This document shows, in pieces, positions 1 to 64,000 of a stretch of 64,000 nt of DNA (within the stretch, counting starts at the first letter, position 1; the number at the start of each line of letters is the position of its first letter). Source of the DNA: Aliiroseovarius sp. (GTDB lineage: Bacteria > Pseudomonadota > Alphaproteobacteria > Rhodobacterales > Rhodobacteraceae); assembly GCF_030148435.1 (NCBI RefSeq), contig NZ_JASBTN010000081.1, positions 124,001-188,000 of the forward strand. Reading direction: 5' to 3'. A model generated the notes under the pieces. That model was not told the origin of the DNA. It ran no database searches and worked only from the letters and a program-made list of their open reading frames with translations. Both the position numbers and the translations under genes were made by a program.

Positions 1-1
1 C

Positions 2-874
2 TGCGAGGACGGGTTCGAGGGTGAACTTGACGTGAACCACGAGGCCTGTGATTTCGAGGATATCGGCGCGGTCGAACGGTTCTTCACGATGATGAGCCGC
101 TACCTGCGCTTCGATTTCGGCGAAAGCTATTTTCGCTCCGTGGGGGTGCTGGAACTGGTGATGGAGAAGATGCCGGTCTCGATCACCCTGGGCCTCTGGT
201 CGACGCTGATCGCCTATTTGGTTTCGATCCCGCTGGGTATTCGCAAGGCGGTCAAGGACGGCTCGCGTTTCGACACCTGGACCTCGGGCGCGATCATCGT
301 CGCCTACGCGATCCCGGGTTTCCTGTTCGCGATCCTTCTGCTGGTTCTGTTCGCTGGTGGGTCCTATTTCCAGTGGTTCCCGCTCAGGGGCCTCACCTCG
401 GACAATTTCGCCGACCTCAGCCCGCTGGGCAAGGTGGCGGACTATTTCTGGCACATTGCCCTGCCGGTGCTGGCCTCGACCATTTCGGGCTTTGCCACGC
501 TGACGTTGCTGACCAAGAACAGTTTTCTGGACGAGATCAAGAAACACTATGTCACCACCGCCCGCGCCAAGGGGCTGTCCGAGGGCAAGGTGCTTTACGG
601 TCATGTTTTCCGCAACGCCATGCTGATTGTGATCGCCGGCTTCCCTGCGGTGTTCCTGGGCGTGTTCTTCGGCAGTTCGGTCATCATCGAGACACTCTTC
701 TCGCTCGACGGGCTGGGGCGTCTGGGCTTCGAGGCGGCGCTGCAGCGTGACTACCCGGTGATCTTCGGCACGCTCTATTTCTTCGGGTTGATCGGCCTGG
801 TGGTCGGCATCCTGTCGGACCTGATGTATGTGTTCATCGACCCGCGTATCGACTTCGAGGCGAGGGAAACATGA
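2..874 (+). CDS. yejB: YejB-type ABC transporter permease (5' truncated by window edge)
   Basis: Inner-membrane permease of a binding-protein-dependent peptide importer of the YejABEF (microcin C/oligopeptide) type. The frame is open from base 2, so the true start lies to the left; 290 residues are visible and E. coli YejB is about 364 aa. Five hydrophobic stretches typical of BPD_transp_1 permeases are seen, and the cytoplasmic EAA-loop region falls around [21 protein letters not shown], where it contacts the ATPase. The family assignment is strengthened by the following YejE-like permease and double-ATPase gene. The last four bases form an ATGA overlap with the next start, so translation is probably coupled. 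The substrate-binding protein (yejA) would be expected upstream, outside the window. Confidence 0.85.
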
Positions 875-1977
875 GACTGTCTCCGCTCAACCAGCGCCGC
901 TGGCGCAACTTCCGCCGCAACGGGCGCGCCTTCTGGTCGCTGATCCTCTTCGTGGCACTGTTTACCCTGTCGCTCTTTGCCGAATTCCTGGCGAACGAGA
1001 AACCGATCCTGGTCAGCTATCGCGGCGAGTTTTACACGCCAATCTTCAAGTTCTACCCGGAAACGCAATTTGGCGGCGACCTGAAGATCGAGGCGGTCTA
1101 TCGCGACCCCGAGATCGAATGCCTGATCGTGACCGGCGGGGTAGAGGCCTGCTGGGACGACCCCGAGCTTCTGATCGAGGATGCCGGTGACGGCGTGATC
1201 GAAGGCGAGGAGATCCACAGGGGCTGGGTAATCTGGCCGCCGATCCGATATGGGTACAAGACCCCGGCCGATCTGGATGTGCCCGCCCCTTCGGCACCCG
1301 ATGCCGAACACTGGCTGGGCACCGACGACACCGCGCGTGACGTGCTGGCTCGGGTGATCTATGGGTTCCGCCTGTCGGTCTTCTTCACCATTATCGTGAC
1401 CATCCTGACCTCGATCATCGGCATTGCGGCCGGTGCGGTGCAGGGCTATTTCGGCGGGCGCACCGACCTTATTTTCCAGCGCGCGCTCGAGATCTTCACC
1501 GCGATCCCGTCGCTTTACGTGATCATCATCCTCTTCGCCATCTTCGGGCGCAGTTTCTGGCTGCTGGTCTTTGTCACGGTCCTGTTCGGCTGGCCCGCCC
1601 TGGTCGGTGTGGTCCGCGCCGAGTTCCTGCGTGCGCGCAACTTCGAATATGTGCGTGCCGCGCGGGCGCTGGGCGTGTCGAACCGGGTGATCATGGTGCG
1701 GCACGTGTTGCCCAATGCGATGGTCGCCACGCTGACGCTGCTGCCCTTCATCATTACCGGTACGATCTCAACCCTGGCGGCCCTGGACTTTCTGGGTTTC
1801 GGCCTGCCGTCCTCGTCCCCGTCGCTGGGTGAACTGACCCGTCAGGCCAAGCAGAACCTGCAGGCGCCATGGCTGGGGTTCACCGCCTTCTTCACCTTCT
1901 CGATCCTGTTGTCGCTGCTGGTCTTCATCTTCGAAGGCGTGCGCGATGCCTTCGACCCGCGAAAGACCTTCCAATGA
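871..1977 (+). CDS. yejE: YejE-type ABC transporter permease
   Basis: Second inner-membrane permease of the Yej-type peptide/microcin C importer, 368 aa. An N-terminal membrane segment (about residues 22-42) is followed by a long periplasmic region containing [10 protein letters not shown]-like residues common to DppC/YejE N-terminal domains, then the five-segment BPD_transp_1 core. The EAA loop lies near [21 protein letters not shown]. The start ATG overlaps the stop of the upstream permease (ATGA at 871-874), and its own stop overlaps the start of the ATPase gene in the same way (1974-1977), giving a fully coupled operon. YejE is preferred over DppC because of the large extracytoplasmic insert and the fused ATPase that follows. 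Confidence 0.87.
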
Positions 1978-3581
1978 GCGTACTTGACGTCAAGGACCTG
2001 CGGGTCACTTTCCGCCAGGATGGCCAGGAAAACCCGGCCGTACGGGGGGTGTCCTTTACAATCGGGAAAGGCGAGACCGTCGCACTGGTGGGCGAAAGCG
2101 GTTCGGGAAAATCGGTGACGGCGCTGTCTACCGTCGCGCTCCTGCCCGATTCGGCGAAGATTGAAGGCTCGGTCAATTACGAAGGCCGCGAGATGGTCGG
2201 TGCCTCCGAGGCCACCCTGCGCCAGGCGCGCGGCAATGACATCAGCTTCATCTTTCAGGAGCCGATGACCTCGCTCAACCCGCTGCACACGATCGAGAAG
2301 CAGCTTACCGAGTCGATCGAACTGCACCAGGGGTTGCGCGGCGACAAGGTTCAGGCGCGCATTCTGGAACTGTTGAACAAGGTCGGTATTCGTGACCCGG
2401 AATCCCGGCTCAAAAGCTACCCGCACCAGCTTTCGGGTGGGCAGCGCCAGAGGGTCATGATCGCCATGGCGCTGGCCAACGGGCCGGAGCTGTTGATTGC
2501 CGATGAACCGACCACGGCACTCGATGTGACGATCCAGGCGCAGATTCTAGACCTGTTGAAGGACCTCAAGGATCGCGAGGGGATGAGCCTGATGTTCATC
2601 ACCCATGATCTGGGCATCGTGCGAAAGATCGCCGACAAGGTCTGTGTGATGAGGGATGGCGAAGTGGTCGAGGCGGGGCCCACGGCCGAGATTTTCGACA
2701 ACCCCGCGCATGAGTACACCCGCACCCTGCTGGAGGCGGAGGCCACCGGGCAGCCGTTGCCCGTGCCTGCGGACGCGCCCGAGGTCGCCCAAACTAAGGA
2801 TCTGCGCATCTGGTTTCCGATCCAGCGCGGGCTCTTGCGCCGCACCGTGGGCCATGTGAAAGCGGTGAATGCGGCCACGTTCCGCGTGCGCGCCGGCGAG
2901 ACCGTGGGCATCGTCGGTGAAAGCGGCTCGGGCAAGACCACGCTGGCGCTGGCCGTGATGCGGCTGATTTCTTCCGAGGGGCCGGTGGTTTTTCTGGGCG
3001 AGGACATCCAGGGGCGCAAATCCCGCGCTCTGGCGCCGCTCAGGCGCGACATGCAGATCGTGTTCCAGGATCCGTTCGGGTCGCTTTCGCCACGCATGAC
3101 GGTCGAGGAGATCATCGCCGAGGGCCTGACCGTGCACGGGGTGGAACCCGGCCGCAACCGGACCGAGATGGTGGCCGAGATCATGCAGGAGGTCGGGCTG
3201 GACCCGGGCACGATGCATCGCTACCCGCATGAATTTTCGGGCGGGCAGCGCCAGCGGATCGCCATCGCCCGGGCAATGATCCTGCGGCCGAAACTGATGG
3301 TTCTGGACGAGCCGACCTCGGCGCTGGACATGACCGTGCAGGTGCAGATCGTCGAGCTTCTGCGCAAGCTGCAGGCCGATCACGGGCTGGCCTACCTGTT
3401 CATAAGCCATGACCTGCGCGTAGTCCGAGCCCTGTCGCACCAGGTTCTGGTGATGCGGGCAGGCGATGTGGTGGAAAGCGGACCGGTTGACCAGGTCTTT
3501 GACGCTCCGCAGACGGATTACACCCGCGCGCTGATGGCAGCGGCCTTCGACATGGAAGTGCGGGAAGGGGCGGCGGACTAG
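1974..3581 (+). CDS. yejF: YejF-type ABC transporter, fused double ATP-binding protein
   Basis: Cytoplasmic ATPase energising the peptide importer, 535 aa with two complete nucleotide-binding domains in one chain, as in YejF/GsiA. Domain 1 has Walker A GESGSGKS near residue 39, the signature LSGGQRQR and Walker B LLIADEP. Domain 2 repeats these as GESGSGKT near residue 318, FSGGQRQR and LMVLDEP. The start at 1974 is chosen because it overlaps the yejE stop by ATGA and gives the normal N-terminus MSVLDVKDL; a longer frame reaches 1869 but would run over yejE. Fusion of both ATPases separates this system from Dpp/Opp importers, which use two genes. Confidence 0.9.
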
Positions 3582-3609
3582 GCGCGCCGCCACCGCTGGC
3601 CCCCCCGGG

Positions 3610-5115
3610 TCAGCCCGGGCCGATGACCTTGCAGGACGCGCTGCGCGCTTCAAGGCGGCGGCAGGCCAGTTCGGCGCCGTCTTCGCTCAGCCCGACGAAA
3701 TTCGCATGCCAGCCGTCGGGCCGTTTCACCACCTTGCGCAGGGCCTCGTCAAGCGTGCCCAGCTCGTTCAGGGCGGTCTTGAGAAGCAGCCGTTCGGCCT
3801 GGTAGCGGGTGGTCATGATACCCACGTTCACGCCCCAATGCCGTCCTCCGGAGGTGGACATGCGGGTTACGATCTCGGGCTCGGCGTCTTTCGCCTGCGG
3901 AATGTCCAGCGCGGTCAGGGTAATCGTGGCCGGGCGCGGTTGGGGCGTTGGCGTGGTCCGCGGGGCCGAGGCGGTGGCAATGATGATGTCGGCCTCCGCC
4001 ACGCGGGCCTCTGGCGTTTCGGCGACGGTCGCTTCGGACTGCGGTTCAACAGCCTCTTCCAAAGCTTCGGCCACGCTGGTTTCCAGTTCGGCTATCAAGG
4101 TGGCGGGCACCTCGTCAAGCACCGGGCGCGGGATCGGGCGCGGGCTGGTCGTAGGGGCCACGACCACGCGAATGGTTCTGCCGACCGGCGGTTCAGCCGG
4201 ACCGGAGCCGCCCCCGCCCTGATAGGCGGGGCGCGCCGGTCGGCGCAGTGCAACACGGGTGGGCGCACGGCGGAAGCCCAGGTCCATCAGCTCGGCCACC
4301 TTGGCATTGCGCGAGGCGACGCTGCGCCCGCCGAAGACGGTGGTAATGATGCGCTCGCTGCCACGTTCGGCCGAGGCCACCAGGTTGTAACCCGCGGCGC
4401 GGGTGTAGCCGGTCTTGATCCCGTCCGAACCGCGATAGCTTTTCAGGAAGCGCGTGTTGGTATGGGCCACGCGTTTCACGCCGGCATTGGCGGTCAGGCG
4501 CGAGAACAGATTGTAATACTGCGGATAGTCATAGAACAGCTGCCGTCCCAGCAAGGTCATGTCGCGGGCCGTCGACAGGTGCCCGCTCTCGGTCAACCCG
4601 TGGGCGTTTTTGAAATGCGTGCGCGTCATGCCCATCGACCTTGCGGTGCGGTTCATGCGCCGGGCAAAGGCGGCCTCCGAGCCGGAAATCGCTTCACCGA
4701 TTGCGGTGGCCGCGTCATTGGCGGACTTGATCGCCGCGGCGCGGATCAGATAGCGCAGCTTTATCTTCTGCCCGCGTCGCAGGCCAAGCTTCGAGGGCGG
4801 TTCGGAGGCGGCCTTGGCCGAAACCGTGACCAGGGTGTCCAGGCTGATCTCGCCGTTTTCCACCGCTTCGAAGGCGATGTAGAGCGTCATCATCTTGGTC
4901 AGGGAGGCCGGGTGCAGCTGCGTGTCGGCATTGCGCGAATGCAGCACCTTGCCGGAGCGCGCATCCATCACCATCGCCGCATAGGGTGCGGCCAGCGCCG
5001 CGCCTTGCGTCAGCATTACGCTCGCGCCCAAAATGATCAGGAAAAACCCGAAACGGGCATTTTGCCCCAGACGTTGTATCACGTCGCCACCTGTACTCTG
5101 CCTCGAATGTGCCAT
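3610..5115 (-). CDS. D-alanyl-D-alanine carboxypeptidase (PBP5/6 family) with C-terminal SPOR domain
   Basis: Periplasmic penicillin-binding protein of the DacA/DacC/DacF family that trims the terminal D-Ala of peptidoglycan stem peptides; 501 aa. A hydrophobic signal/anchor lies at residues 20-43. The serine peptidase motifs are complete: SLTK (S71, K74), SAN (131-133) and KTG (234-236). After the catalytic domain comes a long Pro/Ala/Glu-rich linker (about 290-415) and a C-terminal SPOR-like domain (about 420-499), which in known proteins binds denuded septal glycan. The PBP5 C-terminal beta domain and amphipathic anchor are not apparent. The start at 5115 is preferred over an in-frame codon at 5220 because it sits close to the signal segment. 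The gene is convergent with yejF. Confidence 0.88.
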   Translation of the reverse strand: MAHSRQSTGGDVIQRLGQNARFGFFLIILGASVMLTQGAALAAPYAAMVMDARSGKVLHSRNADTQLHPASLTKMMTLYIAFEAVENGEISLDTLVTVSAKAASEPPSKLGLRRGQKIKLRYLIRAAAIKSANDAATAIGEAISGSEAAFARRMNRTARSMGMTRTHFKNAHGLTESGHLSTARDMTLLGRQLFYDYPQYYNLFSRLTANAGVKRVAHTNTRFLKSYRGSDGIKTGYTRAAGYNLVASAERGSERIITTVFGGRSVASRNAKVAELMDLGFRRAPTRVALRRPARPAYQGGGGSGPAEPPVGRTIRVVVAPTTSPRPIPRPVLDEVPATLIAELETSVAEALEEAVEPQSEATVAETPEARVAEADIIIATASAPRTTPTPQPRPATITLTALDIPQAKDAEPEIVTRMSTSGGRHWGVNVGIMTTRYQAERLLLKTALNELGTLDEALRKVVKRPDGWHANFVGLSEDGAELACRRLEARSASCKVIGPG

Positions 5116-5247
5116 GGTCTTGCGCCTGGCTGATTTGCCTGAAGCGTAGCACGTGAATTCGGGTGTTGAAAATGGATTGTTTTCAACGGGTTCAAGCGTG
5201 GCTGTGACGCCACGCCCCATATCTTGGGGTAGATGGGCGCGCGGACG

Positions 5248-5949
5248 CTATATCTGCTCGAATTCCGAGATCAAACCGGGCAGGACACCCAAGTGAGAAA
5301 TTTCGCGAAAGCGGGAATGCGCAAGTGGCGCTTCGGCCTGTTCGTAGGCCCAGGTCAGATCATGCGGCACATGTACGCCCCAGGCGCCGGCGTCCAGTGC
5401 CGGAATGATGTCCGATTTCAAGGAGTTACCGACCATCACCGCTGTCTCCGGCCCTGGATCCGCAAAAGCGGTCAGATAGGTCTGCGTGGATTTGTCGGAC
5501 ACTACGTGAACGCCGTCGAACAAGTCTCCCAGCCCGGATTGGGCCAATTTGCGCTCCTGATCCAGCAGGTCGCCCTTTGTGATCAGCAGGATTTCATGCT
5601 GCTCGGCCAGCCGGGCGACGGTTTCGGCGGCATGGGGAAGCAGGTGGATCGGATGGGACAGCATCTCCTGCCCCGCTGCGATCAACTCGCGAATGACGCT
5701 GGCGGGAACCTGTTCTTCGGTCACGTCAATGGCGGTTTCGATCATCGACAGGGTGAACCCCTTCACGCCGAAGCCATAGTGGCCGATATTGCGCCGTTCG
5801 GCATCCAGCAGCCGTTCGGTCAGGTGATCGGGATCGGTGAAGTCGGCAAGAAGGGCTGCGAATCGCTCCTGCGTCACGCGGAAGAACGCCTCGTTCTGCC
5901 ACAACGTGTCATCCGCGTCGAAAGCAATTGTTGAGACTTTTGTGCCCAT
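5248..5949 (-). CDS. HAD-superfamily hydrolase
   Basis: Cytoplasmic haloacid-dehalogenase-fold phosphatase, 233 aa. Motif I is DADDT at residues 10-14, with the first Asp as nucleophile and the third residue position as acid/base. Motif II (Ser/Thr) falls near LITKGD (K visible), and the C-terminal acidic motif follows [12 protein letters not shown] helical cap sits between motif I and II, as in C1-cap enzymes. The substrate cannot be told from sequence; small phosphorylated metabolites are usual for this group. It is a single gene divergent from clpS, with about 100 bp between the start codons in which both promoters must lie. Confidence 0.8.
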
Positions 5950-6054
5950 TCTGTATGTGCCTTGCAGGTTTGCCCATGGCTGCCCCTTTTCCGGGACGGC
6001 TCATGGGTTATATTGTTTTGCCACATGGTGTCGAACACAAGTCCGGAGACGCGC

Positions 6055-6393
6055 GTGACCCTGAAGCCTTTCATGATGGCCGGAACACCGGATGACGACG
6101 GTGATGCCGCTCTGGCAGTGGCGACCAAGCCCAAGACCAAGCGGCCACCGATGTACAAGGTGTTGCTGCTGAACGACGATTTCACACCGATGGAGTTCGT
6201 CGTCATGGTGCTGGAGCGTTTCTTCGGCATGGATCACGCTCAGGCGTTCGAGGTCATGCTGACCGTGCACAAGAAGGGCGTCGCGGTTGTGGGCGTGTTC
6301 AGCCACGAAATTGCCGAAACCAAGGTGACACAGGTCATGCAGGCAGCGCGCGACCACCAGCACCCGCTGCAATGCACGATGGAAAAAGAGTAA
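6055..6393 (+). CDS. clpS: ATP-dependent Clp protease adaptor ClpS
   Basis: Adaptor that delivers N-degron substrates to the ClpA chaperone of ClpAP; 112 aa. The conserved core [10 protein letters not shown](F/Y)TPMEFV and the [19 protein letters not shown] segment are present. The D-D/T-PMEFV stretch forms the pocket for the destabilising N-terminal residue. I chose the GTG at 6055 because GGAG at 6045-6048 is well spaced from it and the resulting protein has the usual length; an ATG at 6025 and an even earlier one at 5962 are in frame but lack a clear Shine-Dalgarno sequence. clpA is not in the window; the next gene is a methyltransferase. Confidence 0.93.
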
Positions 6394-6398
6394 CCCTC

Positions 6399-7382
6399 GT
6401 GTCCTCGTCCCGACTGTCCCTGGCGCTGGAAGGTGCCGTATCGCTGCCCGAACAGGGGCGGATCGCCGTCATGGGGGCGCCCGCGGGGTATGACCTGTCG
6501 GCCCTGCCGCGTGATCGGCTTCAGGTGGTGCAGCGGTTCTTTCCGGACCATCTGGCCTGGGCGCGGGCCGGATACGACGTCGCGGTGAACCCGGAAGGGG
6601 AATTCTGCGCCGCGCTGGTCGTTGTGCCGCGGGCCAAGGCACAGGCGCGCGCGATGATCGCCGAGGCGCTGCGCATCACCGATGGCGGATTGGTGCTGGT
6701 CGAAGGGCAGAAAACGGATGGCATCGACAGCCTGTTGAAATCCCTGAAGAAAGAAGTGTCTATCTCGCAGGTGATTTCCAAGTCCCACGGCAAGCTGGCA
6801 TGGTTCCGGGGCGGCGCCTTGTCCGGGTGGCAGGCTGTCGAGACCACGTTGCCCGGCGGTTTCGTGACCCGGCCCGGCGTGTTTTCCGCCGACAGGATCG
6901 ACAAGGGCTCCGAGGCGCTGTTGACCGTTCTGCCGGATGACCTCAGGGGCCATGTGGCCGATCTGGGCGCGGGTTGGGGATACCTGTCGCGTGCGATCCT
7001 GGAACGGCCCGGCGTGACCGCTCTGGATCTGGTGGAGGCCGATCACGATGCGCTTGAGTGCGCCCGGCGCAATGTTTCCGACGGGCGTGCCCGCTTCTTC
7101 TGGGACGACGCCACCACGTTCGAGCCCCGCGCATTGTGCGATGCTGTCGTCATGAATCCGCCCTTCCACACTGGCCGGTCGGGCGACCCGGAGCTGGGCC
7201 GCGCCTTCATTCGCACGGCGGCACGCATCCTGAAACCCTCCGGGCGGTTGATCATGGTTGCCAACCGGCACCTGCCCTATGAACAGGAGCTCGCCAGCCG
7301 TTTCGGTCTGGTCGAAGAGCTGGGAGGCACGCCGGGTTTCAAGGTTCTGGCGGCTGCAAAGCCACGTCGCCAGCGGCGCTGA
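6399..7382 (+). CDS. Class I SAM-dependent methyltransferase (RsmC/RlmG-like)
   Basis: Predicted rRNA guanine-N2 methyltransferase of the methyltransferase-small (MTS) family, 327 aa from this start. The SAM-binding motif I is DLGAGWGYLS (about residues 197-206) and the catalytic motif IV NPPF is followed by HTG, as in RsmC and RlmG. The N-terminal half is a degenerate pseudo-methyltransferase domain, also typical of that group. The GTG at 6399 lies five bases after the clpS stop with GAG upstream; an ATG at 6372 inside clpS is the alternative. RsmC-type specificity (G1207 of 16S rRNA) is a family-level suggestion only. Confidence 0.75.
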   Translation: MSSSRLSLALEGAVSLPEQGRIAVMGAPAGYDLSALPRDRLQVVQRFFPDHLAWARAGYDVAVNPEGEFCAALVVVPRAKAQARAMIAEALRITDGGLVLVEGQKTDGIDSLLKSLKKEVSISQVISKSHGKLAWFRGGALSGWQAVETTLPGGFVTRPGVFSADRIDKGSEALLTVLPDDLRGHVADLGAGWGYLSRAILERPGVTALDLVEADHDALECARRNVSDGRARFFWDDATTFEPRALCDAVVMNPPFHTGRSGDPELGRAFIRTAARILKPSGRLIMVANRHLPYEQELASRFGLVEELGGTPGFKVLAAAKPRRQRR

Positions 7383-7419
7383 CTTGAGCTAGGCTCGGCC
7401 AGAGAATCAGGAGGCATCC

Positions 7420-8247
7420 ATGTCGCTATCCATCCAGGGCAAGACCGCCATCATCACCGGCGCGGCCAATGGCGTCGGTCTGGCCATCGCCCGCCACTTC
7501 GCCGCCCACGGCGCCAATGTGATCTGTGCGGACAGGGATGAAGAGAAGCTGATCGAGGAATGGGGCGAAAACCCGGATCCGGATGCCGAAGAGACCTCGA
7601 GTACCCGCTATTTCGCGGGCGACCTGCGCGAGAAACTGACCATCGCGAACCTGCTGTCGGCCACGATCGACGCCTTTGACCGGGTCGACATCCTGATCAA
7701 CGCCAGCCGCCAGGTCATGACCGCCGATCCCCTGGACAGCGATGACAAGACGGTTCAGCTGCTCTTGGACCAGAACCTGATGACCAGCCTGCGCCTGAGC
7801 CAGGCGGTGGCGGCGCGGATGATCAAGCAGGGCGAGGATCTGGACGCGGATGAACAGGACGAACCGCTGGGTGCCATCGTGAACCTCAGTTCGATCGCCG
7901 GCACCCGGACGCAGCCCGGACTGATGGCCTTTTCCATCGCCTCAGCTGCGCTGGACCAGATGACCCGCTCGTTGGCGGTGGCGCTGGCGCCGCATCGAAT
8001 CCGCGTCAATGCGGTCAGCTTTGGCAGCGTGATGAGCGCGAGCCTGATGGACGCGCTGCGCGAGACGCCGGAACGCCGCGTCGACGTGATCGAAGGCACG
8101 CCAATGGGGCGGATCGCCTCGGCCGGGGAAGTCGCCGAAGCGGTGCAATTCCTGTCCTCGGATGGGGCGGGGTTCATGACCGGTCACGTGATGGTCGTCG
8201 ATGGTGGCCGGTCGCTCTGTGACGTTGTGGGCGACCCGGTCCACTGA
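7420..8247 (+). CDS. SDR-family protein with substituted catalytic residues
   Basis: Short-chain dehydrogenase/reductase fold, 275 aa, preceded by a strong AGGAGG ribosome site. The dinucleotide-binding motif TGAANGVG (13-20) is intact, as is the C-terminal GGR segment before the end. The catalytic YxxxK is not: where the active SDR at 9619-10371 reads YGTSK, this protein reads FSIAS at residues 171-175, so both Tyr and Lys are lost; the NNAG motif is INAS. A Ser pair (157-158) remains. It may bind NAD(P) without SDR-type catalysis, or act as a partner subunit. No operon partner is evident. Confidence 0.8.
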   Translation: MSLSIQGKTAIITGAANGVGLAIARHFAAHGANVICADRDEEKLIEEWGENPDPDAEETSSTRYFAGDLREKLTIANLLSATIDAFDRVDILINASRQVMTADPLDSDDKTVQLLLDQNLMTSLRLSQAVAARMIKQGEDLDADEQDEPLGAIVNLSSIAGTRTQPGLMAFSIASAALDQMTRSLAVALAPHRIRVNAVSFGSVMSASLMDALRETPERRVDVIEGTPMGRIASAGEVAEAVQFLSSDGAGFMTGHVMVVDGGRSLCDVVGDPVH

Positions 8248-8259
8248 GGGGCTGCGACC

Positions 8260-8622
8260 TCATCCTTCGGGATAGGCCTCCGCGCATTGTGCGACCTCAC
8301 GTTCCAGAGCCGCCTTGCGTATCTCCAGCGCGTTGAGCTTGGCCTGTTCGGCAGCCTGGTCGATACGTACGCGGTGGTATTGCGGCAAGCTCGATCCCGC
8401 GCAGAACCGCACGTCGCCCCGGCGTGAGCAGATCCGGGTTCCGAACACGAAGCCTTGATCCCGTTTTACCAGGCTGTACCCGCGCGAGAGGTTGTCTTGG
8501 GCCTCGCGGATCTGAAGATTGATGTCATGCAGGTGACTGCGCGTACGGCTCTCACAGGTCTGACGCTCGCTACAGGCTGCCAGAACCAGCGGTAGGATGA
8601 CGAACGGGTACAGGCATCGCAT
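8260..8622 (-). CDS. Small predicted lipoprotein, function unknown
   Basis: Predicted 120-aa lipoprotein. The N-terminus is a hydrophobic signal ending in a lipobox LAAC with the acylated Cys at residue 17; the +2 Ser predicts outer-membrane sorting by the Lol system. The mature part is mostly helical and charged, with five further Cys (for example C23, C65, C74), suggesting disulfides in the periplasm. I do not recognise a family. The gene is convergent with the SDR gene, only 12 bases apart, and divergent from hemF. Confidence 0.7.
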   Translation of the reverse strand: MRCLYPFVILPLVLAACSERQTCESRTRSHLHDINLQIREAQDNLSRGYSLVKRDQGFVFGTRICSRRGDVRFCAGSSLPQYHRVRIDQAAEQAKLNALEIRKAALEREVAQCAEAYPEG

Positions 8623-8731
8623 GAAGCTTCCCCTTTCCCCAGCAGTCTAACCCCGTCGGGCCCGGGTGGGAAACAGCCGTTTCCCTGTGGGTGAATTCCT
8701 GCTAATCCGCTGGGAAAACAGGGGGATCGAT

Positions 8732-9622
8732 ATGACCGAGATTATGCAGGACGAAAAGGCCCGCGCCAGTGCCTGGTTCCGCCAGCTGCGTGACGAGATC
8801 GTGGCGGCCTTCGAGGCGCTGGAGGACAGGCAGGCAACCGGTCCCTTCGCGGATCAGCCCGCGGGCCGGTTCGAAGTGACCGAAACCAGGCGCGCCTCGG
8901 ATGATGGCAGCGACGCGGGCGGCGGGCTCATGTCTGTCATGCGCGGTGGCCGGGTCTTTGAAAAGGTCGGCGTCAATGTCTCGACGGTCCATGGCACCCT
9001 GGGAAAGGCGGCACAGAAGGCGATGGCCGCGCGCGGTGTGCCGGGCATCGAGGATGACCCGCGGTTCTGGGCTTCCGGCATCAGCCTGGTCGCCCATATG
9101 CAGAACCCGCACAGCCCCGCCGTACACATGAACACGCGCATGTTCTGGACCCCCGGTGCCTGGTGGTTCGGCGGCGGCAGCGACCTGAACCCCTGTATCG
9201 AATATGACGAGGACACCGCGCATTTCCACGCGGTGCAGAAACAGTATCTGGATCCACATGGGACCGACCTCTACCCCGAGCTGAAGGCCTGGGCGGACGA
9301 GTATTTCTTTATTCCCCACCGGGGCTGCGCGCGGGGTGTCGGCGGCATCTTCATGGATGACCGCAACACAGGAGACTGGCAGGCCGATTTCGCCCTGACC
9401 CAGGACATTGGCCGCGCCTTCCTGCCCGCCTTCCTGCCCGTTGCCGAACGGCGTATGAACACGCCCTGGACCGAGGAGGACAAGGATGTGCAATTGGTGC
9501 ATCGTGGGCTCTATGCCGAATACAACCTGGTCTGGGATCGCGGCACCAAGTTCGGTCTTGCCACCGGCCATGACGCCAACGCGGTGCTGATGAGCCTGCC
9601 GCCGATGGCAAAATGGGTATGA
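8732..9622 (+). CDS. hemF: Oxygen-dependent coproporphyrinogen-III oxidase
   Basis: Cytoplasmic haem-pathway enzyme that oxidatively decarboxylates two propionates of coproporphyrinogen III to give protoporphyrinogen IX using O2; 296 aa. Family blocks are clear: VHMNTRMF, WWFGGGSDL, the FIPHRG(C/E)ARGVGG region and the conserved ending with PPMAKW. The ATG at 8732 follows a GGGGGA ribosome site; an upstream in-frame codon at 8666 would add an untypical N-terminus. The stop overlaps the start of the next SDR gene, so they are probably co-translated. hemE and hemC lie just downstream, forming a haem cluster. Confidence 0.95.
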   Translation: MTEIMQDEKARASAWFRQLRDEIVAAFEALEDRQATGPFADQPAGRFEVTETRRASDDGSDAGGGLMSVMRGGRVFEKVGVNVSTVHGTLGKAAQKAMAARGVPGIEDDPRFWASGISLVAHMQNPHSPAVHMNTRMFWTPGAWWFGGGSDLNPCIEYDEDTAHFHAVQKQYLDPHGTDLYPELKAWADEYFFIPHRGCARGVGGIFMDDRNTGDWQADFALTQDIGRAFLPAFLPVAERRMNTPWTEEDKDVQLVHRGLYAEYNLVWDRGTKFGLATGHDANAVLMSLPPMAKWV

Positions 9623-10371
9623 GCATGAAGCTGGCAGTTGTGACCGGCGCCGCCCGAGGGATTGGCCTCGCCACCGCGAAACTCTTCCTTGAGGAGGGCT
9701 GGCAGGTCGCGATGATCGACCGGGATGGGCCCGCCCTGGGGGCGGCCTGCGAAGGATTGGAGGGCGTTCTGCCGATCCTCTGTGACGTCTCGCGACCCGA
9801 TCAAGTCGCGGCGATGGTGGAGGAGATCATGTCCGGTCCCGGCCGCATCGACGCGCTGGTAAACAACGCCGGAGTGGCAGATTTCGGCCCAATCGCCGAG
9901 ACCGACCTGGCGCGTTGGCGCCGGGTGATGGAAACGAACCTGGACGGGGTGTTCCTGACCTCGCAGGCCTGTCTGGAGGCGCTGAAATCGTCAAACGGCG
10001 CAATCGTCAATATCGGCTCGATCTCTGGACACCGCGCCAGCACCCTGCGCGTGGCCTATGGCACGTCGAAGGCCGCGGTCATGCATCTGACCCAGCAGCA
10101 GGCGGCAGAACTGGGCGAGTTCGGCATCCGCGCCAACTGTGTCTGCCCCGGCCCGGTGCGCACCAAATTGGCCATGGCCGTGCATACGCAGGACATTATC
10201 GACGCCTATCACGACGCCATCCCTCTGAATCGTTATGGTTCTGAACGGGAGATCGCTGAGGTCATAACCTTCCTCTGCTCGGACAGGGCGTCCTACGTTA
10301 CCGGTCAGATCGTCAGTGTGGACGGTGGTTTCGAAAGCACAGGCATCGGGCTGCCTGCACTCAGGTCATAG
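9619..10371 (+). CDS. SDR-family NAD(P)-dependent oxidoreductase
   Basis: Classical short-chain dehydrogenase of about 250 aa. The cofactor motif TGAARGIG, NNAG, the catalytic Ser in IGSIS and YGTSK (Tyr and Lys) are all present, and the C-terminal VDGG is typical. An Asp after beta-2 (MIDRD) favours NAD(H) over NADP(H). The ATG at 9619 overlaps the hemF stop as ATGA; ATGs at 9613 and 9625 are also in frame. The substrate is not predictable from sequence; coupling to hemF does not by itself imply a role in haem synthesis. The gene converges on hemE. Confidence 0.85.
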   Translation: MSMKLAVVTGAARGIGLATAKLFLEEGWQVAMIDRDGPALGAACEGLEGVLPILCDVSRPDQVAAMVEEIMSGPGRIDALVNNAGVADFGPIAETDLARWRRVMETNLDGVFLTSQACLEALKSSNGAIVNIGSISGHRASTLRVAYGTSKAAVMHLTQQQAAELGEFGIRANCVCPGPVRTKLAMAVHTQDIIDAYHDAIPLNRYGSEREIAEVITFLCSDRASYVTGQIVSVDGGFESTGIGLPALRS

Positions 10372-10389
10372 AAATTTCCGACCGGCAAT

Positions 10390-11418
10390 TCAGCCCTCGC
10401 GTACCGTGTCGATCATGCGTTGCACGTTGTCGGGGTCCGCGTCCGGGGTGATGCCATGGCCCAGGTTGAAGATATGCGGGCCGTTCGACAGGGCCTTGCA
10501 AATCCGCCTGGTCTCGTCGACCAGATCCTGACCACCCGTCACCATGTGCGACGAGGCCAGGTTGCCCTGCACACAGCCGTCCACCTGCACATTGGCGGCG
10601 GCCCATTCGGCCGAGACCGAGTTGTCCAGCGCGACGCAGTCCGCGCCGGTCGCCTTCGCAAACCCGATGTAACCGTCGCCCGCCTCGCGCGGGAAGGCGA
10701 TGACGGGAATGCCCGGGTGGCGTGCTTTCAGCGCCTGGGTGATCTCGCGGGCCGGTTCCAGCGCGTATTTCACGAAGGCTTCGCCCTTCAGCGAGCCCGC
10801 CCAGCTGTCGAAGATCTTCACGACTTCCGCACCCGCTTCGATCTGCTTGGACAGGTATTCGATGGTGGCCTTGGTCAGCGTGGTGATCAGCGCGTCGAAT
10901 ACCTCGGGGTTTTCTTCGCGCAGCGCATGGGCCGGCCCCTGATCCTTGGTGCCTTTGCCAGCAATCATGTAGGTGGCGACAGTCCACGGCGCACCGGCGA
11001 AACCGATCAGGGTGGTTTCCTTCGGCAGCTCGCGCGACAGGATGCGGACCGTTTCGTAGATCGGGTTCAGCACCGCGTCGATCTCGTCGATCGGTTTCAG
11101 CCGGGCCAGGCCATCGGCATCCGTGATGGTCGACAGGCGCGGGCCCTCGCCGGTGACAAACCACAGGTCGGCCCCCAGCGCCTGGGGCAATAGCAGGATA
11201 TCCGCAAACAGGATGGCGGCATCGAAGCCATAGCGGCGGATCGGCTGCAGCGTGACCTCGGCGGCCAGCTCCGAATTGTAACACAGCGACAGAAAATCCC
11301 CGGCCTGGGCCCGCGTGGCGCGGTATTCCGGCAGATAGCGGCCCGCCTGGCGCATCATCCAGATCGGAGGCGTGGGCAGGGTCTCACCGGCAAGGGCGCG
11401 CAGGATAGTCTTGGTCAT
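10390..11418 (-). CDS. hemE: Uroporphyrinogen decarboxylase
   Basis: Cytoplasmic enzyme that removes the four acetate carboxyls of uroporphyrinogen III to give coproporphyrinogen III; 342 aa. The N-terminal signature [17 protein letters not shown] carries the substrate-binding Arg residues, and [13 protein letters not shown] is the second family signature. NLGHGI near the C-terminus holds the conserved His. A GAGGA ribosome site precedes the ATG at 11418. It is divergently arranged with hemC, with 116 bases between the two starts, a layout seen in other Rhodobacteraceae and allowing shared control. Confidence 0.96.
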
Positions 11419-11534
11419 GGGGTCGTCCTCGTTCGCGTTGTCTCATGCGTGGTGGGCCACACGTAGCGCGATGTCAAGCCGGGCACTTGATGTAGGTTAT
11501 GGACAGGCCCTTTTGTCGCGTCTAAACGGTGGCC

Positions 11535-12491
11535 ATGGTGAGCAATCTTCCGACCCCCGCCGAACCCCTGAAAATCGGCACCCGCGGTTCGCCGCTGGCG
11601 CTGGCCCAGGCCCATGAGACCCGCGCGCGCCTGATGGCGGCCTTCGAACTGCCCGAGGAGGCGTTCGTGATCGTGGTAATCAAGACCACCGGCGACGACC
11701 GCGCGCTGATCGACGCGGACCGCCCGTTGAAGGAGATCGGCAACAAGGGGCTCTTTACCAAGGAGATCGAGGAGGCGATGCTGTCGGGCGACATCGACAT
11801 CGCCGTCCACTCGATGAAGGATATGCCGGTCGAGCAGCCCGACGGGCTGGTGCTGGACTGCTACCTGCCGCGCGAGGATACGCGCGATGCTTTCGTTTCG
11901 TTGAAATACAAGGCGATTTCGGACCTGCCGGAGGGCGCGGTGGTCGGCACTTCGTCGCTGCGGCGCAAGGCGCAGCTGCTCAATCGACGCCCGGACCTGA
12001 CCATTGTCGAGTTTCGCGGCAACGTGCAGACCCGCCTGAAAAAGCTGGGCGATAACGTGGCCGAGGCGACCTTCCTTGCCATGGCCGGTCTGAACCGCCT
12101 GGGCATGGATGACGTGCCGAAGACCGCTATCCCGACCGGGGACATGCTGAACGCCGTGGCCCAGGGGGCCATTGGCATCGAACGCCGCGAGGATGACACC
12201 CGCGCCAAGGAGATGCTGACCGCAATCCACGACCACGAAACCGGACTGCGCCTGGCCGCCGAACGCGCCTTCCTGGGCGCTCTGGACGGCTCCTGCGAGA
12301 CGCCCATCGCGGGGCTTGCCACGCTGGAGGGTGAGACCCTGACCCTCAAGGGGGAAATCCTGCGCACGGACGGTTCCGAAGCACTGGCGGATCAGATCAC
12401 CGGCCCCACCGCCGACGGCCCCACCCTGGGCCGCCAACTGGCCGAAACCCTGCTGGCGCGTGCCGGCAAAGGCTTCTTCGACTGGAAATAG
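11535..12491 (+). CDS. hemC: Hydroxymethylbilane synthase (porphobilinogen deaminase)
   Basis: Cytoplasmic enzyme that polymerises four porphobilinogens into hydroxymethylbilane on a dipyrromethane cofactor; 318 aa. Cofactor attachment is to Cys254 in GSCETP. The family signatures IGTRGSPLALAQ, SMKDMP and GTSSLRR are present. The ATG at 11535 gives the conventional start; a GTG two codons earlier (11529) is an alternative. Divergent from hemE. The 322 bases after its stop contain no gene; they hold one copy of a dispersed repeat (12724-12761). Confidence 0.95.
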   Translation: MVSNLPTPAEPLKIGTRGSPLALAQAHETRARLMAAFELPEEAFVIVVIKTTGDDRALIDADRPLKEIGNKGLFTKEIEEAMLSGDIDIAVHSMKDMPVEQPDGLVLDCYLPREDTRDAFVSLKYKAISDLPEGAVVGTSSLRRKAQLLNRRPDLTIVEFRGNVQTRLKKLGDNVAEATFLAMAGLNRLGMDDVPKTAIPTGDMLNAVAQGAIGIERREDDTRAKEMLTAIHDHETGLRLAAERAFLGALDGSCETPIAGLATLEGETLTLKGEILRTDGSEALADQITGPTADGPTLGRQLAETLLARAGKGFFDWK

Positions 12492-12723
12492 ACCGCTCGC
12501 CATGCCGGGGATGCGGCGGGTGTCGCACAGGCCTCCCCGCCGCGTCCGCTGACTGGATGACCCTAAGTGCAGGGCCTTACGGATGGCGGTCCGGCCCCGG
12601 GCGAGTTCGTCAAGGCGATTCCCTTCGAAAATTGCCTCTATACGCAAAGGGTGCCTCTACGCCGCAAGGCCCTGCTATCGAATGGATCCTGAGCCCTCCT
12701 GTTGCATCCCGGCACGATGCAGC

Positions 12724-12761
12724 CTTTCATCTTTCAAGAATATCCCCGCCGGAGGCAGAAA
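12724..12761 (+). repeat. Dispersed intergenic repeat, short form (copy 1)
   Basis: About 38 bp centred on CCCGCCGGAGGC, lying in the gap between the convergent hemC and FAD-oxidase genes. Its reverse complement matches 38945-38985 closely: both read CCTCCGGCGGGGATATT followed within a few bases by AAAGATGAAAG. The left half (CTTTCATCTTTCAAGAATATCC) also resembles the first 22 bases of the two long repeats at 41054 and 44644. A GC-rich stem-forming stretch follows (12762-12800). The remaining bases of the 12492-12813 gap show no gene. Confidence 0.7.
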
Positions 12762-12813
12762 TCGGAGCGCAAGCGACGCCGCGCGCCTGCGCGGCTCCCC
12801 CGTTGCCGTCACG

Positions 12814-14214
12814 TCAGTCCGGCAGGACTTTACCCGGGTTCATGATCCCCTTCGGGTCCAGGGCCGACTTGATCAGCCGCATTACCCGCAGCGCCACCGG
12901 ATCCTTTCGGCGTGCCATTGACGGTTTCTTCGACAAGCCGATCCCATGCTCGGCGGAAAAGGATCCGCCAAGCTCCAGCACCACGTCCTCGACCGCCTGC
13001 ATGACCGCGTCGGCAAGGCCCGCGTCGCTGGGGTAGACCGTGTAGTGGATATTGCCGTCGCCCAGATGCGCCACGCTCAAGGCCCCGGCGCCCGGGTCGA
13101 TCCCGGGCAGCACGGCCTCCATGCGTGTAAAGAAGGCGCCGACCCGGTCCAGCGGTACCGAGATGTCATTGTTGACCAGCGGATGACGCCCCAGACAGAC
13201 CTCGGCGGCGGCCTCGCGCCGGGCCCACATCTCGGCCCGCTGGCTGTCGTTCCGGGCAATCACCGCGTCCCGCACGGTGCCTTCTTCCAGCATCTCGCCC
13301 AGCACTTCTTCCAGGTGGGACACCACCGGAACCGAACCATCCGGGCCCGGCGTTGCATCACGCGGGGCGGTGGCGCCGGCCTCGACCAGGATGTTGACAT
13401 CGTGGCGAACGTCAAAAGGCGGACGGGCCCCGGTATGCGCGACATGGGCGTCGATATAGGCGCCGGGCATGTATTCGAACGCCTCGACGGCCCCGCCAGT
13501 TGCCTCCTGCAGCCGGTTCAGCAGCGCCAGCGCCTCGCTCAACCCCGGCGCGGCGACCATCGCGGTCGCATAGGCGCGCGGGGCGGGGGAGAGTTTCAGA
13601 ACCGCCCCGGTGATCACGCCCAATGTGCCTTCGGCCCCGATGAACAGATCCTTGAGGTCGTACCCGGTATTGTCCTTGTGAAGCTCGCTCATCAGGTTCA
13701 ACACCTGGCCATCAGGCAGCACGACCTCCAGCCCCAGACACAGGTCGCGCGTATTGCCGTATCGCAGCACGTTCGAGCCCCCCGCATTGGTGGCAAGCAT
13801 GCCGCCCAGCGTGCAGGAGCCCTTCGCACCAAATGTCATCGGAAAGCTCAGCCCATGCCCGGCGGCGGCCTCGTGCAGAACCTCCAGCACCACGCCCGCC
13901 TCGACGATGGCCAGCCGCGCCTCGGCCCGGATCTCGCGAATGCTGCGCATCCGGTCGAGTGACAGGGCAATCGCGCCTTCGGCAAACGCCCCTCCCGAAA
14001 GGCCCGTATTGCCACCCACCGGCACAACCGGGGTTCCGCTTTCCTGCGCCAATGCCATGACGCGGCTGACCTCCTGGGTGGAGCCGGGCCGCACCACGCA
14101 AAGCGGTGCGCCCCTGTACTTGCCGATCCAGTCCGAGGTCCACGGGGCGGCATCAGTGCCGGTCAGGACAAGGGCCGGGTCCAGCACGCCCTGCAGTCGG
14201 GTCACGATATCCAT
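12814..14214 (-). CDS. FAD-binding D-2-hydroxyacid dehydrogenase (D-2-hydroxyglutarate dehydrogenase/GlcD-like)
   Basis: Flavoprotein of the FAD-linked oxidase C family, 466 aa, oxidising a D-2-hydroxyacid such as D-2-hydroxyglutarate, D-lactate or glycolate. The N-terminal PCMH FAD domain shows PVGGNTGLSGG (about 60-71) and NTGYDLKDLFIGAEGTLGVIT. The C-terminal domain has the metal/substrate His pair in VAHLGDGNIHY and the AEHGIG motif. The combination of LRYGNTRD and NNTGYDL-like residues is closest in my reading to D-2-hydroxyglutarate dehydrogenases. It is a single gene, convergent with hemC, and divergent from lolC/E. Confidence 0.82.
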   Translation of the reverse strand: MDIVTRLQGVLDPALVLTGTDAAPWTSDWIGKYRGAPLCVVRPGSTQEVSRVMALAQESGTPVVPVGGNTGLSGGAFAEGAIALSLDRMRSIREIRAEARLAIVEAGVVLEVLHEAAAGHGLSFPMTFGAKGSCTLGGMLATNAGGSNVLRYGNTRDLCLGLEVVLPDGQVLNLMSELHKDNTGYDLKDLFIGAEGTLGVITGAVLKLSPAPRAYATAMVAAPGLSEALALLNRLQEATGGAVEAFEYMPGAYIDAHVAHTGARPPFDVRHDVNILVEAGATAPRDATPGPDGSVPVVSHLEEVLGEMLEEGTVRDAVIARNDSQRAEMWARREAAAEVCLGRHPLVNNDISVPLDRVGAFFTRMEAVLPGIDPGAGALSVAHLGDGNIHYTVYPSDAGLADAVMQAVEDVVLELGGSFSAEHGIGLSKKPSMARRKDPVALRVMRLIKSALDPKGIMNPGKVLPD

Positions 14215-14332
14215 GGGGTCTCCCGGTTTTTACACCACGCTATCTTGCTGATACCGCTCTCACAACCGCCCTTCTCCTTGACCTTCCCCGCCCCACGCCC
14301 CACTTTGCAACCCACAGAGGCAAGGAGCAGAA

Positions 14333-15619
14333 ATGGCCCGCAGCACAGCCCCCTTTTCCCGCTTCGAGTGGATGATCGCCTGGCGCTATCTGCGCGCCCG
14401 CAAGGCCGAGGGCGGGGTCTCGACGATGACCTGGATCAGCCTTGTCGGCATTACCCTGGCCGTCGCTGCCCTGATCATTACCCTTGCCGTGCGCACCGGT
14501 TTTCGCGAGGAATTCGTCGATACGATCCTGGGGGCGAACGCCCATGTGACCGTGTTTTCGCAGACATTTATGACCGAGGAGGGGCGGACCGAACGAACCA
14601 TCCCCGATTTCCGGGGCTGGGCCGAGCGCATCGCCCAGGTGCCCGGCGTCACCCGCGCCGCGCCGCTGGTCAAGGGGCAGGTCATGGTCAACAAGGGGCA
14701 GGTCAATGCGGGGGTGGAGGTCTATGGCATCGCCTATGACGACCTTCTGACCATCCCGCGCATCGCCCAGCCGGAACGTGCCGTGGGCGACATTCGTGAC
14801 TTTGACAAGGGCATCGCCATCGGTTCCGGCGTGGCCCAGGCGCTGGGTGTCACCGTGGGGGACAGGATCAAGGTGATCTCGCCCAACGGGGTCAAGACCG
14901 CCTTCGGCACTTCGCCCCGCGTCAATGCCTACGAAGTCACCTATATCTTTACCGCCGGGCGCTGGGACATCGACCGCACCCGCGTCTACCTGCCCTTTGC
15001 CGAGGCGCAGAGCTTCTTCAACCGCGAGGGCGTGGCCGACGAGATCGAGGTCATGGTGGCCGAGCCCGAAGGCATCGATCAGTTGCTCATGCCGATTATG
15101 CGTGCCGCCGACCCGCTGGCCACCGTCTGGACCTGGCGCGACCGCTCCGGCGCCTTCCTGCGCGCGCTCGACATGGAGGACAACGTGATGTTCATCATCC
15201 TGTCGATCCTCGTTCTGATCGCCTCGATGAACATCATATCGGGCCTGATCATGCTGGTGAAAAACAAGGGCCGCGACATTGGCATCCTACGCACCATGGG
15301 CCTGACCGAGGGCTCGGTCCTGCGGGTCTTTTTCCTCTGCGGGGCGGTCACGGGGGTGGTCGGGACGATCCTGGGCGTGATCCTGGGTTGCCTCTTTGCG
15401 CTCAACATCGACAGCGTGTTTTCCCTGGTGAACTACCTGGCTGGCGGCGGGGTCTGGGAGCCATCAATTCGCGGCATCTACCGCCTGCCGGCGAAGCTCG
15501 AATTCTGGGATGTGGCCTCGGCCATCTCGCTTTCGCTCTTCCTCAGTTTCGTTGTCACCATCTTCCCGGCGCGCCGCGCCGCCCGCATGAACCCGGTGGA
15601 GGCCCTGCGCTATGAATGA
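14333..15619 (+). CDS. lolC: LolC/LolE-family lipoprotein-releasing permease
   Basis: Inner-membrane subunit of LolCDE, which extracts outer-membrane lipoproteins and passes them to LolA; 428 aa. There is one membrane segment near residues 38-60, a large periplasmic domain (about 65-275), and three C-terminal segments in the FtsX-like region (about 285-420), ending with the conserved [11 protein letters not shown]. As in many alphaproteobacteria there is a single LolC/E-type gene rather than separate lolC and lolE, so a homodimer is likely. The stop overlaps the start of lolD by 8 bases. Confidence 0.9.
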
Positions 15620-16295
15620 CGCCGTTCTCCGCCTGGACGGGATCGAGAAGATTTACAACCGTGGCCTGGCCTCCGAAGTCGCCGTCCTGCGCGGTGCCTC
15701 GCTGGAGATCGCACGGGGCGAGGTCGTCGCCCTGGTCGCCCCCTCCGGGGCGGGGAAATCGACGCTATTGCACATCGCGGGACTGCTGGACACGGCGGAT
15801 GCAGGCGCCGTGCAGATCGCGGGCCAGGACATGACCCACAAAAGCGACCGCCGCCGCACCGCCACCCGCCGCGAAGAGGTCGGTTTCGTCTATCAGTTCC
15901 ACCATTTGCTGCCCGAGTTCACGGCGGCCGAGAACGTGGTCCTGCCGCAGTTGGCGAACGGCGTGGGGCAGGGCGAGGCGAACACCCGCGCTCTGGACCT
16001 GCTGACCCGCGTGGACGTCGCCAAACGCGCCACCCACCGCCCGGCGGAACTGTCAGGCGGCGAACAACAACGCGTCGCCGTCTGCCGCGCGCTCGCCAAC
16101 AGCCCCGCGCTTTTGCTGGCGGACGAACCCACCGGCAATCTCGACCCCGAGACCTCCGACACCGTGTTCGAAACCCTCATGGAGCTGGTCCGAAACACCG
16201 GCCTCTCCGCCCTCATCGCCACCCACAACCTGGAGCTGGCGGCGCGGATGGACCGCGTGCTGCGGTTGGAGGGTGGGGTGGTTACGGAGGGGTAG
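15612..16295 (+). CDS. lolD: LolD lipoprotein-releasing ABC transporter ATPase
   Basis: Cytoplasmic ATPase of the LolCDE complex, 227 aa. Walker A is APSGAGKST (43-51), the ABC signature is LSGGEQQR and Walker B LLLADEP, followed by TGNLD as in the MacB/LolD/FtsE group. The start overlaps the upstream permease gene by 8 bases, so the pair is co-translated. Walker A begins with Ala-Pro instead of the more common Gly-xx, a variation known in LolD proteins. Downstream are a repeat element and the end of the HEPN-like gene on the other strand. Confidence 0.93.
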
Positions 16296-16359
16296 GATTC
16301 CCCGCCGAAGTTGGTGTTGAGGAACTGCCCTTTCCACCGCCCCGCCCGGCGGCACCGCC

Positions 16360-16489
16360 GGGCAGCGCCCGACCCTCCCCACGGGAGGGCGCTACCGCGA
16401 TGTTGTGATCTTGATGGATGGTTGCATGTTACGCACCCACCGAGCCTCAATCACCCATAGAGGCGCCCACCCAGGGTCGGGCGCTGCCC
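16360..16489. repeat. 130-bp intergenic element bounded by 16-bp perfect inverted repeats
   Basis: Bases 16360-16375 (GGGCAGCGCCCGACCC) and 16474-16489 are exact reverse complements. Inside the left arm is a smaller hairpin (16366-16391, CGCCC...GGGCG with an inner CTCCC/GGGAG stem). The element fills the gap between lolD and the stop of the HEPN-like gene, ending six bases before it. No reading frame is carried. It could be a non-autonomous mobile or REP-like element, or a bidirectional terminator for the convergent genes; no target duplication is obvious at the edges. Confidence 0.7.
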
Positions 16490-16495
16490 TTTGCA

Positions 16496-17305
16496 TCAAA
16501 GTTCTAGGAAACTCTTAAGACTCTCCTTATCGGCTTTGTTGAATCTGACCATCTCAAGGACCCATTCCAGAACATCGGCTCCGATATGGTCTACTTGGCC
16601 GAACCTTACGAAATGCGTATTTCGACTGTAGGTTCCTGCGGAAAACTCCCCGTTATCAAGGGCACCTTGCTCAAAGAAGGAAAAATTTCTCCAGCGAAAG
16701 GCCTCCGTTCTCTCGCCGTTCATCTGGTCTCGTGTTGATCTAAGTGGTGCGAAGTCAGAATGAGGTTGATAGTCAGGTTCCGCCAGAAGGTGTTCTCTGT
16801 ATGTGGCGCCATAGCGAGGGTAAAATACAAAATCCAGAGGGACAGTGACACGCCGTATTTGGAATACCAGCTCATCGAACTTGTGGAGATCAAATAGGTC
16901 CACGAAAAGACCGTGGGACCTATAGCGGTTTTCAGGAGTACCGTTGTCTTCGACCCGTTTCAGAAAATGTGACGTTGGTTCGAAGCGACCCGTAGGGGAA
17001 AGAAAACGCACTGGAAAAAAACTTGGAGGGCACAACAAATCCGGCACAAGTCGCTCAGCTACTCCTTTCAGCTTCCGATACATTTTGTTCAGATCACCGT
17101 GGCCAAAATTTGCCACGCGGATATCATTAAGAAGCAACGCGCATTTTAGGTATTTCTCAAGAGCTTGTTGTGAGCTCCACGCGAATTGGTGTTGAAGCCC
17201 CACCTTTGCTGCCCAACGCGCCACCAGATAGTCTTCGTCGGCCGCGTCCAAGAAGAGACTGTAGGCGAGCCCCCTCGCTTTTGGGTTTTCATTTGGAATG
17301 CTCAC
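16496..17305 (-). CDS. HEPN-like domain protein, function unknown (accessory, lower GC)
   Basis: 269 aa. Residues 20-80 resemble a HEPN domain: an early helix with DEDYLVAR, then SSQQALEKYLKCALL and GHGDLNKMYRKL. A canonical HEPN RNase motif (R-4 to 6 residues-H) is not clear; the nearest is RYRSH at 127-131. The rest (100-269) is unassigned. Base composition drops to roughly 42-50% G+C in sampled lines, against over 60% for the neighbours, pointing to transfer. The start is a GTG directly after the parE TGA, with GGAGGAG about 12 bases upstream inside parE, so expression should follow parE. No partner nucleotidyltransferase is visible. Confidence 0.6.
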   Translation of the reverse strand: MSIPNENPKARGLAYSLFLDAADEDYLVARWAAKVGLQHQFAWSSQQALEKYLKCALLLNDIRVANFGHGDLNKMYRKLKGVAERLVPDLLCPPSFFPVRFLSPTGRFEPTSHFLKRVEDNGTPENRYRSHGLFVDLFDLHKFDELVFQIRRVTVPLDFVFYPRYGATYREHLLAEPDYQPHSDFAPLRSTRDQMNGERTEAFRWRNFSFFEQGALDNGEFSAGTYSRNTHFVRFGQVDHIGADVLEWVLEMVRFNKADKESLKSFLEL

Positions 17306-19261
17306 TCAAACATCCAACTCCTCCACAAACCGCGCGTTCTCCTGGATATACTGGAACCGCAGTTCGGGTTTCTTGCCCATGAGCTGCTCGACCAAAGCGC
17401 CGGTTTCGCCGGGTTCGTCCTCGTCGATCGTGACCCGGATCAGGGTGCGCGATGCCGGGTCCATGGTGGTCTCTTTCAGGTCTTTCGCATCCATCTCGCC
17501 CAGGCCCTTGAAGCGGCTGACGTCGATTTTACCCTTGCCGCCCAGCCCCTTCTCCAGCCATGCGTCGCGTTCGGCCTCGTCCACGCAATAGACCCGTTTG
17601 GCGCCCTGGGTCAGGCGGAACAGCGGCGGGCAGGCGAGGTACAGGTGGCCCGTGTCGATCATCGGGCGCATCTGGGTGAAGAAGAAGGTCATTAGCAGAG
17701 ACGCAATATGCGCGCCGTCGACGTCGGCGTCGGTCATGATGATGATCTTGTCATAGCGCAGGTCGTCGACGTTGAACTTGGTGCCCAGCCCGACGCCAAG
17801 CGCCTGGGTGAGGTCGTTGATCTCGGCGTTGGACCCCAGCTTGGAGGACGCCGCGCCCAGCACGTTCAGGATCTTGCCGCGCAGGGGGAGGAGCGCCTGT
17901 GTCTTGCGGTTGCGCGCCATCTTGGCGGAGCCGCCCGCGCTGTCGCCCTCGACGATGAAGAGCTCGGTGCCCTCGCGGTTGGTGGCGGAACAATCGGTCA
18001 GCTTGCCCGGCAGGCGCAGCTTCTTGGTGGCAGTCTTGCGCTGGGTCTCTTTCTCCTGCTTGCGGCGCAGGCGTTCCTCGGCGCGCAGGACCAGGAAGTC
18101 CAGGATCGCGCCCGCGGATTTGTTATCCGCCGCCAGCCAGTTGTCGAAATGGTCGCGCACGGATTGTTCGACCATCTTGGCCGCAGCCTCGGTCGAAAGG
18201 CGGTCCTTGGTCTGGCCGACAAAGGCCGGGTCGGCGATGAAGCACGACACCAAGGCACAGCCGCCGACCATCAGGTCGTCGCGGGTGATCTGGGCGGCCT
18301 TCTTGTTGCCGACAAGCTCGCCATAGGCCTTGATCCCCTTCAGGATCGCGGCCCAGAAGCCGGTGACGTGGGTGCCGCCTTCGGGCGTGGGCACCGTGTT
18401 GCAGTAACTCTGGATGAAGCCGTCGCGGGTGGGCGTCCAGTTGATCGCCCATTCGACATAGCCTGCCTCGCCGAATTTGTCGCGGAATTCGACCTTGCCG
18501 CCGAAGGGGTTGTCGGCGTAGGTGGTCGCCCCACCCAAGGTTTCCTTGAGATAGTCGGACAACCCGCCGGGGAAATGGAAGGTCGCCTCGGTCGGGGTTT
18601 CGCCGTCATTGACGTGGCTTTTCCAGCGGATTTCCACGCCCGAGAACAGATAGGCCTTGGAGCGGGCAAGGGTGAACAGGCGTTTGGGCTTGAACCGGTG
18701 GTGGCCGAAGATGTCCGCGTCCGCGTGAAAGGTGACTTCGGTGCCGCGCCGGTTGGGGGCGGCACCGACCTTTTCCACCCCGCCAAGGGGGATGCCGCGT
18801 GAGAAACGCTGTTCGAACATCTCCTTGTTCTTGGCGACGCGCACGACCATCGAATCCGACAGGGCGTTCACCACCGACGAGCCCACCCCGTGCAGCCCGC
18901 CCGAGGTCTGATAGGCCTTGCCCGAGAACTTGCCGCCCGCATGCAGGGTGCACAGGATCACCTCCAGGGCGGATTTGCCCGGGAACTTCGGGTGTGGATC
19001 AATCGGAATTCCGCGCCCATTGTCGGTGATTGTTACCGAACAATCCTCGTTCAGCGTGACTTCGATCCGGTTGGCATGGCCCGCAACGGCCTCGTCCATG
19101 GAGTTGTCGAGGATTTCCGCCACCATGTGGTGCAGCGCGCGTTCGTCCGTGCCGCCGATATACATGCCCGGACGCTGGCGCACCGGCTCCAGACCCTCCA
19201 GAACTTCGATGGAGGAGGCGTCGTAAGTCTCGGCCCCGGCGGGCGTCAGGAGGTCGTTCAT
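17306..19261 (-). CDS. parE: DNA topoisomerase IV subunit B
   Basis: ATPase subunit of topoisomerase IV, which decatenates daughter chromosomes with ParC; 651 aa. The GHKL ATPase domain shows EILDNSMDEA and the ATP-lid region GGLHGVGSSVVNALS; the Toprim domain shows EGDSAGGSAK, PLRGKILNV and the metal-binding DADVDGAHI. The length and the FVEELDV end fit ParE rather than GyrB, which carries an extra insert and is longer. The stop is abutted by the GTG of the HEPN-like gene with no spacer. A TPR protein gene lies upstream on the same strand. Confidence 0.94.
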   Translation of the reverse strand: MNDLLTPAGAETYDASSIEVLEGLEPVRQRPGMYIGGTDERALHHMVAEILDNSMDEAVAGHANRIEVTLNEDCSVTITDNGRGIPIDPHPKFPGKSALEVILCTLHAGGKFSGKAYQTSGGLHGVGSSVVNALSDSMVVRVAKNKEMFEQRFSRGIPLGGVEKVGAAPNRRGTEVTFHADADIFGHHRFKPKRLFTLARSKAYLFSGVEIRWKSHVNDGETPTEATFHFPGGLSDYLKETLGGATTYADNPFGGKVEFRDKFGEAGYVEWAINWTPTRDGFIQSYCNTVPTPEGGTHVTGFWAAILKGIKAYGELVGNKKAAQITRDDLMVGGCALVSCFIADPAFVGQTKDRLSTEAAAKMVEQSVRDHFDNWLAADNKSAGAILDFLVLRAEERLRRKQEKETQRKTATKKLRLPGKLTDCSATNREGTELFIVEGDSAGGSAKMARNRKTQALLPLRGKILNVLGAASSKLGSNAEINDLTQALGVGLGTKFNVDDLRYDKIIIMTDADVDGAHIASLLMTFFFTQMRPMIDTGHLYLACPPLFRLTQGAKRVYCVDEAERDAWLEKGLGGKGKIDVSRFKGLGEMDAKDLKETTMDPASRTLIRVTIDEDEPGETGALVEQLMGKKPELRFQYIQENARFVEELDV

Positions 19262-19351
19262 GCGGGCTGCTCGTCGCTTGTCGTTGGTTGAGGCGTAGTA
19301 TGCCCCGAGCCGATGGGGGGGCGCAATGCATGAAACCGGCGTGGGGCGGTC

Positions 19352-20554
19352 TCAGAAGGACAGGACGCCCGCGTTGTAGGTTTCCAGGTTCAGCTGTGTC
19401 GGGCCATCGCCAACCTGTTCCAGTTCGATATGGGCGGGCGGATGACCCAGTCCGCTGGCCAGATCGCCGGCCGCGCCGCCCCCGCCGGGCAGGACGTTGA
19501 CGCGCACGCCGCCGCCGAAGTTGTCAAAGCTCGCCCCGCCCGAAGGCGACCAGTGTCCATCGCCGCGCACGTAGGGCGTGACCGGTCCTATGCTGGGGCC
19601 CGCCTCGACCCGCACGTCGACGCTGCCGTCACCATTGACCTTCACATGGGCCGAAAAGCCCGGCACGCCGATCGAGAAGCCCGCGTTCAGGCCCGGGATC
19701 ATGATACCGTAATCGGGGAAATCCTCGCTGCAGTCATAGGAGGTCGGATAGGGTTTGCCTTCCTGGCAGGCCAGTTGCGCCGAGGAGTTCTCGATCTCGC
19801 AGGTGACTGACTGGATGCCGCCGATAATGCTTTTCGGGCAGATTTCCTGGCAACGGAAGTTCACGTTGCAAGTGGGGCCGACATTGGCCTGATAGGCGCC
19901 CTGACTGGCGGGCAGGCTGCCGACGGCGGTCAGGAGCGCCATGCCGTTGGGTTCCAGCGCGTGCGCGCGGGCCAGCGCGGCGGCTGCGCCATCCGTGTCG
20001 CCCGCGGCTTCGCGTGCGCGGGCGAGGTTGGTCCAGAAGAGCGGCTCGTCAGGGGCCAGCTCCGTGGCCCGGGTGGCGGCGGCAACCGCTGCGGCCGCGT
20101 CGCCGGCGGCGCGTAAGGCATTGGCCAGGGTGTTGTGGAATGCGGCATTGTCCGGGGCCATGTCCACGGCGGTCTGCGCAGCGGCGCGTGCGGCTTCGAG
20201 CCACTCGGCCGGGGCCCCGCCCGCCGCGTGAAGTTCAGTCACCAGGGCTGCAAAATTGTTCAATGAAACGGGGTCGGTCGGGTCTGCCCCCGCCGCCGTG
20301 CCGAAGAACCAGGCGCTTCGATCGAAATGGCGGCGCGTGTAGAGCAGGTGCCCAATCGTGTCGCCGCTCACCCCATCGGGCAGGTCGTCAATGAGCGCGG
20401 TAAAGGCCTGGGCCTCGCCATCGGGAAAACCCGCGCCCAGCCCCGCAACCGTTTCCGAAATCCCCGTTGCCAGATTTTGCGCGGTGGCGGATTGCGCTGC
20501 TCCCAGGGTCAGGATCCCGATCCCCAGGGCCAATCCGAGATGCGTGATTTGCAT
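19352..20554 (-). CDS. Secreted tetratricopeptide-repeat protein
   Basis: 400 aa with a Sec signal peptide (about 1-25, ending SATAQ). Residues 65-205 form three to four TPR units of the AxxxxxxAPDNAxFHNTLANAL kind, a protein-docking fold. The C-terminal half is different: a Cys-rich patch around residues 220-270 (six Cys, including CxxxC and CEIE) and then a Gly/Pro-rich region with repeated valine-rich strands and a GGGG stretch. I do not know the family of this second half. It lies between parE and truA on the same strand, but with gaps of about 70-90 bases, so an operon is uncertain. Confidence 0.75.
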   Translation of the reverse strand: MQITHLGLALGIGILTLGAAQSATAQNLATGISETVAGLGAGFPDGEAQAFTALIDDLPDGVSGDTIGHLLYTRRHFDRSAWFFGTAAGADPTDPVSLNNFAALVTELHAAGGAPAEWLEAARAAAQTAVDMAPDNAAFHNTLANALRAAGDAAAAVAAATRATELAPDEPLFWTNLARAREAAGDTDGAAAALARAHALEPNGMALLTAVGSLPASQGAYQANVGPTCNVNFRCQEICPKSIIGGIQSVTCEIENSSAQLACQEGKPYPTSYDCSEDFPDYGIMIPGLNAGFSIGVPGFSAHVKVNGDGSVDVRVEAGPSIGPVTPYVRGDGHWSPSGGASFDNFGGGVRVNVLPGGGGAAGDLASGLGHPPAHIELEQVGDGPTQLNLETYNAGVLSF

Positions 20555-20628
20555 GTTCCATCCTCCCCTCGTTCAGGGGAAGTATAGCGCAGCAAGTGGT
20601 GTTCACCCAAATTCGGCCGTAGGCCGGG

Positions 20629-21405
20629 TCAGGCTGGTGGTGTGAACGGGTCCACCGGATAGGCCACATCGGCCAGATACAGCCCCTCGGGAGGGCACAC
20701 GGGGCCACAGGCGGCGCGGTCGCGGGCGTCAAGGGCGACGCGGATATCGTCAGGCGCCCAGGTGCCGCCGCCGACCTGCTCCAGCGATCCGACAAAGCTG
20801 CGCACCTGGTTGTGCAGAAAGCTGCGGGCGCGAATGGTGAAACGGTATTCGATGCCGTGGGGATAGTCGTGTTCGGTGATCGACAACTCGTCCAGCGTCT
20901 TTACCGGACTATCGGCCTGGCAATAGGTCGACCGGAAAGTGGTGAAGTCGTGACGCCCCACAAGGTGGGCAGACCCTTCCCGCATGGCCTCGACGTCCAG
21001 CCTGCGCACAACACGCCAGGCCAGGCCCTTGTCGTGGGTCAGCGGCGCACGGCGTTGGATCAGGCGGAACAGGTATTGCCGTTCGGTGGCCGAAAAGCGC
21101 GCGTGGAAATCGTCATCCACCCGGGCGCAGGCGGTGATCGCGACCGGATTGGGCTTCAGGTGGTAGTTCAGCGCCTCGGACAGGCGGAACGGGTCCCAGT
21201 TCTTTGCCATGTCGCAATGGGCGACCTGGCCGGTTGCGTGCACGCCCGCGTCCGTCCGGCCCGCTGCGGCGATGGTGTGTGCGCCCGGTTCCAGGCGGCA
21301 CAGGGCTGCCTCGATCGCACCCTGCACCGAGGGCTGGTCCTTCTGGCGCTGCCATCCGGCGAAAGGCGCGCCGTGATATTCGACTTTCAGGGCATATCTG
21401 GGCAT
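20629..21405 (-). CDS. truA: tRNA pseudouridine(38-40) synthase TruA
   Basis: Converts U38, U39 and U40 in the anticodon arm of tRNAs to pseudouridine; 258 aa. The catalytic Asp is D52 in GRTDAGVHA, and the downstream blocks FHARFSA and [13 protein letters not shown] are the usual TruA signatures. The ATG at 21405 is chosen since [12 protein letters not shown] is the standard beginning; a longer frame to 21459 exists without support. The gene is followed in the same direction by nothing closer than the TPR gene. Confidence 0.95.
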
Positions 21406-21475
21406 GGGGCGGGCATAGCTTGCGGCGGGTGTCGGGGCAATCCCCGATCCACGGGGCAATCGGGGCAGGAAATTT

Positions 21476-22381
21476 CTAGGAGCGTTTCATGAAGGCCAGT
21501 GTCGCCTGGGCCAGTTCCGCGCCCACGTCCTCCTGTAGGAAGTGGCCGGCATTCGCCAGGACCTGGTGTGGTTGCCCCACCGCCCCCGGCATGAGGGTCT
21601 GAAACACCCTGTCCACGCCCGCCATGACCTTGTCATCGGCGCCAAACACAGTCAGCACGGGAATATCAAGGCCGCGCAACACCTCCCACGCGGCGCGGTT
21701 GGGCTCGGCCGCGGGATCCTCGGGGGAAGAGGGCACAAGCATGGGAAATTGCCGCGCACCCTGTTTGTAGCGTTCGTCCGGGAAGGGCGCGTTATAGGCG
21801 GCAACCTCGGCATGGGTCAGTTTCGTGGTCGTGCCGCCATGAACGATCCTGCCCGCATTGAACTCCGGGGTGGACTGGGAAAACGCGCGCCAGGCTTCGA
21901 ACGCGGGGCCAAGGGGCCGATCGCCGGTCGGCAGCGCCGTGTTTGCCACCACGATGCGGGCAAAGCGCTCCGGCATCTCCGCCACCAGCCTGAGGCCGAC
22001 CAACCCGCCCCAGTCCTGACAGACCAGCGTGATGCCGGTCAGATCGACCTGCCGCAGCCAATCGCCCATCCAGTCCACGTGTCGCTGGTAGCTGTAGTCA
22101 GCCCGTTCCGTCGGCTTGTCAGAACGCCCAAAGCCGACAAGGTCGGGGGCAATCGCCCGATACCCGGCGGTCGTGAAGATCGGGATCATATGGCGGTAGA
22201 GATAGCACCATGACGGTTCACCGTGCAGGAGCAGGACGGGCGCGGCATCCTGCGACCCTTCATCCAGATAGTGGACCCGGAGCTTGCCTCCTTCGGTGTC
22301 GTCCACCCAGGCATAGCGTGCGGCAAAATCGAAATCCGGCAGATCGGCAAATCGGTCATCCGGTGTGCGCAGATACTCCAT
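21476..22381 (-). CDS. Haloalkane dehalogenase-like alpha/beta hydrolase
   Basis: 301 aa. The fold is alpha/beta hydrolase with the motif set of haloalkane dehalogenases of the DhlA/DhmA type: HGEPSW (53-58), nucleophile D123 followed by halide-binding W124 in CQDWGG, an acid at D249/D250 (GADD) and H280 in NAGH. Cap-domain W164 (EAW) fits the second halide-binding Trp of subfamily I. An Asp nucleophile with a following Trp separates this from esterases (Ser) and favours a C-halogen hydrolase; an epoxide hydrolase is the main alternative. A trpS terminator lies upstream at 22483-22510. Confidence 0.82.
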
Positions 22382-22482
22382 GTGTCCCCCTGGTCTTGGA
22401 CGGTTGTCTCAGACTGGGAACAATGGGCGGGCCTGTCCACATTTTTCCGGCAGGCGCCACCTGCGTCGTGGGGATGCGAAAC

Positions 22483-22510
22483 AAAAAACGCAGCCGGGAA
22501 GCTGCGCTTT
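22483..22510 (-). terminator. Rho-independent terminator of trpS
   Basis: On the minus strand a CGCAGC/GCTGCG hairpin-type stem (arms 22489-22494 and 22501-22506, six-base loop) is followed by six T residues. It starts 24 bases after the trpS stop codon, and separates trpS from the dehalogenase gene. Confidence 0.85.
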
Positions 22511-22533
22511 CAGGTTGTCGGGTGAATGCAGGT

Positions 22534-23553
22534 TCAGCGCGAGCGCACCAGCCCGACGATGTCATAGGTTTTCTGCAAAATCGGCTGGGCGATCGCATCG
22601 GCCTTTTCGGACCCCTTGGCAAGGATCGCGTCGATCTCGTCGGGTTTCTTCATCAGCCGCGCCATTTCCTGGCTGATCGGGGCCAGTTTCTCGACCGCCA
22701 GGTCGGCCAGGGCCGGTTTGAACCTTCCCCAGCCCGCGCCAGCGTATTCCGAGATCACGGCCTCCGGTGTTACCTCGGAGAGGGACGCGTAGATGTCCAC
22801 GAGGTTGCGCGCTTCGGGACGGTCCTTCAGGCCATCCAGTGTCTCGGGCAGGGGCTCGGGATCGGTCTTGGCCTTCTTGAACTTCTTGGCGATCTTGTCG
22901 GCGTCATCGGTCATGTTGATGCGCTCCATGTCGCTTTCGCCGGACTTGGACATCTTCTTGGTCCCGTCGCGCAGGTTCATTACCCGGGTGGCGGGGCCCT
23001 CGATGATCGGCTCGCAGAGCGGGAAGAAGTCCCCCGCCTTGAAGTCGTGGTTGAACTTCGAGGCAATGTCGCGGGTCAGTTCGACATGCTGTTTCTGGTC
23101 CTCGCCCACCGGCACGTGGGTCGCGTGGTACAGAAGAATGTCGGCGGCCATCAGCGAGGGGTAGGCGTAAAGGCCCAGTGAAACCTGTTCGGCGTTCTTG
23201 CCGGCCTTGTCCTTGAACTGGGTCATGCGGTTCATCCAGCCGACGCGGGCCACGCAGTTGAATATCCAGCCCAGTTCCGCGTGGGCGGGCACCTGGCTCT
23301 GGTTGAACAGAATCGACTGGCTGGGATCGATGCCCGAGGCGATGAAGCCCGCGGCCACTTCGCGCGTGGCATCCTTCAGCACCGCCGGATCCTGCCAGAC
23401 GGTGATCGCATGCAGGTCGACGACGCAGTAGATGGTCTCGAACTCCTGGCCCTGCATGTCCACGAAACGCTTGATCGCGCCGAGGTAATTGCCAAGGGTC
23501 AGGCCGCCTGAAGGCTTGATACCCGAAAAGACGCGCGGGGTATGGGTGGTCAT
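22534..23553 (-). CDS. trpS: Tryptophanyl-tRNA synthetase
   Basis: Class Ic aminoacyl-tRNA synthetase charging tRNA-Trp; 339 aa. The HIGH-equivalent lies in [12 protein letters not shown] near residue 18, and the KMSKS loop is exact ([10 protein letters not shown]). The conserved block around [15 protein letters not shown], which binds tryptophan and adenylate, is present. Size matches bacterial TrpRS. A strong terminator follows at 22483-22510, so it is the last gene of its transcript. It is divergent from the rhomboid-like gene. Confidence 0.97.
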
Positions 23554-23645
23554 GGGACGCTCCCGTCTGGATTTCCTGTCCGGGGTCGCTTACCCATGTG
23601 GCGAAGTCCCGTCAAGGAAACGGGCGGTTTCAGGAGCCTTGCGCC

Positions 23646-24332
23646 ATGTCGAGTGACCCCAATGCCTCGCCGCTTAACCCGCTGCCGCCGATCGTGGTGG
23701 CCCTCACGGTGTTTCTTGTCGGAGTCGAGCTGGTGTTCCAGGCGGGTGAGAACGGACTGGCGGGCGGCCCCGCCGCGACCGGCTGGCGGATCGAGGCTCT
23801 GGAGCGCTGGGGATTCTACGAGCCCCTGTTCGACTGGATGCTGACCAATGGCATCTGGCGCTGGGATTACGCGGTACGCTTCGTGACCTACCCGTTCGTG
23901 CATGGCCATTATACCCAGCTGATCTTCGTGATCGTGTTTCTGCTGGCCCTGGGCAAGATGGTGGGGGAGCTGTTTTCGCCCCTGGCCGTTCTGGTGATCT
24001 TCTTCGGTTCCTCCATCGTGGGAGCGCTGGCCTATGGGCTGGTCTGGGATACGCGGGTCATGCTGGTGGGGGGCTTTCCGGCGGTCTACGGGCTGATCGG
24101 CGCGTATTCCTTCCTATTGTGGGTCAAACTGGCGGGAAACGGTGAAAACCGGCTGATGGCGTTTCGGCTCATAGCCTTCCTGATGGGGATTCAGTTGGTG
24201 TTTTCGCTGTTCACCGGAGGAAGCAAGGACTGGGTCGCCGACATTGCCGGTTTTGCCACCGGTTTCTCCCTGTCCTTCGTGGTGGCCCCGGGGGGGGTGA
24301 AACGCGCTCTGGAGTTGGTGCGGCGTCGCTGA
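23646..24332 (+). CDS. Rhomboid-fold membrane protein lacking the catalytic residues
   Basis: 228 aa, six predicted membrane segments, with rhomboid topology. The active-site positions of rhomboid proteases are replaced: GxSG reads GGFP (142-145, Ser to Phe), the catalytic His of the last helix is D199 (DIAGF), and the oxyanion-hole HLxxN reads QLIFV (91-95). H86 is kept. It is therefore most likely a pseudoprotease, in the sense of iRhoms/derlins, perhaps binding membrane proteins. The ATG at 23646 is chosen over 23598 because the upstream codons overlap the trpS promoter region. It is convergent with murJ. Confidence 0.75.
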   Translation: MSSDPNASPLNPLPPIVVALTVFLVGVELVFQAGENGLAGGPAATGWRIEALERWGFYEPLFDWMLTNGIWRWDYAVRFVTYPFVHGHYTQLIFVIVFLLALGKMVGELFSPLAVLVIFFGSSIVGALAYGLVWDTRVMLVGGFPAVYGLIGAYSFLLWVKLAGNGENRLMAFRLIAFLMGIQLVFSLFTGGSKDWVADIAGFATGFSLSFVVAPGGVKRALELVRRR

Positions 24333-24341
24333 TTCCCGAGG

Positions 24342-25883
24342 TCAGCCCCGTCGCATCGCCGCCTTGAACTCGCCCAGGCGGAAGGCGCCGAGCATCTGGC
24401 CGATCATGCCATAGGCCACCATGCCAAGTGTGACCAGAAGGGCCAGCGCAAGGTAGCGCAGAGCGCCAGCACCGAACATCGGCCCCAGGGCCACGGCGCC
24501 AATCCACAGCACCGCGCCCATCAGCCAGCTCGCGGCGGCGATGCGCCAGAAGCGGCGCCAGAAGCGGCGGTCGAAGCGGGTTTCCTCGCCCATGCGCCAG
24601 CTTCCCCACCACAGCAGCGCGGTCATGACCCAGCCGGCGACAGTGGTGCCGACGGCGGCGGCGATGAAGCCGATCCAATAGCTCAGCCCGACCGCCAGCA
24701 GGGCGTTCACCACCATCGCCACCAGGGCAAAGCGGAACGGCGTACGGGTGTCCTCGCGCGCGAAATAGATCGGTTGCAGCACCTTGGCGAGCACGAAGGC
24801 AGGCAGGCCCAACCCGTAGATCGCGCAGGCCAGCGCGGTGCGGGCGGTGTCGTCGGCGGTAAAGGCACCGCGCTGGAACAGCACCTCGACCAGTGGGCCG
24901 GGGATGACGATCAGCGCGACGGAGGCGGGGATGGTGAGGGCCAGCGACAGCTCTCCCGCGCGGCTGAGGGCCTCGCGCGAACCTGCCGTGTCGCCGACAC
25001 GCAACCGGCGGCTGAGGTCGGGCAGAAGCACGATGCCGATGGCGATGCCGACCACGCCGAGGGGCAGTTGATACAGGCGATCGGCGTAGTAGAGCCAGGC
25101 AAAGGCGCCCTCGAAGAAGCTTGATACCTGGCGGCCGACCAGCAGGTTGACCTGGGTCACGCCACCGGCCAGGGCGGCCGGGGCGGCAATCACGGCCAGG
25201 CGCTTGAGTTCGGGGGTCATGACCGGGCGGCGGGGGACCAGGCGGTAGCCCGCACGCGCGGCGGCGATCCAGACCAGCACAAGCTGACCGATCCCGGCCA
25301 GAGGCACCGTCCAGGCCAGCGTCAGGCCCATATCCCAGTCCAGCATCGCGCCACCGACCATTGCGGCAATGAAGATCACGTTCAACAGCACCGGCGCGGC
25401 AGCCGCGGCGGCAAAGCGGCCCAAGGCGTTCAGAACGCCGGACAGAAGGGCGGCAATCGAGATGAACAGGATATAGGGAAAGGCAATGCGCCCGTAGATC
25501 ACCGCAAGATCGAAACGTTCGCCGCCGGTAAAGCCCGAGGCCATCGCATAGACCAGCCAGGGCATGAAAATCTGGCCCATCAGGGTGAACAGCACCAGCA
25601 CGAACAGCAGCCCCGACAGCGCGTCGCGGGCAAAATCAAGGCCGTCTTCGCCGCCCTCGACCTTCTTGGCGAACATCGGGACGAAAGCGACGTTCAGCGT
25701 TCCCTCGGCAAAGAAGCGGCGGAACATGTTGGGCAGGGAAAAGGCGGCCAGGAAGGCCTCGGCCACGGCAGACGAGCCCAGGTAAGCGCCGATCAGGATG
25801 TCGCGCACGAACCCCGTGATGCGGCTGACCATGGTCCAGCCCCCCACAGTGGCAAAGGCGCGCAGAAGGCGCGGGGCCGCCAT
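24342..25883 (-). CDS. murJ: Lipid II flippase MurJ (MviN)
   Basis: Inner-membrane MOP-superfamily protein that flips the peptidoglycan precursor lipid II to the periplasmic side; 513 aa with about 14 membrane segments. The N-terminal block TMVSRITGFVRDILIGAYLG, carrying the functionally important Arg residues, and the PNMFRRFFAEGTLNVAFVP segment are diagnostic. The start overlaps the glnD stop as TGATG at 25881-25885, so it is translated after glnD, an order I know from other alphaproteobacteria. Its stop is ten bases from that of the convergent rhomboid-like gene. Confidence 0.95.
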   Translation of the reverse strand: MAAPRLLRAFATVGGWTMVSRITGFVRDILIGAYLGSSAVAEAFLAAFSLPNMFRRFFAEGTLNVAFVPMFAKKVEGGEDGLDFARDALSGLLFVLVLFTLMGQIFMPWLVYAMASGFTGGERFDLAVIYGRIAFPYILFISIAALLSGVLNALGRFAAAAAAPVLLNVIFIAAMVGGAMLDWDMGLTLAWTVPLAGIGQLVLVWIAAARAGYRLVPRRPVMTPELKRLAVIAAPAALAGGVTQVNLLVGRQVSSFFEGAFAWLYYADRLYQLPLGVVGIAIGIVLLPDLSRRLRVGDTAGSREALSRAGELSLALTIPASVALIVIPGPLVEVLFQRGAFTADDTARTALACAIYGLGLPAFVLAKVLQPIYFAREDTRTPFRFALVAMVVNALLAVGLSYWIGFIAAAVGTTVAGWVMTALLWWGSWRMGEETRFDRRFWRRFWRIAAASWLMGAVLWIGAVALGPMFGAGALRYLALALLVTLGMVAYGMIGQMLGAFRLGEFKAAMRRG

Positions 25884-28636
25884 CAGGCCGTGGCCCTTTC
25901 CGCGCCCTTTTCGATCGCCTCACGCAGGCGCTTTTCCAGGGTCTTCTGCTTGCCTTCATTGTAGAATTTCAAGCCGAACATGTCCTTTACATAAAAGGTG
26001 TCGACAACCTGCTCGCCATAGGTCGCGATCACCGCGGAAGCGATATAGACATTCGAATTGGCCAGCGTGCGGGTCAGGTCGTACAGCAGGCCGGGGCGGT
26101 CGCGGGTGTCGACCTCGATGATCGTGTAGATCTCCGACCCGTCATTGTCGAAGGTGATATGGGTCGGCACCTTGAAGGCACGTTCGCGTTTCTTGATCTT
26201 GTCACGCCCGGCGATGGCGTCGCGGGCGATGACCTCGCCCATCAGGGTCTTGTGGATCATCTGCTGCAGGCGCGGCAGTTTCGAGGCGTCATAGGGGCTG
26301 CCGTCGCCGTCCTGCACCCAGAAAATCGCGGTCGCGTAACCGTCCTTGGACGTGTAGGTGCGCGCATCCACGATATTTGCGCCGACCAGGGTCAGGGCGC
26401 CGGCGAGGCGCGAGAAGATGCCCGGATGGTCGGCCAGGACGATATGCACGCGGGTCACGTCGCGTTCCTCGTCCAGTTCCAGTTCCAGCCGCACCTCGTC
26501 GTCGCCGATGTCGCGCAGGAGCCCGGCAAAGACCGTGTGGGCGGTGACGTGCAGGCCCTGCCAATAGGCGTCGTAGTGACGGGCGGTTTCTTTCTTGAGG
26601 GCCTTGGCGTCCCAATCGCTCAGCGCCGTGCGCAGGGCACGTTTTGCCTCGGCGCCGCGGTTCTCGCGGTTCAGATCCTCCATACCGCCTTCCAGCGCGC
26701 GGCGCGTCTGGTTGTAGAGCGTGCGGATCAGCGTGGCTTTCCAGTTGTTCCATGTGGTCGGGCCGACCCCGCGAATGTCGCAGACCGTCAGCACCGTCAG
26801 GAGGTCCAGCCGCCGCACGCTTTTCACAGCCTTGGCAAAATCGCGTACCGTGCGCGGGTCGGCAATGTCCCGTTTCTGGGCCATGTCCGACATCAGGAGG
26901 TGATGACGCACCAACCACTCGGCGGTCTCGCATTCCTTGGCGCTCAGCCCCAGGCGCGGCGCAACCTTGCGGGTGATCTGCGCCCCCAGGATCGAATGGT
27001 CCTGTGGCCGTCCCTTGCCGATGTCATGCAGAAGCATGGCCACCATGAGGGTCTTGCGATTGACCCCTTTGCTGAGGATTTCCGAGCTGATCGGCAGCTC
27101 GACTTCCAACTCGTGCCGCTCGATCTGCGCAAAGTTCGAGATCACCTGGATCGTGTGTTCATCCACCGTGTAGGAGTGGTACATGTTGAACTGCATCATT
27201 GCCACGATCGGTTCGAACTCGGGGATGAAGGCAGACAGCACCCCCAGTTCGTTCATTCGGCGCAGGGCGCGTTCCGGATTGCCGTGTTTCAGAAGCAGGT
27301 CGAGGAATATGCGTATGGCTTCCTTGTCCGACCGCATTTCGTCGTCGATCAGATCCAGGTTGGCGGAGACCAGGCGCATGGCATCCGGGTGGATCAGCAT
27401 GCCGGTCCGCAGGCCTTCCTCGAACAGGCGCAGGATACTCAACTTGTCGTCATGAAAGACGCTGTCACCCTTCACGGTCAGGCGCCCCTGCTTGACGGCG
27501 AAAGGCGCCTTGGCGCGGCGTCGACGCCGCAGGAGGCCGATCAGCAGCGGCGCTTTCTTGAGGTGCTGCTCTTCCAGCGCGGTCAGAAAGATGCGGGTGA
27601 TTTCCCCCACCGCCGTGGCGTGGCGGAAATAGGCCTGCATGAAATGCTCTACCGCCCGGCGCCCGCCATGGTCGGTGTAGCCCATGCGCGCGGCCACCTC
27701 GACCTGCAAGTCGAAGGTCAGCTGGTCGGCGGCGCGATTTGTCACCAGATGCAGGTGGCAGCGGGTGGCCCAGAGAAATTCATCCGCCCGCATGAACGTG
27801 TCATATTCCTCGGAGGTAAAGACCTTGAGGTCGACGAAATCGCGGATGTTCTTGACCCGGTGGATGTATTTTGCAACCCAGAACAGGGTCTGAAGGTCAC
27901 GCAGGCCTCCCTTGCCCTCTTTCACGTTGGGCTCGACCATATAACGCTGGCCGCCCTGTTTCTTGTGACGTTCCGAACGTTCGGCCAGCTTGGCCTCGAT
28001 GAATTCGGCTTCGGTCCCCTTGAAAAGGCCGGACCAGAGCTGTTCGGTCAACTCCCCGGCCAGCCCCGCGTCCCCGCAGACCGGGCGGTGTTCCAGCATG
28101 GCGGTGCGGATGGTGTAGTCTTCGCGGCCCAGACGCAAACAGTCTTTCACCGTGCGCGAGCTGTGACCGACCTTCAGGCGCAGATCCCAGAGCATGTAGA
28201 GCATGCTTTCGATCACGCTCTCGGCCCAGGGGGTGATCTTGTAGGGGGTCAGGAACAGCAGGTCGACGTCGCTATGCGGTGCCATTTCGAACCGGCCGTA
28301 GCCACCGACGGCCAATACCGCCAGGCTTTCCGAGGCGGTCGGGGTGTGCAGCGGATGCAGCGTGCCTGTCGCGACCTCGTGGACCGCACGCACAAGGCAA
28401 TCGGTCAGCCAGGCATAAGAACGCGTTGCGGCATGGGCCATATGCGGGTCGGCCTCGAAGGCCCTCGCGATGGTCCGCCGGCCCGCGTTCATCACGTCGC
28501 GCAGGGTCGCGACCGTGGTCTTGCGCACTTGCGCGGCGTCCTTGGCATCCTCGAACGCCTGTTTCAGGCGGGCGCTCAGGGCGACCGGATCGAGGATGTC
28601 CTCGGCCGGGCAGATCAGGTCCTGGGTTTGGGTCAT
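25883..28636 (-). CDS. glnD: PII uridylyltransferase/uridylyl-removing enzyme
   Basis: Nitrogen sensor that uridylylates PII proteins when glutamine is low and removes UMP when it is high; 917 aa. The nucleotidyltransferase domain has GGYGRFEMAP with SDVDLLFL, the HD hydrolase domain shows MLLHDIGKG, and two ACT domains occupy the C-terminal 200 residues (each with a D-x-PGLL/PGIF motif), sensing glutamine. Length is within the family range. It is translationally coupled to murJ through a one-base overlap and probably forms a two-gene operon. Confidence 0.96.
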   Translation of the reverse strand: MTQTQDLICPAEDILDPVALSARLKQAFEDAKDAAQVRKTTVATLRDVMNAGRRTIARAFEADPHMAHAATRSYAWLTDCLVRAVHEVATGTLHPLHTPTASESLAVLAVGGYGRFEMAPHSDVDLLFLTPYKITPWAESVIESMLYMLWDLRLKVGHSSRTVKDCLRLGREDYTIRTAMLEHRPVCGDAGLAGELTEQLWSGLFKGTEAEFIEAKLAERSERHKKQGGQRYMVEPNVKEGKGGLRDLQTLFWVAKYIHRVKNIRDFVDLKVFTSEEYDTFMRADEFLWATRCHLHLVTNRAADQLTFDLQVEVAARMGYTDHGGRRAVEHFMQAYFRHATAVGEITRIFLTALEEQHLKKAPLLIGLLRRRRRAKAPFAVKQGRLTVKGDSVFHDDKLSILRLFEEGLRTGMLIHPDAMRLVSANLDLIDDEMRSDKEAIRIFLDLLLKHGNPERALRRMNELGVLSAFIPEFEPIVAMMQFNMYHSYTVDEHTIQVISNFAQIERHELEVELPISSEILSKGVNRKTLMVAMLLHDIGKGRPQDHSILGAQITRKVAPRLGLSAKECETAEWLVRHHLLMSDMAQKRDIADPRTVRDFAKAVKSVRRLDLLTVLTVCDIRGVGPTTWNNWKATLIRTLYNQTRRALEGGMEDLNRENRGAEAKRALRTALSDWDAKALKKETARHYDAYWQGLHVTAHTVFAGLLRDIGDDEVRLELELDEERDVTRVHIVLADHPGIFSRLAGALTLVGANIVDARTYTSKDGYATAIFWVQDGDGSPYDASKLPRLQQMIHKTLMGEVIARDAIAGRDKIKKRERAFKVPTHITFDNDGSEIYTIIEVDTRDRPGLLYDLTRTLANSNVYIASAVIATYGEQVVDTFYVKDMFGLKFYNEGKQKTLEKRLREAIEKGAERATA

Positions 28637-28678
28637 CCGGGTCTTTCGTCTGGCCTGGTGGTTACGCGGAGGGGGGGC

Positions 28679-29851
28679 TCAGAACCCGGCGCCGGCAAAG
28701 CTGCGCGGGGCGGGTTCGAGGATCACGACCTGACCCTCTTCGATCGTGGCCACGGCCAGGCCGCGTTCGTTGGTGCCGTCTCCGCGCAGGCGGAAGACGC
28801 CGTTTACGCCGGCAAAGCCTTGCGGTTGGGTCAAGGCCGTGGTGGTCAGCGCGTCGGACTGACCGGTACTGGCCAGCGCCCCAATTGCGGCAATTCCGTC
28901 ATAGGCCAGGCCGGCAATCGGATGCGGCTGGGTGCCGTAACGGGCCTCGTAGCGGGCCAGGAATTGCGCATTCAGGTCCTGATCGGGCAGGGCGAACCAG
29001 CCGCCCTGAAGGCCCGGCAGCGACATGGCGGTTGCCGGAATGTCGAAGCGCTGCAGCCCGATATACTGGGTCTCTGTGGGTTTCACGCCATTTTCCGGCA
29101 GCAGTCCCGCCAGGAAGGGAATGGCGCCATCGGTCCCGGAGGTGAGAAAGATCGACTGTGCGCCGGTGTCGCGCACCTGGGCGCTGATCTCGGGCAGAGC
29201 GTTGATGATGCCGGTCTGGCTGAGCTCAAAGCTTGCGATGCCCGCCAGCGTGGCCGGGGTGCTGGCAATGGCGCGCTCGATCGAGGACCGGCCTGCGTTC
29301 TCGGCCGGGCTGTTGGCGTGCACGATCAGGATGTTGCCCTTGTCCTGGTTGGCGGCATAACCGACCAGCCGGTTGGCGGTCGACTGGAAGGTGTGGCCCA
29401 ACACGAAGACGTTGCCGCCCGCAATGTCGGTATTGTTCGAGAAGGCCAGCACGTTGATTCCCCGATTCGCCACAGCAAGGCCCGCCGCGTTGGCATTGCC
29501 CGCATAGACCGGGCCCAGAATGATCTTGGCCCCGTCGCTGACGGCCTTGGTGGCCATCGCGCTTGCGGTCGTGGCATCGGCGGCGGTGTTGTAGACCCGC
29601 AGATCGATCACGACCCCGTCCAGCTCCGCCATGGCGAGGCGTGCTGCGTTTTCCAGCGAGGTCGCCAGGGTCGCGTCGGCCGCATTGTCGGACCCGCCGG
29701 GCACCAGCAAGGCCACCGGGATCGGACGCGAGGTGTTGACCGAGGGGCCGCCGGACGGCAGGGTCATCCCGCAGGCGGCAAGCGCCAAGAGCGACAGCAA
29801 AGCAATCCACGCACCCGACACCTTGCGGGCGACAGCCAAAACAGCAAACAT
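28679..29851 (-). CDS. LppC/LpoA-like periplasmic-binding-fold lipoprotein (penicillin-binding protein activator family)
   Basis: Outer-membrane-type lipoprotein of 390 aa. The signal ends in LAAC with acylated Cys27 and is followed by a Ser/Pro-rich linker. The mature domain is a type I periplasmic binding fold like that of leucine-binding proteins, including VALLVPGG, ILGPVYAGNA and the AGLAYDGIAAI region; this matches the LppC family, whose E. coli member LpoA activates PBP1A. It lacks the N-terminal TPR domain of LpoA, which is usual in alphaproteobacteria. The ATG at 29851 follows GAGGATTG. It is divergent from rsmI with 91 bases between starts. Confidence 0.8.
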   Translation of the reverse strand: MFAVLAVARKVSGAWIALLSLLALAACGMTLPSGGPSVNTSRPIPVALLVPGGSDNAADATLATSLENAARLAMAELDGVVIDLRVYNTAADATTASAMATKAVSDGAKIILGPVYAGNANAAGLAVANRGINVLAFSNNTDIAGGNVFVLGHTFQSTANRLVGYAANQDKGNILIVHANSPAENAGRSSIERAIASTPATLAGIASFELSQTGIINALPEISAQVRDTGAQSIFLTSGTDGAIPFLAGLLPENGVKPTETQYIGLQRFDIPATAMSLPGLQGGWFALPDQDLNAQFLARYEARYGTQPHPIAGLAYDGIAAIGALASTGQSDALTTTALTQPQGFAGVNGVFRLRGDGTNERGLAVATIEEGQVVILEPAPRSFAGAGF

Positions 29852-29942
29852 GATACAATCCTCGTTCCCGGGGCCGCGCGGGCAAATGTACCCGGCGGAC
29901 AGTCGGGCACCATCATAAACGCCACATCGGACAGGTCCAGCC

Positions 29943-30794
29943 TTGAAACCCGAAATCAAACCGCTCGAACCGGGGCTCTACCTGGTTGCCACTCCCATCG
30001 GAAACGCTCGCGACATCACCTTGAGGGCTTTGGATATTCTGGCCTCCTGCGATGTCATCGCGGCCGAGGATACGCGCACCGCGCGCAAGCTGATGGAACT
30101 GCATGGCATCACCGTGGGCAAGCGCCTGCTGATCCCTTATCACGATCATTCCGGGCCCAACGGGCGGGCCGGGTTACTCAAGTTGATCGGCGAAGGGCGC
30201 GCGGTTGCCTATGTCAGCGAGGCAGGTACGCCTCTGGTTGCCGATCCTGGTTATGCGCTCGCACGCGAGGTGGGCGGCGCGGGCCACCTGGTCACAGCCG
30301 CGCCCGGTGCCTCGGCGGTGCTGACCGCGCTGAGCCTGTCGGCCCTGCCCAGCGACCGGTTCCTGTTCGCGGGATTCGCACCCACGGCCAGGGCCGCGCG
30401 CCGCAGTTGGCTGCAGGAGTTGGTGAACATACCTGCCACCCTGGTGCTCTACGAAAGTCCAAAGCGCATTAACCAACTGTTAGCTGACCTGTGCGAAACT
30501 GCGGATGATGGTCGGCAAGCGGCGGTGGCACGTGAACTGACCAAGAAGTTCGAAGAGGTCATGCGCGGCTCCCTGGCCGAGCTGCGCGATCAACTGGCCG
30601 AACGCAGCCTGAAAGGCGAGATCGTGCTGGTGCTGGACCGTGGCACGGCCGCGGTCAGTGATGAGACGATGGAGGAAGCCCTGGTGCAGGCACTGAAAAG
30701 CATGAGCATCAAGGATGCCGCCGCCACGGTGGCCGCCGCGCACGGATTGCCCAGGCGCAAGGTTTATCAGGCAGCTCTGGAGTTGACGAAATGA
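29943..30794 (+). CDS. rsmI: 16S rRNA (cytidine(1402)-2'-O)-methyltransferase
   Basis: Tetrapyrrole-methylase-fold enzyme methylating the ribose of C1402 in the decoding centre, paired in the cell with RsmH; 283 aa. YLVATPIGNARDIT at the N-terminus, AEDTRTARKL and YVSEAGTPLVADPG are RsmI signatures. Translation appears to start with TTG at 29943, with only a weak AGG upstream. The stop overlaps the start of the yraN gene (ATGA at 30791-30794). The pair rsmI-yraN next to an LppC gene is a conserved neighbourhood. Confidence 0.93.
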   Translation: MKPEIKPLEPGLYLVATPIGNARDITLRALDILASCDVIAAEDTRTARKLMELHGITVGKRLLIPYHDHSGPNGRAGLLKLIGEGRAVAYVSEAGTPLVADPGYALAREVGGAGHLVTAAPGASAVLTALSLSALPSDRFLFAGFAPTARAARRSWLQELVNIPATLVLYESPKRINQLLADLCETADDGRQAAVARELTKKFEEVMRGSLAELRDQLAERSLKGEIVLVLDRGTAAVSDETMEEALVQALKSMSIKDAAATVAAAHGLPRRKVYQAALELTK

Positions 30795-31144
30795 GCGGAA
30801 TGACCTCCTACTTGGCCGGGCAATCGGCAGAAAGCTCGGTGGAAGCGGATTATGCGCGGCGGGGCTACCCGGTCGCAGCCCGCCGCTGGCGCGGGTCACG
30901 CGGGGAGTTGGATATCGTTCTGCGCGACGGGAAAAGCTTCGTATTCGTCGAGGTGAAGAAAGCGCGTAGTTTCGCCCGCGCCGCCGAACGGCTGACCCGG
31001 GCGCAAATCAACCGTATCTGGGGCGCCGCGCAGGAATTCGTGGCACGCGAACCCAAGGGACTGCTGACGGAAATGCGTTTCGACGTGGCACTGGTCAACG
31101 AGCGCGGCGAGGTGCAGATCATGGAAAACGCCTACGCCTATTGA
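30791..31144 (+). CDS. yraN: YraN/UPF0102-family nuclease-like protein
   Basis: 117 aa cytoplasmic protein with a restriction-endonuclease-like core: GELDIV (Asp near residue 41) followed by FVEVKKA (Glu and Lys), the PD-(D/E)xK arrangement. An N-terminal helix with A-x-x-YLxxxG-like residues is typical of UPF0102, a family linked to DNA or RNA processing but without a firm role. It is coupled to rsmI by ATGA, and a gap of 62 bases separates it from gshB. Confidence 0.85.
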   Translation: MSGMTSYLAGQSAESSVEADYARRGYPVAARRWRGSRGELDIVLRDGKSFVFVEVKKARSFARAAERLTRAQINRIWGAAQEFVAREPKGLLTEMRFDVALVNERGEVQIMENAYAY

Positions 31145-31206
31145 TCCGCCCATTGAACCCGGCCCCGCCCTGCGCCAAATAGGGGGAAATCACCGGGAGC
31201 CCGACC

Positions 31207-32148
31207 ATGACCCTGACCATCGCTTTCCAGATGGATCCGATCGACGCGATCGACATCGACGCCGACAGCACCTTCCGCATTGCCGAAGAGGCCCAGGCGC
31301 GTGGCCACAGCCTGTTCTACTACACGCCGGACATGCTCTTCTATCGCGAGGGTCGCGTCATGGCGCGGGGCTGGCCGCTGGAGGTGCGCCGCGAGAAGGG
31401 CAACCATTTCACGCTGGGTGACGAGGCCGAGGTCGATCTGGCCGAGGTCGACGTGGTCTGGCTGCGCCAGGATCCGCCATTCGACATGGGCTACATCACC
31501 ACCACGCATCTATTGGACATGATCCACCCTGAGACCCTGGTGGTGAATGATCCGTTCTGGGTGCGCAACTACCCGGAAAAGCTTCTGGTTCTCGAGTTTC
31601 CCGAGCTGACGCCGCCCACGATGGTTGCGCGTGACCTCGAAACCCTGCGCGCCTTCAAGCACGAACATGGCGACATCATCCTGAAGCCGCTCTATGGCAA
31701 TGGCGGTGCGGGCGTGTTCCGACTCGATGCGAATGACCGCAACCTGACCTCGCTGCATGAGCTTTTCGCCGGCATCAACCGCGAGCCACTGATTGCACAG
31801 AAATTCCTGCCCGCTGTCAGTGCCGGCGACAAGCGGGTGATCCTGGTTGACGGTGAGCCCGTCGGGGCGATCAACCGCGTACCGCAGGCGGGGGAAACCC
31901 GCTCGAACATGCATGTCGGCGGGCGCCCGGAGAAAGTCGGCCTGACCGAACGCGACCTGGAGATCTGCACCGCCATCGGACCGCTTCTGTGCGAGAAGGG
32001 GCAGGTGTTTGTCGGTATCGACGTGATCGGCGACTGGCTGACCGAGATCAATGTGACCTCGCCCACCGGCATTCAGGAACTTGAGCGTTTCGACGGCGTT
32101 AATATCGCCGAGAAGATCTGGCAGGCCATCGAAGCCCGCTTGGGCTGA
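31207..32148 (+). CDS. gshB: Glutathione synthetase
   Basis: ATP-grasp ligase joining gamma-glutamylcysteine and glycine to give glutathione; 313 aa, the usual size. Visible family blocks are AFQMDPID at the N-terminus, [39 protein letters not shown] (ATP-binding glycine-rich loop) and [19 protein letters not shown] at the C-terminus with metal ligands. GGGAG precedes the ATG at 31207. It is followed, nine bases after the stop, by an esterase gene on the same strand. Confidence 0.96.
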
Positions 32149-32156
32149 GGTCGGGG

Positions 32157-33086
32157 ATGAGCTGGCAACTGACCCTCGCCAATATGTGGATGCGGGTTGG
32201 GGTCAAACCGCTTTTGACGCACATGCACCAGGTGCGGCTGGCGCGTGCGCTGCTGGACCGCGTGGCGCCGAAACTGTTCCGCGCCCCGCCCCTGTCCCTT
32301 TACCGTTGGGAGAGGTTGGCGCCCAACCTGCGCGCGCTTCTGATCAGCAACCGTCCCGGCTCGCACCCGCCGCGCCCCGGCAAGGTCATTCTCTATTTCC
32401 ACGGCGGCGGTTTCATCGCGGGCAGCCCGTTGACCCATCGCCACATGCTGGCCCGCCTGTCCCGAATGACCCGGGTAGAAGTCGTCGCCCCGCGCTATCG
32501 CCTGGCACCCGAACACCCGTTTCCCGCCGCATTCGAGGATGCCTGCGCGGCTTTCGATGCGCTGGTGGCACGAGGATATTCCCCTCAGGAGATCATCCTG
32601 GGGGGCGACAGCGCGGGCGGGTCGCTGGCTCTGTCGCTGCTGGCCCGTCTAACTGGCGAGCGGCGCGTGCCCCGCGCGCTTTTTGCCTTTTCCCCGCTCA
32701 CCGATATGAGCTTCAGCGGTGACTCCTTTCGGGCGAATGCGCTGGCGGACCCCGTTCTGCCTGCCAGCCGATCCGGGCTCTTGTCCGACTGGGTTCTCGC
32801 CGGGGCCGAAGCCACGGATCCGCGCATTTCGCCCCTGTTTGCCAGGTTCGTCGCCCCGCCGCCCGTGCTGCTGCAATTTGGCGACACGGAAATTCTGCGC
32901 GATGACAGCCGCCGCATGGCGGCGCGGCTGCGCGCGGCGGGCGGGGAGGTCATCTGCGACGAATGGGTAAACTGCCCCCATGTCTGGGCGCTGATGGATG
33001 GCTTGGTGCCCGAAGCACGCGAATCCCTTACCCGCGTGGCAAGCTTCGTGAATGCTCAGTTCGGCTGCGAAAAGGCCAGCCGGTAG
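32157..33086 (+). CDS. Alpha/beta hydrolase, hormone-sensitive-lipase type esterase
   Basis: 309 aa, probably cytoplasmic. The oxyanion-hole motif HGGGF (about residues 82-86) and the nucleophile motif GDSAGGS (Ser about 152) identify the HSL/bacterial family IV carboxylesterases. An acidic residue in the FGDTEILRDD region and a His in CPHVW complete the triad. The substrate is unknown; short acyl esters are usual. It begins eight bases after gshB, so it may be co-transcribed. Its last 31 bases overlap the 3' end of the opposite-strand comM gene. Confidence 0.85.
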   Translation: MSWQLTLANMWMRVGVKPLLTHMHQVRLARALLDRVAPKLFRAPPLSLYRWERLAPNLRALLISNRPGSHPPRPGKVILYFHGGGFIAGSPLTHRHMLARLSRMTRVEVVAPRYRLAPEHPFPAAFEDACAAFDALVARGYSPQEIILGGDSAGGSLALSLLARLTGERRVPRALFAFSPLTDMSFSGDSFRANALADPVLPASRSGLLSDWVLAGAEATDPRISPLFARFVAPPPVLLQFGDTEILRDDSRRMAARLRAAGGEVICDEWVNCPHVWALMDGLVPEARESLTRVASFVNAQFGCEKASR

Positions 33087-34570
33087 CTTGCCGCTTCGGC
33101 CAGATGGGGTTTGCGCACGTCCGGTGCCCCCTCCAGATCGGCGATCGTACGCGCGACACGGAGAACCCGGTGATAGCCGCGTGCTGTCAGGCCAAACCGG
33201 TCGGCCACCCGGGTCAGGAAGTCACGGCCTTCGGTGTCGGGGCTGGCAATTTCCTCCAACATGGCGCCCTCGGCATCTGCATTCACGCGCAGGGCCTCCC
33301 GCCCTTCGAACCGCGCGTCCTGAAGCGCGCGCGCCCGGGCCACGCGGCCGGCCACAGTGGCGGAGCTGTCCCCCGTGGCCGGCATGTCCAGATCGGTGAA
33401 CTCGACCGGCGGCACCTCCAGGCGCAGGTCGAACCGGTCCATCAGCGGGCCCGAAATGCGCCCCATGTAATCCGCTCCACATCCCGGCGCGCGATTGCAT
33501 GCGCGGTTGGCATCGCTGAGGTAGCCGCATTTGCAGGGGTTGGCAGCGGCGACCAGCATGAAGCGGCAGGGATAGCGCACATGGGCGTTGGCACGGGCCA
33601 CCACGACCTCGCCGGTCTCGATCGGTTGGCGCAGGGTTTCCAGCACGGTGCGGTTGAATTCGGGGAATTCGTCCATGAACAGAACGCCATGGTGCGCGAG
33701 GCTGATCTCACCCGGTTTGGCACCGCGTCCGCCGCCGACGATGGCAGCCATGGAGGCGGTGTGATGCGGTTCACGAAACGGACGCGTTCGCGAGATGCCG
33801 CCATCGTCCAGATGACCCGCAAGCGATTGAATCATGGACGTTTCCAGCGCCTCTGAGGGGGACAGGGGCGGCAGGATCGAGGGCAGGCGCGCGGCCAGCA
33901 TGGACTTGCCCGCGCCGGGGCTGCCGACCATCATCAGGTGGTGGCGACCCGCGGCTGCGATCTCCAACGCCCGCTTGGCACGTTCCTGTCCCTTCACCTC
34001 CAGAAGGTCGCGCCCCGTGGGATTGGTGGACACTTCGCCGGGATCGGCCGGTTCAAGCGGCGATTGGCCGGTGAAATGCTGGATCACCGCAGGCAGGGTG
34101 CGTGCGGCCAGCACCTTGGCGGCCCCGACCCAGGCGGCTTCGGCCCCGCAGGCTTGCGGGCAGATCAGGTCGCGGTCATCTTCGGCGGCGGCCATGGCGG
34201 CGGGCCGGGCGCCGATCACCGGGACCAGCGAGCCGTCCAGCGACAATTCGCCCAGGGCCAGGGTGTTTGCGACCTCTTCCGAGGGGATGATTTCGAGCGC
34301 GGCGAGGACAGCCAGTGCGATGGGCAGGTCGAAATGCGAGCCTTCCTTGGGCAGGTCGGCGGGCGACATGTTGATGGTGATCTTGCGCGCGGGCAGGGCA
34401 ATCGCCATGGCGTTCAATGCGGCGCGAACCCGCTCGCGGGCTTCCGAGACAGCCTTGTCCGGAAGGCCGACAATGGAAAAGGAGGGCATGCCGGGCGAGA
34501 AGGCGCATTGCACCTCGACCCGGCGGGCTTCGATGCCTTCGAAGGCGACCGTATAGGCGCGCGTGACCAT
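33056..34570 (-). CDS. comM: ComM/YifB-family Mg-chelatase-like AAA+ ATPase
   Basis: Hexameric helicase that promotes branch migration during uptake of transforming DNA; 504 aa. An N-terminal Lon-protease-like domain (about 20-170, inactive fold) is followed by AAA+ Walker A GSPGAGKS and Walker B LFMDEF, then the C-terminal Mg-chelatase domain with a Cys-rich CKCGYLSDANRAC...CGAD zinc-type cluster. The ATG at 34570 gives the standard VTRAYTVAFEGIEARRVEV-like opening. Two CtrA-like boxes lie 32-72 bases upstream (34602-34642), which agrees with CtrA control of comM reported in Rhodobacter capsulatus. Confidence 0.92.
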   Translation of the reverse strand: MVTRAYTVAFEGIEARRVEVQCAFSPGMPSFSIVGLPDKAVSEARERVRAALNAMAIALPARKITINMSPADLPKEGSHFDLPIALAVLAALEIIPSEEVANTLALGELSLDGSLVPVIGARPAAMAAAEDDRDLICPQACGAEAAWVGAAKVLAARTLPAVIQHFTGQSPLEPADPGEVSTNPTGRDLLEVKGQERAKRALEIAAAGRHHLMMVGSPGAGKSMLAARLPSILPPLSPSEALETSMIQSLAGHLDDGGISRTRPFREPHHTASMAAIVGGGRGAKPGEISLAHHGVLFMDEFPEFNRTVLETLRQPIETGEVVVARANAHVRYPCRFMLVAAANPCKCGYLSDANRACNRAPGCGADYMGRISGPLMDRFDLRLEVPPVEFTDLDMPATGDSSATVAGRVARARALQDARFEGREALRVNADAEGAMLEEIASPDTEGRDFLTRVADRFGLTARGYHRVLRVARTIADLEGAPDVRKPHLAEAASYRLAFSQPN

Positions 34571-34601
34571 GGGAGCTCCGTAAATCACTGCGTTGAAATC
34601 G

Positions 34602-34642
34602 TTCACAATGGTTAACGCGGGCTTGGTTTACAAATGGTTAAC
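34602..34642 (-). promoter_or_regulatory. Possible CtrA-type boxes upstream of comM
   Basis: Two copies of AATGGTTAAC (34607-34616 and 34633-34642) sit 26 bases apart in an unusually AT-rich stretch. Extended, they read TTCACAATGGTTAAC and TTTACAAATGGTTAAC. The second fits the CtrA consensus TTAA-N7-TTAA with one mismatch (TTTA, seven bases, TTAA); the first has a six-base spacer. They are palindrome-like, so strand is nominal; comM is the nearest promoter. Confidence 0.5.
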
Positions 34643-34717
34643 CCCTGCGATGTTAATCGTCATGGAACCTGCCGGGAAGTCGGGTTCAGCCCAGTCTCCG
34701 CGTGACGGTGGGCGGGG

Positions 34718-35584
34718 TCACAGCAGGGCCATGAAGGCCGGCCAGGCCTCGGGGTCATTCACCGTCTTGTCGCGGCAGGCGGGATTGCAGAAGCCGAACA
34801 CTCGCCCGTCGAGTTCCAGGAAGTCGGCGACCGGCTTGCCCGAAAAGGGGCAGGCGGTGTTTTCCGACGGGCCGGTATCCACCGCCCGGGCCTTGCGCGG
34901 GGCGGGGCCGGGCCAGGGGCCGTGGGTGACTGCCATCGCATATGGCATCGGGTCATAGCTTTTTGTCAGCCCCAACGCGCGCCAGCGGCGGAAGGCGGGG
35001 TCGGCGAGGTGTCGGGCGACGTAAGCTGCGGCCCGATCCCCGACCGGCAGGCCGTAGCCCGCGATACGGGCGGCAACGGGGGCGTAGAAAACATCGGCCA
35101 GGGAATAGGCGCCGAACAGCCAGGGGCCCTCCGGTCCGTGGCGGGTGCGGGCCAGTGACCAGAGCTCTTCGATCCGGGCAAGGTCGGCGCATACCGCGTC
35201 CGAGGGGGTGAAATCGGTGTAGCCGCTGTGCAATTGCATCGGGCAGTCGCCGCGCAGGGCGGTGAAACCCGAGTGCATCTCGGCAACCAGCCAGCGGGCG
35301 AGTGCCCGGGCCTCGGGATCGACGGGCCAGAACCCAGCATCGGGATGGCGTTCCGCCAGGGTCTCGGCCATGGCGAGGGTATCGCCGATCACCGTGCCCT
35401 CGGGCGTGCGCATCACGGGGACAAGGCGGGCTGGGGCGAGGGGCTCAAGGTCCTGTTTCATCGTGCCGGAATAGAGCCCGACAGGCTGGGTGCGGGCGGG
35501 GATGCCGAAGCGCTCGAACATGAGCCATCCGCGCAGGGACCAGGAGGAAAACATCCGGTCGCCGATATAAAGATCATAGGTCAT
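34718..35584 (-). CDS. Glutathione S-transferase-like protein with C-terminal Cys-rich extension
   Basis: 288 aa. Residues 1-80 form a thioredoxin-like GST N-domain (FSSWSLRGW, with MRTPEGTVIGDTLAMAE as the glutathione-binding proline/Glu-Ser region), and 90-225 the helical C-domain. A typical GST ends near 220; here about 60 residues follow, containing CPFSGKPV (C245) and FGFCNPACRDK (C266, C270), a YHS- or treble-clef-like metal site of three Cys plus one possible ligand. The extension may bind metal or another protein. It stands alone, upstream of comM in the same direction, with the possible CtrA sites between them. Confidence 0.75.
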   Translation of the reverse strand: MTYDLYIGDRMFSSWSLRGWLMFERFGIPARTQPVGLYSGTMKQDLEPLAPARLVPVMRTPEGTVIGDTLAMAETLAERHPDAGFWPVDPEARALARWLVAEMHSGFTALRGDCPMQLHSGYTDFTPSDAVCADLARIEELWSLARTRHGPEGPWLFGAYSLADVFYAPVAARIAGYGLPVGDRAAAYVARHLADPAFRRWRALGLTKSYDPMPYAMAVTHGPWPGPAPRKARAVDTGPSENTACPFSGKPVADFLELDGRVFGFCNPACRDKTVNDPEAWPAFMALL

Positions 35585-35642
35585 GGGGACAGGTTAGGGC
35601 CTGCTCCGCCTCACGCCAAACCACAATTTTTGGCAGGCTCCA

Positions 35643-36215
35643 TCACGGGAGGTGATTGATCTCGCCGACCTCCGCGCCCATTGGCCCCAGGGTAATGCGG
35701 GTCAGCGACAGGTTGTCGATGCGTTGCGCCAGGATGGCGGCAGGCGCCCTTTGCAAGGCCAGCGCCAGTTGGGTCAGGATCGCGCCGAAATGGGCGACGA
35801 TGATGATATCGGCGGGGCCGCGCAGGGTCTCTACCGCAGCACTGACGCGGGCCTCGGTCTGGAACCAGCTCTCTCCGTTCGGGGCGGAGACATGGCCGGG
35901 TTCATCCCAGAAGCGGCGCGAAAGCTTGCCGTGAGTGGCGTCGATTTCATCGAAGCTTTTCAGTTCCCAGTCGCCGAAGTGAATTTCGCGTAGACGGGGG
36001 TCGTCGGGCAGGCGCGGGCGACCGCGGGCGATGGCGTCTGCGGTGGCGCGGCTGCGGATGAGGTCGGATGAGACAACCGGCGCTCCCTCGGGCAAGTAGG
36101 CGGCAAGCCGGTCCAGTTGTGCGGTGTCCGACAGGTCGGCGGGAAGGTCGCTCCACCCGACCATGGTCCTGGCGTGGGTGGGGCCATGGCGGATCCACCA
36201 GAATGTCGTCGTCAT
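35643..36215 (-). CDS. Histidine phosphatase family protein (CobC-like)
   Basis: Phosphoglycerate-mutase-like phosphatase, 190 aa. The catalytic RHG is at residues 9-11 and the second His lies in VAHFGAI. The four-base overlap with cobU (36212-36215) suggests it is alpha-ribazole phosphatase (CobC), removing the phosphate from alpha-ribazole-5'-phosphate or cobalamin-5'-phosphate in the nucleotide-loop assembly of cobalamin. In many genomes the gene beside cobU/cobP has that role, but PGM-family members are diverse, so the symbol is withheld. Confidence 0.72.
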   Translation of the reverse strand: MTTTFWWIRHGPTHARTMVGWSDLPADLSDTAQLDRLAAYLPEGAPVVSSDLIRSRATADAIARGRPRLPDDPRLREIHFGDWELKSFDEIDATHGKLSRRFWDEPGHVSAPNGESWFQTEARVSAAVETLRGPADIIIVAHFGAILTQLALALQRAPAAILAQRIDNLSLTRITLGPMGAEVGEINHLP

Positions 36216-36733
36216 TTCAACACCAATGGCAGGCCGGCGATGACGGCGATCACGCTGTCGGCGGCTGCGGCCAGCCGCTGGTTCAACGCGCCCTGGGCAT
36301 TGCGGAACCTGCGCGCCAGAGCGTTTTCCGGCACGATGCCCGCGCCGACCTCGTTTGTGACCACGACCACCGGGGCGGGACAGGTATTCAGTGCCTCGAT
36401 CAGCCGGGCCTCTTCGGCCGCAAGATCGCTGTCGGCAAAGAGGTGATTGCTCAGCCAGAGCGTGGCACAGTCCAGCAGCACGGCCTCATCCCTGCGGGCC
36501 TGTATCAGGGCGGCGGGCACATCCAGGGGCGCCTCGATCGTGCGCCAGGCCGTGCCGCGCCGGTCCTGGTGCAGTCTGATCTTGCGCGTCATCTCCTCGT
36601 CATGGGCCTGGCCTGTCGCGATATAGAGCAACGGGCGGCCCGTGTCGGTCAGCAGCCTCTCGGCATGGGCGGATTTGCCGGAGCCGGCGCCGCCGATGAC
36701 AAGGCTGAACTGGGGCAGGGGGGCATTGGTCAT
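36212..36733 (-). CDS. cobU: Adenosylcobinamide kinase/adenosylcobinamide-phosphate guanylyltransferase
   Basis: Bifunctional enzyme of cobalamin assembly, converting adenosylcobinamide to its phosphate and then to adenosyl-GDP-cobinamide; 173 aa (called CobP in the aerobic pathway). The P-loop is GGAGSGKS (13-20), followed by LLTDTGRPLLYIATGQ, and the DCATLWLSNHL block that helps bind the nucleotide; the conserved EVGAGIVPEN stretch is also present. The stop overlaps the start of the phosphatase gene by four bases. A chaN-like gene starts divergently 75 bases away; no cobalamin riboswitch is evident in that gap. Confidence 0.93.
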   Translation of the reverse strand: MTNAPLPQFSLVIGGAGSGKSAHAERLLTDTGRPLLYIATGQAHDEEMTRKIRLHQDRRGTAWRTIEAPLDVPAALIQARRDEAVLLDCATLWLSNHLFADSDLAAEEARLIEALNTCPAPVVVVTNEVGAGIVPENALARRFRNAQGALNQRLAAAADSVIAVIAGLPLVLK

Positions 36734-36808
36734 GCGCCCTGCCTAACGCCTGCGACGCATTGGCGCAATCGGGTTGCACCGGGGCGGGCCGGGTGGCAGG
36801 CTTTGCGT

Positions 36809-37636
36809 ATGAAAACGGTTTTGTCAGGTTGGATGATCGGGGTCGGGGTGGTGATGGCTACGCCTGCGGCCTGGGGTGCAGGCGAGGGCAAGAATGTCGT
36901 GCCGGACGCCGCTTTGCAGGCGGATGTGATCATCCTGGGCGAGACCCACGACAATCCGGCGCACCATCAGGTTCAGGCGGGTTGGGTGACAGCCTTGAAG
37001 CCGAAGGCTCTGGTATTCGAAATGCTGACAGAGGCGCAGGCGGCCGCGGATGCGCCGGAGCTTCGTTCCGATCAGGCGGCGCTGGGGGCAGCGTTGGGCT
37101 GGGCAGACAGCGGCTGGCCGGATTTCGCCATGTATTATCCGATCCTTGCTGCCAGCGACGCACCCATCTACGGCGCTGCCGTCCCGCGCGAAACGGTGCA
37201 GGCGGCCTTTGACGGCGATGTGATGGCCCTGTTTGGGGAAGGCGCCGCAGCCTACGGTCTGGCCGACCCCTTGCCCGAAGCGCAGCTGTCCGCACGTCTG
37301 GACCTGCAATTCGATGCCCATTGCAAGGCGATGCCGCGCGAGGCGCTGGGAGGAATGATCGAGGTCCAGCGGTTGCGAGATGCGAACCTGGCCCGCGCCG
37401 TGGTGCGCGCATTGGACGAGGTCGGTCCACCGGTGGCGGTGATAACCGGCAACGGCCACGCGCGGCGGGACTGGGGCGTACCGTCCTATCTGGCGCGGGT
37501 GGCGCCGGAGCTTTCGGTCTTTGTCCTGGGGCAATCCGAGGACGCCGTGATGCCGGATGGGGGCTTTGACCTGGTGCTGGATGCGCCGGCAGTGGAGCGC
37601 CCGGACCCCTGCGAGGTATTTCTGAACCGCGAATAG
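36809..37636 (+). CDS. ChaN-family haem-binding protein
   Basis: 275 aa with a Sec signal (about 1-22, cleavage after WGA). The core matches the ChaN/DUF399 (haem-binding uptake) family: VIILGETHDNPAHHQ (about 42-56), LVFEMLT and the ITGNGHARRDWG segment. In Campylobacter ChaN this fold binds two haems between monomers. A lipobox is not visible, so it is probably a soluble periplasmic protein. The start at 36809 follows a gap from cobU; longer readings through the cobC/cobU region have no coding meaning. Confidence 0.8.
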   Translation: MKTVLSGWMIGVGVVMATPAAWGAGEGKNVVPDAALQADVIILGETHDNPAHHQVQAGWVTALKPKALVFEMLTEAQAAADAPELRSDQAALGAALGWADSGWPDFAMYYPILAASDAPIYGAAVPRETVQAAFDGDVMALFGEGAAAYGLADPLPEAQLSARLDLQFDAHCKAMPREALGGMIEVQRLRDANLARAVVRALDEVGPPVAVITGNGHARRDWGVPSYLARVAPELSVFVLGQSEDAVMPDGGFDLVLDAPAVERPDPCEVFLNRE

Positions 37637-37744
37637 GGGTTTCGCGGCCCGGCCCTTACCCCGTTGCGCCGGGAAGGCCCCTTTGGGTTGCAGTTTGCGC
37701 GCCTACTTCGTAACACTCGGGTCTGACACCGAAAGGGGGCGCAT

Positions 37745-38944
37745 ATGCTCGCAGGCAAACGCATTCTTCTGATCATCGGCGGCGGGATCGCGGCGTTCAA
37801 ATCGCTGGACCTGATCCGGCGGCTACGCGAGCGGGGGGCGTCGGTGGTGCCGGTCATCACAAGGGCGGGGCAGGAATTCGTGACCCCGCTGAGCGCCTCG
37901 GGTCTGGCCGCCGAGAAAGCCTATACCGAGCTGTTCGACCTGACCGATGAAGCCGAGATGGGTCATATCGAGCTGTCGCGCGCCGCCGATCTGGTGGTGG
38001 TGGCCCCGGCCACGGCGGACCTTCTGGGCAAGATGGCGGGGGGGCTGGCAAATGACCTGGCCTCGACCCTGCTGATGGCGACCGACAAGCGGGTGCTGGT
38101 GGCACCAGCGATGAACGTGCGCATGTGGGAGCATCCGGCCTGTCAGCGCAATGTTGCGACCCTGAAGGGCGATGGCGTGCTGTTTGTCGGCCCGAGCGAG
38201 GGCGACATGGCCTGTGGCGAATACGGGCCCGGGCGCATGTCGGAACCGCTGGAGATTGTCGCTGCGGTCGAAGTGGCATTGGCCGAAGGGCCGCTCAGCG
38301 GCAAGCATGTGCTGGTAACATCCGGCCCCACCCATGAGCCGATAGACCCGGTGCGCTATATCGCCAACCGGTCTTCCGGCGCGCAGGGCTCGGCGATTGC
38401 ATCCGCGCTGGCGGCATTGGGGGCGGATGTGACCTTTGTGACCGGCCCGGCCGATGTGCCGCCGCCCTCGGGGGTCACGGTGGTCAGGGTTCAGACCGCC
38501 CGCGAAATGCTGGAGGCGGTACAGGGTGCCTTGCCTGCGGATGCCGGGATCTTTGCCGCGGCTGTGGCCGACTGGCGCGTGTCCTCGGAAAGCGGGTCGA
38601 AGATCAAGAAGGATGGCAAGGGCAGCCTTCCGGTTCTGGAGTTTGCCGAGAACCCGGATATTCTGGCCACGGTCAGCCGGATGGGTGAAGATCGCCCCGG
38701 GCTGGTCGTTGGCTTCGCCGCCGAGACCGATGACGTGATTGCCCACGCCACCGCCAAACGCGCCCGCAAGGGCTGTGACTGGATCGTTGCCAATGACGTG
38801 AGCCCGGAGACGGGCATCATGGGCGGGACCGAGAACGCCGTGACCGTGATCGATGAAGAAGGCGCCGAGGAATGGCCGCGCATGGGCAAGGACGAGGTTG
38901 CGCGCAAGCTGGCCGCGCGGGTGGCCGAGGCCTTGGCGCAGTAG
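37745..38944 (+). CDS. coaBC: Bifunctional phosphopantothenoylcysteine decarboxylase/phosphopantothenate-cysteine ligase
   Basis: Coenzyme A synthesis enzyme (Dfp), 399 aa. The N-terminal CoaC part is an FMN-dependent decarboxylase (IGGGIAAFKSLDLIRRL, and the catalytic region AGGLANDLASTLLMA followed by APAMNVRMWEHPACQ with the active-site Cys). The C-terminal CoaB part is the CTP-dependent ligase (SGPTHEPIDPVRYIANRSSG, and FAAETDD). Conserved lengths of both domains are complete. The copy of the dispersed repeat (38945-38985) fills the whole gap to dut. Confidence 0.96.
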   Translation: MLAGKRILLIIGGGIAAFKSLDLIRRLRERGASVVPVITRAGQEFVTPLSASGLAAEKAYTELFDLTDEAEMGHIELSRAADLVVVAPATADLLGKMAGGLANDLASTLLMATDKRVLVAPAMNVRMWEHPACQRNVATLKGDGVLFVGPSEGDMACGEYGPGRMSEPLEIVAAVEVALAEGPLSGKHVLVTSGPTHEPIDPVRYIANRSSGAQGSAIASALAALGADVTFVTGPADVPPPSGVTVVRVQTAREMLEAVQGALPADAGIFAAAVADWRVSSESGSKIKKDGKGSLPVLEFAENPDILATVSRMGEDRPGLVVGFAAETDDVIAHATAKRARKGCDWIVANDVSPETGIMGGTENAVTVIDEEGAEEWPRMGKDEVARKLAARVAEALAQ

Positions 38945-38985
38945 ATTTCTTGCCTCCGGCGGGGATATTTGGGGAAAGATGAAAG
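38945..38985 (-). repeat. Dispersed intergenic repeat, short form (copy 2), acting as the dut leader
   Basis: Reads TTTCTTGCCTCCGGCGGGGATATT then AAAGATGAAAG (split here for length) and matches 12724-12761 in reverse orientation. It begins directly after the coaBC stop and ends at the dut ATG, so the bases in front of dut (GGGGAAAGATGAAAG) are part of the repeat and may act as the ribosome site. Strand is given relative to copy 1. Confidence 0.7.
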
Positions 38986-39450
38986 ATGCCTGTCATTCGC
39001 TTGATCTGGGACGAGGGCGCGGATCAGACCCTGCCGTTGCCGAGCTATGAAACACCGGGATCGGCGGGCGCGGACCTGCGGGCGAACCTGTCCGAAGCGG
39101 ACCGGGAGACGGGGATCACACTGGCCCCGATGGAGCGGCGACTCATCCCGACCGGGCTCAGGGTCGAAATCCCCGAAGGGTTCGAGATGCAGATCCGGCC
39201 GCGCTCGGGCCTGGCGTTGAAACACGGGATTTCCCTGCCCAATACGCCCGGTACGATCGACAGCGATTATCGTGGACCCCTGGGGGTGATCTTGATCAAT
39301 CTCAGTGCAGAGCCCTTCACCGTGGGCCATGGTGAGCGCGTTGCCCAGGCCGTGATCACCCCCGTGGTGCAGGCCGGGTTCAACGTCGTGGAGACGCTGG
39401 GCGAGACCGGGCGCGGAGCCGGGGGCTTTGGGTCAACCGGTCGCAAATAG
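38986..39450 (+). CDS. dut: dUTP diphosphatase (dUTPase)
   Basis: Trimeric hydrolase of dUTP to dUMP and pyrophosphate, 154 aa, keeping uracil out of DNA and supplying dUMP for dTMP synthesis. All five motifs are readable: AGADLRAN (I), IRPRSGLA (II, catalytic Ser), [11 protein letters not shown] (III, active-site Asp and Tyr), GERVAQAVI (IV) and [11 protein letters not shown] (V, C-terminal lid). It lies between coaBC and a MoeB-like gene, a common alphaproteobacterial order. Confidence 0.97.
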
Positions 39451-39471
39451 GGCCGAAAATAGGAGCGAGAC

Positions 39472-40506
39472 ATGCTGTGGGTTCTGGCCATCTTGGCACT
39501 GATCTGGGGGTTGGGCTGGGCCTTTGACATGCCCCGCGCGCGGCTGTGGTTCCTGACCGGCATCGTCCTGGTCGCGGTGCTGGCGATCCATGCGACCCTG
39601 CCGGTGAACAACCCGCTGGTGGTGGCGATCGGCGGCACCCTGGGCGGCTGGCTGGTGGTAATCGGGGCGGTGGCAGTGGGGGGGCTCTATGGGCGCGGGG
39701 TGGCCTGGTTGAAGGCACACGCGCCCGAGGCCCCGAAGCCCGAAGAAGGTCCGTTCACCGACACCGAACTCAACCGCTATGCGCGTCACATCGTGTTGCG
39801 CGAAGTCGGCGGGCCGGGCCAGTTGGCGATGAAAAACGCCAAGGTGCTGGTGGTGGGGGCAGGCGGGTTGGGCAGCCCGGCGCTTCTGTACCTGGCCGCT
39901 GCCGGGATCGGCACCATCGGGGTGGTGGATGATGACGAGGTCGACAACTCGAACCTGCAACGCCAGGTGATCCACCGCGATCGGGACATCGGCACCCCCA
40001 AGGTGTTTTCCGCCGAACGCGCGATGAAGGCGCAGAACCCGGCCATCGAGGTGCGGCCCTACAACCGCCGTCTGGACGAGGAAAGCGCCGAGGCGATCAT
40101 CGCCGAATATGACCTGGTCCTGGAGGGCACGGACAATTTTGCCACCCGCTACCTGGTGAACCGCGTTGCCGCCAGACTGGGCAAACCGGTAATCGGCGCG
40201 GCGCTGAGCCAGTGGGAAGGGCAGATCTCAACATTTGACCCCGCCAAGGGCGCGCCCTGTTACCAATGCGTCTTCCCGGAAGCCCCCGCGCCGGGGCTTG
40301 CCCCGTCCTGTTCCGAGGCCGGCGTGGTCGGCCCGTTGCCCGGCGTCATGGGCTCGATGATGGCGGTCGAGGTGGTCAAGGAACTGTCCCGGGCGGGCGA
40401 AGGCCTGCGCGGCCGCATGCTGATCTATGACGCCATGTATGGCGATGTGCGGGTTATCCGGACGAAAAGGCGAGAGGACTGCCCGGTCTGCGGGAACGCT
40501 GCGTGA
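39472..40506 (+). CDS. MoeB/ThiF-family adenylyltransferase with N-terminal membrane segments
   Basis: 344 aa. Residues 1-75 hold three hydrophobic segments (about 2-16, 26-42 and 50-74), an unusual addition. The remaining 250 residues are an E1-like ThiF domain: VVGAGGLGSPAL (128-139) binding ATP, DDDEVDNSNLQRQ with the adenylation Arg/Asp residues, GTDNFATRYLVNR, and a zinc site formed by CYQC and the C-terminal CPVC. This is the fold that adenylates the C-terminal Gly-Gly of MoaD/ThiS. Membrane attachment is my inference. The GTGA overlap at 40503 couples it to the following GNAT gene. Confidence 0.85.
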   Translation: MLWVLAILALIWGLGWAFDMPRARLWFLTGIVLVAVLAIHATLPVNNPLVVAIGGTLGGWLVVIGAVAVGGLYGRGVAWLKAHAPEAPKPEEGPFTDTELNRYARHIVLREVGGPGQLAMKNAKVLVVGAGGLGSPALLYLAAAGIGTIGVVDDDEVDNSNLQRQVIHRDRDIGTPKVFSAERAMKAQNPAIEVRPYNRRLDEESAEAIIAEYDLVLEGTDNFATRYLVNRVAARLGKPVIGAALSQWEGQISTFDPAKGAPCYQCVFPEAPAPGLAPSCSEAGVVGPLPGVMGSMMAVEVVKELSRAGEGLRGRMLIYDAMYGDVRVIRTKRREDCPVCGNAA

Positions 40507-40976
40507 AGATCGTTTTACGGCCCCTGCGGGTCGGGGATGCCGACACGCTCTGGCAATTCGAGATCGAAAACCGCGCCTGGTTCGAACGCTGGGTCGGGCC
40601 ACGTCCCGACACCTATTGGAAGCTGGGATCGCTGAGGAAGATCGTCGAGGCAAAGCAGGCGGAAACCGACGCGATGTACCCGGTCTGAGAAGGCGCGCCC
40701 CTTCTGGGCCGGGTAAACCTGGCCGGGATCGATGGCGGAGTCGCACAGTTGGGATACCGCATAGGTGAGGCATATGTCGGGCGCGGCGTGGCCTCGGTTG
40801 CCGTGGCGCTGGCGCTCGACGAGGCCCGCGCGCGGGGTCACTGGGCAGTGGAGGCGCGGGTGGCATCGGGCAATCCGGCCTCGATCCGGGTTCTGGAAAA
40901 GACCGGGTTTTACCGGACCGGTGCTGCGCAGGTCGGTGAACTGGACATGGCCCTTTACAGTTGCGACCTCGATTGA
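40503..40976 (+). pseudogene. GNAT-family acetyltransferase interrupted by an in-frame TGA
   Basis: A 158-codon frame opening at GTG 40503 (overlapping the MoeB-like stop) encodes MKIVLRPLRVGD...AMYPV, then TGA at 40686-40688, and continues in the same frame with EGAPLLGRVNL, GYRIGEAYVGRGVAS (acetyl-CoA pyrophosphate loop) and NPASIRVLEKTGFYRTG to a stop at 40976. Both halves are needed for a GNAT fold, so the stop disrupts one gene rather than separating two. A CGA (Arg) to TGA change would explain it. Alternatives are a sequencing error or programmed readthrough; a selenocysteine insertion signal is not apparent. Confidence 0.8.
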
Positions 40977-41053
40977 CAGGCAAACGGCCCGGTTCCCGGC
41001 ACTGCGAAGCTCGAAACTCTTGTGGGCACCCCGTCGCTCCGGGCACCGTTCAC

Positions 41054-41192
41054 CTTTATCTTGCAAAAATATCCTGGGGTGAGCGCGCGAGCGCGAGGGG
41101 CAAAGCCCCTCCACCCGTTTTGCCTGGCAAAACGGGCCTGGCCCAACAGGTGCCAAGCCGAGGGCGCAGGCGGCTGGCGGGAGCCCGCATTG
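41054..41192 (+). repeat. Long intergenic repeat (copy A) with two hairpins
   Basis: About 140 bp nearly identical to 44644-44786 in the first 80 bases and related through the rest. It opens with CTTTATCTTGC, then AAAAATATCCTGGGG, a GAGCGCG region, hairpin GAGGGGCAAAGCCCCTC (41095-41111) and a strong hairpin CCCGTTTTGC/GCAAAACGGG (41114-41136, three-base loop). It lies between the GNAT frame and the Cys/Met enzyme, which converge on it, and ends eight bases before the latter's stop. A role as bidirectional terminator is plausible. Confidence 0.8.
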
Positions 41193-41199
41193 GCTCTGT

Positions 41200-42408
41200 T
41201 CACAGCACCCGGTCGAGGTCCGCGATCAGGTCTTCTGCATCCTCCAACCCCACGGACAGGCGGAAAATCCCATCCCCGGCATAGGCGCGATACGCCTCCA
41301 GCGCCGCCCCCTCCAGACGAAACGAGCTTTCCATCAGACCTTCGGTCGGCATCCAGAACACCAGGGACCGGTGATGGCCCAGCGACACGGCATAGTGGAT
41401 CACTTCGAGCCGCTCCATCATGCGTTCGGCCAACGCTTCCCCCTTGGCCGCATCCCCGACCTGAAAGGACAGCATGCCCGAAAAATTCGTCATCTGGGCC
41501 CGCGCCAGCCCATACTGCGGATGTGAGGCCAGACCGGGGTAGATCACCTGGCTCACCCGCGGGTCGGCCTCCAACCAGCCAGCGACCGTCATGGCCCCGG
41601 CCTCATGCGCCCGCATGCGCAGGGGCAGGGTCGCGGCCCCACGGGCAATCAGCCAGGCATTGAAGGGCGACAGGATACCGCCATGGTGGATCGAGGCCTC
41701 GCCACGCATTTTGGCCACCAGCTCGCGCGAGCCCGCCACCGCGCCACCCACCGCGTCGCCATGGCCGCCAATGTATTTGGTGATCGAATGCATCACCAGG
41801 TCCACGCCGAACTCTGCCGGCCGGGTGCCGATGGGGGAAGCGAAGGTGCTGTCCACCGACATGATCGCCCCGGCGTCATGCGCCAGCTTCGCCACCGCCG
41901 CCAGGTCGGTCAGCCGCCCGATCGGATTCACCGGGGTTTCGGCATGAACCAGCCTGGTGTTTGGGCGCAGCGCCCCGGCCACCGCCTCCGGGTCCGACAT
42001 GTTCACCACCGTGGCCTCGATCCCCAGACGGGGCAGGGTGTCGCGCACCAGTTCGGCCACGCCGGCATAAGACACATCCGAGACCAGCACATGATCCCCC
42101 GCCGACAGGAAGGTAAAGAATATTGCGCTGGCGGCCGCCATGCCCGAGGCGGTGCAGAGGCAGGCCTCGACCCCTTCCAGCGTGGCAATCTTGCGTTCCA
42201 GCATGTCCACGGTCGGGTTGCCCCAGCGCGCATAAAGCCAAGGGGCATCTTCGGGGATGTCATGGGCGGAAAAGCCCGCGGCTTCTTCGACCACGAAGGT
42301 CGATGACATGTGCAAGGGTGGCGCCGAAGCCTTGGTCGCCGGGTCGGGAGCTTCGCCCGCGTGAATGGCGGTGGTCATCGGGCCCATGGGGCGGTTCGGC
42401 TGGGACAT
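41200..42408 (-). CDS. Cys/Met-metabolism PLP-dependent enzyme (methionine gamma-lyase/cystathionine gamma-synthase family)
   Basis: Fold-type I PLP enzyme of 402 aa acting on sulfur amino acids by gamma- or beta-elimination or replacement. The cofactor Lys is K211 in SITKYIGGHGD; upstream ARWGNPT, GMAAASAIFF and VDSTFASP are family hallmarks. Members such as MetB, MetC, MegL and MetZ cannot be separated reliably by eye. The start at 42408 has no clear ribosome site. Copy A of the long repeat lies downstream; an M3 peptidase starts divergently 112 bases away. Confidence 0.85.
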   Translation of the reverse strand: MSQPNRPMGPMTTAIHAGEAPDPATKASAPPLHMSSTFVVEEAAGFSAHDIPEDAPWLYARWGNPTVDMLERKIATLEGVEACLCTASGMAAASAIFFTFLSAGDHVLVSDVSYAGVAELVRDTLPRLGIEATVVNMSDPEAVAGALRPNTRLVHAETPVNPIGRLTDLAAVAKLAHDAGAIMSVDSTFASPIGTRPAEFGVDLVMHSITKYIGGHGDAVGGAVAGSRELVAKMRGEASIHHGGILSPFNAWLIARGAATLPLRMRAHEAGAMTVAGWLEADPRVSQVIYPGLASHPQYGLARAQMTNFSGMLSFQVGDAAKGEALAERMMERLEVIHYAVSLGHHRSLVFWMPTEGLMESSFRLEGAALEAYRAYAGDGIFRLSVGLEDAEDLIADLDRVL

Positions 42409-42520
42409 GGCGGAAACTCCTTTGCGCCGAGGAAACGCGCGCTGCTCGACGAAGTCCAGCCCGTTTGCGTATGGACATGTCGCAATCCGTCCCTAGGTTG
42501 CATCTGCAAAGGAGACCCGC

Positions 42521-44545
42521 ATGACCAACCCGCTTCTGTCCGCCTGGGACACGCAATTCGACCTGCCGCCCTTCGGCGCGATCACGGACGAGGATTTCGC
42601 ACCCGCTTTCGAGGCCGCCCTGGCCGAGGCGCGCGGCAATCTGGCTGCCATTGCCGACAATCCCGAAGCGCCCACATTCGCCAATACGATCGAGGCGCTG
42701 GAACGGGCGGATGCCACGCTGAACCGGGTGCTGGGGGTATTTTACAATTTGGCCGGGGCGGATTCGACGCCCAGACGGGAAGAGTTGCAACGTGCCTTCT
42801 CGCCGAAACTCGCCGCCTATGCTGCCGAGATTTCGATGAATGCGCAGCTTTTCAAACGCGTTGAAACACTGTGGCTTTCGCGCGATGACCTGGCCCTGTC
42901 TGCGGAACAGGCCCGCGTTCTGATGCTGACACGGCGTGGCTTCGTCCGGGCAGGCGCGTTGCTGCAGGGGCAGGATCGCGACCGGTACAAGCAGGTTCAG
43001 GAACGCCTCGCGGTGCTCGGCACCGAATTCATGCAGAACCTGCTGGCCGACGAACGCGACTGGCATATGGAAATTTCAGGCGAGGATCTGGACGGTCTTC
43101 CCGATTTCGTGCTCGACACCGCCCGCGCCGCCGGGGCCGAAAAGGGGGCGGACAGCCCGGTCGTGACCCTCTCGCGTTCGCTGATTACCCCGTTTTTGCA
43201 ATTCTCGCCCCGCCGCGACCTGCGCCAAACCGCCTTTGAGGCCTATACCGCGCGCGGCGCCAATGGGGGCGAGACAGACAACCGCGCCATCGCCACCGAA
43301 ATCCTGTCGCTGCGCGAGACCCGCGCGCGGCTCCTGGGCTATGACAGTTTCGCCCAGTTCAAGCTCGAAACCGAGATGGCCGGCCATCCCGATCGGGTGC
43401 GCGATCTGCTGATGGAAGTCTGGGAACCGGCCAGGGCCGCCGCGCTGAAGGATGCGGCCACCATGACCCGGATGCTGCATGCCGACGGTTACAACGGCGA
43501 TCTGGAGCCCTGGGACTGGCACTACTACGCCGAGCGTCGCCGCCAGCAGGAACACGATCTGGACGAGGCGGAACTGAAACCCTACCTGCAGCTCGACCGC
43601 ATGATCGAAGCTGCCTTCAGCGTGGCCAACCGCCTGTTCGGGCTGGAGTTCACACCCCTGGAGGTCCCGCTTTATCACGAGGACGCCCGCGCCTGGGAGG
43701 TGACGCGCGACGGTCGGCACCAGGCGGTGTTCGTGGGGGATTACTTCGCGCGCGGCTCGAAGCGGTCCGGTGCCTGGTGTTCGGCCATGCGCAGCCAGCA
43801 GAAGCTCGACGGCGATATTCGCCCCATCGTGGTCAATGTCTGCAACTTTGCCAAGGCCGAGGCGGGCAAACCGGCGCTGCTGTCCTGGGACGACGCGCGC
43901 ACGCTGTTTCACGAATTCGGCCACGCGCTGCACCAGATGTTGTCCAACGTGACTTACGAGTCGATCTCGGGCACCTCGGTGGCGCGCGATTTCGTCGAGC
44001 TGCCAAGCCAGCTTTACGAACATTGGCTGGAAGTGCCCGAGGTGCTGGGCGAGTTCGCCACCCATGCCGAGACCGGCGCGGCGATGCCGAAACCGATGCT
44101 GGACCGGCTGCTGGCGGCGGCCACCCATGACATGGGGTTCCAGACGGTTGAATTCGTGGCCTCGGCCCTTGTCGACCTGTCCTTCCACGACGGGGCGGCG
44201 CCCACCGACCCGATGCAGGCCCAGGCCGAAGTGTTGGAGGCCATCGGCATGCCGAAAGCCATCCGCATGCGCCATGCCACGCCGCATTTCGCCCATGTCT
44301 TTGCAGGCGACGGGTATTCCTCGGGCTATTACAGCTACATGTGGTCGGAGGTGATGGATGCCGACGCCTTCGAGGCGTTTCTGGACGCGGGTGATCCCTT
44401 CCACGCCGAGACCGCGCGGCTGCTGGAAAAACACATCCTGTCGGCCGGCGGTTCGGTGGAGGCCGAAGACCTCTATCGTGCCTTCCGCGGCCGTCTGCCG
44501 GGCGTCGAGGCGCTCTTGAAAGGCAGGGGGCTCGCCGCGGCATGA
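42521..44545 (+). CDS. M3-family oligopeptidase (oligopeptidase A/Dcp-like)
   Basis: Cytoplasmic zinc metallopeptidase degrading oligopeptides, including cleaved signal peptides; 674 aa. The zinc motif is HEFGH at residues 464-468 (FHEFGHALHQ), with the third ligand Glu expected about 25 residues later (in SVARDFVELPSQ). The N-terminal helical region and the C-terminal YSYMWSEVMDADAFEAF segment match oligopeptidase A and Dcp. An AGGAGA ribosome site precedes 42521. The long repeat copy B follows the stop. Confidence 0.92.
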   Translation: MTNPLLSAWDTQFDLPPFGAITDEDFAPAFEAALAEARGNLAAIADNPEAPTFANTIEALERADATLNRVLGVFYNLAGADSTPRREELQRAFSPKLAAYAAEISMNAQLFKRVETLWLSRDDLALSAEQARVLMLTRRGFVRAGALLQGQDRDRYKQVQERLAVLGTEFMQNLLADERDWHMEISGEDLDGLPDFVLDTARAAGAEKGADSPVVTLSRSLITPFLQFSPRRDLRQTAFEAYTARGANGGETDNRAIATEILSLRETRARLLGYDSFAQFKLETEMAGHPDRVRDLLMEVWEPARAAALKDAATMTRMLHADGYNGDLEPWDWHYYAERRRQQEHDLDEAELKPYLQLDRMIEAAFSVANRLFGLEFTPLEVPLYHEDARAWEVTRDGRHQAVFVGDYFARGSKRSGAWCSAMRSQQKLDGDIRPIVVNVCNFAKAEAGKPALLSWDDARTLFHEFGHALHQMLSNVTYESISGTSVARDFVELPSQLYEHWLEVPEVLGEFATHAETGAAMPKPMLDRLLAAATHDMGFQTVEFVASALVDLSFHDGAAPTDPMQAQAEVLEAIGMPKAIRMRHATPHFAHVFAGDGYSSGYYSYMWSEVMDADAFEAFLDAGDPFHAETARLLEKHILSAGGSVEAEDLYRAFRGRLPGVEALLKGRGLAAA

Positions 44546-44643
44546 CCTGAAAACCCCGGCCCGGCTCCCACCCTCGGTCGGAACTGCGGCGGGGCGGCCG
44601 GGCGCCACCCCGCTACGCCGCGTCGGGCAAGCCCCCCCTGTTC

Positions 44644-44786
44644 TTTATCTTGCCAAAAATATCCTGGGGTGAGCGCGTCAGCGCGAGGGGCAAAGCCCCT
44701 TCGCCCGTTTTGCACAGCAAAACGGGCCACGCCCAACCAACGACAAGCCCCACAGGGGCGCAGGCGCTGGGCGGGTGCGCCCCATT
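44644..44786 (+). repeat. Long intergenic repeat (copy B) with two hairpins
   Basis: Second copy of the 140-bp repeat, same orientation as copy A. It carries the same opening (CTTTATCTTGCC, AAAAATATCCTGGGG), the GAGGGGCAAAGCCCC hairpin (44685-44700) and the CCCGTTTTGC/GCAAAACGGG hairpin (44704-44726, three-base loop), and ends with GGCGGGTGCGCCCCATTG. Like copy A it sits between converging genes and stops within four bases of the stop codon of the minus-strand gene (a CDF transporter). Confidence 0.8.
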
Positions 44787-44789
44787 GCC

Positions 44790-45704
44790 TTATTGCGGCG
44801 CGCGCGAAGGGTCTTCCGGATGCGGCAGCACCCCGACCGGATCCTTGTGCAACATGACATCCGTTTGCGGATAGGCGCGCAAAATGGCGCGGCGCAGGGC
44901 GGCGCCGGTGGCGTGGGCCTCGTCCAGGCTTTGCGCGCCGTCCAGTTCGATATGCATGTTGACGAACACCTTGCTGCCGGCGCGCCGAGTCTTGAGGTCG
45001 TGATACCCGTATACGCCCGGCCAGCCGTGGGCAATTGCCTCGATCCCGGCGATCATCTCGGGGTCGGCGGCGCGGTCCATCAGCCCGTCCCAGGCGGTCT
45101 TGAAGATCCGAAGCGCACCGACCGCCAGCAGGATGGCCGCGCCGATGGCCACGGCGCTGTCGATTGCTTCCATCTGGAACCAGCTCGCCGCCCAGAGCGA
45201 CAGGATTGCGCCGATGTTCGGGATGAGGTCGCCCAGGTAATGCAGGCTGTCCGCCTTGACCACCGCCGACCCGGTGCGCGCGGCCACGAAGCGTTGCCAC
45301 AGCACCAGCGACAGGGTCAGCACGATCGAGGTGCCCATGACGATGATGCCCTTGCCATGGGCCATGATGGGGGCGGGTTCGCCGGACCAGAGCCGTGTCA
45401 CGGCGGCAAAGGCAATGATGCCGGCGGAAACCAGGATGAACAGGCTCTGCCCCAGCGCCGCCAGGTCCTCGGCCGACGTATGGCCGAAAGTGTGGTCGTC
45501 GTCGGCGGGGCGCGCGGCGTACCAGATCGCCGCCAGGGCGCCCAATGACACCATCAGGTCCATCGCCGAATCCGCCAGGGACGCCGCCACGGACAAGGCA
45601 TTGGTTTCGCCAAGGGCCCAGAGTTTCAGCAGCACCAGCGTCGCGGCGACGGAGGCCGAGGCGATCCCGGCGGAAAGGTTCATGCGTGTGCGTGTGTCGG
45701 CCAT
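44790..45704 (-). CDS. Cation diffusion facilitator (FieF/CzcD-type metal exporter)
   Basis: Inner-membrane antiporter exporting a divalent metal such as Zn(II) or Fe(II) against protons; 304 aa. Six membrane segments are visible. The metal site is set by D45 and D49 (SLADSAMDL, helix II) and by H155 and D159 (SLHYLGDL, helix V), matching the FieF-like DxxxD/HxxxD pattern. The His-rich loop HTFGHTSAED is present. A C-terminal cytoplasmic domain (about 215-300) follows. No metal regulator is next to it. Confidence 0.93.
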   Translation of the reverse strand: MADTRTRMNLSAGIASASVAATLVLLKLWALGETNALSVAASLADSAMDLMVSLGALAAIWYAARPADDDHTFGHTSAEDLAALGQSLFILVSAGIIAFAAVTRLWSGEPAPIMAHGKGIIVMGTSIVLTLSLVLWQRFVAARTGSAVVKADSLHYLGDLIPNIGAILSLWAASWFQMEAIDSAVAIGAAILLAVGALRIFKTAWDGLMDRAADPEMIAGIEAIAHGWPGVYGYHDLKTRRAGSKVFVNMHIELDGAQSLDEAHATGAALRRAILRAYPQTDVMLHKDPVGVLPHPEDPSRAPQ

Positions 45705-45742
45705 GGCACTGCGCTATCCGATTCCCTGCCCGGCTCGCAAGG

Positions 45743-46732
45743 TCACAGCAGTGCCTTCTCGCGGATCCGTGCCCAGGCGCGCGTCTCGACCCCCTCCTTC
45801 GCCGGTTCCAGGCAGCGCTGGCCCAGGTACCAGTAAAAGAACCTGGCGAAGGGAAACTCCGCCATCGCCTCCGGTCCGAAGCTCAATGCCTCGCGCAGGT
45901 CCGACACCCGCCGTGCGGTCAGGGTGGCTTGCCAGTAGTCCACCTTGCCGCAAGTCACCACCGCGCAGCGCTGCATCAGGGCCTCGAACCCCACTGCCGA
46001 GGTCTGAGTGACCACCAGATCCGACGCCTCGATCAGGTCATGTACCGAGGCTTCGGACAGTTTCACGTTCGGATAGTCCCGCGTGATGTCCATGATGGTG
46101 CGGCGGGCAGGTTTCGATGTTGCCGGGTGCAGCTTTACATAGATCAATGCCTCGCGATCATGTTCGGCGCAGGTGCGGATCATCTCTTCGGTGGTCAGAT
46201 GGTGGAGCCGCTCGCCCGGCCTGTCCTCGATCTCCTGGCAGAACACGGTCGCCCGTGCGCCTTGCAGAGGCGCATGCACGCGCACTTCCTGCGGCCGGCC
46301 GGAGATATTTTCGCGCAGCATGTAGCCCGAGACCCCGTCGAAGAAATAGCGCGCCTTGCCCGGGTCCACCCGGTCCGCGCAGAATCCCCCGAACCGCAGG
46401 GAACTGTGGGCGCGCAGGCCCAACTCGTCCAGGTGCCAGAAGCCCCAGATGTAGCTGGGTTGAACATGCAGCGTCCGTGGCGCATAGCCCGGCGCGTCGG
46501 CGCAGATCAGGCGGATGTCCTCGGGGCGGCGGTCCAATTCGGCGGCCTCGCGGCTGCCGTGAGCGACCAGCAGCATGGGCCAGCCTTCCCTGGCGGCCTT
46601 TGCTTCGAGCTTGCGAAACAGGTCGAGATGCCCCTCGGCGATACGCTCCAGCCAGCCCGCGTCGGCATGGATGACGATGGCCCGCCCGACCCTCAGCCTC
46701 CGTGCGCCCCGGGGGGAGTCTATCAGGTCCAT
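45743..46732 (-). CDS. Capsule-polysaccharide-type (KpsC/KpsS-like) glycan protein
   Basis: 329 aa, cytoplasmic by sequence. The C-terminal half contains the elements seen in capsule-synthesis glycosyltransferases of the KpsC/S type: YVKLHPATSKP, SVHDLIEASDLVVTQTSAVGFEALM and RCAVVTCGKVDYWQ. The N-terminal half is less clear. It is a lone glycan gene without a visible capsule cluster. Its ATG at 46732 directly follows the stop of the SH3 gene (TAG ATG), so they are probably co-translated. A general glycosyltransferase role is safe; the KpsC/S label is a likeness. Confidence 0.65.
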   Translation of the reverse strand: MDLIDSPRGARRLRVGRAIVIHADAGWLERIAEGHLDLFRKLEAKAAREGWPMLLVAHGSREAAELDRRPEDIRLICADAPGYAPRTLHVQPSYIWGFWHLDELGLRAHSSLRFGGFCADRVDPGKARYFFDGVSGYMLRENISGRPQEVRVHAPLQGARATVFCQEIEDRPGERLHHLTTEEMIRTCAEHDREALIYVKLHPATSKPARRTIMDITRDYPNVKLSEASVHDLIEASDLVVTQTSAVGFEALMQRCAVVTCGKVDYWQATLTARRVSDLREALSFGPEAMAEFPFARFFYWYLGQRCLEPAKEGVETRAWARIREKALL

Positions 46733-47236
46733 CTAGTGGATTACCTCGTCTGTACGAACCCCCCAGAACGCGGATTTTGGCGCCCAGCCCTTTTGCCCGT
46801 CAGCGCGCAACAGGCACCAGTCGGTGGCACATTCCTCGACCCGCGCAATGACCCCGGCTTCGAGATAGGCATTGACCCGCGTCGATGAATCGGGGCGCTG
46901 GAAAAGCGCAGTAAGGTCGGTTTCTATGATCACCGTGCGCGCGCCGGACAGAAGCGAATAGTGCATCCAGCCGCCGACGCCGTCGCGGTCGCGGACCTGG
47001 CGCCAGTGGCCAAATTCTCCGATGATCTCCAGGGGCATGCCCGGTGCCGTGAACACCCAGTCGATCCGGTGGGTCAGCGATGGGCCACGGCGCACATTGC
47101 CCTCGTCGGTCTTCAGGGAAACATAGCGCGGGATCGGCAGGTTTGTGACCGAGCCGCGCTCCTCGTTCTTTGCCGCAAGCGCAGGCAGGCCGTACACCAC
47201 CATGCATCCGGCCAGAATTGCCCCGATCAACCGCAT
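46733..47236 (-). CDS. Secreted bacterial SH3-domain protein
   Basis: 167 aa with a Sec signal (about 1-22, ALAA). Two SH3_3-like repeats follow: one starting at NVRRGPSLTHRI and one around IARVEECATDWCLLRADGQKGW, each with the alternating G/W and charged pattern of peptidoglycan-binding bacterial SH3 domains. A pair of Cys (CATDWC) may form a disulfide. The ATG at 47236 is chosen over 47305 since it begins the signal. Its stop abuts the start of the glycan gene; the 2-hydroxyacid dehydrogenase gene is divergent. Confidence 0.8.
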   Translation of the reverse strand: MRLIGAILAGCMVVYGLPALAAKNEERGSVTNLPIPRYVSLKTDEGNVRRGPSLTHRIDWVFTAPGMPLEIIGEFGHWRQVRDRDGVGGWMHYSLLSGARTVIIETDLTALFQRPDSSTRVNAYLEAGVIARVEECATDWCLLRADGQKGWAPKSAFWGVRTDEVIH

Positions 47237-47387
47237 GCGGCCCCCTTCGTCCACCCGACGTAATTCACCTGACAGCCCTCGAACGTCATTCTTTTCTTTC
47301 TGCACGTGCGTTGGTGCTTGTGCAGCATCGCGTTCCTTGCCAGTTTGTCACCGTGAGCCGAGAAAGAAAAGAAGAAGGGAGGGCAGC

Positions 47388-48374
47388 ATGGCCCCTGAAC
47401 GTCTGAGTGTTGTCGTGACGCGACGGTTGCCGGAACCGGTCGAGACCCGGATGAAGGAGCTCTTCGACGTCGAGCTGCGAGAGGACGACACGCCGATGTC
47501 GCGCGACGAACTGCTCGGTGCGATGAAACGGGCCGATGTGCTGGTGCCCACCCTGACCGACCAGATCGACCAGAGCATGCTGGCGGCGGCCGGTGGCAAG
47601 CTGAAACTGATCGCCAACTACGGCGCGGGCGTCGACCATATCGACATTCATACGGCGCGGCAGCGCGGCGTTCTGGTGTCGAACACGCCCGGCGTGTCGG
47701 CGGATGATACGGCGGATATGGCCCTTGCGCTGATCCTGGCCGTGACCCGCCGTTTCCCGGAAGGCATCCGCCTGATGTCCGAAGGCAAGTGGGAGGGCTG
47801 GTCGCCCTCGGGCATGTTGGGCCACCGCATCCAGGGGCGCCGTCTGGGTATCCTGGGCATGGGGCGCATCGGTCAGGCCGTGGCCGCCCGCGCCAAAGCT
47901 TTCGGCATGCAGGTGCATTACCACAACCGCAAGCGCCTTCACGCGGAAATCGAAGAGCGCTACGAGGCGACATATTGGGAAAGCCTCGACCAGATGGTGG
48001 CGCGCATGGACGTGCTGTCGATCAACTGCCCGCATACGCCCTCGACCTTCCACCTGATGAACGCGCGCCGTTTGAAGCTGATGAAGCCGGATGCGGTGAT
48101 CGTGAACACCTCGCGCGGAGAAGTGATCGACGAGAACGCGTTGACCCGCATGCTGCGCGCGGGCGAGATCTCCGGCGCCGGGCTCGACGTCTATGAACAC
48201 GGGGCCGAGATCAACCCGCGTCTGCGCGACCTGCCCAGCGTCGTGGCGCTGCCACATATGGGCTCGGCCACGCATGAAGGCCGGATCGAGATGGGCGAGA
48301 AGGTGATCATCAACATCAAGACCTTCGCCGACGGCCACCGTCCACCGGACCAGGTGGTGCCGGGAATGCTGTGA
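47388..48374 (+). CDS. 2-hydroxyacid dehydrogenase (D-glycerate/glyoxylate reductase, GyaR-like)
   Basis: NAD(P)-dependent reductase of glyoxylate, hydroxypyruvate or a related 2-ketoacid; 328 aa. The Rossmann motif GMGRIGQAVAARAKAFG and the catalytic residues Arg (NTSRGEVI), Glu in the C-terminal GAGLDVYE and His (ALPHMGSAT) of the D-2-hydroxyacid dehydrogenase family are all readable. GGGAGG precedes the ATG at 47388. The stop overlaps the GTG of the GIY-YIG gene as GTGA. Confidence 0.9.
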   Translation: MAPERLSVVVTRRLPEPVETRMKELFDVELREDDTPMSRDELLGAMKRADVLVPTLTDQIDQSMLAAAGGKLKLIANYGAGVDHIDIHTARQRGVLVSNTPGVSADDTADMALALILAVTRRFPEGIRLMSEGKWEGWSPSGMLGHRIQGRRLGILGMGRIGQAVAARAKAFGMQVHYHNRKRLHAEIEERYEATYWESLDQMVARMDVLSINCPHTPSTFHLMNARRLKLMKPDAVIVNTSRGEVIDENALTRMLRAGEISGAGLDVYEHGAEINPRLRDLPSVVALPHMGSATHEGRIEMGEKVIINIKTFADGHRPPDQVVPGML

Positions 48375-49060
48375 GTCTCCGACGCCCATCCGAAGGCACA
48401 AAGTCACGCCGAGTCTGGAACCTGGCGGATCGGCTGACAGCCGAATTTGGGCGTCCAGCTGGACGTGCCGAAGTTTGCGGTCACCCCGAGGTTTCGGACA
48501 TACTGCACAAAACCGTTTCCACGCAATATGGGGCGTGGAAACGCGCCTCCCATCCCGAGTTGTCCGGGCGTCGGTATGACCCGGGAAATGAAGAAAAACA
48601 CACAGGCTGGCCTTTGAATGAGGTGCCGCCCTCTGGCGGGAAGGAACTGCTCCGCGATACGGAGTACAAGTGGGACATTCTGTTGAAGAACGGGTTTTCC
48701 TATCTGGGCGATTGGGAGGAAGATGGCGCGGGGGAAATGCGTCTGGAGCGTCAAGCCCCGGATGCGCCGGGAGTTTACGCATTCGTGGTTGGCGAAGAGG
48801 TAGTCTATGTCGGAAAGACCTCTCGCACTCTTAGGGCGCGCATGGCCGACTATCGTCGTGGGCACTACCGCCAGCGGACCAGCGCGGCAGTGAAACGGCA
48901 GATTGGCGAGGTTTTGAGGCAGGGCACAGGTGTCCGCGTTCTGGTGGCCACCCCTCCGGATGGGCTTTGGAATGGGTTGCCGATAGTCACTCTGCACGGG
49001 CTGGAGGCGGGCCTCATCCAGCTGTTGACCCCGCTGTGGAACAGGCAGGGCAAAGGCTGA
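48371..49060 (+). CDS. GIY-YIG nuclease-domain protein
   Basis: 229 aa. Residues 130-225 form a GIY-YIG domain: GVY (134-136), YVG (146-148), conserved Arg in KTSRTLRARM, E212 in GLEAGLIQLL and N224. The N-terminal 100 residues are unassigned; a helical stretch near 36-60 resembles a DNA-binding region, but I cannot name a family. The GTG start overlaps the upstream dehydrogenase stop. It differs from UvrC and from SLX1-type small proteins in having this extra N-terminal domain. A hairpin terminator follows at 49063-49090. Confidence 0.75.
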   Translation: MSLRRPSEGTKSRRVWNLADRLTAEFGRPAGRAEVCGHPEVSDILHKTVSTQYGAWKRASHPELSGRRYDPGNEEKHTGWPLNEVPPSGGKELLRDTEYKWDILLKNGFSYLGDWEEDGAGEMRLERQAPDAPGVYAFVVGEEVVYVGKTSRTLRARMADYRRGHYRQRTSAAVKRQIGEVLRQGTGVRVLVATPPDGLWNGLPIVTLHGLEAGLIQLLTPLWNRQGKG

Positions 49061-49062
49061 CT

Positions 49063-49090
49063 CGCCCGCTTTGGCGGGGTCTTGCTTTTT
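49063..49090 (+). terminator. Rho-independent-like terminator after the GIY-YIG gene
   Basis: CCCGC (49065-49069), four-base loop TTTG, GCGGG (49074-49078), followed by GTCTTGCTTTTT. It begins two bases after the stop codon. Confidence 0.7.
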
Positions 49091-49116
49091 CGGGGGGCGT
49101 GCCGAAAGCTGGGCGC

Positions 49117-49782
49117 ATGGCGCGCCTGTTTCATCTGCCCGTGATTTGTCTGTCCGTTGCCGCCTGCGCCCGTGGGCTGGCACCGGGCGAGGCCGATTTC
49201 GCCCGGGTGCTGTTCGGTGACAGTCTGGACCAGGGGCGCGTCGTGATACAGGCCGGGCTCGGGCTGACACCGCCGCCCGGAGACCCGGAGCCTGAGGCAT
49301 CGGGCGAAGACCCGGCCCCCCCGCCGAACCGCCCCCCTGAAGGCATCTGCACCCGCGAGCCCAGCCCGCGCGAAGGGCTCCAATGGCCGGCCGGCATGGT
49401 GCTGTGGAACCAGATCTTTCTGAAACGCGACGTCTACCGTTCCGACATGATGGCCGGCTGGCCCCGCGTCGTGCCGCTGCCACAGGCGCTGCTGATGGCA
49501 CATGAGCTGGTACATGTCTGGCAATGGCAGAACCGCGCGCGTACCGACTATGACCCGGCGACCTCCGGCGCGGAAACCGTACGCAGCCGCGACCCCTATT
49601 GGTACGCGCCCGAGGCGGACCGCGCCTTTCTGACCTACGGGTTCGAGCAACAGGCGGCCATGATCGAGGATTACGTCTGCTACACGATGTTCGACCCCCG
49701 CGCGCCGCGCCGCGCCGCACTGCGCACCCTGATCGACCCGGTGCTGCCGCTGGACGGATTCGACGCGCGGCTGGGGCGGTAA
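49117..49782 (+). CDS. Predicted lipoprotein with HExxH metalloprotease motif
   Basis: 221 aa. The signal ends with VAAC, giving acylated Cys17. A Pro/Glu-rich linker (about 50-80) precedes a helical domain with HELVH at 129-133 and a probable third zinc ligand E177 in GFEQQA, the arrangement of gluzincin-type metallopeptidases. The mature +2 residue is Ala. I do not recognise a named family; the role would be in the envelope. The ATG at 49117 is taken because it starts the signal segment; the preceding terminator makes an independent promoter likely. Confidence 0.7.
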   Translation: MARLFHLPVICLSVAACARGLAPGEADFARVLFGDSLDQGRVVIQAGLGLTPPPGDPEPEASGEDPAPPPNRPPEGICTREPSPREGLQWPAGMVLWNQIFLKRDVYRSDMMAGWPRVVPLPQALLMAHELVHVWQWQNRARTDYDPATSGAETVRSRDPYWYAPEADRAFLTYGFEQQAAMIEDYVCYTMFDPRAPRRAALRTLIDPVLPLDGFDARLGR

Positions 49783-49993
49783 GTGGCTCGCCCGACGGGC
49801 GTGTACACGCTCTTGATTCTTGCCGCTTCAAGCCGGCCTCCGCCGTGCACGGGCCGCAATTGCCTGCGGGAAACCGACGCGGGTAGTCGTTTTTTCGCGA
49901 ATTAGCGTCGGGCTGGTTTTGCGCGGGCCCCGGCAATGCGCCATGTTTGATCAGCACAAAATTTCCGACACTGTTTCCCCAAGGGAGTCGTCC

Positions 49994-52498
49994 ATGAAAA
50001 CCAATGTCAAAGCGCTTGTCGTCGGCGGGGGTGCCGTCGGGGCCTCGATCGCCTATCACCTGGCCAAGGCGGGCTGGGATGACGTCATGCTGATCGAGCG
50101 TGACGAGTTGACCGCCGGGTCGACCTGGCACGCCGCGGGCCTGCTGCCGCTGTTCAACATGTCCTATGCGACGACCCATATCCACGACTATTCGGTCAAG
50201 TTCTACAAGCAGCTTGAAGAAGAGACCGGCCTGAATGCGGGCTTCGCCGTGGTCGGCAACCTGCGCATGGCGCAGACGGATGAGCGTATGGATGAATACA
50301 TGCTCTATGCCTCGACCGCGGACACCGTGGGTATCAACTATGAGTTCCTGAGCCCGGACCAGATCAAGGAACGCTGGCCGCTGATCAAGACAGACGACCT
50401 GAAAGGCGCGCTGTATCACACCGAGGACGGCTATATTAACCCCGCCGACGTAACCCAGGCCATGGCCAAGGGTGCGCGCCAGCACGGCGCCGAGATCGTG
50501 CGCAAGCTGCAGGCCGATGCGTTCCACTGGAACGGCACCCACTGGGAAGTGACCTGCACAAAGATGGTCGAAAAGGGCGGCAACCTGGTCGAAAGCGACG
50601 AGCAGGTGGTGATCACCGCGGAACATGTCGTGACCGCTTCGGGCAACCACGCACAGCGAACTGCAAAGATGCTGGGCATCAAGATGCCGGCGATCCCGGT
50701 TGAACACACGTTCATCGTCATGGACAAGGACCCCGAACTGGTCAAATGGCGCGAAGCGGGCAACCCGGAACACCCCGTCGTGCGTGACGCCGACAACGAG
50801 AGCTATGCCCGCGAAGAGCGTGGCGGCTGGATCCTGGGCATCTATGAGCGCGGCGCGCCCGCGCGCTTCGAACATGGGGTGCCGGACAGCTTCCGCGCCG
50901 ACCTGTTCCCGCTGGATCTGGACCGCATCGCCGATCAGTACATGGCGATGGCGGAACGTGTGCCCTCCTGCGCCGAAAGCGGGTTGAAGGACGATTTCAA
51001 TGGTCCGATCTGCTACACCCCCGACGGCAACCCGCTGGTCGGCCCCGCGCCGGGCCTGCGCAACATGTGGCTGGCCGAGGGCTTCTCGTTCGGGATCACC
51101 GCAGCGGGCGGCACCGGCTATTACCTCGCTCAGATGATGGTCGATGGCGAGGCCGAGATCGACATGGCGTCGCTCGACCCCAAGCGGTATTCGTCCAACT
51201 GGATGACCACCGAATTCGCCGCGCGCAAGAACGAGGAGTGCTACGAGCACGTCTACATCCTGCACCACCCGGACGAAGAACGCCCGGCGGCCCGGCCGCT
51301 GCGCACCTCGCCCGCCTATGACCGTCAGGCCGCCAAGGGCGCGCAATTCGGCTGGGTCAACGGCTGGGAGCGTCCGAACTACTACGGCCCCGTGGATGCG
51401 CCCGCGAACTTTGACGAGGAAAGCCGTTCGTTCCGCCGTGGTGAGTGGTGGAAATACGCCGTGGAAGAAGCCAAGGCGATCCGCGAAGGTGTCGGCCTGA
51501 TCGACGCCACCGCCTTCACCAAACATGTGGTCAAGGGCCCCGGCGCGACCCGGTTCCTGGATTGGTTTACCTGCAACAAGCTGCCGCGCGTGGGCCGGAT
51601 CAACCTGACCTACGCCCTGACCAGCCACGGCACCACGCGCACGGAATACACCATCGTGCGCAATGGCGAGGACAACTACTACCTCGTCTCCGCCGGGGCC
51701 TGGACCGAATATGACGCCGACTTCCTGCGCAAGGCCGCCGAGGACAAGATGGAGGAATTCGGCTACATCGAGATCCAGGACGTGACCACCCAGTGGGGCG
51801 TTTTCGCCATCGCCGGACCCAAGTCGCGTGACGTTCTGAACGAGGTGATCGTGGATGCCGAGCCGTCCACTGCCCTGTCCAACAAGCGCTTCCCCTGGCT
51901 GTCGGCCAAGCAGATCGAGCTGGGCATGTGCCCGGTCAACGCGATCCGCGTGGCCTATACCGGCGAGCTGGGCTGGGAACTGCACCACCCGATCGAGATG
52001 CAGAACTACCTGTGGGATCTGCTGACCAAGGCTGGCGAAAAACACGGCATGAAACTGGTCGGCGCCCGCGCGCAGAACTGGCTGCGTCAGGAGAAGAGCT
52101 ACCGCGCCTTTGGCACCGAGCTGGGCCGCGACGCGACCCCGCAAGAGGCCGACCTGCCGCGTTTCATCGATCTGGAAAAGGATTTCCACGGCAAGGAAGC
52201 GATGCTCGCCAAGGGCATTCGTTCCAAATGCGTGACCCTGTTGATCGACGGGCCGGACGATGCTGACCCCTGGGGCCGCGAAGCCCTGTTCGACGGTGAC
52301 ACCAAGGTGGGGCGACTGACCTCCGGCGGCTACTCGGTGCATTTCGGCAAGTCGATCGGTATGGGCTATGTCTCGCCCGAGCTGGCAAATGTCGGGCAGA
52401 AACTGAAAGTGAAACTGCAAAACCAGCTGTGGGATGCCGAGATCGTCGAGGACAGCCCCTATGATCCGACCAACGCGAACATCCGCGTGAACGGCTGA
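49994..52498 (+). CDS. FAD-dependent GcvT-type oxidoreductase (dimethylglycine/sarcosine dehydrogenase-like)
   Basis: 834 aa two-domain flavoenzyme. The N-terminal half (about 1-430) is a DAO-type FAD domain with VVGGGAVGAS and the GSTWHAAGL motif; H46 matches the His that carries covalent FAD in dimethylglycine and sarcosine dehydrogenases. The C-terminal half (about 440-830) is a GcvT tetrahydrofolate-binding domain, capturing the released C1 unit. The reaction is probably oxidative N-demethylation of dimethylglycine or a related methylamine, feeding methylene-THF. The ATG at 49994 follows GGGAG. A strong terminator is downstream. No GlyA/DmgDH partner genes are seen in the window. Confidence 0.82.
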   Translation: MKTNVKALVVGGGAVGASIAYHLAKAGWDDVMLIERDELTAGSTWHAAGLLPLFNMSYATTHIHDYSVKFYKQLEEETGLNAGFAVVGNLRMAQTDERMDEYMLYASTADTVGINYEFLSPDQIKERWPLIKTDDLKGALYHTEDGYINPADVTQAMAKGARQHGAEIVRKLQADAFHWNGTHWEVTCTKMVEKGGNLVESDEQVVITAEHVVTASGNHAQRTAKMLGIKMPAIPVEHTFIVMDKDPELVKWREAGNPEHPVVRDADNESYAREERGGWILGIYERGAPARFEHGVPDSFRADLFPLDLDRIADQYMAMAERVPSCAESGLKDDFNGPICYTPDGNPLVGPAPGLRNMWLAEGFSFGITAAGGTGYYLAQMMVDGEAEIDMASLDPKRYSSNWMTTEFAARKNEECYEHVYILHHPDEERPAARPLRTSPAYDRQAAKGAQFGWVNGWERPNYYGPVDAPANFDEESRSFRRGEWWKYAVEEAKAIREGVGLIDATAFTKHVVKGPGATRFLDWFTCNKLPRVGRINLTYALTSHGTTRTEYTIVRNGEDNYYLVSAGAWTEYDADFLRKAAEDKMEEFGYIEIQDVTTQWGVFAIAGPKSRDVLNEVIVDAEPSTALSNKRFPWLSAKQIELGMCPVNAIRVAYTGELGWELHHPIEMQNYLWDLLTKAGEKHGMKLVGARAQNWLRQEKSYRAFGTELGRDATPQEADLPRFIDLEKDFHGKEAMLAKGIRSKCVTLLIDGPDDADPWGREALFDGDTKVGRLTSGGYSVHFGKSIGMGYVSPELANVGQKLKVKLQNQLWDAEIVEDSPYDPTNANIRVNG

Positions 52499-52515
52499 TC
52501 CTGCCTAACCCTTGC

Positions 52516-52548
52516 GAAAAGCCCCGCCTCGGCGGGGCTTTTCCTGTT
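52516..52548 (+). terminator. Rho-independent terminator after the dimethylglycine dehydrogenase-like gene
   Basis: A 13-bp perfect stem (GAAAAGCCCCGCC at 52516-52528 with its complement at 52531-52543), two-base loop, then a T-rich tract TTTCCTGTTTT. It separates this gene from the HisA-like one. Confidence 0.88.
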
Positions 52549-52686
52549 TTTGGACCGGCCGTGCTAGGCTGGGGGTTCAGGGAAATGCCAGCGCGATTCC
52601 CATGTTGACGTTGTTTGGGTCTTATTCAGCGTATCCGGTGTCGTTTTCGCCTGTGACGGCGACGCGGGAATCGCGCTTGCTGTGAT

Positions 52687-52702
52687 CGGGTCGCAAGACC
52701 CG
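52687..52702 (+). promoter_or_regulatory. Stem-loop with GCAA tetraloop in the leader of the HisA-like gene
   Basis: CGGGTC and GACCCG (six-base arms at 52687-52692 and 52697-52702) close on a GNRA-type GCAA loop. It sits 13 bases before the GAGGAGGG ribosome site. It may stabilise the mRNA or serve as a regulatory leader; nothing more can be said. Confidence 0.45.
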
Positions 52703-52728
52703 TGATGAACTCTATGAGGAGGGCCGAA

Positions 52729-53472
52729 ATGATCATTTATCCCCTGATCGAACTGCAGGAAGGGCGCTGTGTCAGCCTGCATCGCGGACGGACGGAAGAG
52801 CCGCAGATCTGGCATGTGGATCCGGTGAAACGGGCCCAGGAATATGTCGAAGCCGGTGCCGAGGCGATCCACGTGACCGATTTTGATGCCATGTCCGGCG
52901 ATCATCGCAATGACGAGTTGATCCTCGAAATCATCCGCGCCGTGCATGTCCCGGTGACGCTGGGCGGTGGTTTCCGCACGATGGAGCGCATCGAGGAATG
53001 GATCGACGCGGGGGCGGCGCGTATTGTCGTCGGCTCGGTTGCGGTCTATCAGCCCGACCTGGTCAAGGAAGCCGCGCTGCGCTACCCCGACCAGATCGTG
53101 CTGTCGGTCGATGTCTGGGAAGGCCACGTTGTGACCGATGCCTGGCGCAGCTCCTCGGCGATGGATCCGTCCACCTTCCTGAAAAGCTATGCCGCCGACC
53201 CGCTGGCAGCGATCGTGATCACCGATATCGGTGCCGACATCGGCGAGGCGCTGGACAGCCTGGCGCTGGTCACGCAGCTGGCCGGTGAAGCCAACGCCCC
53301 GGTCATCGCACGCGGCACCATTCGCGAGCTGGATGATGTGTCGCGCCTGAAATACGTGCCCTATGTCTCGGGCACGATCATCGGCCGGGCTCTGTTCGAC
53401 CGCTCGATCGACCTTGGCGCAGCGCTGGATCTGGCCAGGCCCGAAGTCGAGGAACGTGCGGAGTTCGTCTGA
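52729..53472 (+). CDS. HisA-like TIM-barrel protein, catalytic Asp replaced by Glu
   Basis: 247 aa (beta/alpha)8 protein of the HisA/HisF family. The phosphate-binding loops LGGGFR (78-83) and GRALFD are kept. In HisA the two catalytic Asp residues are D8 and D127 (T. maritima numbering); here the first is E8 (YPLIELQEG), while D128 (SVDVWEG) is kept. The substrate Arg/Trp region and loop DFDAMSGDH are also altered. It is therefore likely a paralogue with another substrate, not the histidine enzyme, though I cannot name it. GAGGAGGG is the ribosome site for ATG 52729. A terminator is downstream. Confidence 0.75.
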   Translation: MIIYPLIELQEGRCVSLHRGRTEEPQIWHVDPVKRAQEYVEAGAEAIHVTDFDAMSGDHRNDELILEIIRAVHVPVTLGGGFRTMERIEEWIDAGAARIVVGSVAVYQPDLVKEAALRYPDQIVLSVDVWEGHVVTDAWRSSSAMDPSTFLKSYAADPLAAIVITDIGADIGEALDSLALVTQLAGEANAPVIARGTIRELDDVSRLKYVPYVSGTIIGRALFDRSIDLGAALDLARPEVEERAEFV

Positions 53473-53493
53473 TCCCGCCGTACCGGAATGAAA

Positions 53494-53527
53494 GAAGGCG
53501 GGCTTTCGGGCCCGCCTTTCCTGTTTT
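53494..53527 (+). terminator. Rho-independent terminator between HisA-like and HD genes
   Basis: Nine-base arms AAGGCGGGC (53495-53503) and GCCCGCCTT (53510-53518) with a six-base loop, followed by TCCTGTTTT. It lies in the gap between convergent genes and may work both ways. Confidence 0.8.
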
Positions 53528-53541
53528 CGACTGTTGCGCGA

Positions 53542-54132
53542 TCACCCCTCGGCGGTTTCGTTCAATTCCATATGCCCCTCGCCCCTTGACAGCACGCGGC
53601 GCAGGATCGGTTCGAAAAAGGCAAGGTCTTTGGTCGGGTAATCCGGGTCGAAGGCGCATTGATCGTATTCGTGGCAGAAATAGCGGCAATCCTCCCAATA
53701 TGGGCTGTCGCGATACTTGTCGCGCGCGTTGCGGTCCCCGCCCAGATGGTGGTTGTAATACCAGCCCTGAAAGACACAGTGGTGCTTCAGGATCCAGTGA
53801 GTGCGCGCGCTGACATAGGGTTTCATCATGGCCGCGGCCAGCTCGCCATGGTTGTAGGGCGACAGGATGTCGCCCACGTCATGCACCAGGGCGGCGACGA
53901 TAATCTCATCCTCCGCGCCATCGGCCCAGGCGCGCGTCGCGGCTTGAAGGCAATGCTGGTACCGGTTCACCGGGTAGGGGGTCCAGTCCTCGTCCAGCGA
54001 GCGGATCGCATCGAGGATCCGGTCGGGCAGGGCGGCGTTATAATCCTCTTCGTAGGCCATCACCGCGGCCCAGTCGGCGGGCGTGGCCTCTTCGAAACTT
54101 GTCCATTTGGGTTTGTGGCTCTTGTCCAGCAT
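53542..54132 (-). CDS. HD-domain protein, PhnZ/MIOX-like diiron oxygenase candidate
   Basis: 196 aa. An HD-type metal set is visible: H60 (RYQHCLQAA), H84-D85 (LVHDVGD), H95, H117 or H118 (KHH) and D162. The H60-to-H84 spacing of 24 equals that of PhnZ H34-H58, and this six-ligand pattern (H...HD...H...H...D) is known from PhnZ, TmpB and myo-inositol oxygenase, which cleave C-P or C-C bonds with mixed-valent diiron. The lid residues Tyr24/Glu27 of PhnZ do not appear conserved, so the substrate differs. A plain HD phosphohydrolase is the alternative. It is transcribed away from a LysR regulator gene and probably controlled by it. Confidence 0.6.
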   Translation of the reverse strand: MLDKSHKPKWTSFEEATPADWAAVMAYEEDYNAALPDRILDAIRSLDEDWTPYPVNRYQHCLQAATRAWADGAEDEIIVAALVHDVGDILSPYNHGELAAAMMKPYVSARTHWILKHHCVFQGWYYNHHLGGDRNARDKYRDSPYWEDCRYFCHEYDQCAFDPDYPTKDLAFFEPILRRVLSRGEGHMELNETAEG

Positions 54133-54175
54133 GCGCGCGTCTCCTTGTTGCTCGGATCAGGATAGGTGCGTGGAT

Positions 54176-54227
54176 GTGAGCAGAAAAGAGAATTGAATTG
54201 CTCGCTGTGATATAGAAAACTGCTCAC
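54176..54227. promoter_or_regulatory. Candidate LysR operator, inverted repeat between HD and LysR genes
   Basis: GTGAGCAG (54176-54183) and CTGCTCAC (54220-54227) form a perfect 8-bp inverted repeat, 36 bases apart; the right arm ends at the LysR start codon. Within it lies AATTGAATT (54191-54199). The 96-bp intergenic region divergently serves the HD gene and the regulator, the usual place for a LysR-type binding site. Confidence 0.5.
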
Positions 54228-55073
54228 ATGCAAATTGACGCGCTTGAAACCTTTCTGGCCATTGCACGGGGGGGCAGTTTCCATGCTGCAGCCCGCGAGC
54301 AGAACGTGACGCAAACGGCCGTGTCCGCGCGCATTCGCACCCTGGAGCGGGCGCTGGGCGTCAGCCTGTTCGATCGCGGGCCCGCCGGGGCGCGGTTGAG
54401 CCCATCGGGGCAGCAGCTTCTGCCCCATGCCGAACAGATGTTGCGCAGTTGGGAGGCGGTGCAGAACGGACTTGCCGGCAACCGGGCTGCCTTGCGCCTG
54501 GGCACCCAGCTGTCGATCTGGGACGGGGTGCTGGTCGATCTGGCGGTGTGGTTGGAAAGGGCGCAGGGGCAAGTACCATTGACGCTGAACTTCGACCACA
54601 GCCTGGATATGGGAGAGGCCGTGCGCCAGGGGCTTCTGGACATCGCCCTGGCGCCCGAGCCCGTGCCGGGGCTGGGGGGCGAACGTCTGGCAGATGATGT
54701 GCTGGTCCTGGTCTCGGATCAGCCCCGCGCTTTGGGCGAGGGTGCGCCCCTGTTCATCAACCTCGAACTCGGCGCGGCCTATACCGCCGGGTGGCAGGCG
54801 GTGATCCCGGCAGAGGCGCGTCAGCATATCGTTTTGGGCTCGGCCCGGATGGGGCTGGATTATTTGCTGAAACGTGGGGGGATCGGCTATTTCCCCGCCG
54901 CCATGGTGGCCGGGGTGCGAGGGCTTTACCCCGTCGTGGGCGCCCCGGAACTGCACCTGCCCTGCCACGTGTTATTCGCGCGGCGTTCAGGGCAGATAGC
55001 GCCGGTTCTGACCGGCCTGGCCGCGCTTCGTCAGGCCGGGACGGCAGCGGCCCTGACCGAAAGCTCGTCGTAG
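54228..55073 (+). CDS. LysR-family transcriptional regulator
   Basis: DNA-binding transcription factor with an effector-binding domain, 281 aa. The N-terminal winged HTH is standard (LETFLAIARGGSFHAAAREQNVTQTAVSARIRTLE split here only for reading: helix-turn-helix at about 18-40, LFDRG at 50-54). The C-terminal periplasmic-binding-like domain spans about 90-280. LysR regulators usually control the divergent neighbour, here the HD protein. The last 43 bases overlap the 3' end of the opposite-strand CMD gene. Confidence 0.85.
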   Translation: MQIDALETFLAIARGGSFHAAAREQNVTQTAVSARIRTLERALGVSLFDRGPAGARLSPSGQQLLPHAEQMLRSWEAVQNGLAGNRAALRLGTQLSIWDGVLVDLAVWLERAQGQVPLTLNFDHSLDMGEAVRQGLLDIALAPEPVPGLGGERLADDVLVLVSDQPRALGEGAPLFINLELGAAYTAGWQAVIPAEARQHIVLGSARMGLDYLLKRGGIGYFPAAMVAGVRGLYPVVGAPELHLPCHVLFARRSGQIAPVLTGLAALRQAGTAAALTESSS

Positions 55074-55387
55074 CATTCCAGCGCCTTGGAGGCATACATC
55101 AGGCCCGGGCCGCCGCCCATCTGGATGCACATGCCCAGCACATCGGCGATCTCTTCGCGGGTGGCGCCAGCGCGGATCAGGGCGTCGATGTGGAACATGA
55201 TGCAGGCCTCGCATCTGGTGGCGACGGCGATGCCCAGGGCGACGAATTCCTTGGTCTTGAAGTCGACCGCGCCACCTGCCTTCACCGCTTTGCCGATCCC
55301 CTGAAAAGCCGTGGTCGCCTCGGGGTTGGCGCCCTTCATCCCGCGCACCTGGTCTTTGAGGGCGACAAACTTGTCGTTCCAGCTCAT
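55031..55387 (-). CDS. Carboxymuconolactone decarboxylase/AhpD-family protein
   Basis: 118 aa all-helical protein of the CMD family. The AhpD-type motif CEAC with a following His is present (C59, C62, H66 in RCEACIMFHID), suggesting peroxidase or thiol-relay activity in place of decarboxylation. GIAVATRCEACIMFH is the standard family block. The ATG at 55387 follows AAAGGA. It converges with the LysR gene by 43 bases. Confidence 0.85.
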   Translation of the reverse strand: MSWNDKFVALKDQVRGMKGANPEATTAFQGIGKAVKAGGAVDFKTKEFVALGIAVATRCEACIMFHIDALIRAGATREEIADVLGMCIQMGGGPGLMYASKALECYDELSVRAAAVPA

Positions 55388-55586
55388 CGCGTTGGTCCTT
55401 TCGCGTTGCAAATCACGCGAGAGCAAAAACACAGGGGGCGCAGGCGGGCCTTGACTAAAATCATGTCATTTGAAAATTGCCTGCAAGTCCGCGCCCGCCG
55501 TAACGGCACGTGGCGTCGCCCTGATAACAGACGGACGCGGGAGATAGGAAATCGCGACGTGCAATCACAAGGGCGTGGGATGAGGA

Positions 55587-56645
55587 TCAGCCCTCCCAGG
55601 TTGTATAGCCGATACGCATGGTGCGACCGGAATACCCGTTCACGCGGAATTGGCTGATCCGCCCTTCGCTGGTCTTCACGCAGACATAGGTGCCGACGGT
55701 CAGCCGGCTCATGTTGACGGGCCGGTTCGAGAAGGCGCCGCGCCGGCAGCCGTCAAAGCCGCGATTGGACCCGTCGCCCAGAGCGATCTGCGCACCGTTG
55801 CGCGGCACCAGGCGCCGTGTGCTGCTGTTGATGACCCTGTACCAGAAATCCGCGCCCTCGGTGGTTACGTCCCCCTCGTCCAGATCGAACATCCATGTGC
55901 CATCGACCGAGAGCTGACCGGTGGAGTAGGTGCGCAAACGGGGGGGGACGGGGGCCGGTGGCGGTGTGGGATCTCCGCCTCCCCCCCACCAGGTGGTGTA
56001 GACCGCCAGGGATGAGATCCGGTTATCGGCCAGTGGGCCAAGCGTGGCCACGTCCGAGTTGACGACCCAGCAGAAGCCACGCTGGTTCGGCTCGGAACAG
56101 ACCCGTGCGCGGGCGTCGCCTTCGATGCGGATGGCGCTGATCCGGTTGTTGAACCCGTTGTCCAGACGGTCGAACCGCCCGCCTCCCAGGCAGAAATGTG
56201 CACCGGAGAACCCGGCGCCGTCATAGAAACAAGCCAGATCCTCGCTTGGGGTGGGAAGCGGTTCGGCTGGTGGTTCCGGGCTTTCGCAGACGACGCTCAA
56301 ACGAGGGCGATCGCTGTCGAAGGACAGCTCAAGGCGGCAATCGCGCCCGGCGCTGCTGTCCGCCGGGGCAACCTCCAGATAGCTCGAGCTGACCCAGCCG
56401 TTCGGCCCGTCCTGGTTCACATAGCACCAGCGGTCGCGCTGGCATTCGATCACCTCGACTCGTTCCCCTGCATCCAGAGTGTCGACGACACCGTAGCTGG
56501 TGCCAGGCCCGGTCCGCACGTTCAGATCGACGCGGGCGATGGCACCGGTCTCCTGGGCATCGGCGTTCTGGCCGAGCAGAGCAAGCCCGGCAGCCAATAG
56601 GGGTGCGGGCCCGAAATACCGTAAAAGTTGGGCAATCGGTCTCAT
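55587..56645 (-). CDS. Secreted protein with SH3 domain and beta/gamma-crystallin-like (peptidase inhibitor I36) domain
   Basis: 352 aa. A signal peptide (about 1-31, NADAQ) is followed by an SH3-like domain (32-95, VRTGPGTSYGVVDTL ... WCYVNQDG) and a Pro-rich linker. Residues 130-215 show two repeats of the I36/crystallin kind (ACFYDGAGFSGAHFCLGGG and FCWVVNSDVATLG, each with a conserved Asn/Ile-Ser end). The C-terminal 110 residues are another unnamed domain with conserved Cys. A GGGAGG ribosome site is in front. The function in the envelope is unknown. Confidence 0.75.
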   Translation of the reverse strand: MRPIAQLLRYFGPAPLLAAGLALLGQNADAQETGAIARVDLNVRTGPGTSYGVVDTLDAGERVEVIECQRDRWCYVNQDGPNGWVSSSYLEVAPADSSAGRDCRLELSFDSDRPRLSVVCESPEPPAEPLPTPSEDLACFYDGAGFSGAHFCLGGGRFDRLDNGFNNRISAIRIEGDARARVCSEPNQRGFCWVVNSDVATLGPLADNRISSLAVYTTWWGGGGDPTPPPAPVPPRLRTYSTGQLSVDGTWMFDLDEGDVTTEGADFWYRVINSSTRRLVPRNGAQIALGDGSNRGFDGCRRGAFSNRPVNMSRLTVGTYVCVKTSEGRISQFRVNGYSGRTMRIGYTTWEG

Positions 56646-56824
56646 GGATCCTCCCAATCCGGGAGCAGGGCGGTTGTCCCGGCCCCCAATCGCCATGGTT
56701 GAAACAAATCGATTTCCCCCAGCCTAACCCCGCCCCCATGGGGCCTGTCAAATGCCTCAGAAGGGCAAAGTGAAGGGAAAGCACAGGTGCGTTGCCCGGA
56801 GGTCTGACTGAAACGGAAAGATTT

Positions 56825-56900
<76 letters not shown>

Positions 56901-56953
56901 ATCGGGGGGGTATTTGCCCCTGCGCGGCGGGGAAGTCAAGCGGTTGTCGCGAC

Positions 56954-57400
56954 TTAGTGGGGCATTTTCGCGTTGGACTTGATGAAGGCCTCGATCGCGT
57001 GGGCGGGCATGGCCCCGGCCTGCCGCGCGACCTCGCGGCCATTCTGGTAGAGGATCAGCGCAGGGATGCCGCGAATGTTGTTTTTCTGCGAGACTTTGGG
57101 GTGGTCCTCGGTGTTGATCTTGGCGAAGCGGGCATGCGGCGCGAGGCTCTGTGCGGCCTGGGAAAAGGCCGGCGCCATGGCGCGGCAGGGACCGCACCAG
57201 GGGGCCCAGAAATCCACGAGCAGGGGCGTCTGATCCATCTTCGCGGCCTTGGCCAGGGTGGCCGGGTCCAGCGCGCGTACCTTGCCGTCATTCATCCGCC
57301 CGCCGCAGGTGCCGCATTTCGGACCAGCGCCCAGCTTGGCCACCGGCAAACGGTTCACCGCGCCACATTCGAGGCAGGTCATCTTTACGCTGTCGGACAT
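56954..57400 (-). CDS. trxC: Thioredoxin 2 (zinc-containing TrxC)
   Basis: 148 aa. An N-terminal zinc-finger with CLECG and CGTCG (four Cys, about 10-38) precedes the thioredoxin fold with WCGPC. This matches TrxC rather than TrxA. The fold is otherwise complete, including the cis-Pro loop [11 protein letters not shown]. TrxC reduces disulfides in the cytoplasm and is commonly induced by peroxide. The ATG at 57400 is preferred over 57475 as it opens the zinc-finger. It lies downstream of ghrA on the same strand. Confidence 0.93.
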
Positions 57401-57471
57401 GTGACGGCTCCGTTCCATATTTAATATCTGGTTTTTAGAATATAAGATGCCAGCGCGGCCCCGGCAAGGGG

Positions 57472-58401
57472 TCAATAGCCGGCTTTTCGATCCACGAGAT
57501 ACAGAAACGGTTCCCCCGCCTCACCGCGCCGAATATTCTCGGCAATCACCTTGGCCGCCGTGCCCGGGCGGGTTTCCGAGGCGATGTGCGGTGTGACCGT
57601 CACATTCGAATGCGCCCAATAGGGATGGTCGTCGGGCAGGGGCTCGATGCGGAAGACGTCCAGCGTGGCATGGGCGATATGCCCGGTGTTCAGCGCGTCC
57701 AGCAGGGCGTCGTCGTCAATCAGTTCCCCGCGTCCGGGGTTCACGATCCGTGCGCCCGTCGGCAGCATCGCAAGGCTGTGCGCGTTCAGGATGCTCTCGG
57801 TCGCGGGTGTCGCGGGCAGGAGCAGCACCAGGATGTCCGAATGCGCCAGAACCGCCTCCAGCCCGTCATCTCCATGGTGGCAGGTCACGCCCGCGACCGA
57901 TTTGGGCGAGCGGCTCCAGCCCGCTACATCGAAGTTCAGCCCGGCCAGGGCCCGCGCGCAGGCCGTGCCCAATTCCCCCATGCCCAGCACGCCGATCCTG
58001 CGGTCGCGGGCCAGTGGCGGAATGTGCACCTGCCAGGCGGTATTCCGGCGGCAGATGTCCCGGTCCATGTCGAGGTGATAGCGCAACACATGACCGGCGA
58101 CCCATTCCACCATGCCCTCGGCCAGACCCTCGTCGACCATGCGGGTCAGGGGCTGGGTCAGGCTGGTGTTGCCGACAATCTTTTCGACCCCGGCCCAGAG
58201 GCTCAGCACGCCTTTGGCGCGGGTAAAGGGGGCGAAATCGGCAACAGGCCCGTTCGGGGCGTAGATGATGTAATCGACCTCGGCCGGTGGCACATCGGTG
58301 GAAAGGTTTATGTCCAGGCCGGCCTGGGCAAAGGCCGCCCTCAGCGGTGCCTCGTAGGTCTCCCAGCGCTCCGGTCGGGCGGAGAACAGCACGTTGATCA
58401 T
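57472..58401 (-). CDS. ghrA: Glyoxylate/hydroxypyruvate reductase A
   Basis: NADPH-dependent 2-hydroxyacid dehydrogenase, 309 aa, reducing glyoxylate to glycolate and hydroxypyruvate to glycerate. The GhrA type is recognised by the short substrate domain with YIIYAPNGPVADF and the SLWAGVEKI block, then GVLGMGELGTACARALAGL (NADP-binding), NPGRGELIDD, and the His in TPHIASETRPG. It is separated from rodA by only seven bases, so it may be the last cistron of the cell-shape operon. The upstream 47388 gene is a distinct dehydrogenase subgroup. Confidence 0.9.
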   Translation of the reverse strand: MINVLFSARPERWETYEAPLRAAFAQAGLDINLSTDVPPAEVDYIIYAPNGPVADFAPFTRAKGVLSLWAGVEKIVGNTSLTQPLTRMVDEGLAEGMVEWVAGHVLRYHLDMDRDICRRNTAWQVHIPPLARDRRIGVLGMGELGTACARALAGLNFDVAGWSRSPKSVAGVTCHHGDDGLEAVLAHSDILVLLLPATPATESILNAHSLAMLPTGARIVNPGRGELIDDDALLDALNTGHIAHATLDVFRIEPLPDDHPYWAHSNVTVTPHIASETRPGTAAKVIAENIRRGEAGEPFLYLVDRKAGY

Positions 58402-58408
58402 CTAACCC

Positions 58409-59554
58409 TCACTTCTGTCTGGCCCTGTGCACATGGGCGCTTTGAACCAGTCCGAAGCCAAGCAGCAGCACCAGCATGGCCGAGCCGCCATAGCTGACCA
58501 GCGGCAGCGGCACGCCGACCACCGGGGCCAGCCCCATTACCATGGCCATGTTCACCGCGAAGAACAGGAAAAACGTCATCGCGATGCCCAGGATCAGCAG
58601 CGACGAGAACCGGTCGCGGTTCTGCAAGGCCGACACGACGCAGAAAAAGAGGATCAGCACATAGAGCGCCAGCAGGCTTGCCGCGCCCACGAAGCCGAAC
58701 TCCTCGGCCAGCGTGGTGAAGATGAAATCCGTGTGTTTCTCGGGGATGAAGTTTAGCCGCGACTGTGTGCCCTGCATGAACCCCTTGCCGGTCCAGCCGC
58801 CGGAGCCCAGCGTGATCTTCGACTGGGTGATGTTGTAGCCCGCCCCCAGGGGATCGCTGGCCGGATCCAGAAACGTGTCGATCCGCCGGTACTGATAGTT
58901 GTTCAAAAGCTGCCATTCCGTGCCACGGGACAGGATCACCGCAGTGACCAGCCCGACGCCCCCGGTGATCACCACGGCGAAGTACCACAGGCTGACACCG
59001 GCCAGCAGCATGACGGTGCCTCCACCTGCCACCAGCAGGATCGAGGTGCCCAGGTCCGGCTGACGCAGCACCAGGGCGGTGGGGATCACGATCAGGATCA
59101 GCGGAAGGGCGACCCAGAGCGGGCGCGAGACCTTGCTGACGTCCAGCCAGTCGTAATAGGCTGCCAGAAGCATCACCATGGCGATCTTCATAAGCTCGGA
59201 GGGTTGCAGGCGCATGAAGCCCAGGTCGATCCAGCGCTGTGCGCCCATGCCGCTGGCGCCCACAAGTTCGACCAGAACCAGCAAGGCCAGCCCGACCAGA
59301 TACGCCAGTCCCGCCATGTTACGCCAGAACCAGATCGGCACCATGGCGGTGATGAACATGAGCACCATGCCCAGGGCGAAACGCTCCATCTGCGGGCGGG
59401 CCCAGAGGTCGAAATTCCCCCCCGCGACCGAATAGAGCATCAGAAAGCCGACGCTGCTCACCGCCGAGACCAAGAGCACCAGCACCCAGTTGATATAGAG
59501 CACTTTGCGCAGCCCGGTGGGCACGTGTTTGACCTTGTATTCAAGGTAGCTCAC
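58409..59554 (-). CDS. rodA: RodA (MrdB), SEDS-family peptidoglycan glycosyltransferase
   Basis: Inner-membrane polymerase that extends glycan strands in the elongasome, 381 aa, with about ten membrane segments. SEDS features include the conserved LRxQPDLGTS (VLRQPDLGTSILLVAG), the large periplasmic loop containing GSGGWTGKGFMQGTQS and the C-terminal GVPLPLVSYGGS. The start is GTG at 59554, overlapping the PBP2 stop as GTGA. The adjacent mrdA encodes its transpeptidase partner. Confidence 0.96.
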   Translation of the reverse strand: MSYLEYKVKHVPTGLRKVLYINWVLVLLVSAVSSVGFLMLYSVAGGNFDLWARPQMERFALGMVLMFITAMVPIWFWRNMAGLAYLVGLALLVLVELVGASGMGAQRWIDLGFMRLQPSELMKIAMVMLLAAYYDWLDVSKVSRPLWVALPLILIVIPTALVLRQPDLGTSILLVAGGGTVMLLAGVSLWYFAVVITGGVGLVTAVILSRGTEWQLLNNYQYRRIDTFLDPASDPLGAGYNITQSKITLGSGGWTGKGFMQGTQSRLNFIPEKHTDFIFTTLAEEFGFVGAASLLALYVLILFFCVVSALQNRDRFSSLLILGIAMTFFLFFAVNMAMVMGLAPVVGVPLPLVSYGGSAMLVLLLGFGLVQSAHVHRARQK

Positions 59555-61494
59555 GACCGGGCCCTCCCTTCCGTCGGAGCCTGCGGTTCGCGCAACTCGA
59601 GCTTCTCGAAACGCGACCGGATCGTACCGCGCTGCGAAGACGGGTAGGCGGAGAGAGGGGGCAGGGCGTCGTAGTGGGCTTGCAGCAGGATATCGCGCGC
59701 GATCGGGGCCGCGACTGTCGAGCCGCCTCCGCCATGTTCGACAACCACGGCCACGGCAATGCGGGGGGCGTCGAATGGCGCGTAGCAGACAAAGAGTGCG
59801 TGGTCGCGCCGACCCCAGGGCAGATCCTCGTTGCTGATCACGCCGCGCGCACGTTCGGCGGTGGTGATGTTGCGCACCTGGCTGGTGCCGGTCTTGCCTG
59901 CCATGCGCAGACCCTCGGCCACAATGCGCGAACTGCCCGCCGTGCCACGCGGCGCGTTCACCACTTCGAACATGCCGTCACGGGCGAGGGCGAGGTGCTC
60001 GGGGTTGATGCCTTCCAAGGGGGTGGCGCCGCGAACTGGGGTCTCAACCCCGTCCACCGACCGGATCAGGCGCGGTTCGATCGCATTGCCGGACGCAATA
60101 CGTGCGGTCATCACCGCCAGTTCCAGCGGCGTTGTCAGCACGAAGCCCTGGCCGATCGCGGCGTTCAGGCTGTCGCCAACAACCCAATCGCCCTTGCCGC
60201 TTTCCAGCTTCCAGGCTTTGGTGGGCATGACCCCGCTGACAATTCCGGTCAGGGGCAGATCGTGCCGGGTCCCCAGGCCAAGACGCCGGCCCATCTCGGA
60301 AATCCGGTCAATGCCCACGCGTTGGGCCAGTTCGTAGTAATAGACATCACAGCTTTCGCGCAGCGATTTGATCAGGTCCGTACGCCCGTGACCCGACCGT
60401 TTCCAGCAGTGGAACCTGCGATCGTGCAACTCGATAAAACCGACGCAGTTGATCTGTTCTTCCGGAGTGATCAGCTCGGCTTCGAGCGCGGCCAGCACCG
60501 TGGCCATCTTGAAGGTCGAACCGGGCGGGTAGAGGCCGGAGGTGGATTTGTTGAAGAGCGGGCGATAGGGGTCTTCGTTCAACGCCTTGTAATCGCCGAC
60601 CGAAATGCCGTGCACGAACTTGTTCGGGTCATAGGTCGGGGCCGATCCGAGCGCCAGGATGTCTCCCGTAACTGTGTCCATGACCACGGCAGCGGCGCTT
60701 TCGCCCGCCAGTCGCGCCTGCACGAAGTTCTGCAGCGCATGGTTTACTGTCAGCTGGACGTTGGCGCCCGCGATGCCTTCTTCGCGGTTGAGCTCGCGCA
60801 TGATGCGGCCAAAGACGTTCTTTTCCACCTCCCGCGTGCCCGCCTTCCCGCGCAGGTCGCTTTCGGCCTTGTTCTCCACCCCGATCTTGCCGATCTGGAA
60901 CCGTGGCAGGCGCAGCAGCGGATCCTGATCATCAAGCCGGTTGAGGTCATAGTCCGATACCCGCCCGACATAGCCCACCACGTGAGCGAAGTCAGTGTCC
61001 AGCGGGTAGACGCGGCTGAGGCCCACCTCTGGCCGGATGCCGGGCAGGGCGGGGGCGTTCACGGCCACGCGCGACAGCTCCTCCCAGGTGACGCGATCGG
61101 CGATGGTGATCGGGTCGGCGGGCTTGCGCCTGGCCTGTTCCAGCGCCTCAGCCAGGTCCGTGGAGTCGAGGCGCAAAAGGCGGCCCAGATGTTGGGTTAC
61201 TGCCTCGGCATCGCCGACGTCCTCGCCGACCATGACCACGCGGTAGGTCTGTTCATTGCCTGCCAGAAGCACCCCCTTGCGGTCGAAGATCAGCCCGCGC
61301 GCGGGCGGGAGCAATTCGAAAGCGATGCGGTTTTCCTCGGCCAGCGTGCGATAGCGGTCGGCCTGATCGACCTGAAGGTAGCGCATGCGGCCCAGCAGCA
61401 CCCCGGCAAAGCCCAGCTGGAGCCCGCCGACAAGCAGGCCCCGGCGCGAAATCAGGCGCACCGAGCGTTCGGTATCCTGGGGCGCGCGCCTCAT
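59551..61494 (-). CDS. mrdA: Penicillin-binding protein 2 (MrdA), transpeptidase
   Basis: 647 aa class B PBP of the elongasome. A single N-terminal membrane segment (about 18-38) is followed by the PBP dimerisation domain and the transpeptidase domain. The active site is S326 and K329 in GSTFK, with SCD in place of SxN (ESCDVYYYELA) and the KTGT motif near the C-terminus. The C-terminal residues after the catalytic domain are short. The ATG at 61494 overlaps the mreD stop as ATGA. It pairs with RodA, which is the next gene. Confidence 0.95.
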   Translation of the reverse strand: MRRAPQDTERSVRLISRRGLLVGGLQLGFAGVLLGRMRYLQVDQADRYRTLAEENRIAFELLPPARGLIFDRKGVLLAGNEQTYRVVMVGEDVGDAEAVTQHLGRLLRLDSTDLAEALEQARRKPADPITIADRVTWEELSRVAVNAPALPGIRPEVGLSRVYPLDTDFAHVVGYVGRVSDYDLNRLDDQDPLLRLPRFQIGKIGVENKAESDLRGKAGTREVEKNVFGRIMRELNREEGIAGANVQLTVNHALQNFVQARLAGESAAAVVMDTVTGDILALGSAPTYDPNKFVHGISVGDYKALNEDPYRPLFNKSTSGLYPPGSTFKMATVLAALEAELITPEEQINCVGFIELHDRRFHCWKRSGHGRTDLIKSLRESCDVYYYELAQRVGIDRISEMGRRLGLGTRHDLPLTGIVSGVMPTKAWKLESGKGDWVVGDSLNAAIGQGFVLTTPLELAVMTARIASGNAIEPRLIRSVDGVETPVRGATPLEGINPEHLALARDGMFEVVNAPRGTAGSSRIVAEGLRMAGKTGTSQVRNITTAERARGVISNEDLPWGRRDHALFVCYAPFDAPRIAVAVVVEHGGGGSTVAAPIARDILLQAHYDALPPLSAYPSSQRGTIRSRFEKLELREPQAPTEGRARS

Positions 61495-62036
61495 GTCGCG
61501 GCCTGTCGGCGCATGGCTTCGGCCTCGGCTGCCGTGATGCGGCGCACACCGAACAGGCTGGCCGACAGCAGCACAACGAGCGGGTAGATGGCCACCGTCA
61601 TGAGCAGGCGCATGACCGACAGCCCGACGCCGACCCGGTCGATGAAGAACAGGCCCAGAACCATGCGCTCGACCACCAGGACCGCGCTCAGGGCCACGGC
61701 GACCATGGCCCATTCCGCCGCGAAGGGCAGGTCGCGCATATGCGTCTCGCGGCGGCGCAGGAATTCAAACGCCAGCACGACCAGCGCAGTATGCAGGCCG
61801 GGCGGGCGCTGGAACAGCATGTCGGTCAAAAGCAGCACCATGGCGATCAGCAGGACCGGCACGTAGTCCGGCCGTCGCATCACCCAGGCCGCGCTCAGTG
61901 CCAGAATCACGTCGGGGCCGGGAAAACGGCTGGGGCCGGGTTCCAGCGGCAGAAGGCGGGCAAAGATCACCAACGAACAGAGCGCCAGCAGCAACAGGGC
62001 GTAAAGCCAGCGATGCAGGGTCAGCCGGTCGATCAT
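61491..62036 (-). CDS. mreD: Rod shape-determining protein MreD
   Basis: 181 aa, five to six membrane segments, part of the MreBCD elongasome scaffold. MreD sequences are poorly conserved, so the call depends on hydrophobicity, length and the position between mreC and mrdA. Starts overlap at both ends: with the mreC stop (62033-62036) and with the mrdA start (61491-61494), indicating coupled translation. Confidence 0.9.
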   Translation of the reverse strand: MIDRLTLHRWLYALLLLALCSLVIFARLLPLEPGPSRFPGPDVILALSAAWVMRRPDYVPVLLIAMVLLLTDMLFQRPPGLHTALVVLAFEFLRRRETHMRDLPFAAEWAMVAVALSAVLVVERMVLGLFFIDRVGVGLSVMRLLMTVAIYPLVVLLSASLFGVRRITAAEAEAMRRQAAT

Positions 62037-62947
62037 CCGTCACCCTCCTCGGGCTCGGGGCCGGGAGCGGCGGGTTGGGGCGGTAGCGGGTTCGTGACTA
62101 CAAGGGCACCGGGGTCGGTCACTGCTTCGGTCCCGTGGCTGCGCAGCACGCGCAGGAACTCCAGCCGTTCATAATCGGCCGCCAACCGCACCCGAAGGCG
62201 CCGGTCATTGCCCTGGGCCACGTGGCCGACCAGCAGGCCGGCGGGGAAGACGCCGCCGTCGCCGGAGCTGACCACCCGGTCGCCCGGGCGGACCAGGTCA
62301 GGCAATTCGATGAAGTCGATGGGTGGAAAGATGGTATTGTCCCCGACCATCAGGGCGCGTTGACCCGAGGGCTGAATCGTCACCGGAATGCGCGAGTTGG
62401 TATCGGTCAGCAGGATGACCCGGCTGGTCTGGTTGCCGACGCCGGAAATCCGGCCCACCAGGCCGATCCCGTCCATTGCCGCCCAGCCGTCCAGCACCCC
62501 GTCCCGTTTGCCGATGTTCAAGAGGACCGACTGGCGGAAAGGGGAGCCGCTATCGGCCAGCACCACGCCGGAAACGTAGGACAGGCGCGCATCCAGGCGC
62601 ACGTTGTTCAGGTCCAGAAGGCGGGCGTTTTCCTGTTCGAGCTGGGTCGCGGCCTCTTTCCAGGCCTTCATCTGCTGAAGCTCGCGGCGCAGCTCCTGGT
62701 TCTGTTCGTAGATGCGCGCGTAGCTTTGGAAGCCCTCGATCATCTGGGACACCCTGGTGACAGGCACCAGCGCCCATTCGAAACTGGGCACCACCCGGTC
62801 TACCAGGTTTGCCCGCAGCCGTTCCACACGCGGGCTGTCGATACGCCAGAGCAGGAACAGGCCGATCAGGAACAGCATCAGAATCCCGACCAGAATGCGC
62901 CGGATCGGGCGGGTGTATTCTTCGCTCTGACCTCGGTCGCGTGCCAT
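62033..62947 (-). CDS. mreC: Rod shape-determining protein MreC
   Basis: Periplasmic scaffold linking MreB, RodA and PBP2; 304 aa. One N-terminal membrane segment (about 17-36), a coiled-coil (about 62-100, with ELRRELQQMKAW) and the beta-rich MreC domain with GVLDGWAAMDGIGLVGRI and PGDRVVSSGDGGVFPAGL, both family blocks. An acidic Pro-rich C-terminal tail ends the protein. Overlaps mreD at its stop; 32 bases separate it from mreB. Confidence 0.95.
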   Translation of the reverse strand: MARDRGQSEEYTRPIRRILVGILMLFLIGLFLLWRIDSPRVERLRANLVDRVVPSFEWALVPVTRVSQMIEGFQSYARIYEQNQELRRELQQMKAWKEAATQLEQENARLLDLNNVRLDARLSYVSGVVLADSGSPFRQSVLLNIGKRDGVLDGWAAMDGIGLVGRISGVGNQTSRVILLTDTNSRIPVTIQPSGQRALMVGDNTIFPPIDFIELPDLVRPGDRVVSSGDGGVFPAGLLVGHVAQGNDRRLRVRLAADYERLEFLRVLRSHGTEAVTDPGALVVTNPLPPQPAAPGPEPEEGDG

Positions 62948-62979
62948 CGGGCCTCCCGCCGCGGAGAATCAGGTTGGGA

Positions 62980-63999
<1,020 letters not shown>

Positions 64000-64000
64000 A

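Follow-up and report, generated by a model that had tools for sequence, protein, structure and literature searches.

Our analysis of a 64,000-nucleotide stretch of Aliiroseovarius DNA (the window) points to the 3' end of parE as a slot for solo, partly defence-like genes, which are probably exchanged by recombination through the tail of parE. The gene behind parE in the window is the present occupant of this slot, which is family-wide, and an occupied genome as a rule has one short gene of low G+C at the parE stop codon. The occupants (cargos) belong to many families, part of them HEPN- or Abi-like or matching single-gene candidates for phage defence, and most of them without a recognised domain.

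The cargo gene of the window lies at 16496-17305 on the minus strand, begins with GTG and encodes a solo protein of 269 aa, as given by the list of open reading frames (ORFs), the structure model and profile matches. Its start codon (17305-17303) adjoins the TGA stop codon of parE (17308-17306) without a gap. The gene at 17306-19261 (minus strand), which we take to be parE (topoisomerase IV subunit B), anchors the left border of the slot and shows at most 87% identity in the family genomes; its protein matches the gyrB model with a score below that model's cut-off. The last 27 nt of parE (17306-17332, minus strand) form a tail with raised synonymous conservation in cargo-bearing genomes. Past the slot lies lolD (15612-16295, plus strand), a convergent conserved gene; among 30 stretches read behind parE, eight contained a lolD 69-74% identical. 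The G+C content is 0.491 for the cargo gene, compared with 0.636 for parE, 0.683 for lolD and 0.645 for the whole window, and the sharp drop in the G+C profile over 10000-24000 falls at the cargo gene. No second gene is present among the ORFs of the window slot. The first-pass annotation had described a solo gene of low G+C set with its GTG directly against the stop codon of an essential gene, and these measurements bear that description out. In the comparison across relatives that it had proposed, the HEPN gene was found in 12 of 295 family genomes and so is not universal, nor is its composition normal.

Next to the cargo gene, a palindromic intergenic element (16355-16495) forms the right border of the slot in the window. 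The inverted repeat reported in the first pass is real, while its arms, given there as 16 bp long and 98 bp apart, are in fact two perfect 17-nt arms (16360-16376 and 16473-16489) with 96 nt between them. Six bases separate the arm from the stop codon of the cargo gene, as had been stated. Folded as RNA, the repeat gave z = -6.0 against 200 shuffles, so that it exceeds chance, and an Rfam scan of 14000-20000 returned one match only, which was below threshold. A BLAST search for further copies, a check that the first pass had proposed, gave 20 matches in the repeat's own genome, merging into 12 elements of 117-141 bp. These elements are intergenic and mostly adjoin genes of normal G+C; ten of the 12 were aligned, and their ends are conserved and their middle is variable. 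The repeat, being dispersed over intergenic places, is no partner peculiar to this gene, and the earlier idea of gene and repeat as one private unit was discarded in view of its 12 copies in the genome. By eye, palindromic elements of like style also follow several other cargos in other genera.

Occupancy and turnover of the site behind parE

Relatives that lack the HEPN gene showed other genes of low G+C in this place, and one test was therefore applied to all. We scored a genome as occupied when it had an ORF of at least 80 aa whose start or end fell in the interval from -45 to +250 nt relative to the parE stop and whose G+C was at least 0.09 under that of the parE end. Since G+C served for detection, the low G+C of the cargos is in part built into the test, which overlooks cargos of host-like composition. 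As the family we took the Rhodobacteraceae in their wide sense, judged by the titles of named loci; it comprised 295 genomes, 274 of them with a parE match. We fetched 125 genomes, dropped G087 and G139 for too little sequence behind parE, and kept six genomes chosen for carrying the HEPN gene out of the occupancy rate, which left 117 unselected genomes. A low-G+C ORF stood at the parE stop in 57 of these 117 genomes (56 of 116 without the window), in a sample of one genome per genus that is not random among the 274, as the window's relatives and the most similar parE ends were taken first, and that favours parE ends like the window's. Relatives with a contig end near parE, such as G012, G016 and G032, are not among the sample. 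G022, with a broken parE end, was counted in the rate and omitted from motif counts; the weakest cargo calls, which have a far start, are G022, G026, G073 and G237.

In 49 of the 57 occupied genomes the cargo fell in the interval of -45 to +21 nt around the parE stop, and 42 cargos were on the same strand as parE and 15 on the opposite one. Five of the six selected HEPN genomes also passed the test, giving 62 cargos. These formed 46 BLASTP clusters at E 1e-4 (45 at E 0.01), some of which have a Pfam domain in common. Their median length was 230 aa, and their median G+C was 0.454, compared with 0.603 for the parE end. The start codon overlaps the parE stop by four bases in 16 of the 62 cargos, so that cargo translation could be coupled to parE. 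Two loci counted as unoccupied carry the tail motif described below. One, L262 in G208, has very low G+C and no long ORF and looks like a decayed gene. The other, L179 in G013, contains by eye a transposase-like ORF, and a farther low-G+C gene there resembles the cargo of G005.

The same test was applied to the ends of three control genes, for each of which the 30 best-scoring loci of the 60-61 genomes matched were taken, two gyrB and three valS loci being unusable. An occupied site was found in 1/30 for uvrA, 0/28 for gyrB and 0/27 for valS (1/85 in total), and the difference from parE was significant (Fisher p = 7e-16), with control genes that are not matched to parE for operon position. The sole control hit, L287 in G054, is an ORF of 203 aa and low G+C that overlaps the stop codon of uvrA. 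For parE in a second alphaproteobacterial family, 30 loci were fetched from 38 matches and 29 were used, none of which was occupied; among 454 background windows, two were of low G+C.

These counts bear on the view that the place is merely permissive, the parE end facing another gene so that insertions are harmless and nothing is targeted. In the window, as in those relatives where lolD follows parE, the two genes are convergent, which agrees with such a view. However, the fetched regions contained 52 further gene ends, 26 of them convergent, and not one was occupied; the border at the stop codon, the tail signature and the clade of parE-linked cargos also argue against it, making it improbable.

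Turnover was then read within one genus, in seven Phaeobacter genomes including G075, which a 100% plasmid match identifies as Phaeobacter porticola. Each of the seven had one or more ORFs of low G+C behind parE, with product lengths of 122 plus 292, 221, 260, 212 (opposite strand), 133, 272 and 337 aa; two of these ORFs start 49 and 137 nt behind the parE stop. No match between genomes was found among these cargos at E 0.01, either as DNA on either strand or as protein. The DNA similarity of the genomes extended through parE to its stop (-4 to +7) and resumed past the cargo in six of the seven, at a palindromic element, though not in G359. An element in the style of that in the window marks the right border in most Phaeobacter slots. 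A core-bounded site with an excess of transferred genes and with turnover, one mark of a hotspot of horizontal gene transfer, was thus found at parE. Searches of the literature, covering few subscription journals, did not turn up any description of a gene slot linked to parE.

The parE tail and the movement of cargo genes

In occupied genomes the end of parE reads CGGTTYGTKGAGGAGYTGGATGTTT, with several synonymous positions nearly fixed. The frequency of GAT was 0.97 in occupied genomes and 0.51 in others, and that of the last G of CGG was 1.00 and 0.44, respectively. The motif GAGGAGYTGGATGTTT was present in 43 of 61 occupied tails, compared with 8 of 61 others, and leaving out the selected genomes gave 40/56 and 8/60 (p = 1e-10). 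Since the exact motif is absent from 18 of the 61 occupied tails and present in eight of the 61 others, it is neither necessary nor sufficient, and the association is a tendency only. The difference in third-position conservation between the groups averaged 0.27 in the last 10 codons and 0.006 in the remaining parE end; position -34, outside the last 10 codons, also differed strongly (0.33). Two codons inside the conserved stretch (-24 and -21) vary freely, and a recognised sequence therefore fits rather better than plain hitch-hiking.

Three ordinary causes of this signature were considered. A ribosome-binding site of the cargo cannot alone explain it, since it persists where the cargo lies on the opposite strand: GAGGAGYTGGATGTTT occurs in 11 of 15 such tails (p = 1e-5), and GATGTTTRR is kept in 14 of 15, compared with 14 of 61 other tails. 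Codon usage was rejected on the mean difference of 0.006 in the rest of the parE end. Kinship was assessed on a tree of 107 of the 116 genomes, built from parE ends minus the last 39 nt (291 nt, weakly supported). On this tree occupancy required 32 changes against a shuffled mean of 36.0, a value as low being reached in 51 of 500 shuffles; for the motif the figures were 35 and 34.7, with 300 of 500 as low. Both are thus spread in a scattered way through the family, and kinship does not account for the association of motif and occupancy.

The HEPN gene allowed the movement of one cargo family to be followed. Among the 12 family genomes that carry it, seven have it behind parE and five elsewhere; six of the seven have it directly behind, and in G244 it lies about 640 bp further, past two small ORFs. 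A HEPN tree of 72 rows was built, from which the truncated parE-linked loci L082 and L106 were left out. The ten parE-linked rows formed one clade (96/92; 98% of bootstrap trees), and shuffling the linkage labels over the tree gave a mean of 9.6 changes. For these ten, the HEPN alignment rejected the parE topology (AU p = 0.0005) and the parE alignment rejected the HEPN topology. Pairwise identities, 22-46% for HEPN and 75-89% for parE, were uncorrelated (r = -0.27). Several HEPN branches are long, which calls for caution with the tree. A single parE-linked clade together with conflicting trees indicates that HEPN genes move between genera and stay with the slot.

Vertical inheritance, in which an ancestral gene behind parE was lost many times and diverged very fast without any special exchange, would also give one clade of parE-linked HEPN genes, as from a single ancient arrival. 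It is nevertheless highly improbable, because the HEPN and parE trees reject each other, their identities do not correlate, the cargos fall into 46 clusters, and the seven Phaeobacter genomes hold different cargos. A second cargo family was found in 9 of 295 genomes, at parE in five and elsewhere in four, a share at parE that is biased upwards since the query was taken from the slot; the family has split or fragmentary copies in G016, G109 and G274. In G074, a distant HEPN member (L042:8433-9227) starts seven bases past the end of a gene that by eye resembles lipA, and slots may accordingly exist at other 3' ends too.

G244 has a second parE tail copy, 82 bp long and decayed, which immediately precedes the HEPN gene and follows the two other ORFs. 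This suggests that the HEPN gene once adjoined, or travelled with, a parE tail. No other tested genome has a copy that stands out, and duplication of the tail was not found as a general feature. The two small ORFs of G244 (L033:7720-8400) resemble by eye a BrnT/BrnA pair.

The copy in G244 is what a Campbell-type insertion would leave, and it invites the question whether the parE 3' tail is the attachment site of a site-specific cassette system whose recombinase is encoded elsewhere. The tail signature in occupied slots, independent of cargo strand and kinship, the left border at the stop codon and the single-gene cargo (median 230 aa) all agree with this. On the other side, no recombinase or integrase domain was found at E 0.01 among 50 cargo representatives, 36 of which have no domain over the cut-off, and the slot of G013 was the only one in which an ORF looked by eye like a transposase. 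The standout second copy is confined to G244, and no common right-end site besides the dispersed palindromes was seen by eye. We consider such a system unlikely. In its fullest form, the tail would be the landing site of an undescribed cassette system for single, start-codon-coupled, often defensive genes that move one by one between genera, its recombination machinery being either encoded at another place in the cell or brought in by a vehicle such as a gene transfer agent, and this too we regard as unlikely.

We favour homologous exchange, in which cargos would come and go by interchromosomal recombination, the parE tail acting as the left arm and the sequence past the cargo as the right arm. 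Such an exchange would need no integrase among the cargos. Gene transfer agents are known from this bacterial group and could carry such short fragments, and they perhaps carry those exchanged here. Nearly all that is said of the slot comes from one genome per genus, and the recombination events are inferred, none having been observed.

The cargo proteins and the HEPN family

The cargo products were scanned with Pfam using 50 representatives, the HEPN cluster and G237 being left out. The Pfam cut-off was exceeded by 14 of them, with the domains HEPN_AbiU2, AbiTii, three DUF4145, DUF4238, Fic, HTH_25, two DUF2971, two Trypsin_2, RNase_T and VasI. PADLOC on 63 cargos matched PDC-S31 twice, PDC-S48, S45, S23, S42 and S05, and further PD-T7-4 twice, RT-Protease_XI twice, AbiTii and a TIR effector. 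We take the PDC-S models to be single-gene candidates for phage defence. Counted as families and not as cargos, PADLOC gave 25 for the cargos and 27 for 51 host genes, the latter mainly broad ATPase and regulator models. None of the PDC-S, PD-T7-4, RT-Protease_XI, AbiTii or TIR models was among the 25 of these 27 host-gene families that were listed. A defence-like bias among the cargos is likely.

For the protein of the window, Pfam returned PF05168 (HEPN) at E 0.0083 over residues 17-79, which is under the cut-off, and the same model was matched by 50 of 68 HEPN family members at E <= 0.001. An AlphaFold2 model based on the alignment of the 68 members was confident (pLDDT 91.2, pTM 0.90). Its top five structure alignments had Z scores of 10.1, 8.8, 8.4, 7.4 and 6.8 over about residues 11-157, in a range (Z under about 13) that, as the tool warns, can be common for helical bundles; the next was 4.5. 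Three of the five structures (1o3u, 1wol, 6m6u) are HEPN by title, and the other two (1ufb and 2q00) presumably are as well. Foldseek E-values for the model were weak alone (0.35 and up), a Foldseek search against viral structures gave nothing significant, a sequence search of the PDB with the window protein gave no convincing match, and an NCBIfam scan of it gave one match at chance level. The predicted HEPN fold spans about residues 11-157 and is followed by a C-terminal region of about 110 further residues. The HEPN reading of the first pass, to be judged by structure prediction, is thus supported by the confident model, its structural matches and the PF05168 matches of the family.

Invariant residues in the 68 members include W43, Q47, E50, K51, K54, H69, R127, Y128, D144, R151 and N207. 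The window protein has R63-x5-H69, in which H69 is invariant among the 68 members and R63 is not conserved among 12 aligned relatives. The canonical Rx4-6H RNase motif of HEPN proteins is therefore not a trait of this family, in agreement with the earlier remark that the motif is non-canonical. The slot of the window contains no second gene that could be an MNT antitoxin partner, and no nucleotidyltransferase neighbour is listed in four annotated plasmid regions, whose gene table is incomplete. PADLOC 2.0.0 matched 0 families for the window protein and none of the 68 HEPN family members.

An alignment query found relatives of the HEPN protein at 75 genome loci of many phyla and on 11 viral contigs, whereas scans of the genome and viral contigs with the single protein gave no match. 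The gene was also found on nine plasmid records from Bradyrhizobium, Azospirillum, Rahnella and Yersinia, one relative lying in a prophage-like stretch of a Rahnella plasmid. None of the phage records matched it. The G+C of the relatives is mostly under that of their surroundings. On the viral-class contigs (L153-L163) it is about 0.30-0.35, or 0.47 in two, and these relatives are perhaps prophage cargo.

The HEPN protein would most likely be a solo, infection-triggered effector of abortive type, a putative defence role. It may cut RNA, although the usual motif is not conserved. We also considered a HEPN-fold regulator that binds RNA or nucleotides without a defence role, for example acting on parE. 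The non-conserved Rx4-6H motif and the lack of any PADLOC match in the HEPN family would suit a regulator of this kind. Its relatives, however, are patchy, of low G+C and found on plasmids, in the Rahnella prophage-like stretch and on viral contigs, and other gene families take the same place behind parE, so that a regulator appears rather unlikely.

Comparison with known systems

Occupied in about half of the sampled genera, the slot offers a simple address for new single-gene defence candidates, and 36 of its 50 scanned occupants have no known domain over the cut-off. It also makes testable a question that would otherwise be difficult to address, namely how single genes without mobile-element machinery reach the same place across genera. 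The tail signature, the seven different occupants in Phaeobacter and the disagreement of the HEPN tree with that of parE provide direct handles on this question.

Integrons insert single-gene cassettes at attI, and Tn7 inserts behind glmS, using the 3' end of an essential gene as its target. The parE slot shares single-gene cargo with integrons; however, no recombinase was identified with its cargos, no integrase domain occurs in the 50 cargo representatives, and the palindromes behind the cargos are dispersed in the window's genome. With Tn7 it shares the 3' end of an essential gene, but neither a transposase nor a transposon end was identified with the cargos.

The window protein resembles PF05168 and the HEPN toxin of MntA-HepT in its predicted helical fold and its conserved W, Q, E, K and H positions. 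It differs from MntA-HepT in having no MNT partner, about 110 extra C-terminal residues and no conserved Rx4-6H motif. Tha, a staphylococcal prophage defence protein, is a HEPN RNase of about 300 aa with a C-terminal HEPN domain and an intact RX4H motif (PMC11087260). Both are single HEPN proteins, and relatives of the window protein also occur on viral-class contigs; compared with the description of Tha, the window protein differs in having its HEPN fold at the N-terminus and in lacking RX4H (PMC11087260).

In Pseudomonas aeruginosa, cDHS1 and cDHS2 are fixed core neighbourhoods that hold different defence systems by strain (PMC10250203). The parE slot is similar in its fixed core-gene neighbourhood with contents that differ between genomes, and the two loci have medians of 26 kb and 6 kb, compared with one gene of about 0.7 kb at parE (PMC10250203). 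The hotspots of Oliveira et al. 2017 were defined within clades at species level, the criterion being an excess per spot of transferred genes; they are bounded by core genes, show rapid gene turnover and need no integrase, and double homologous recombination at their flanks was proposed (PMC5635113). The slot behind parE is like them in being core-bounded, in its turnover, in needing no integrase under the exchange favoured here and in the recombination proposed at its flanks (PMC5635113). It differs in having one gene per genome, one family-wide anchor, a border that coincides with the stop codon and a DNA signature within the tail of the anchor. The parE slot fits as an extreme form of the hotspot idea of Oliveira et al.
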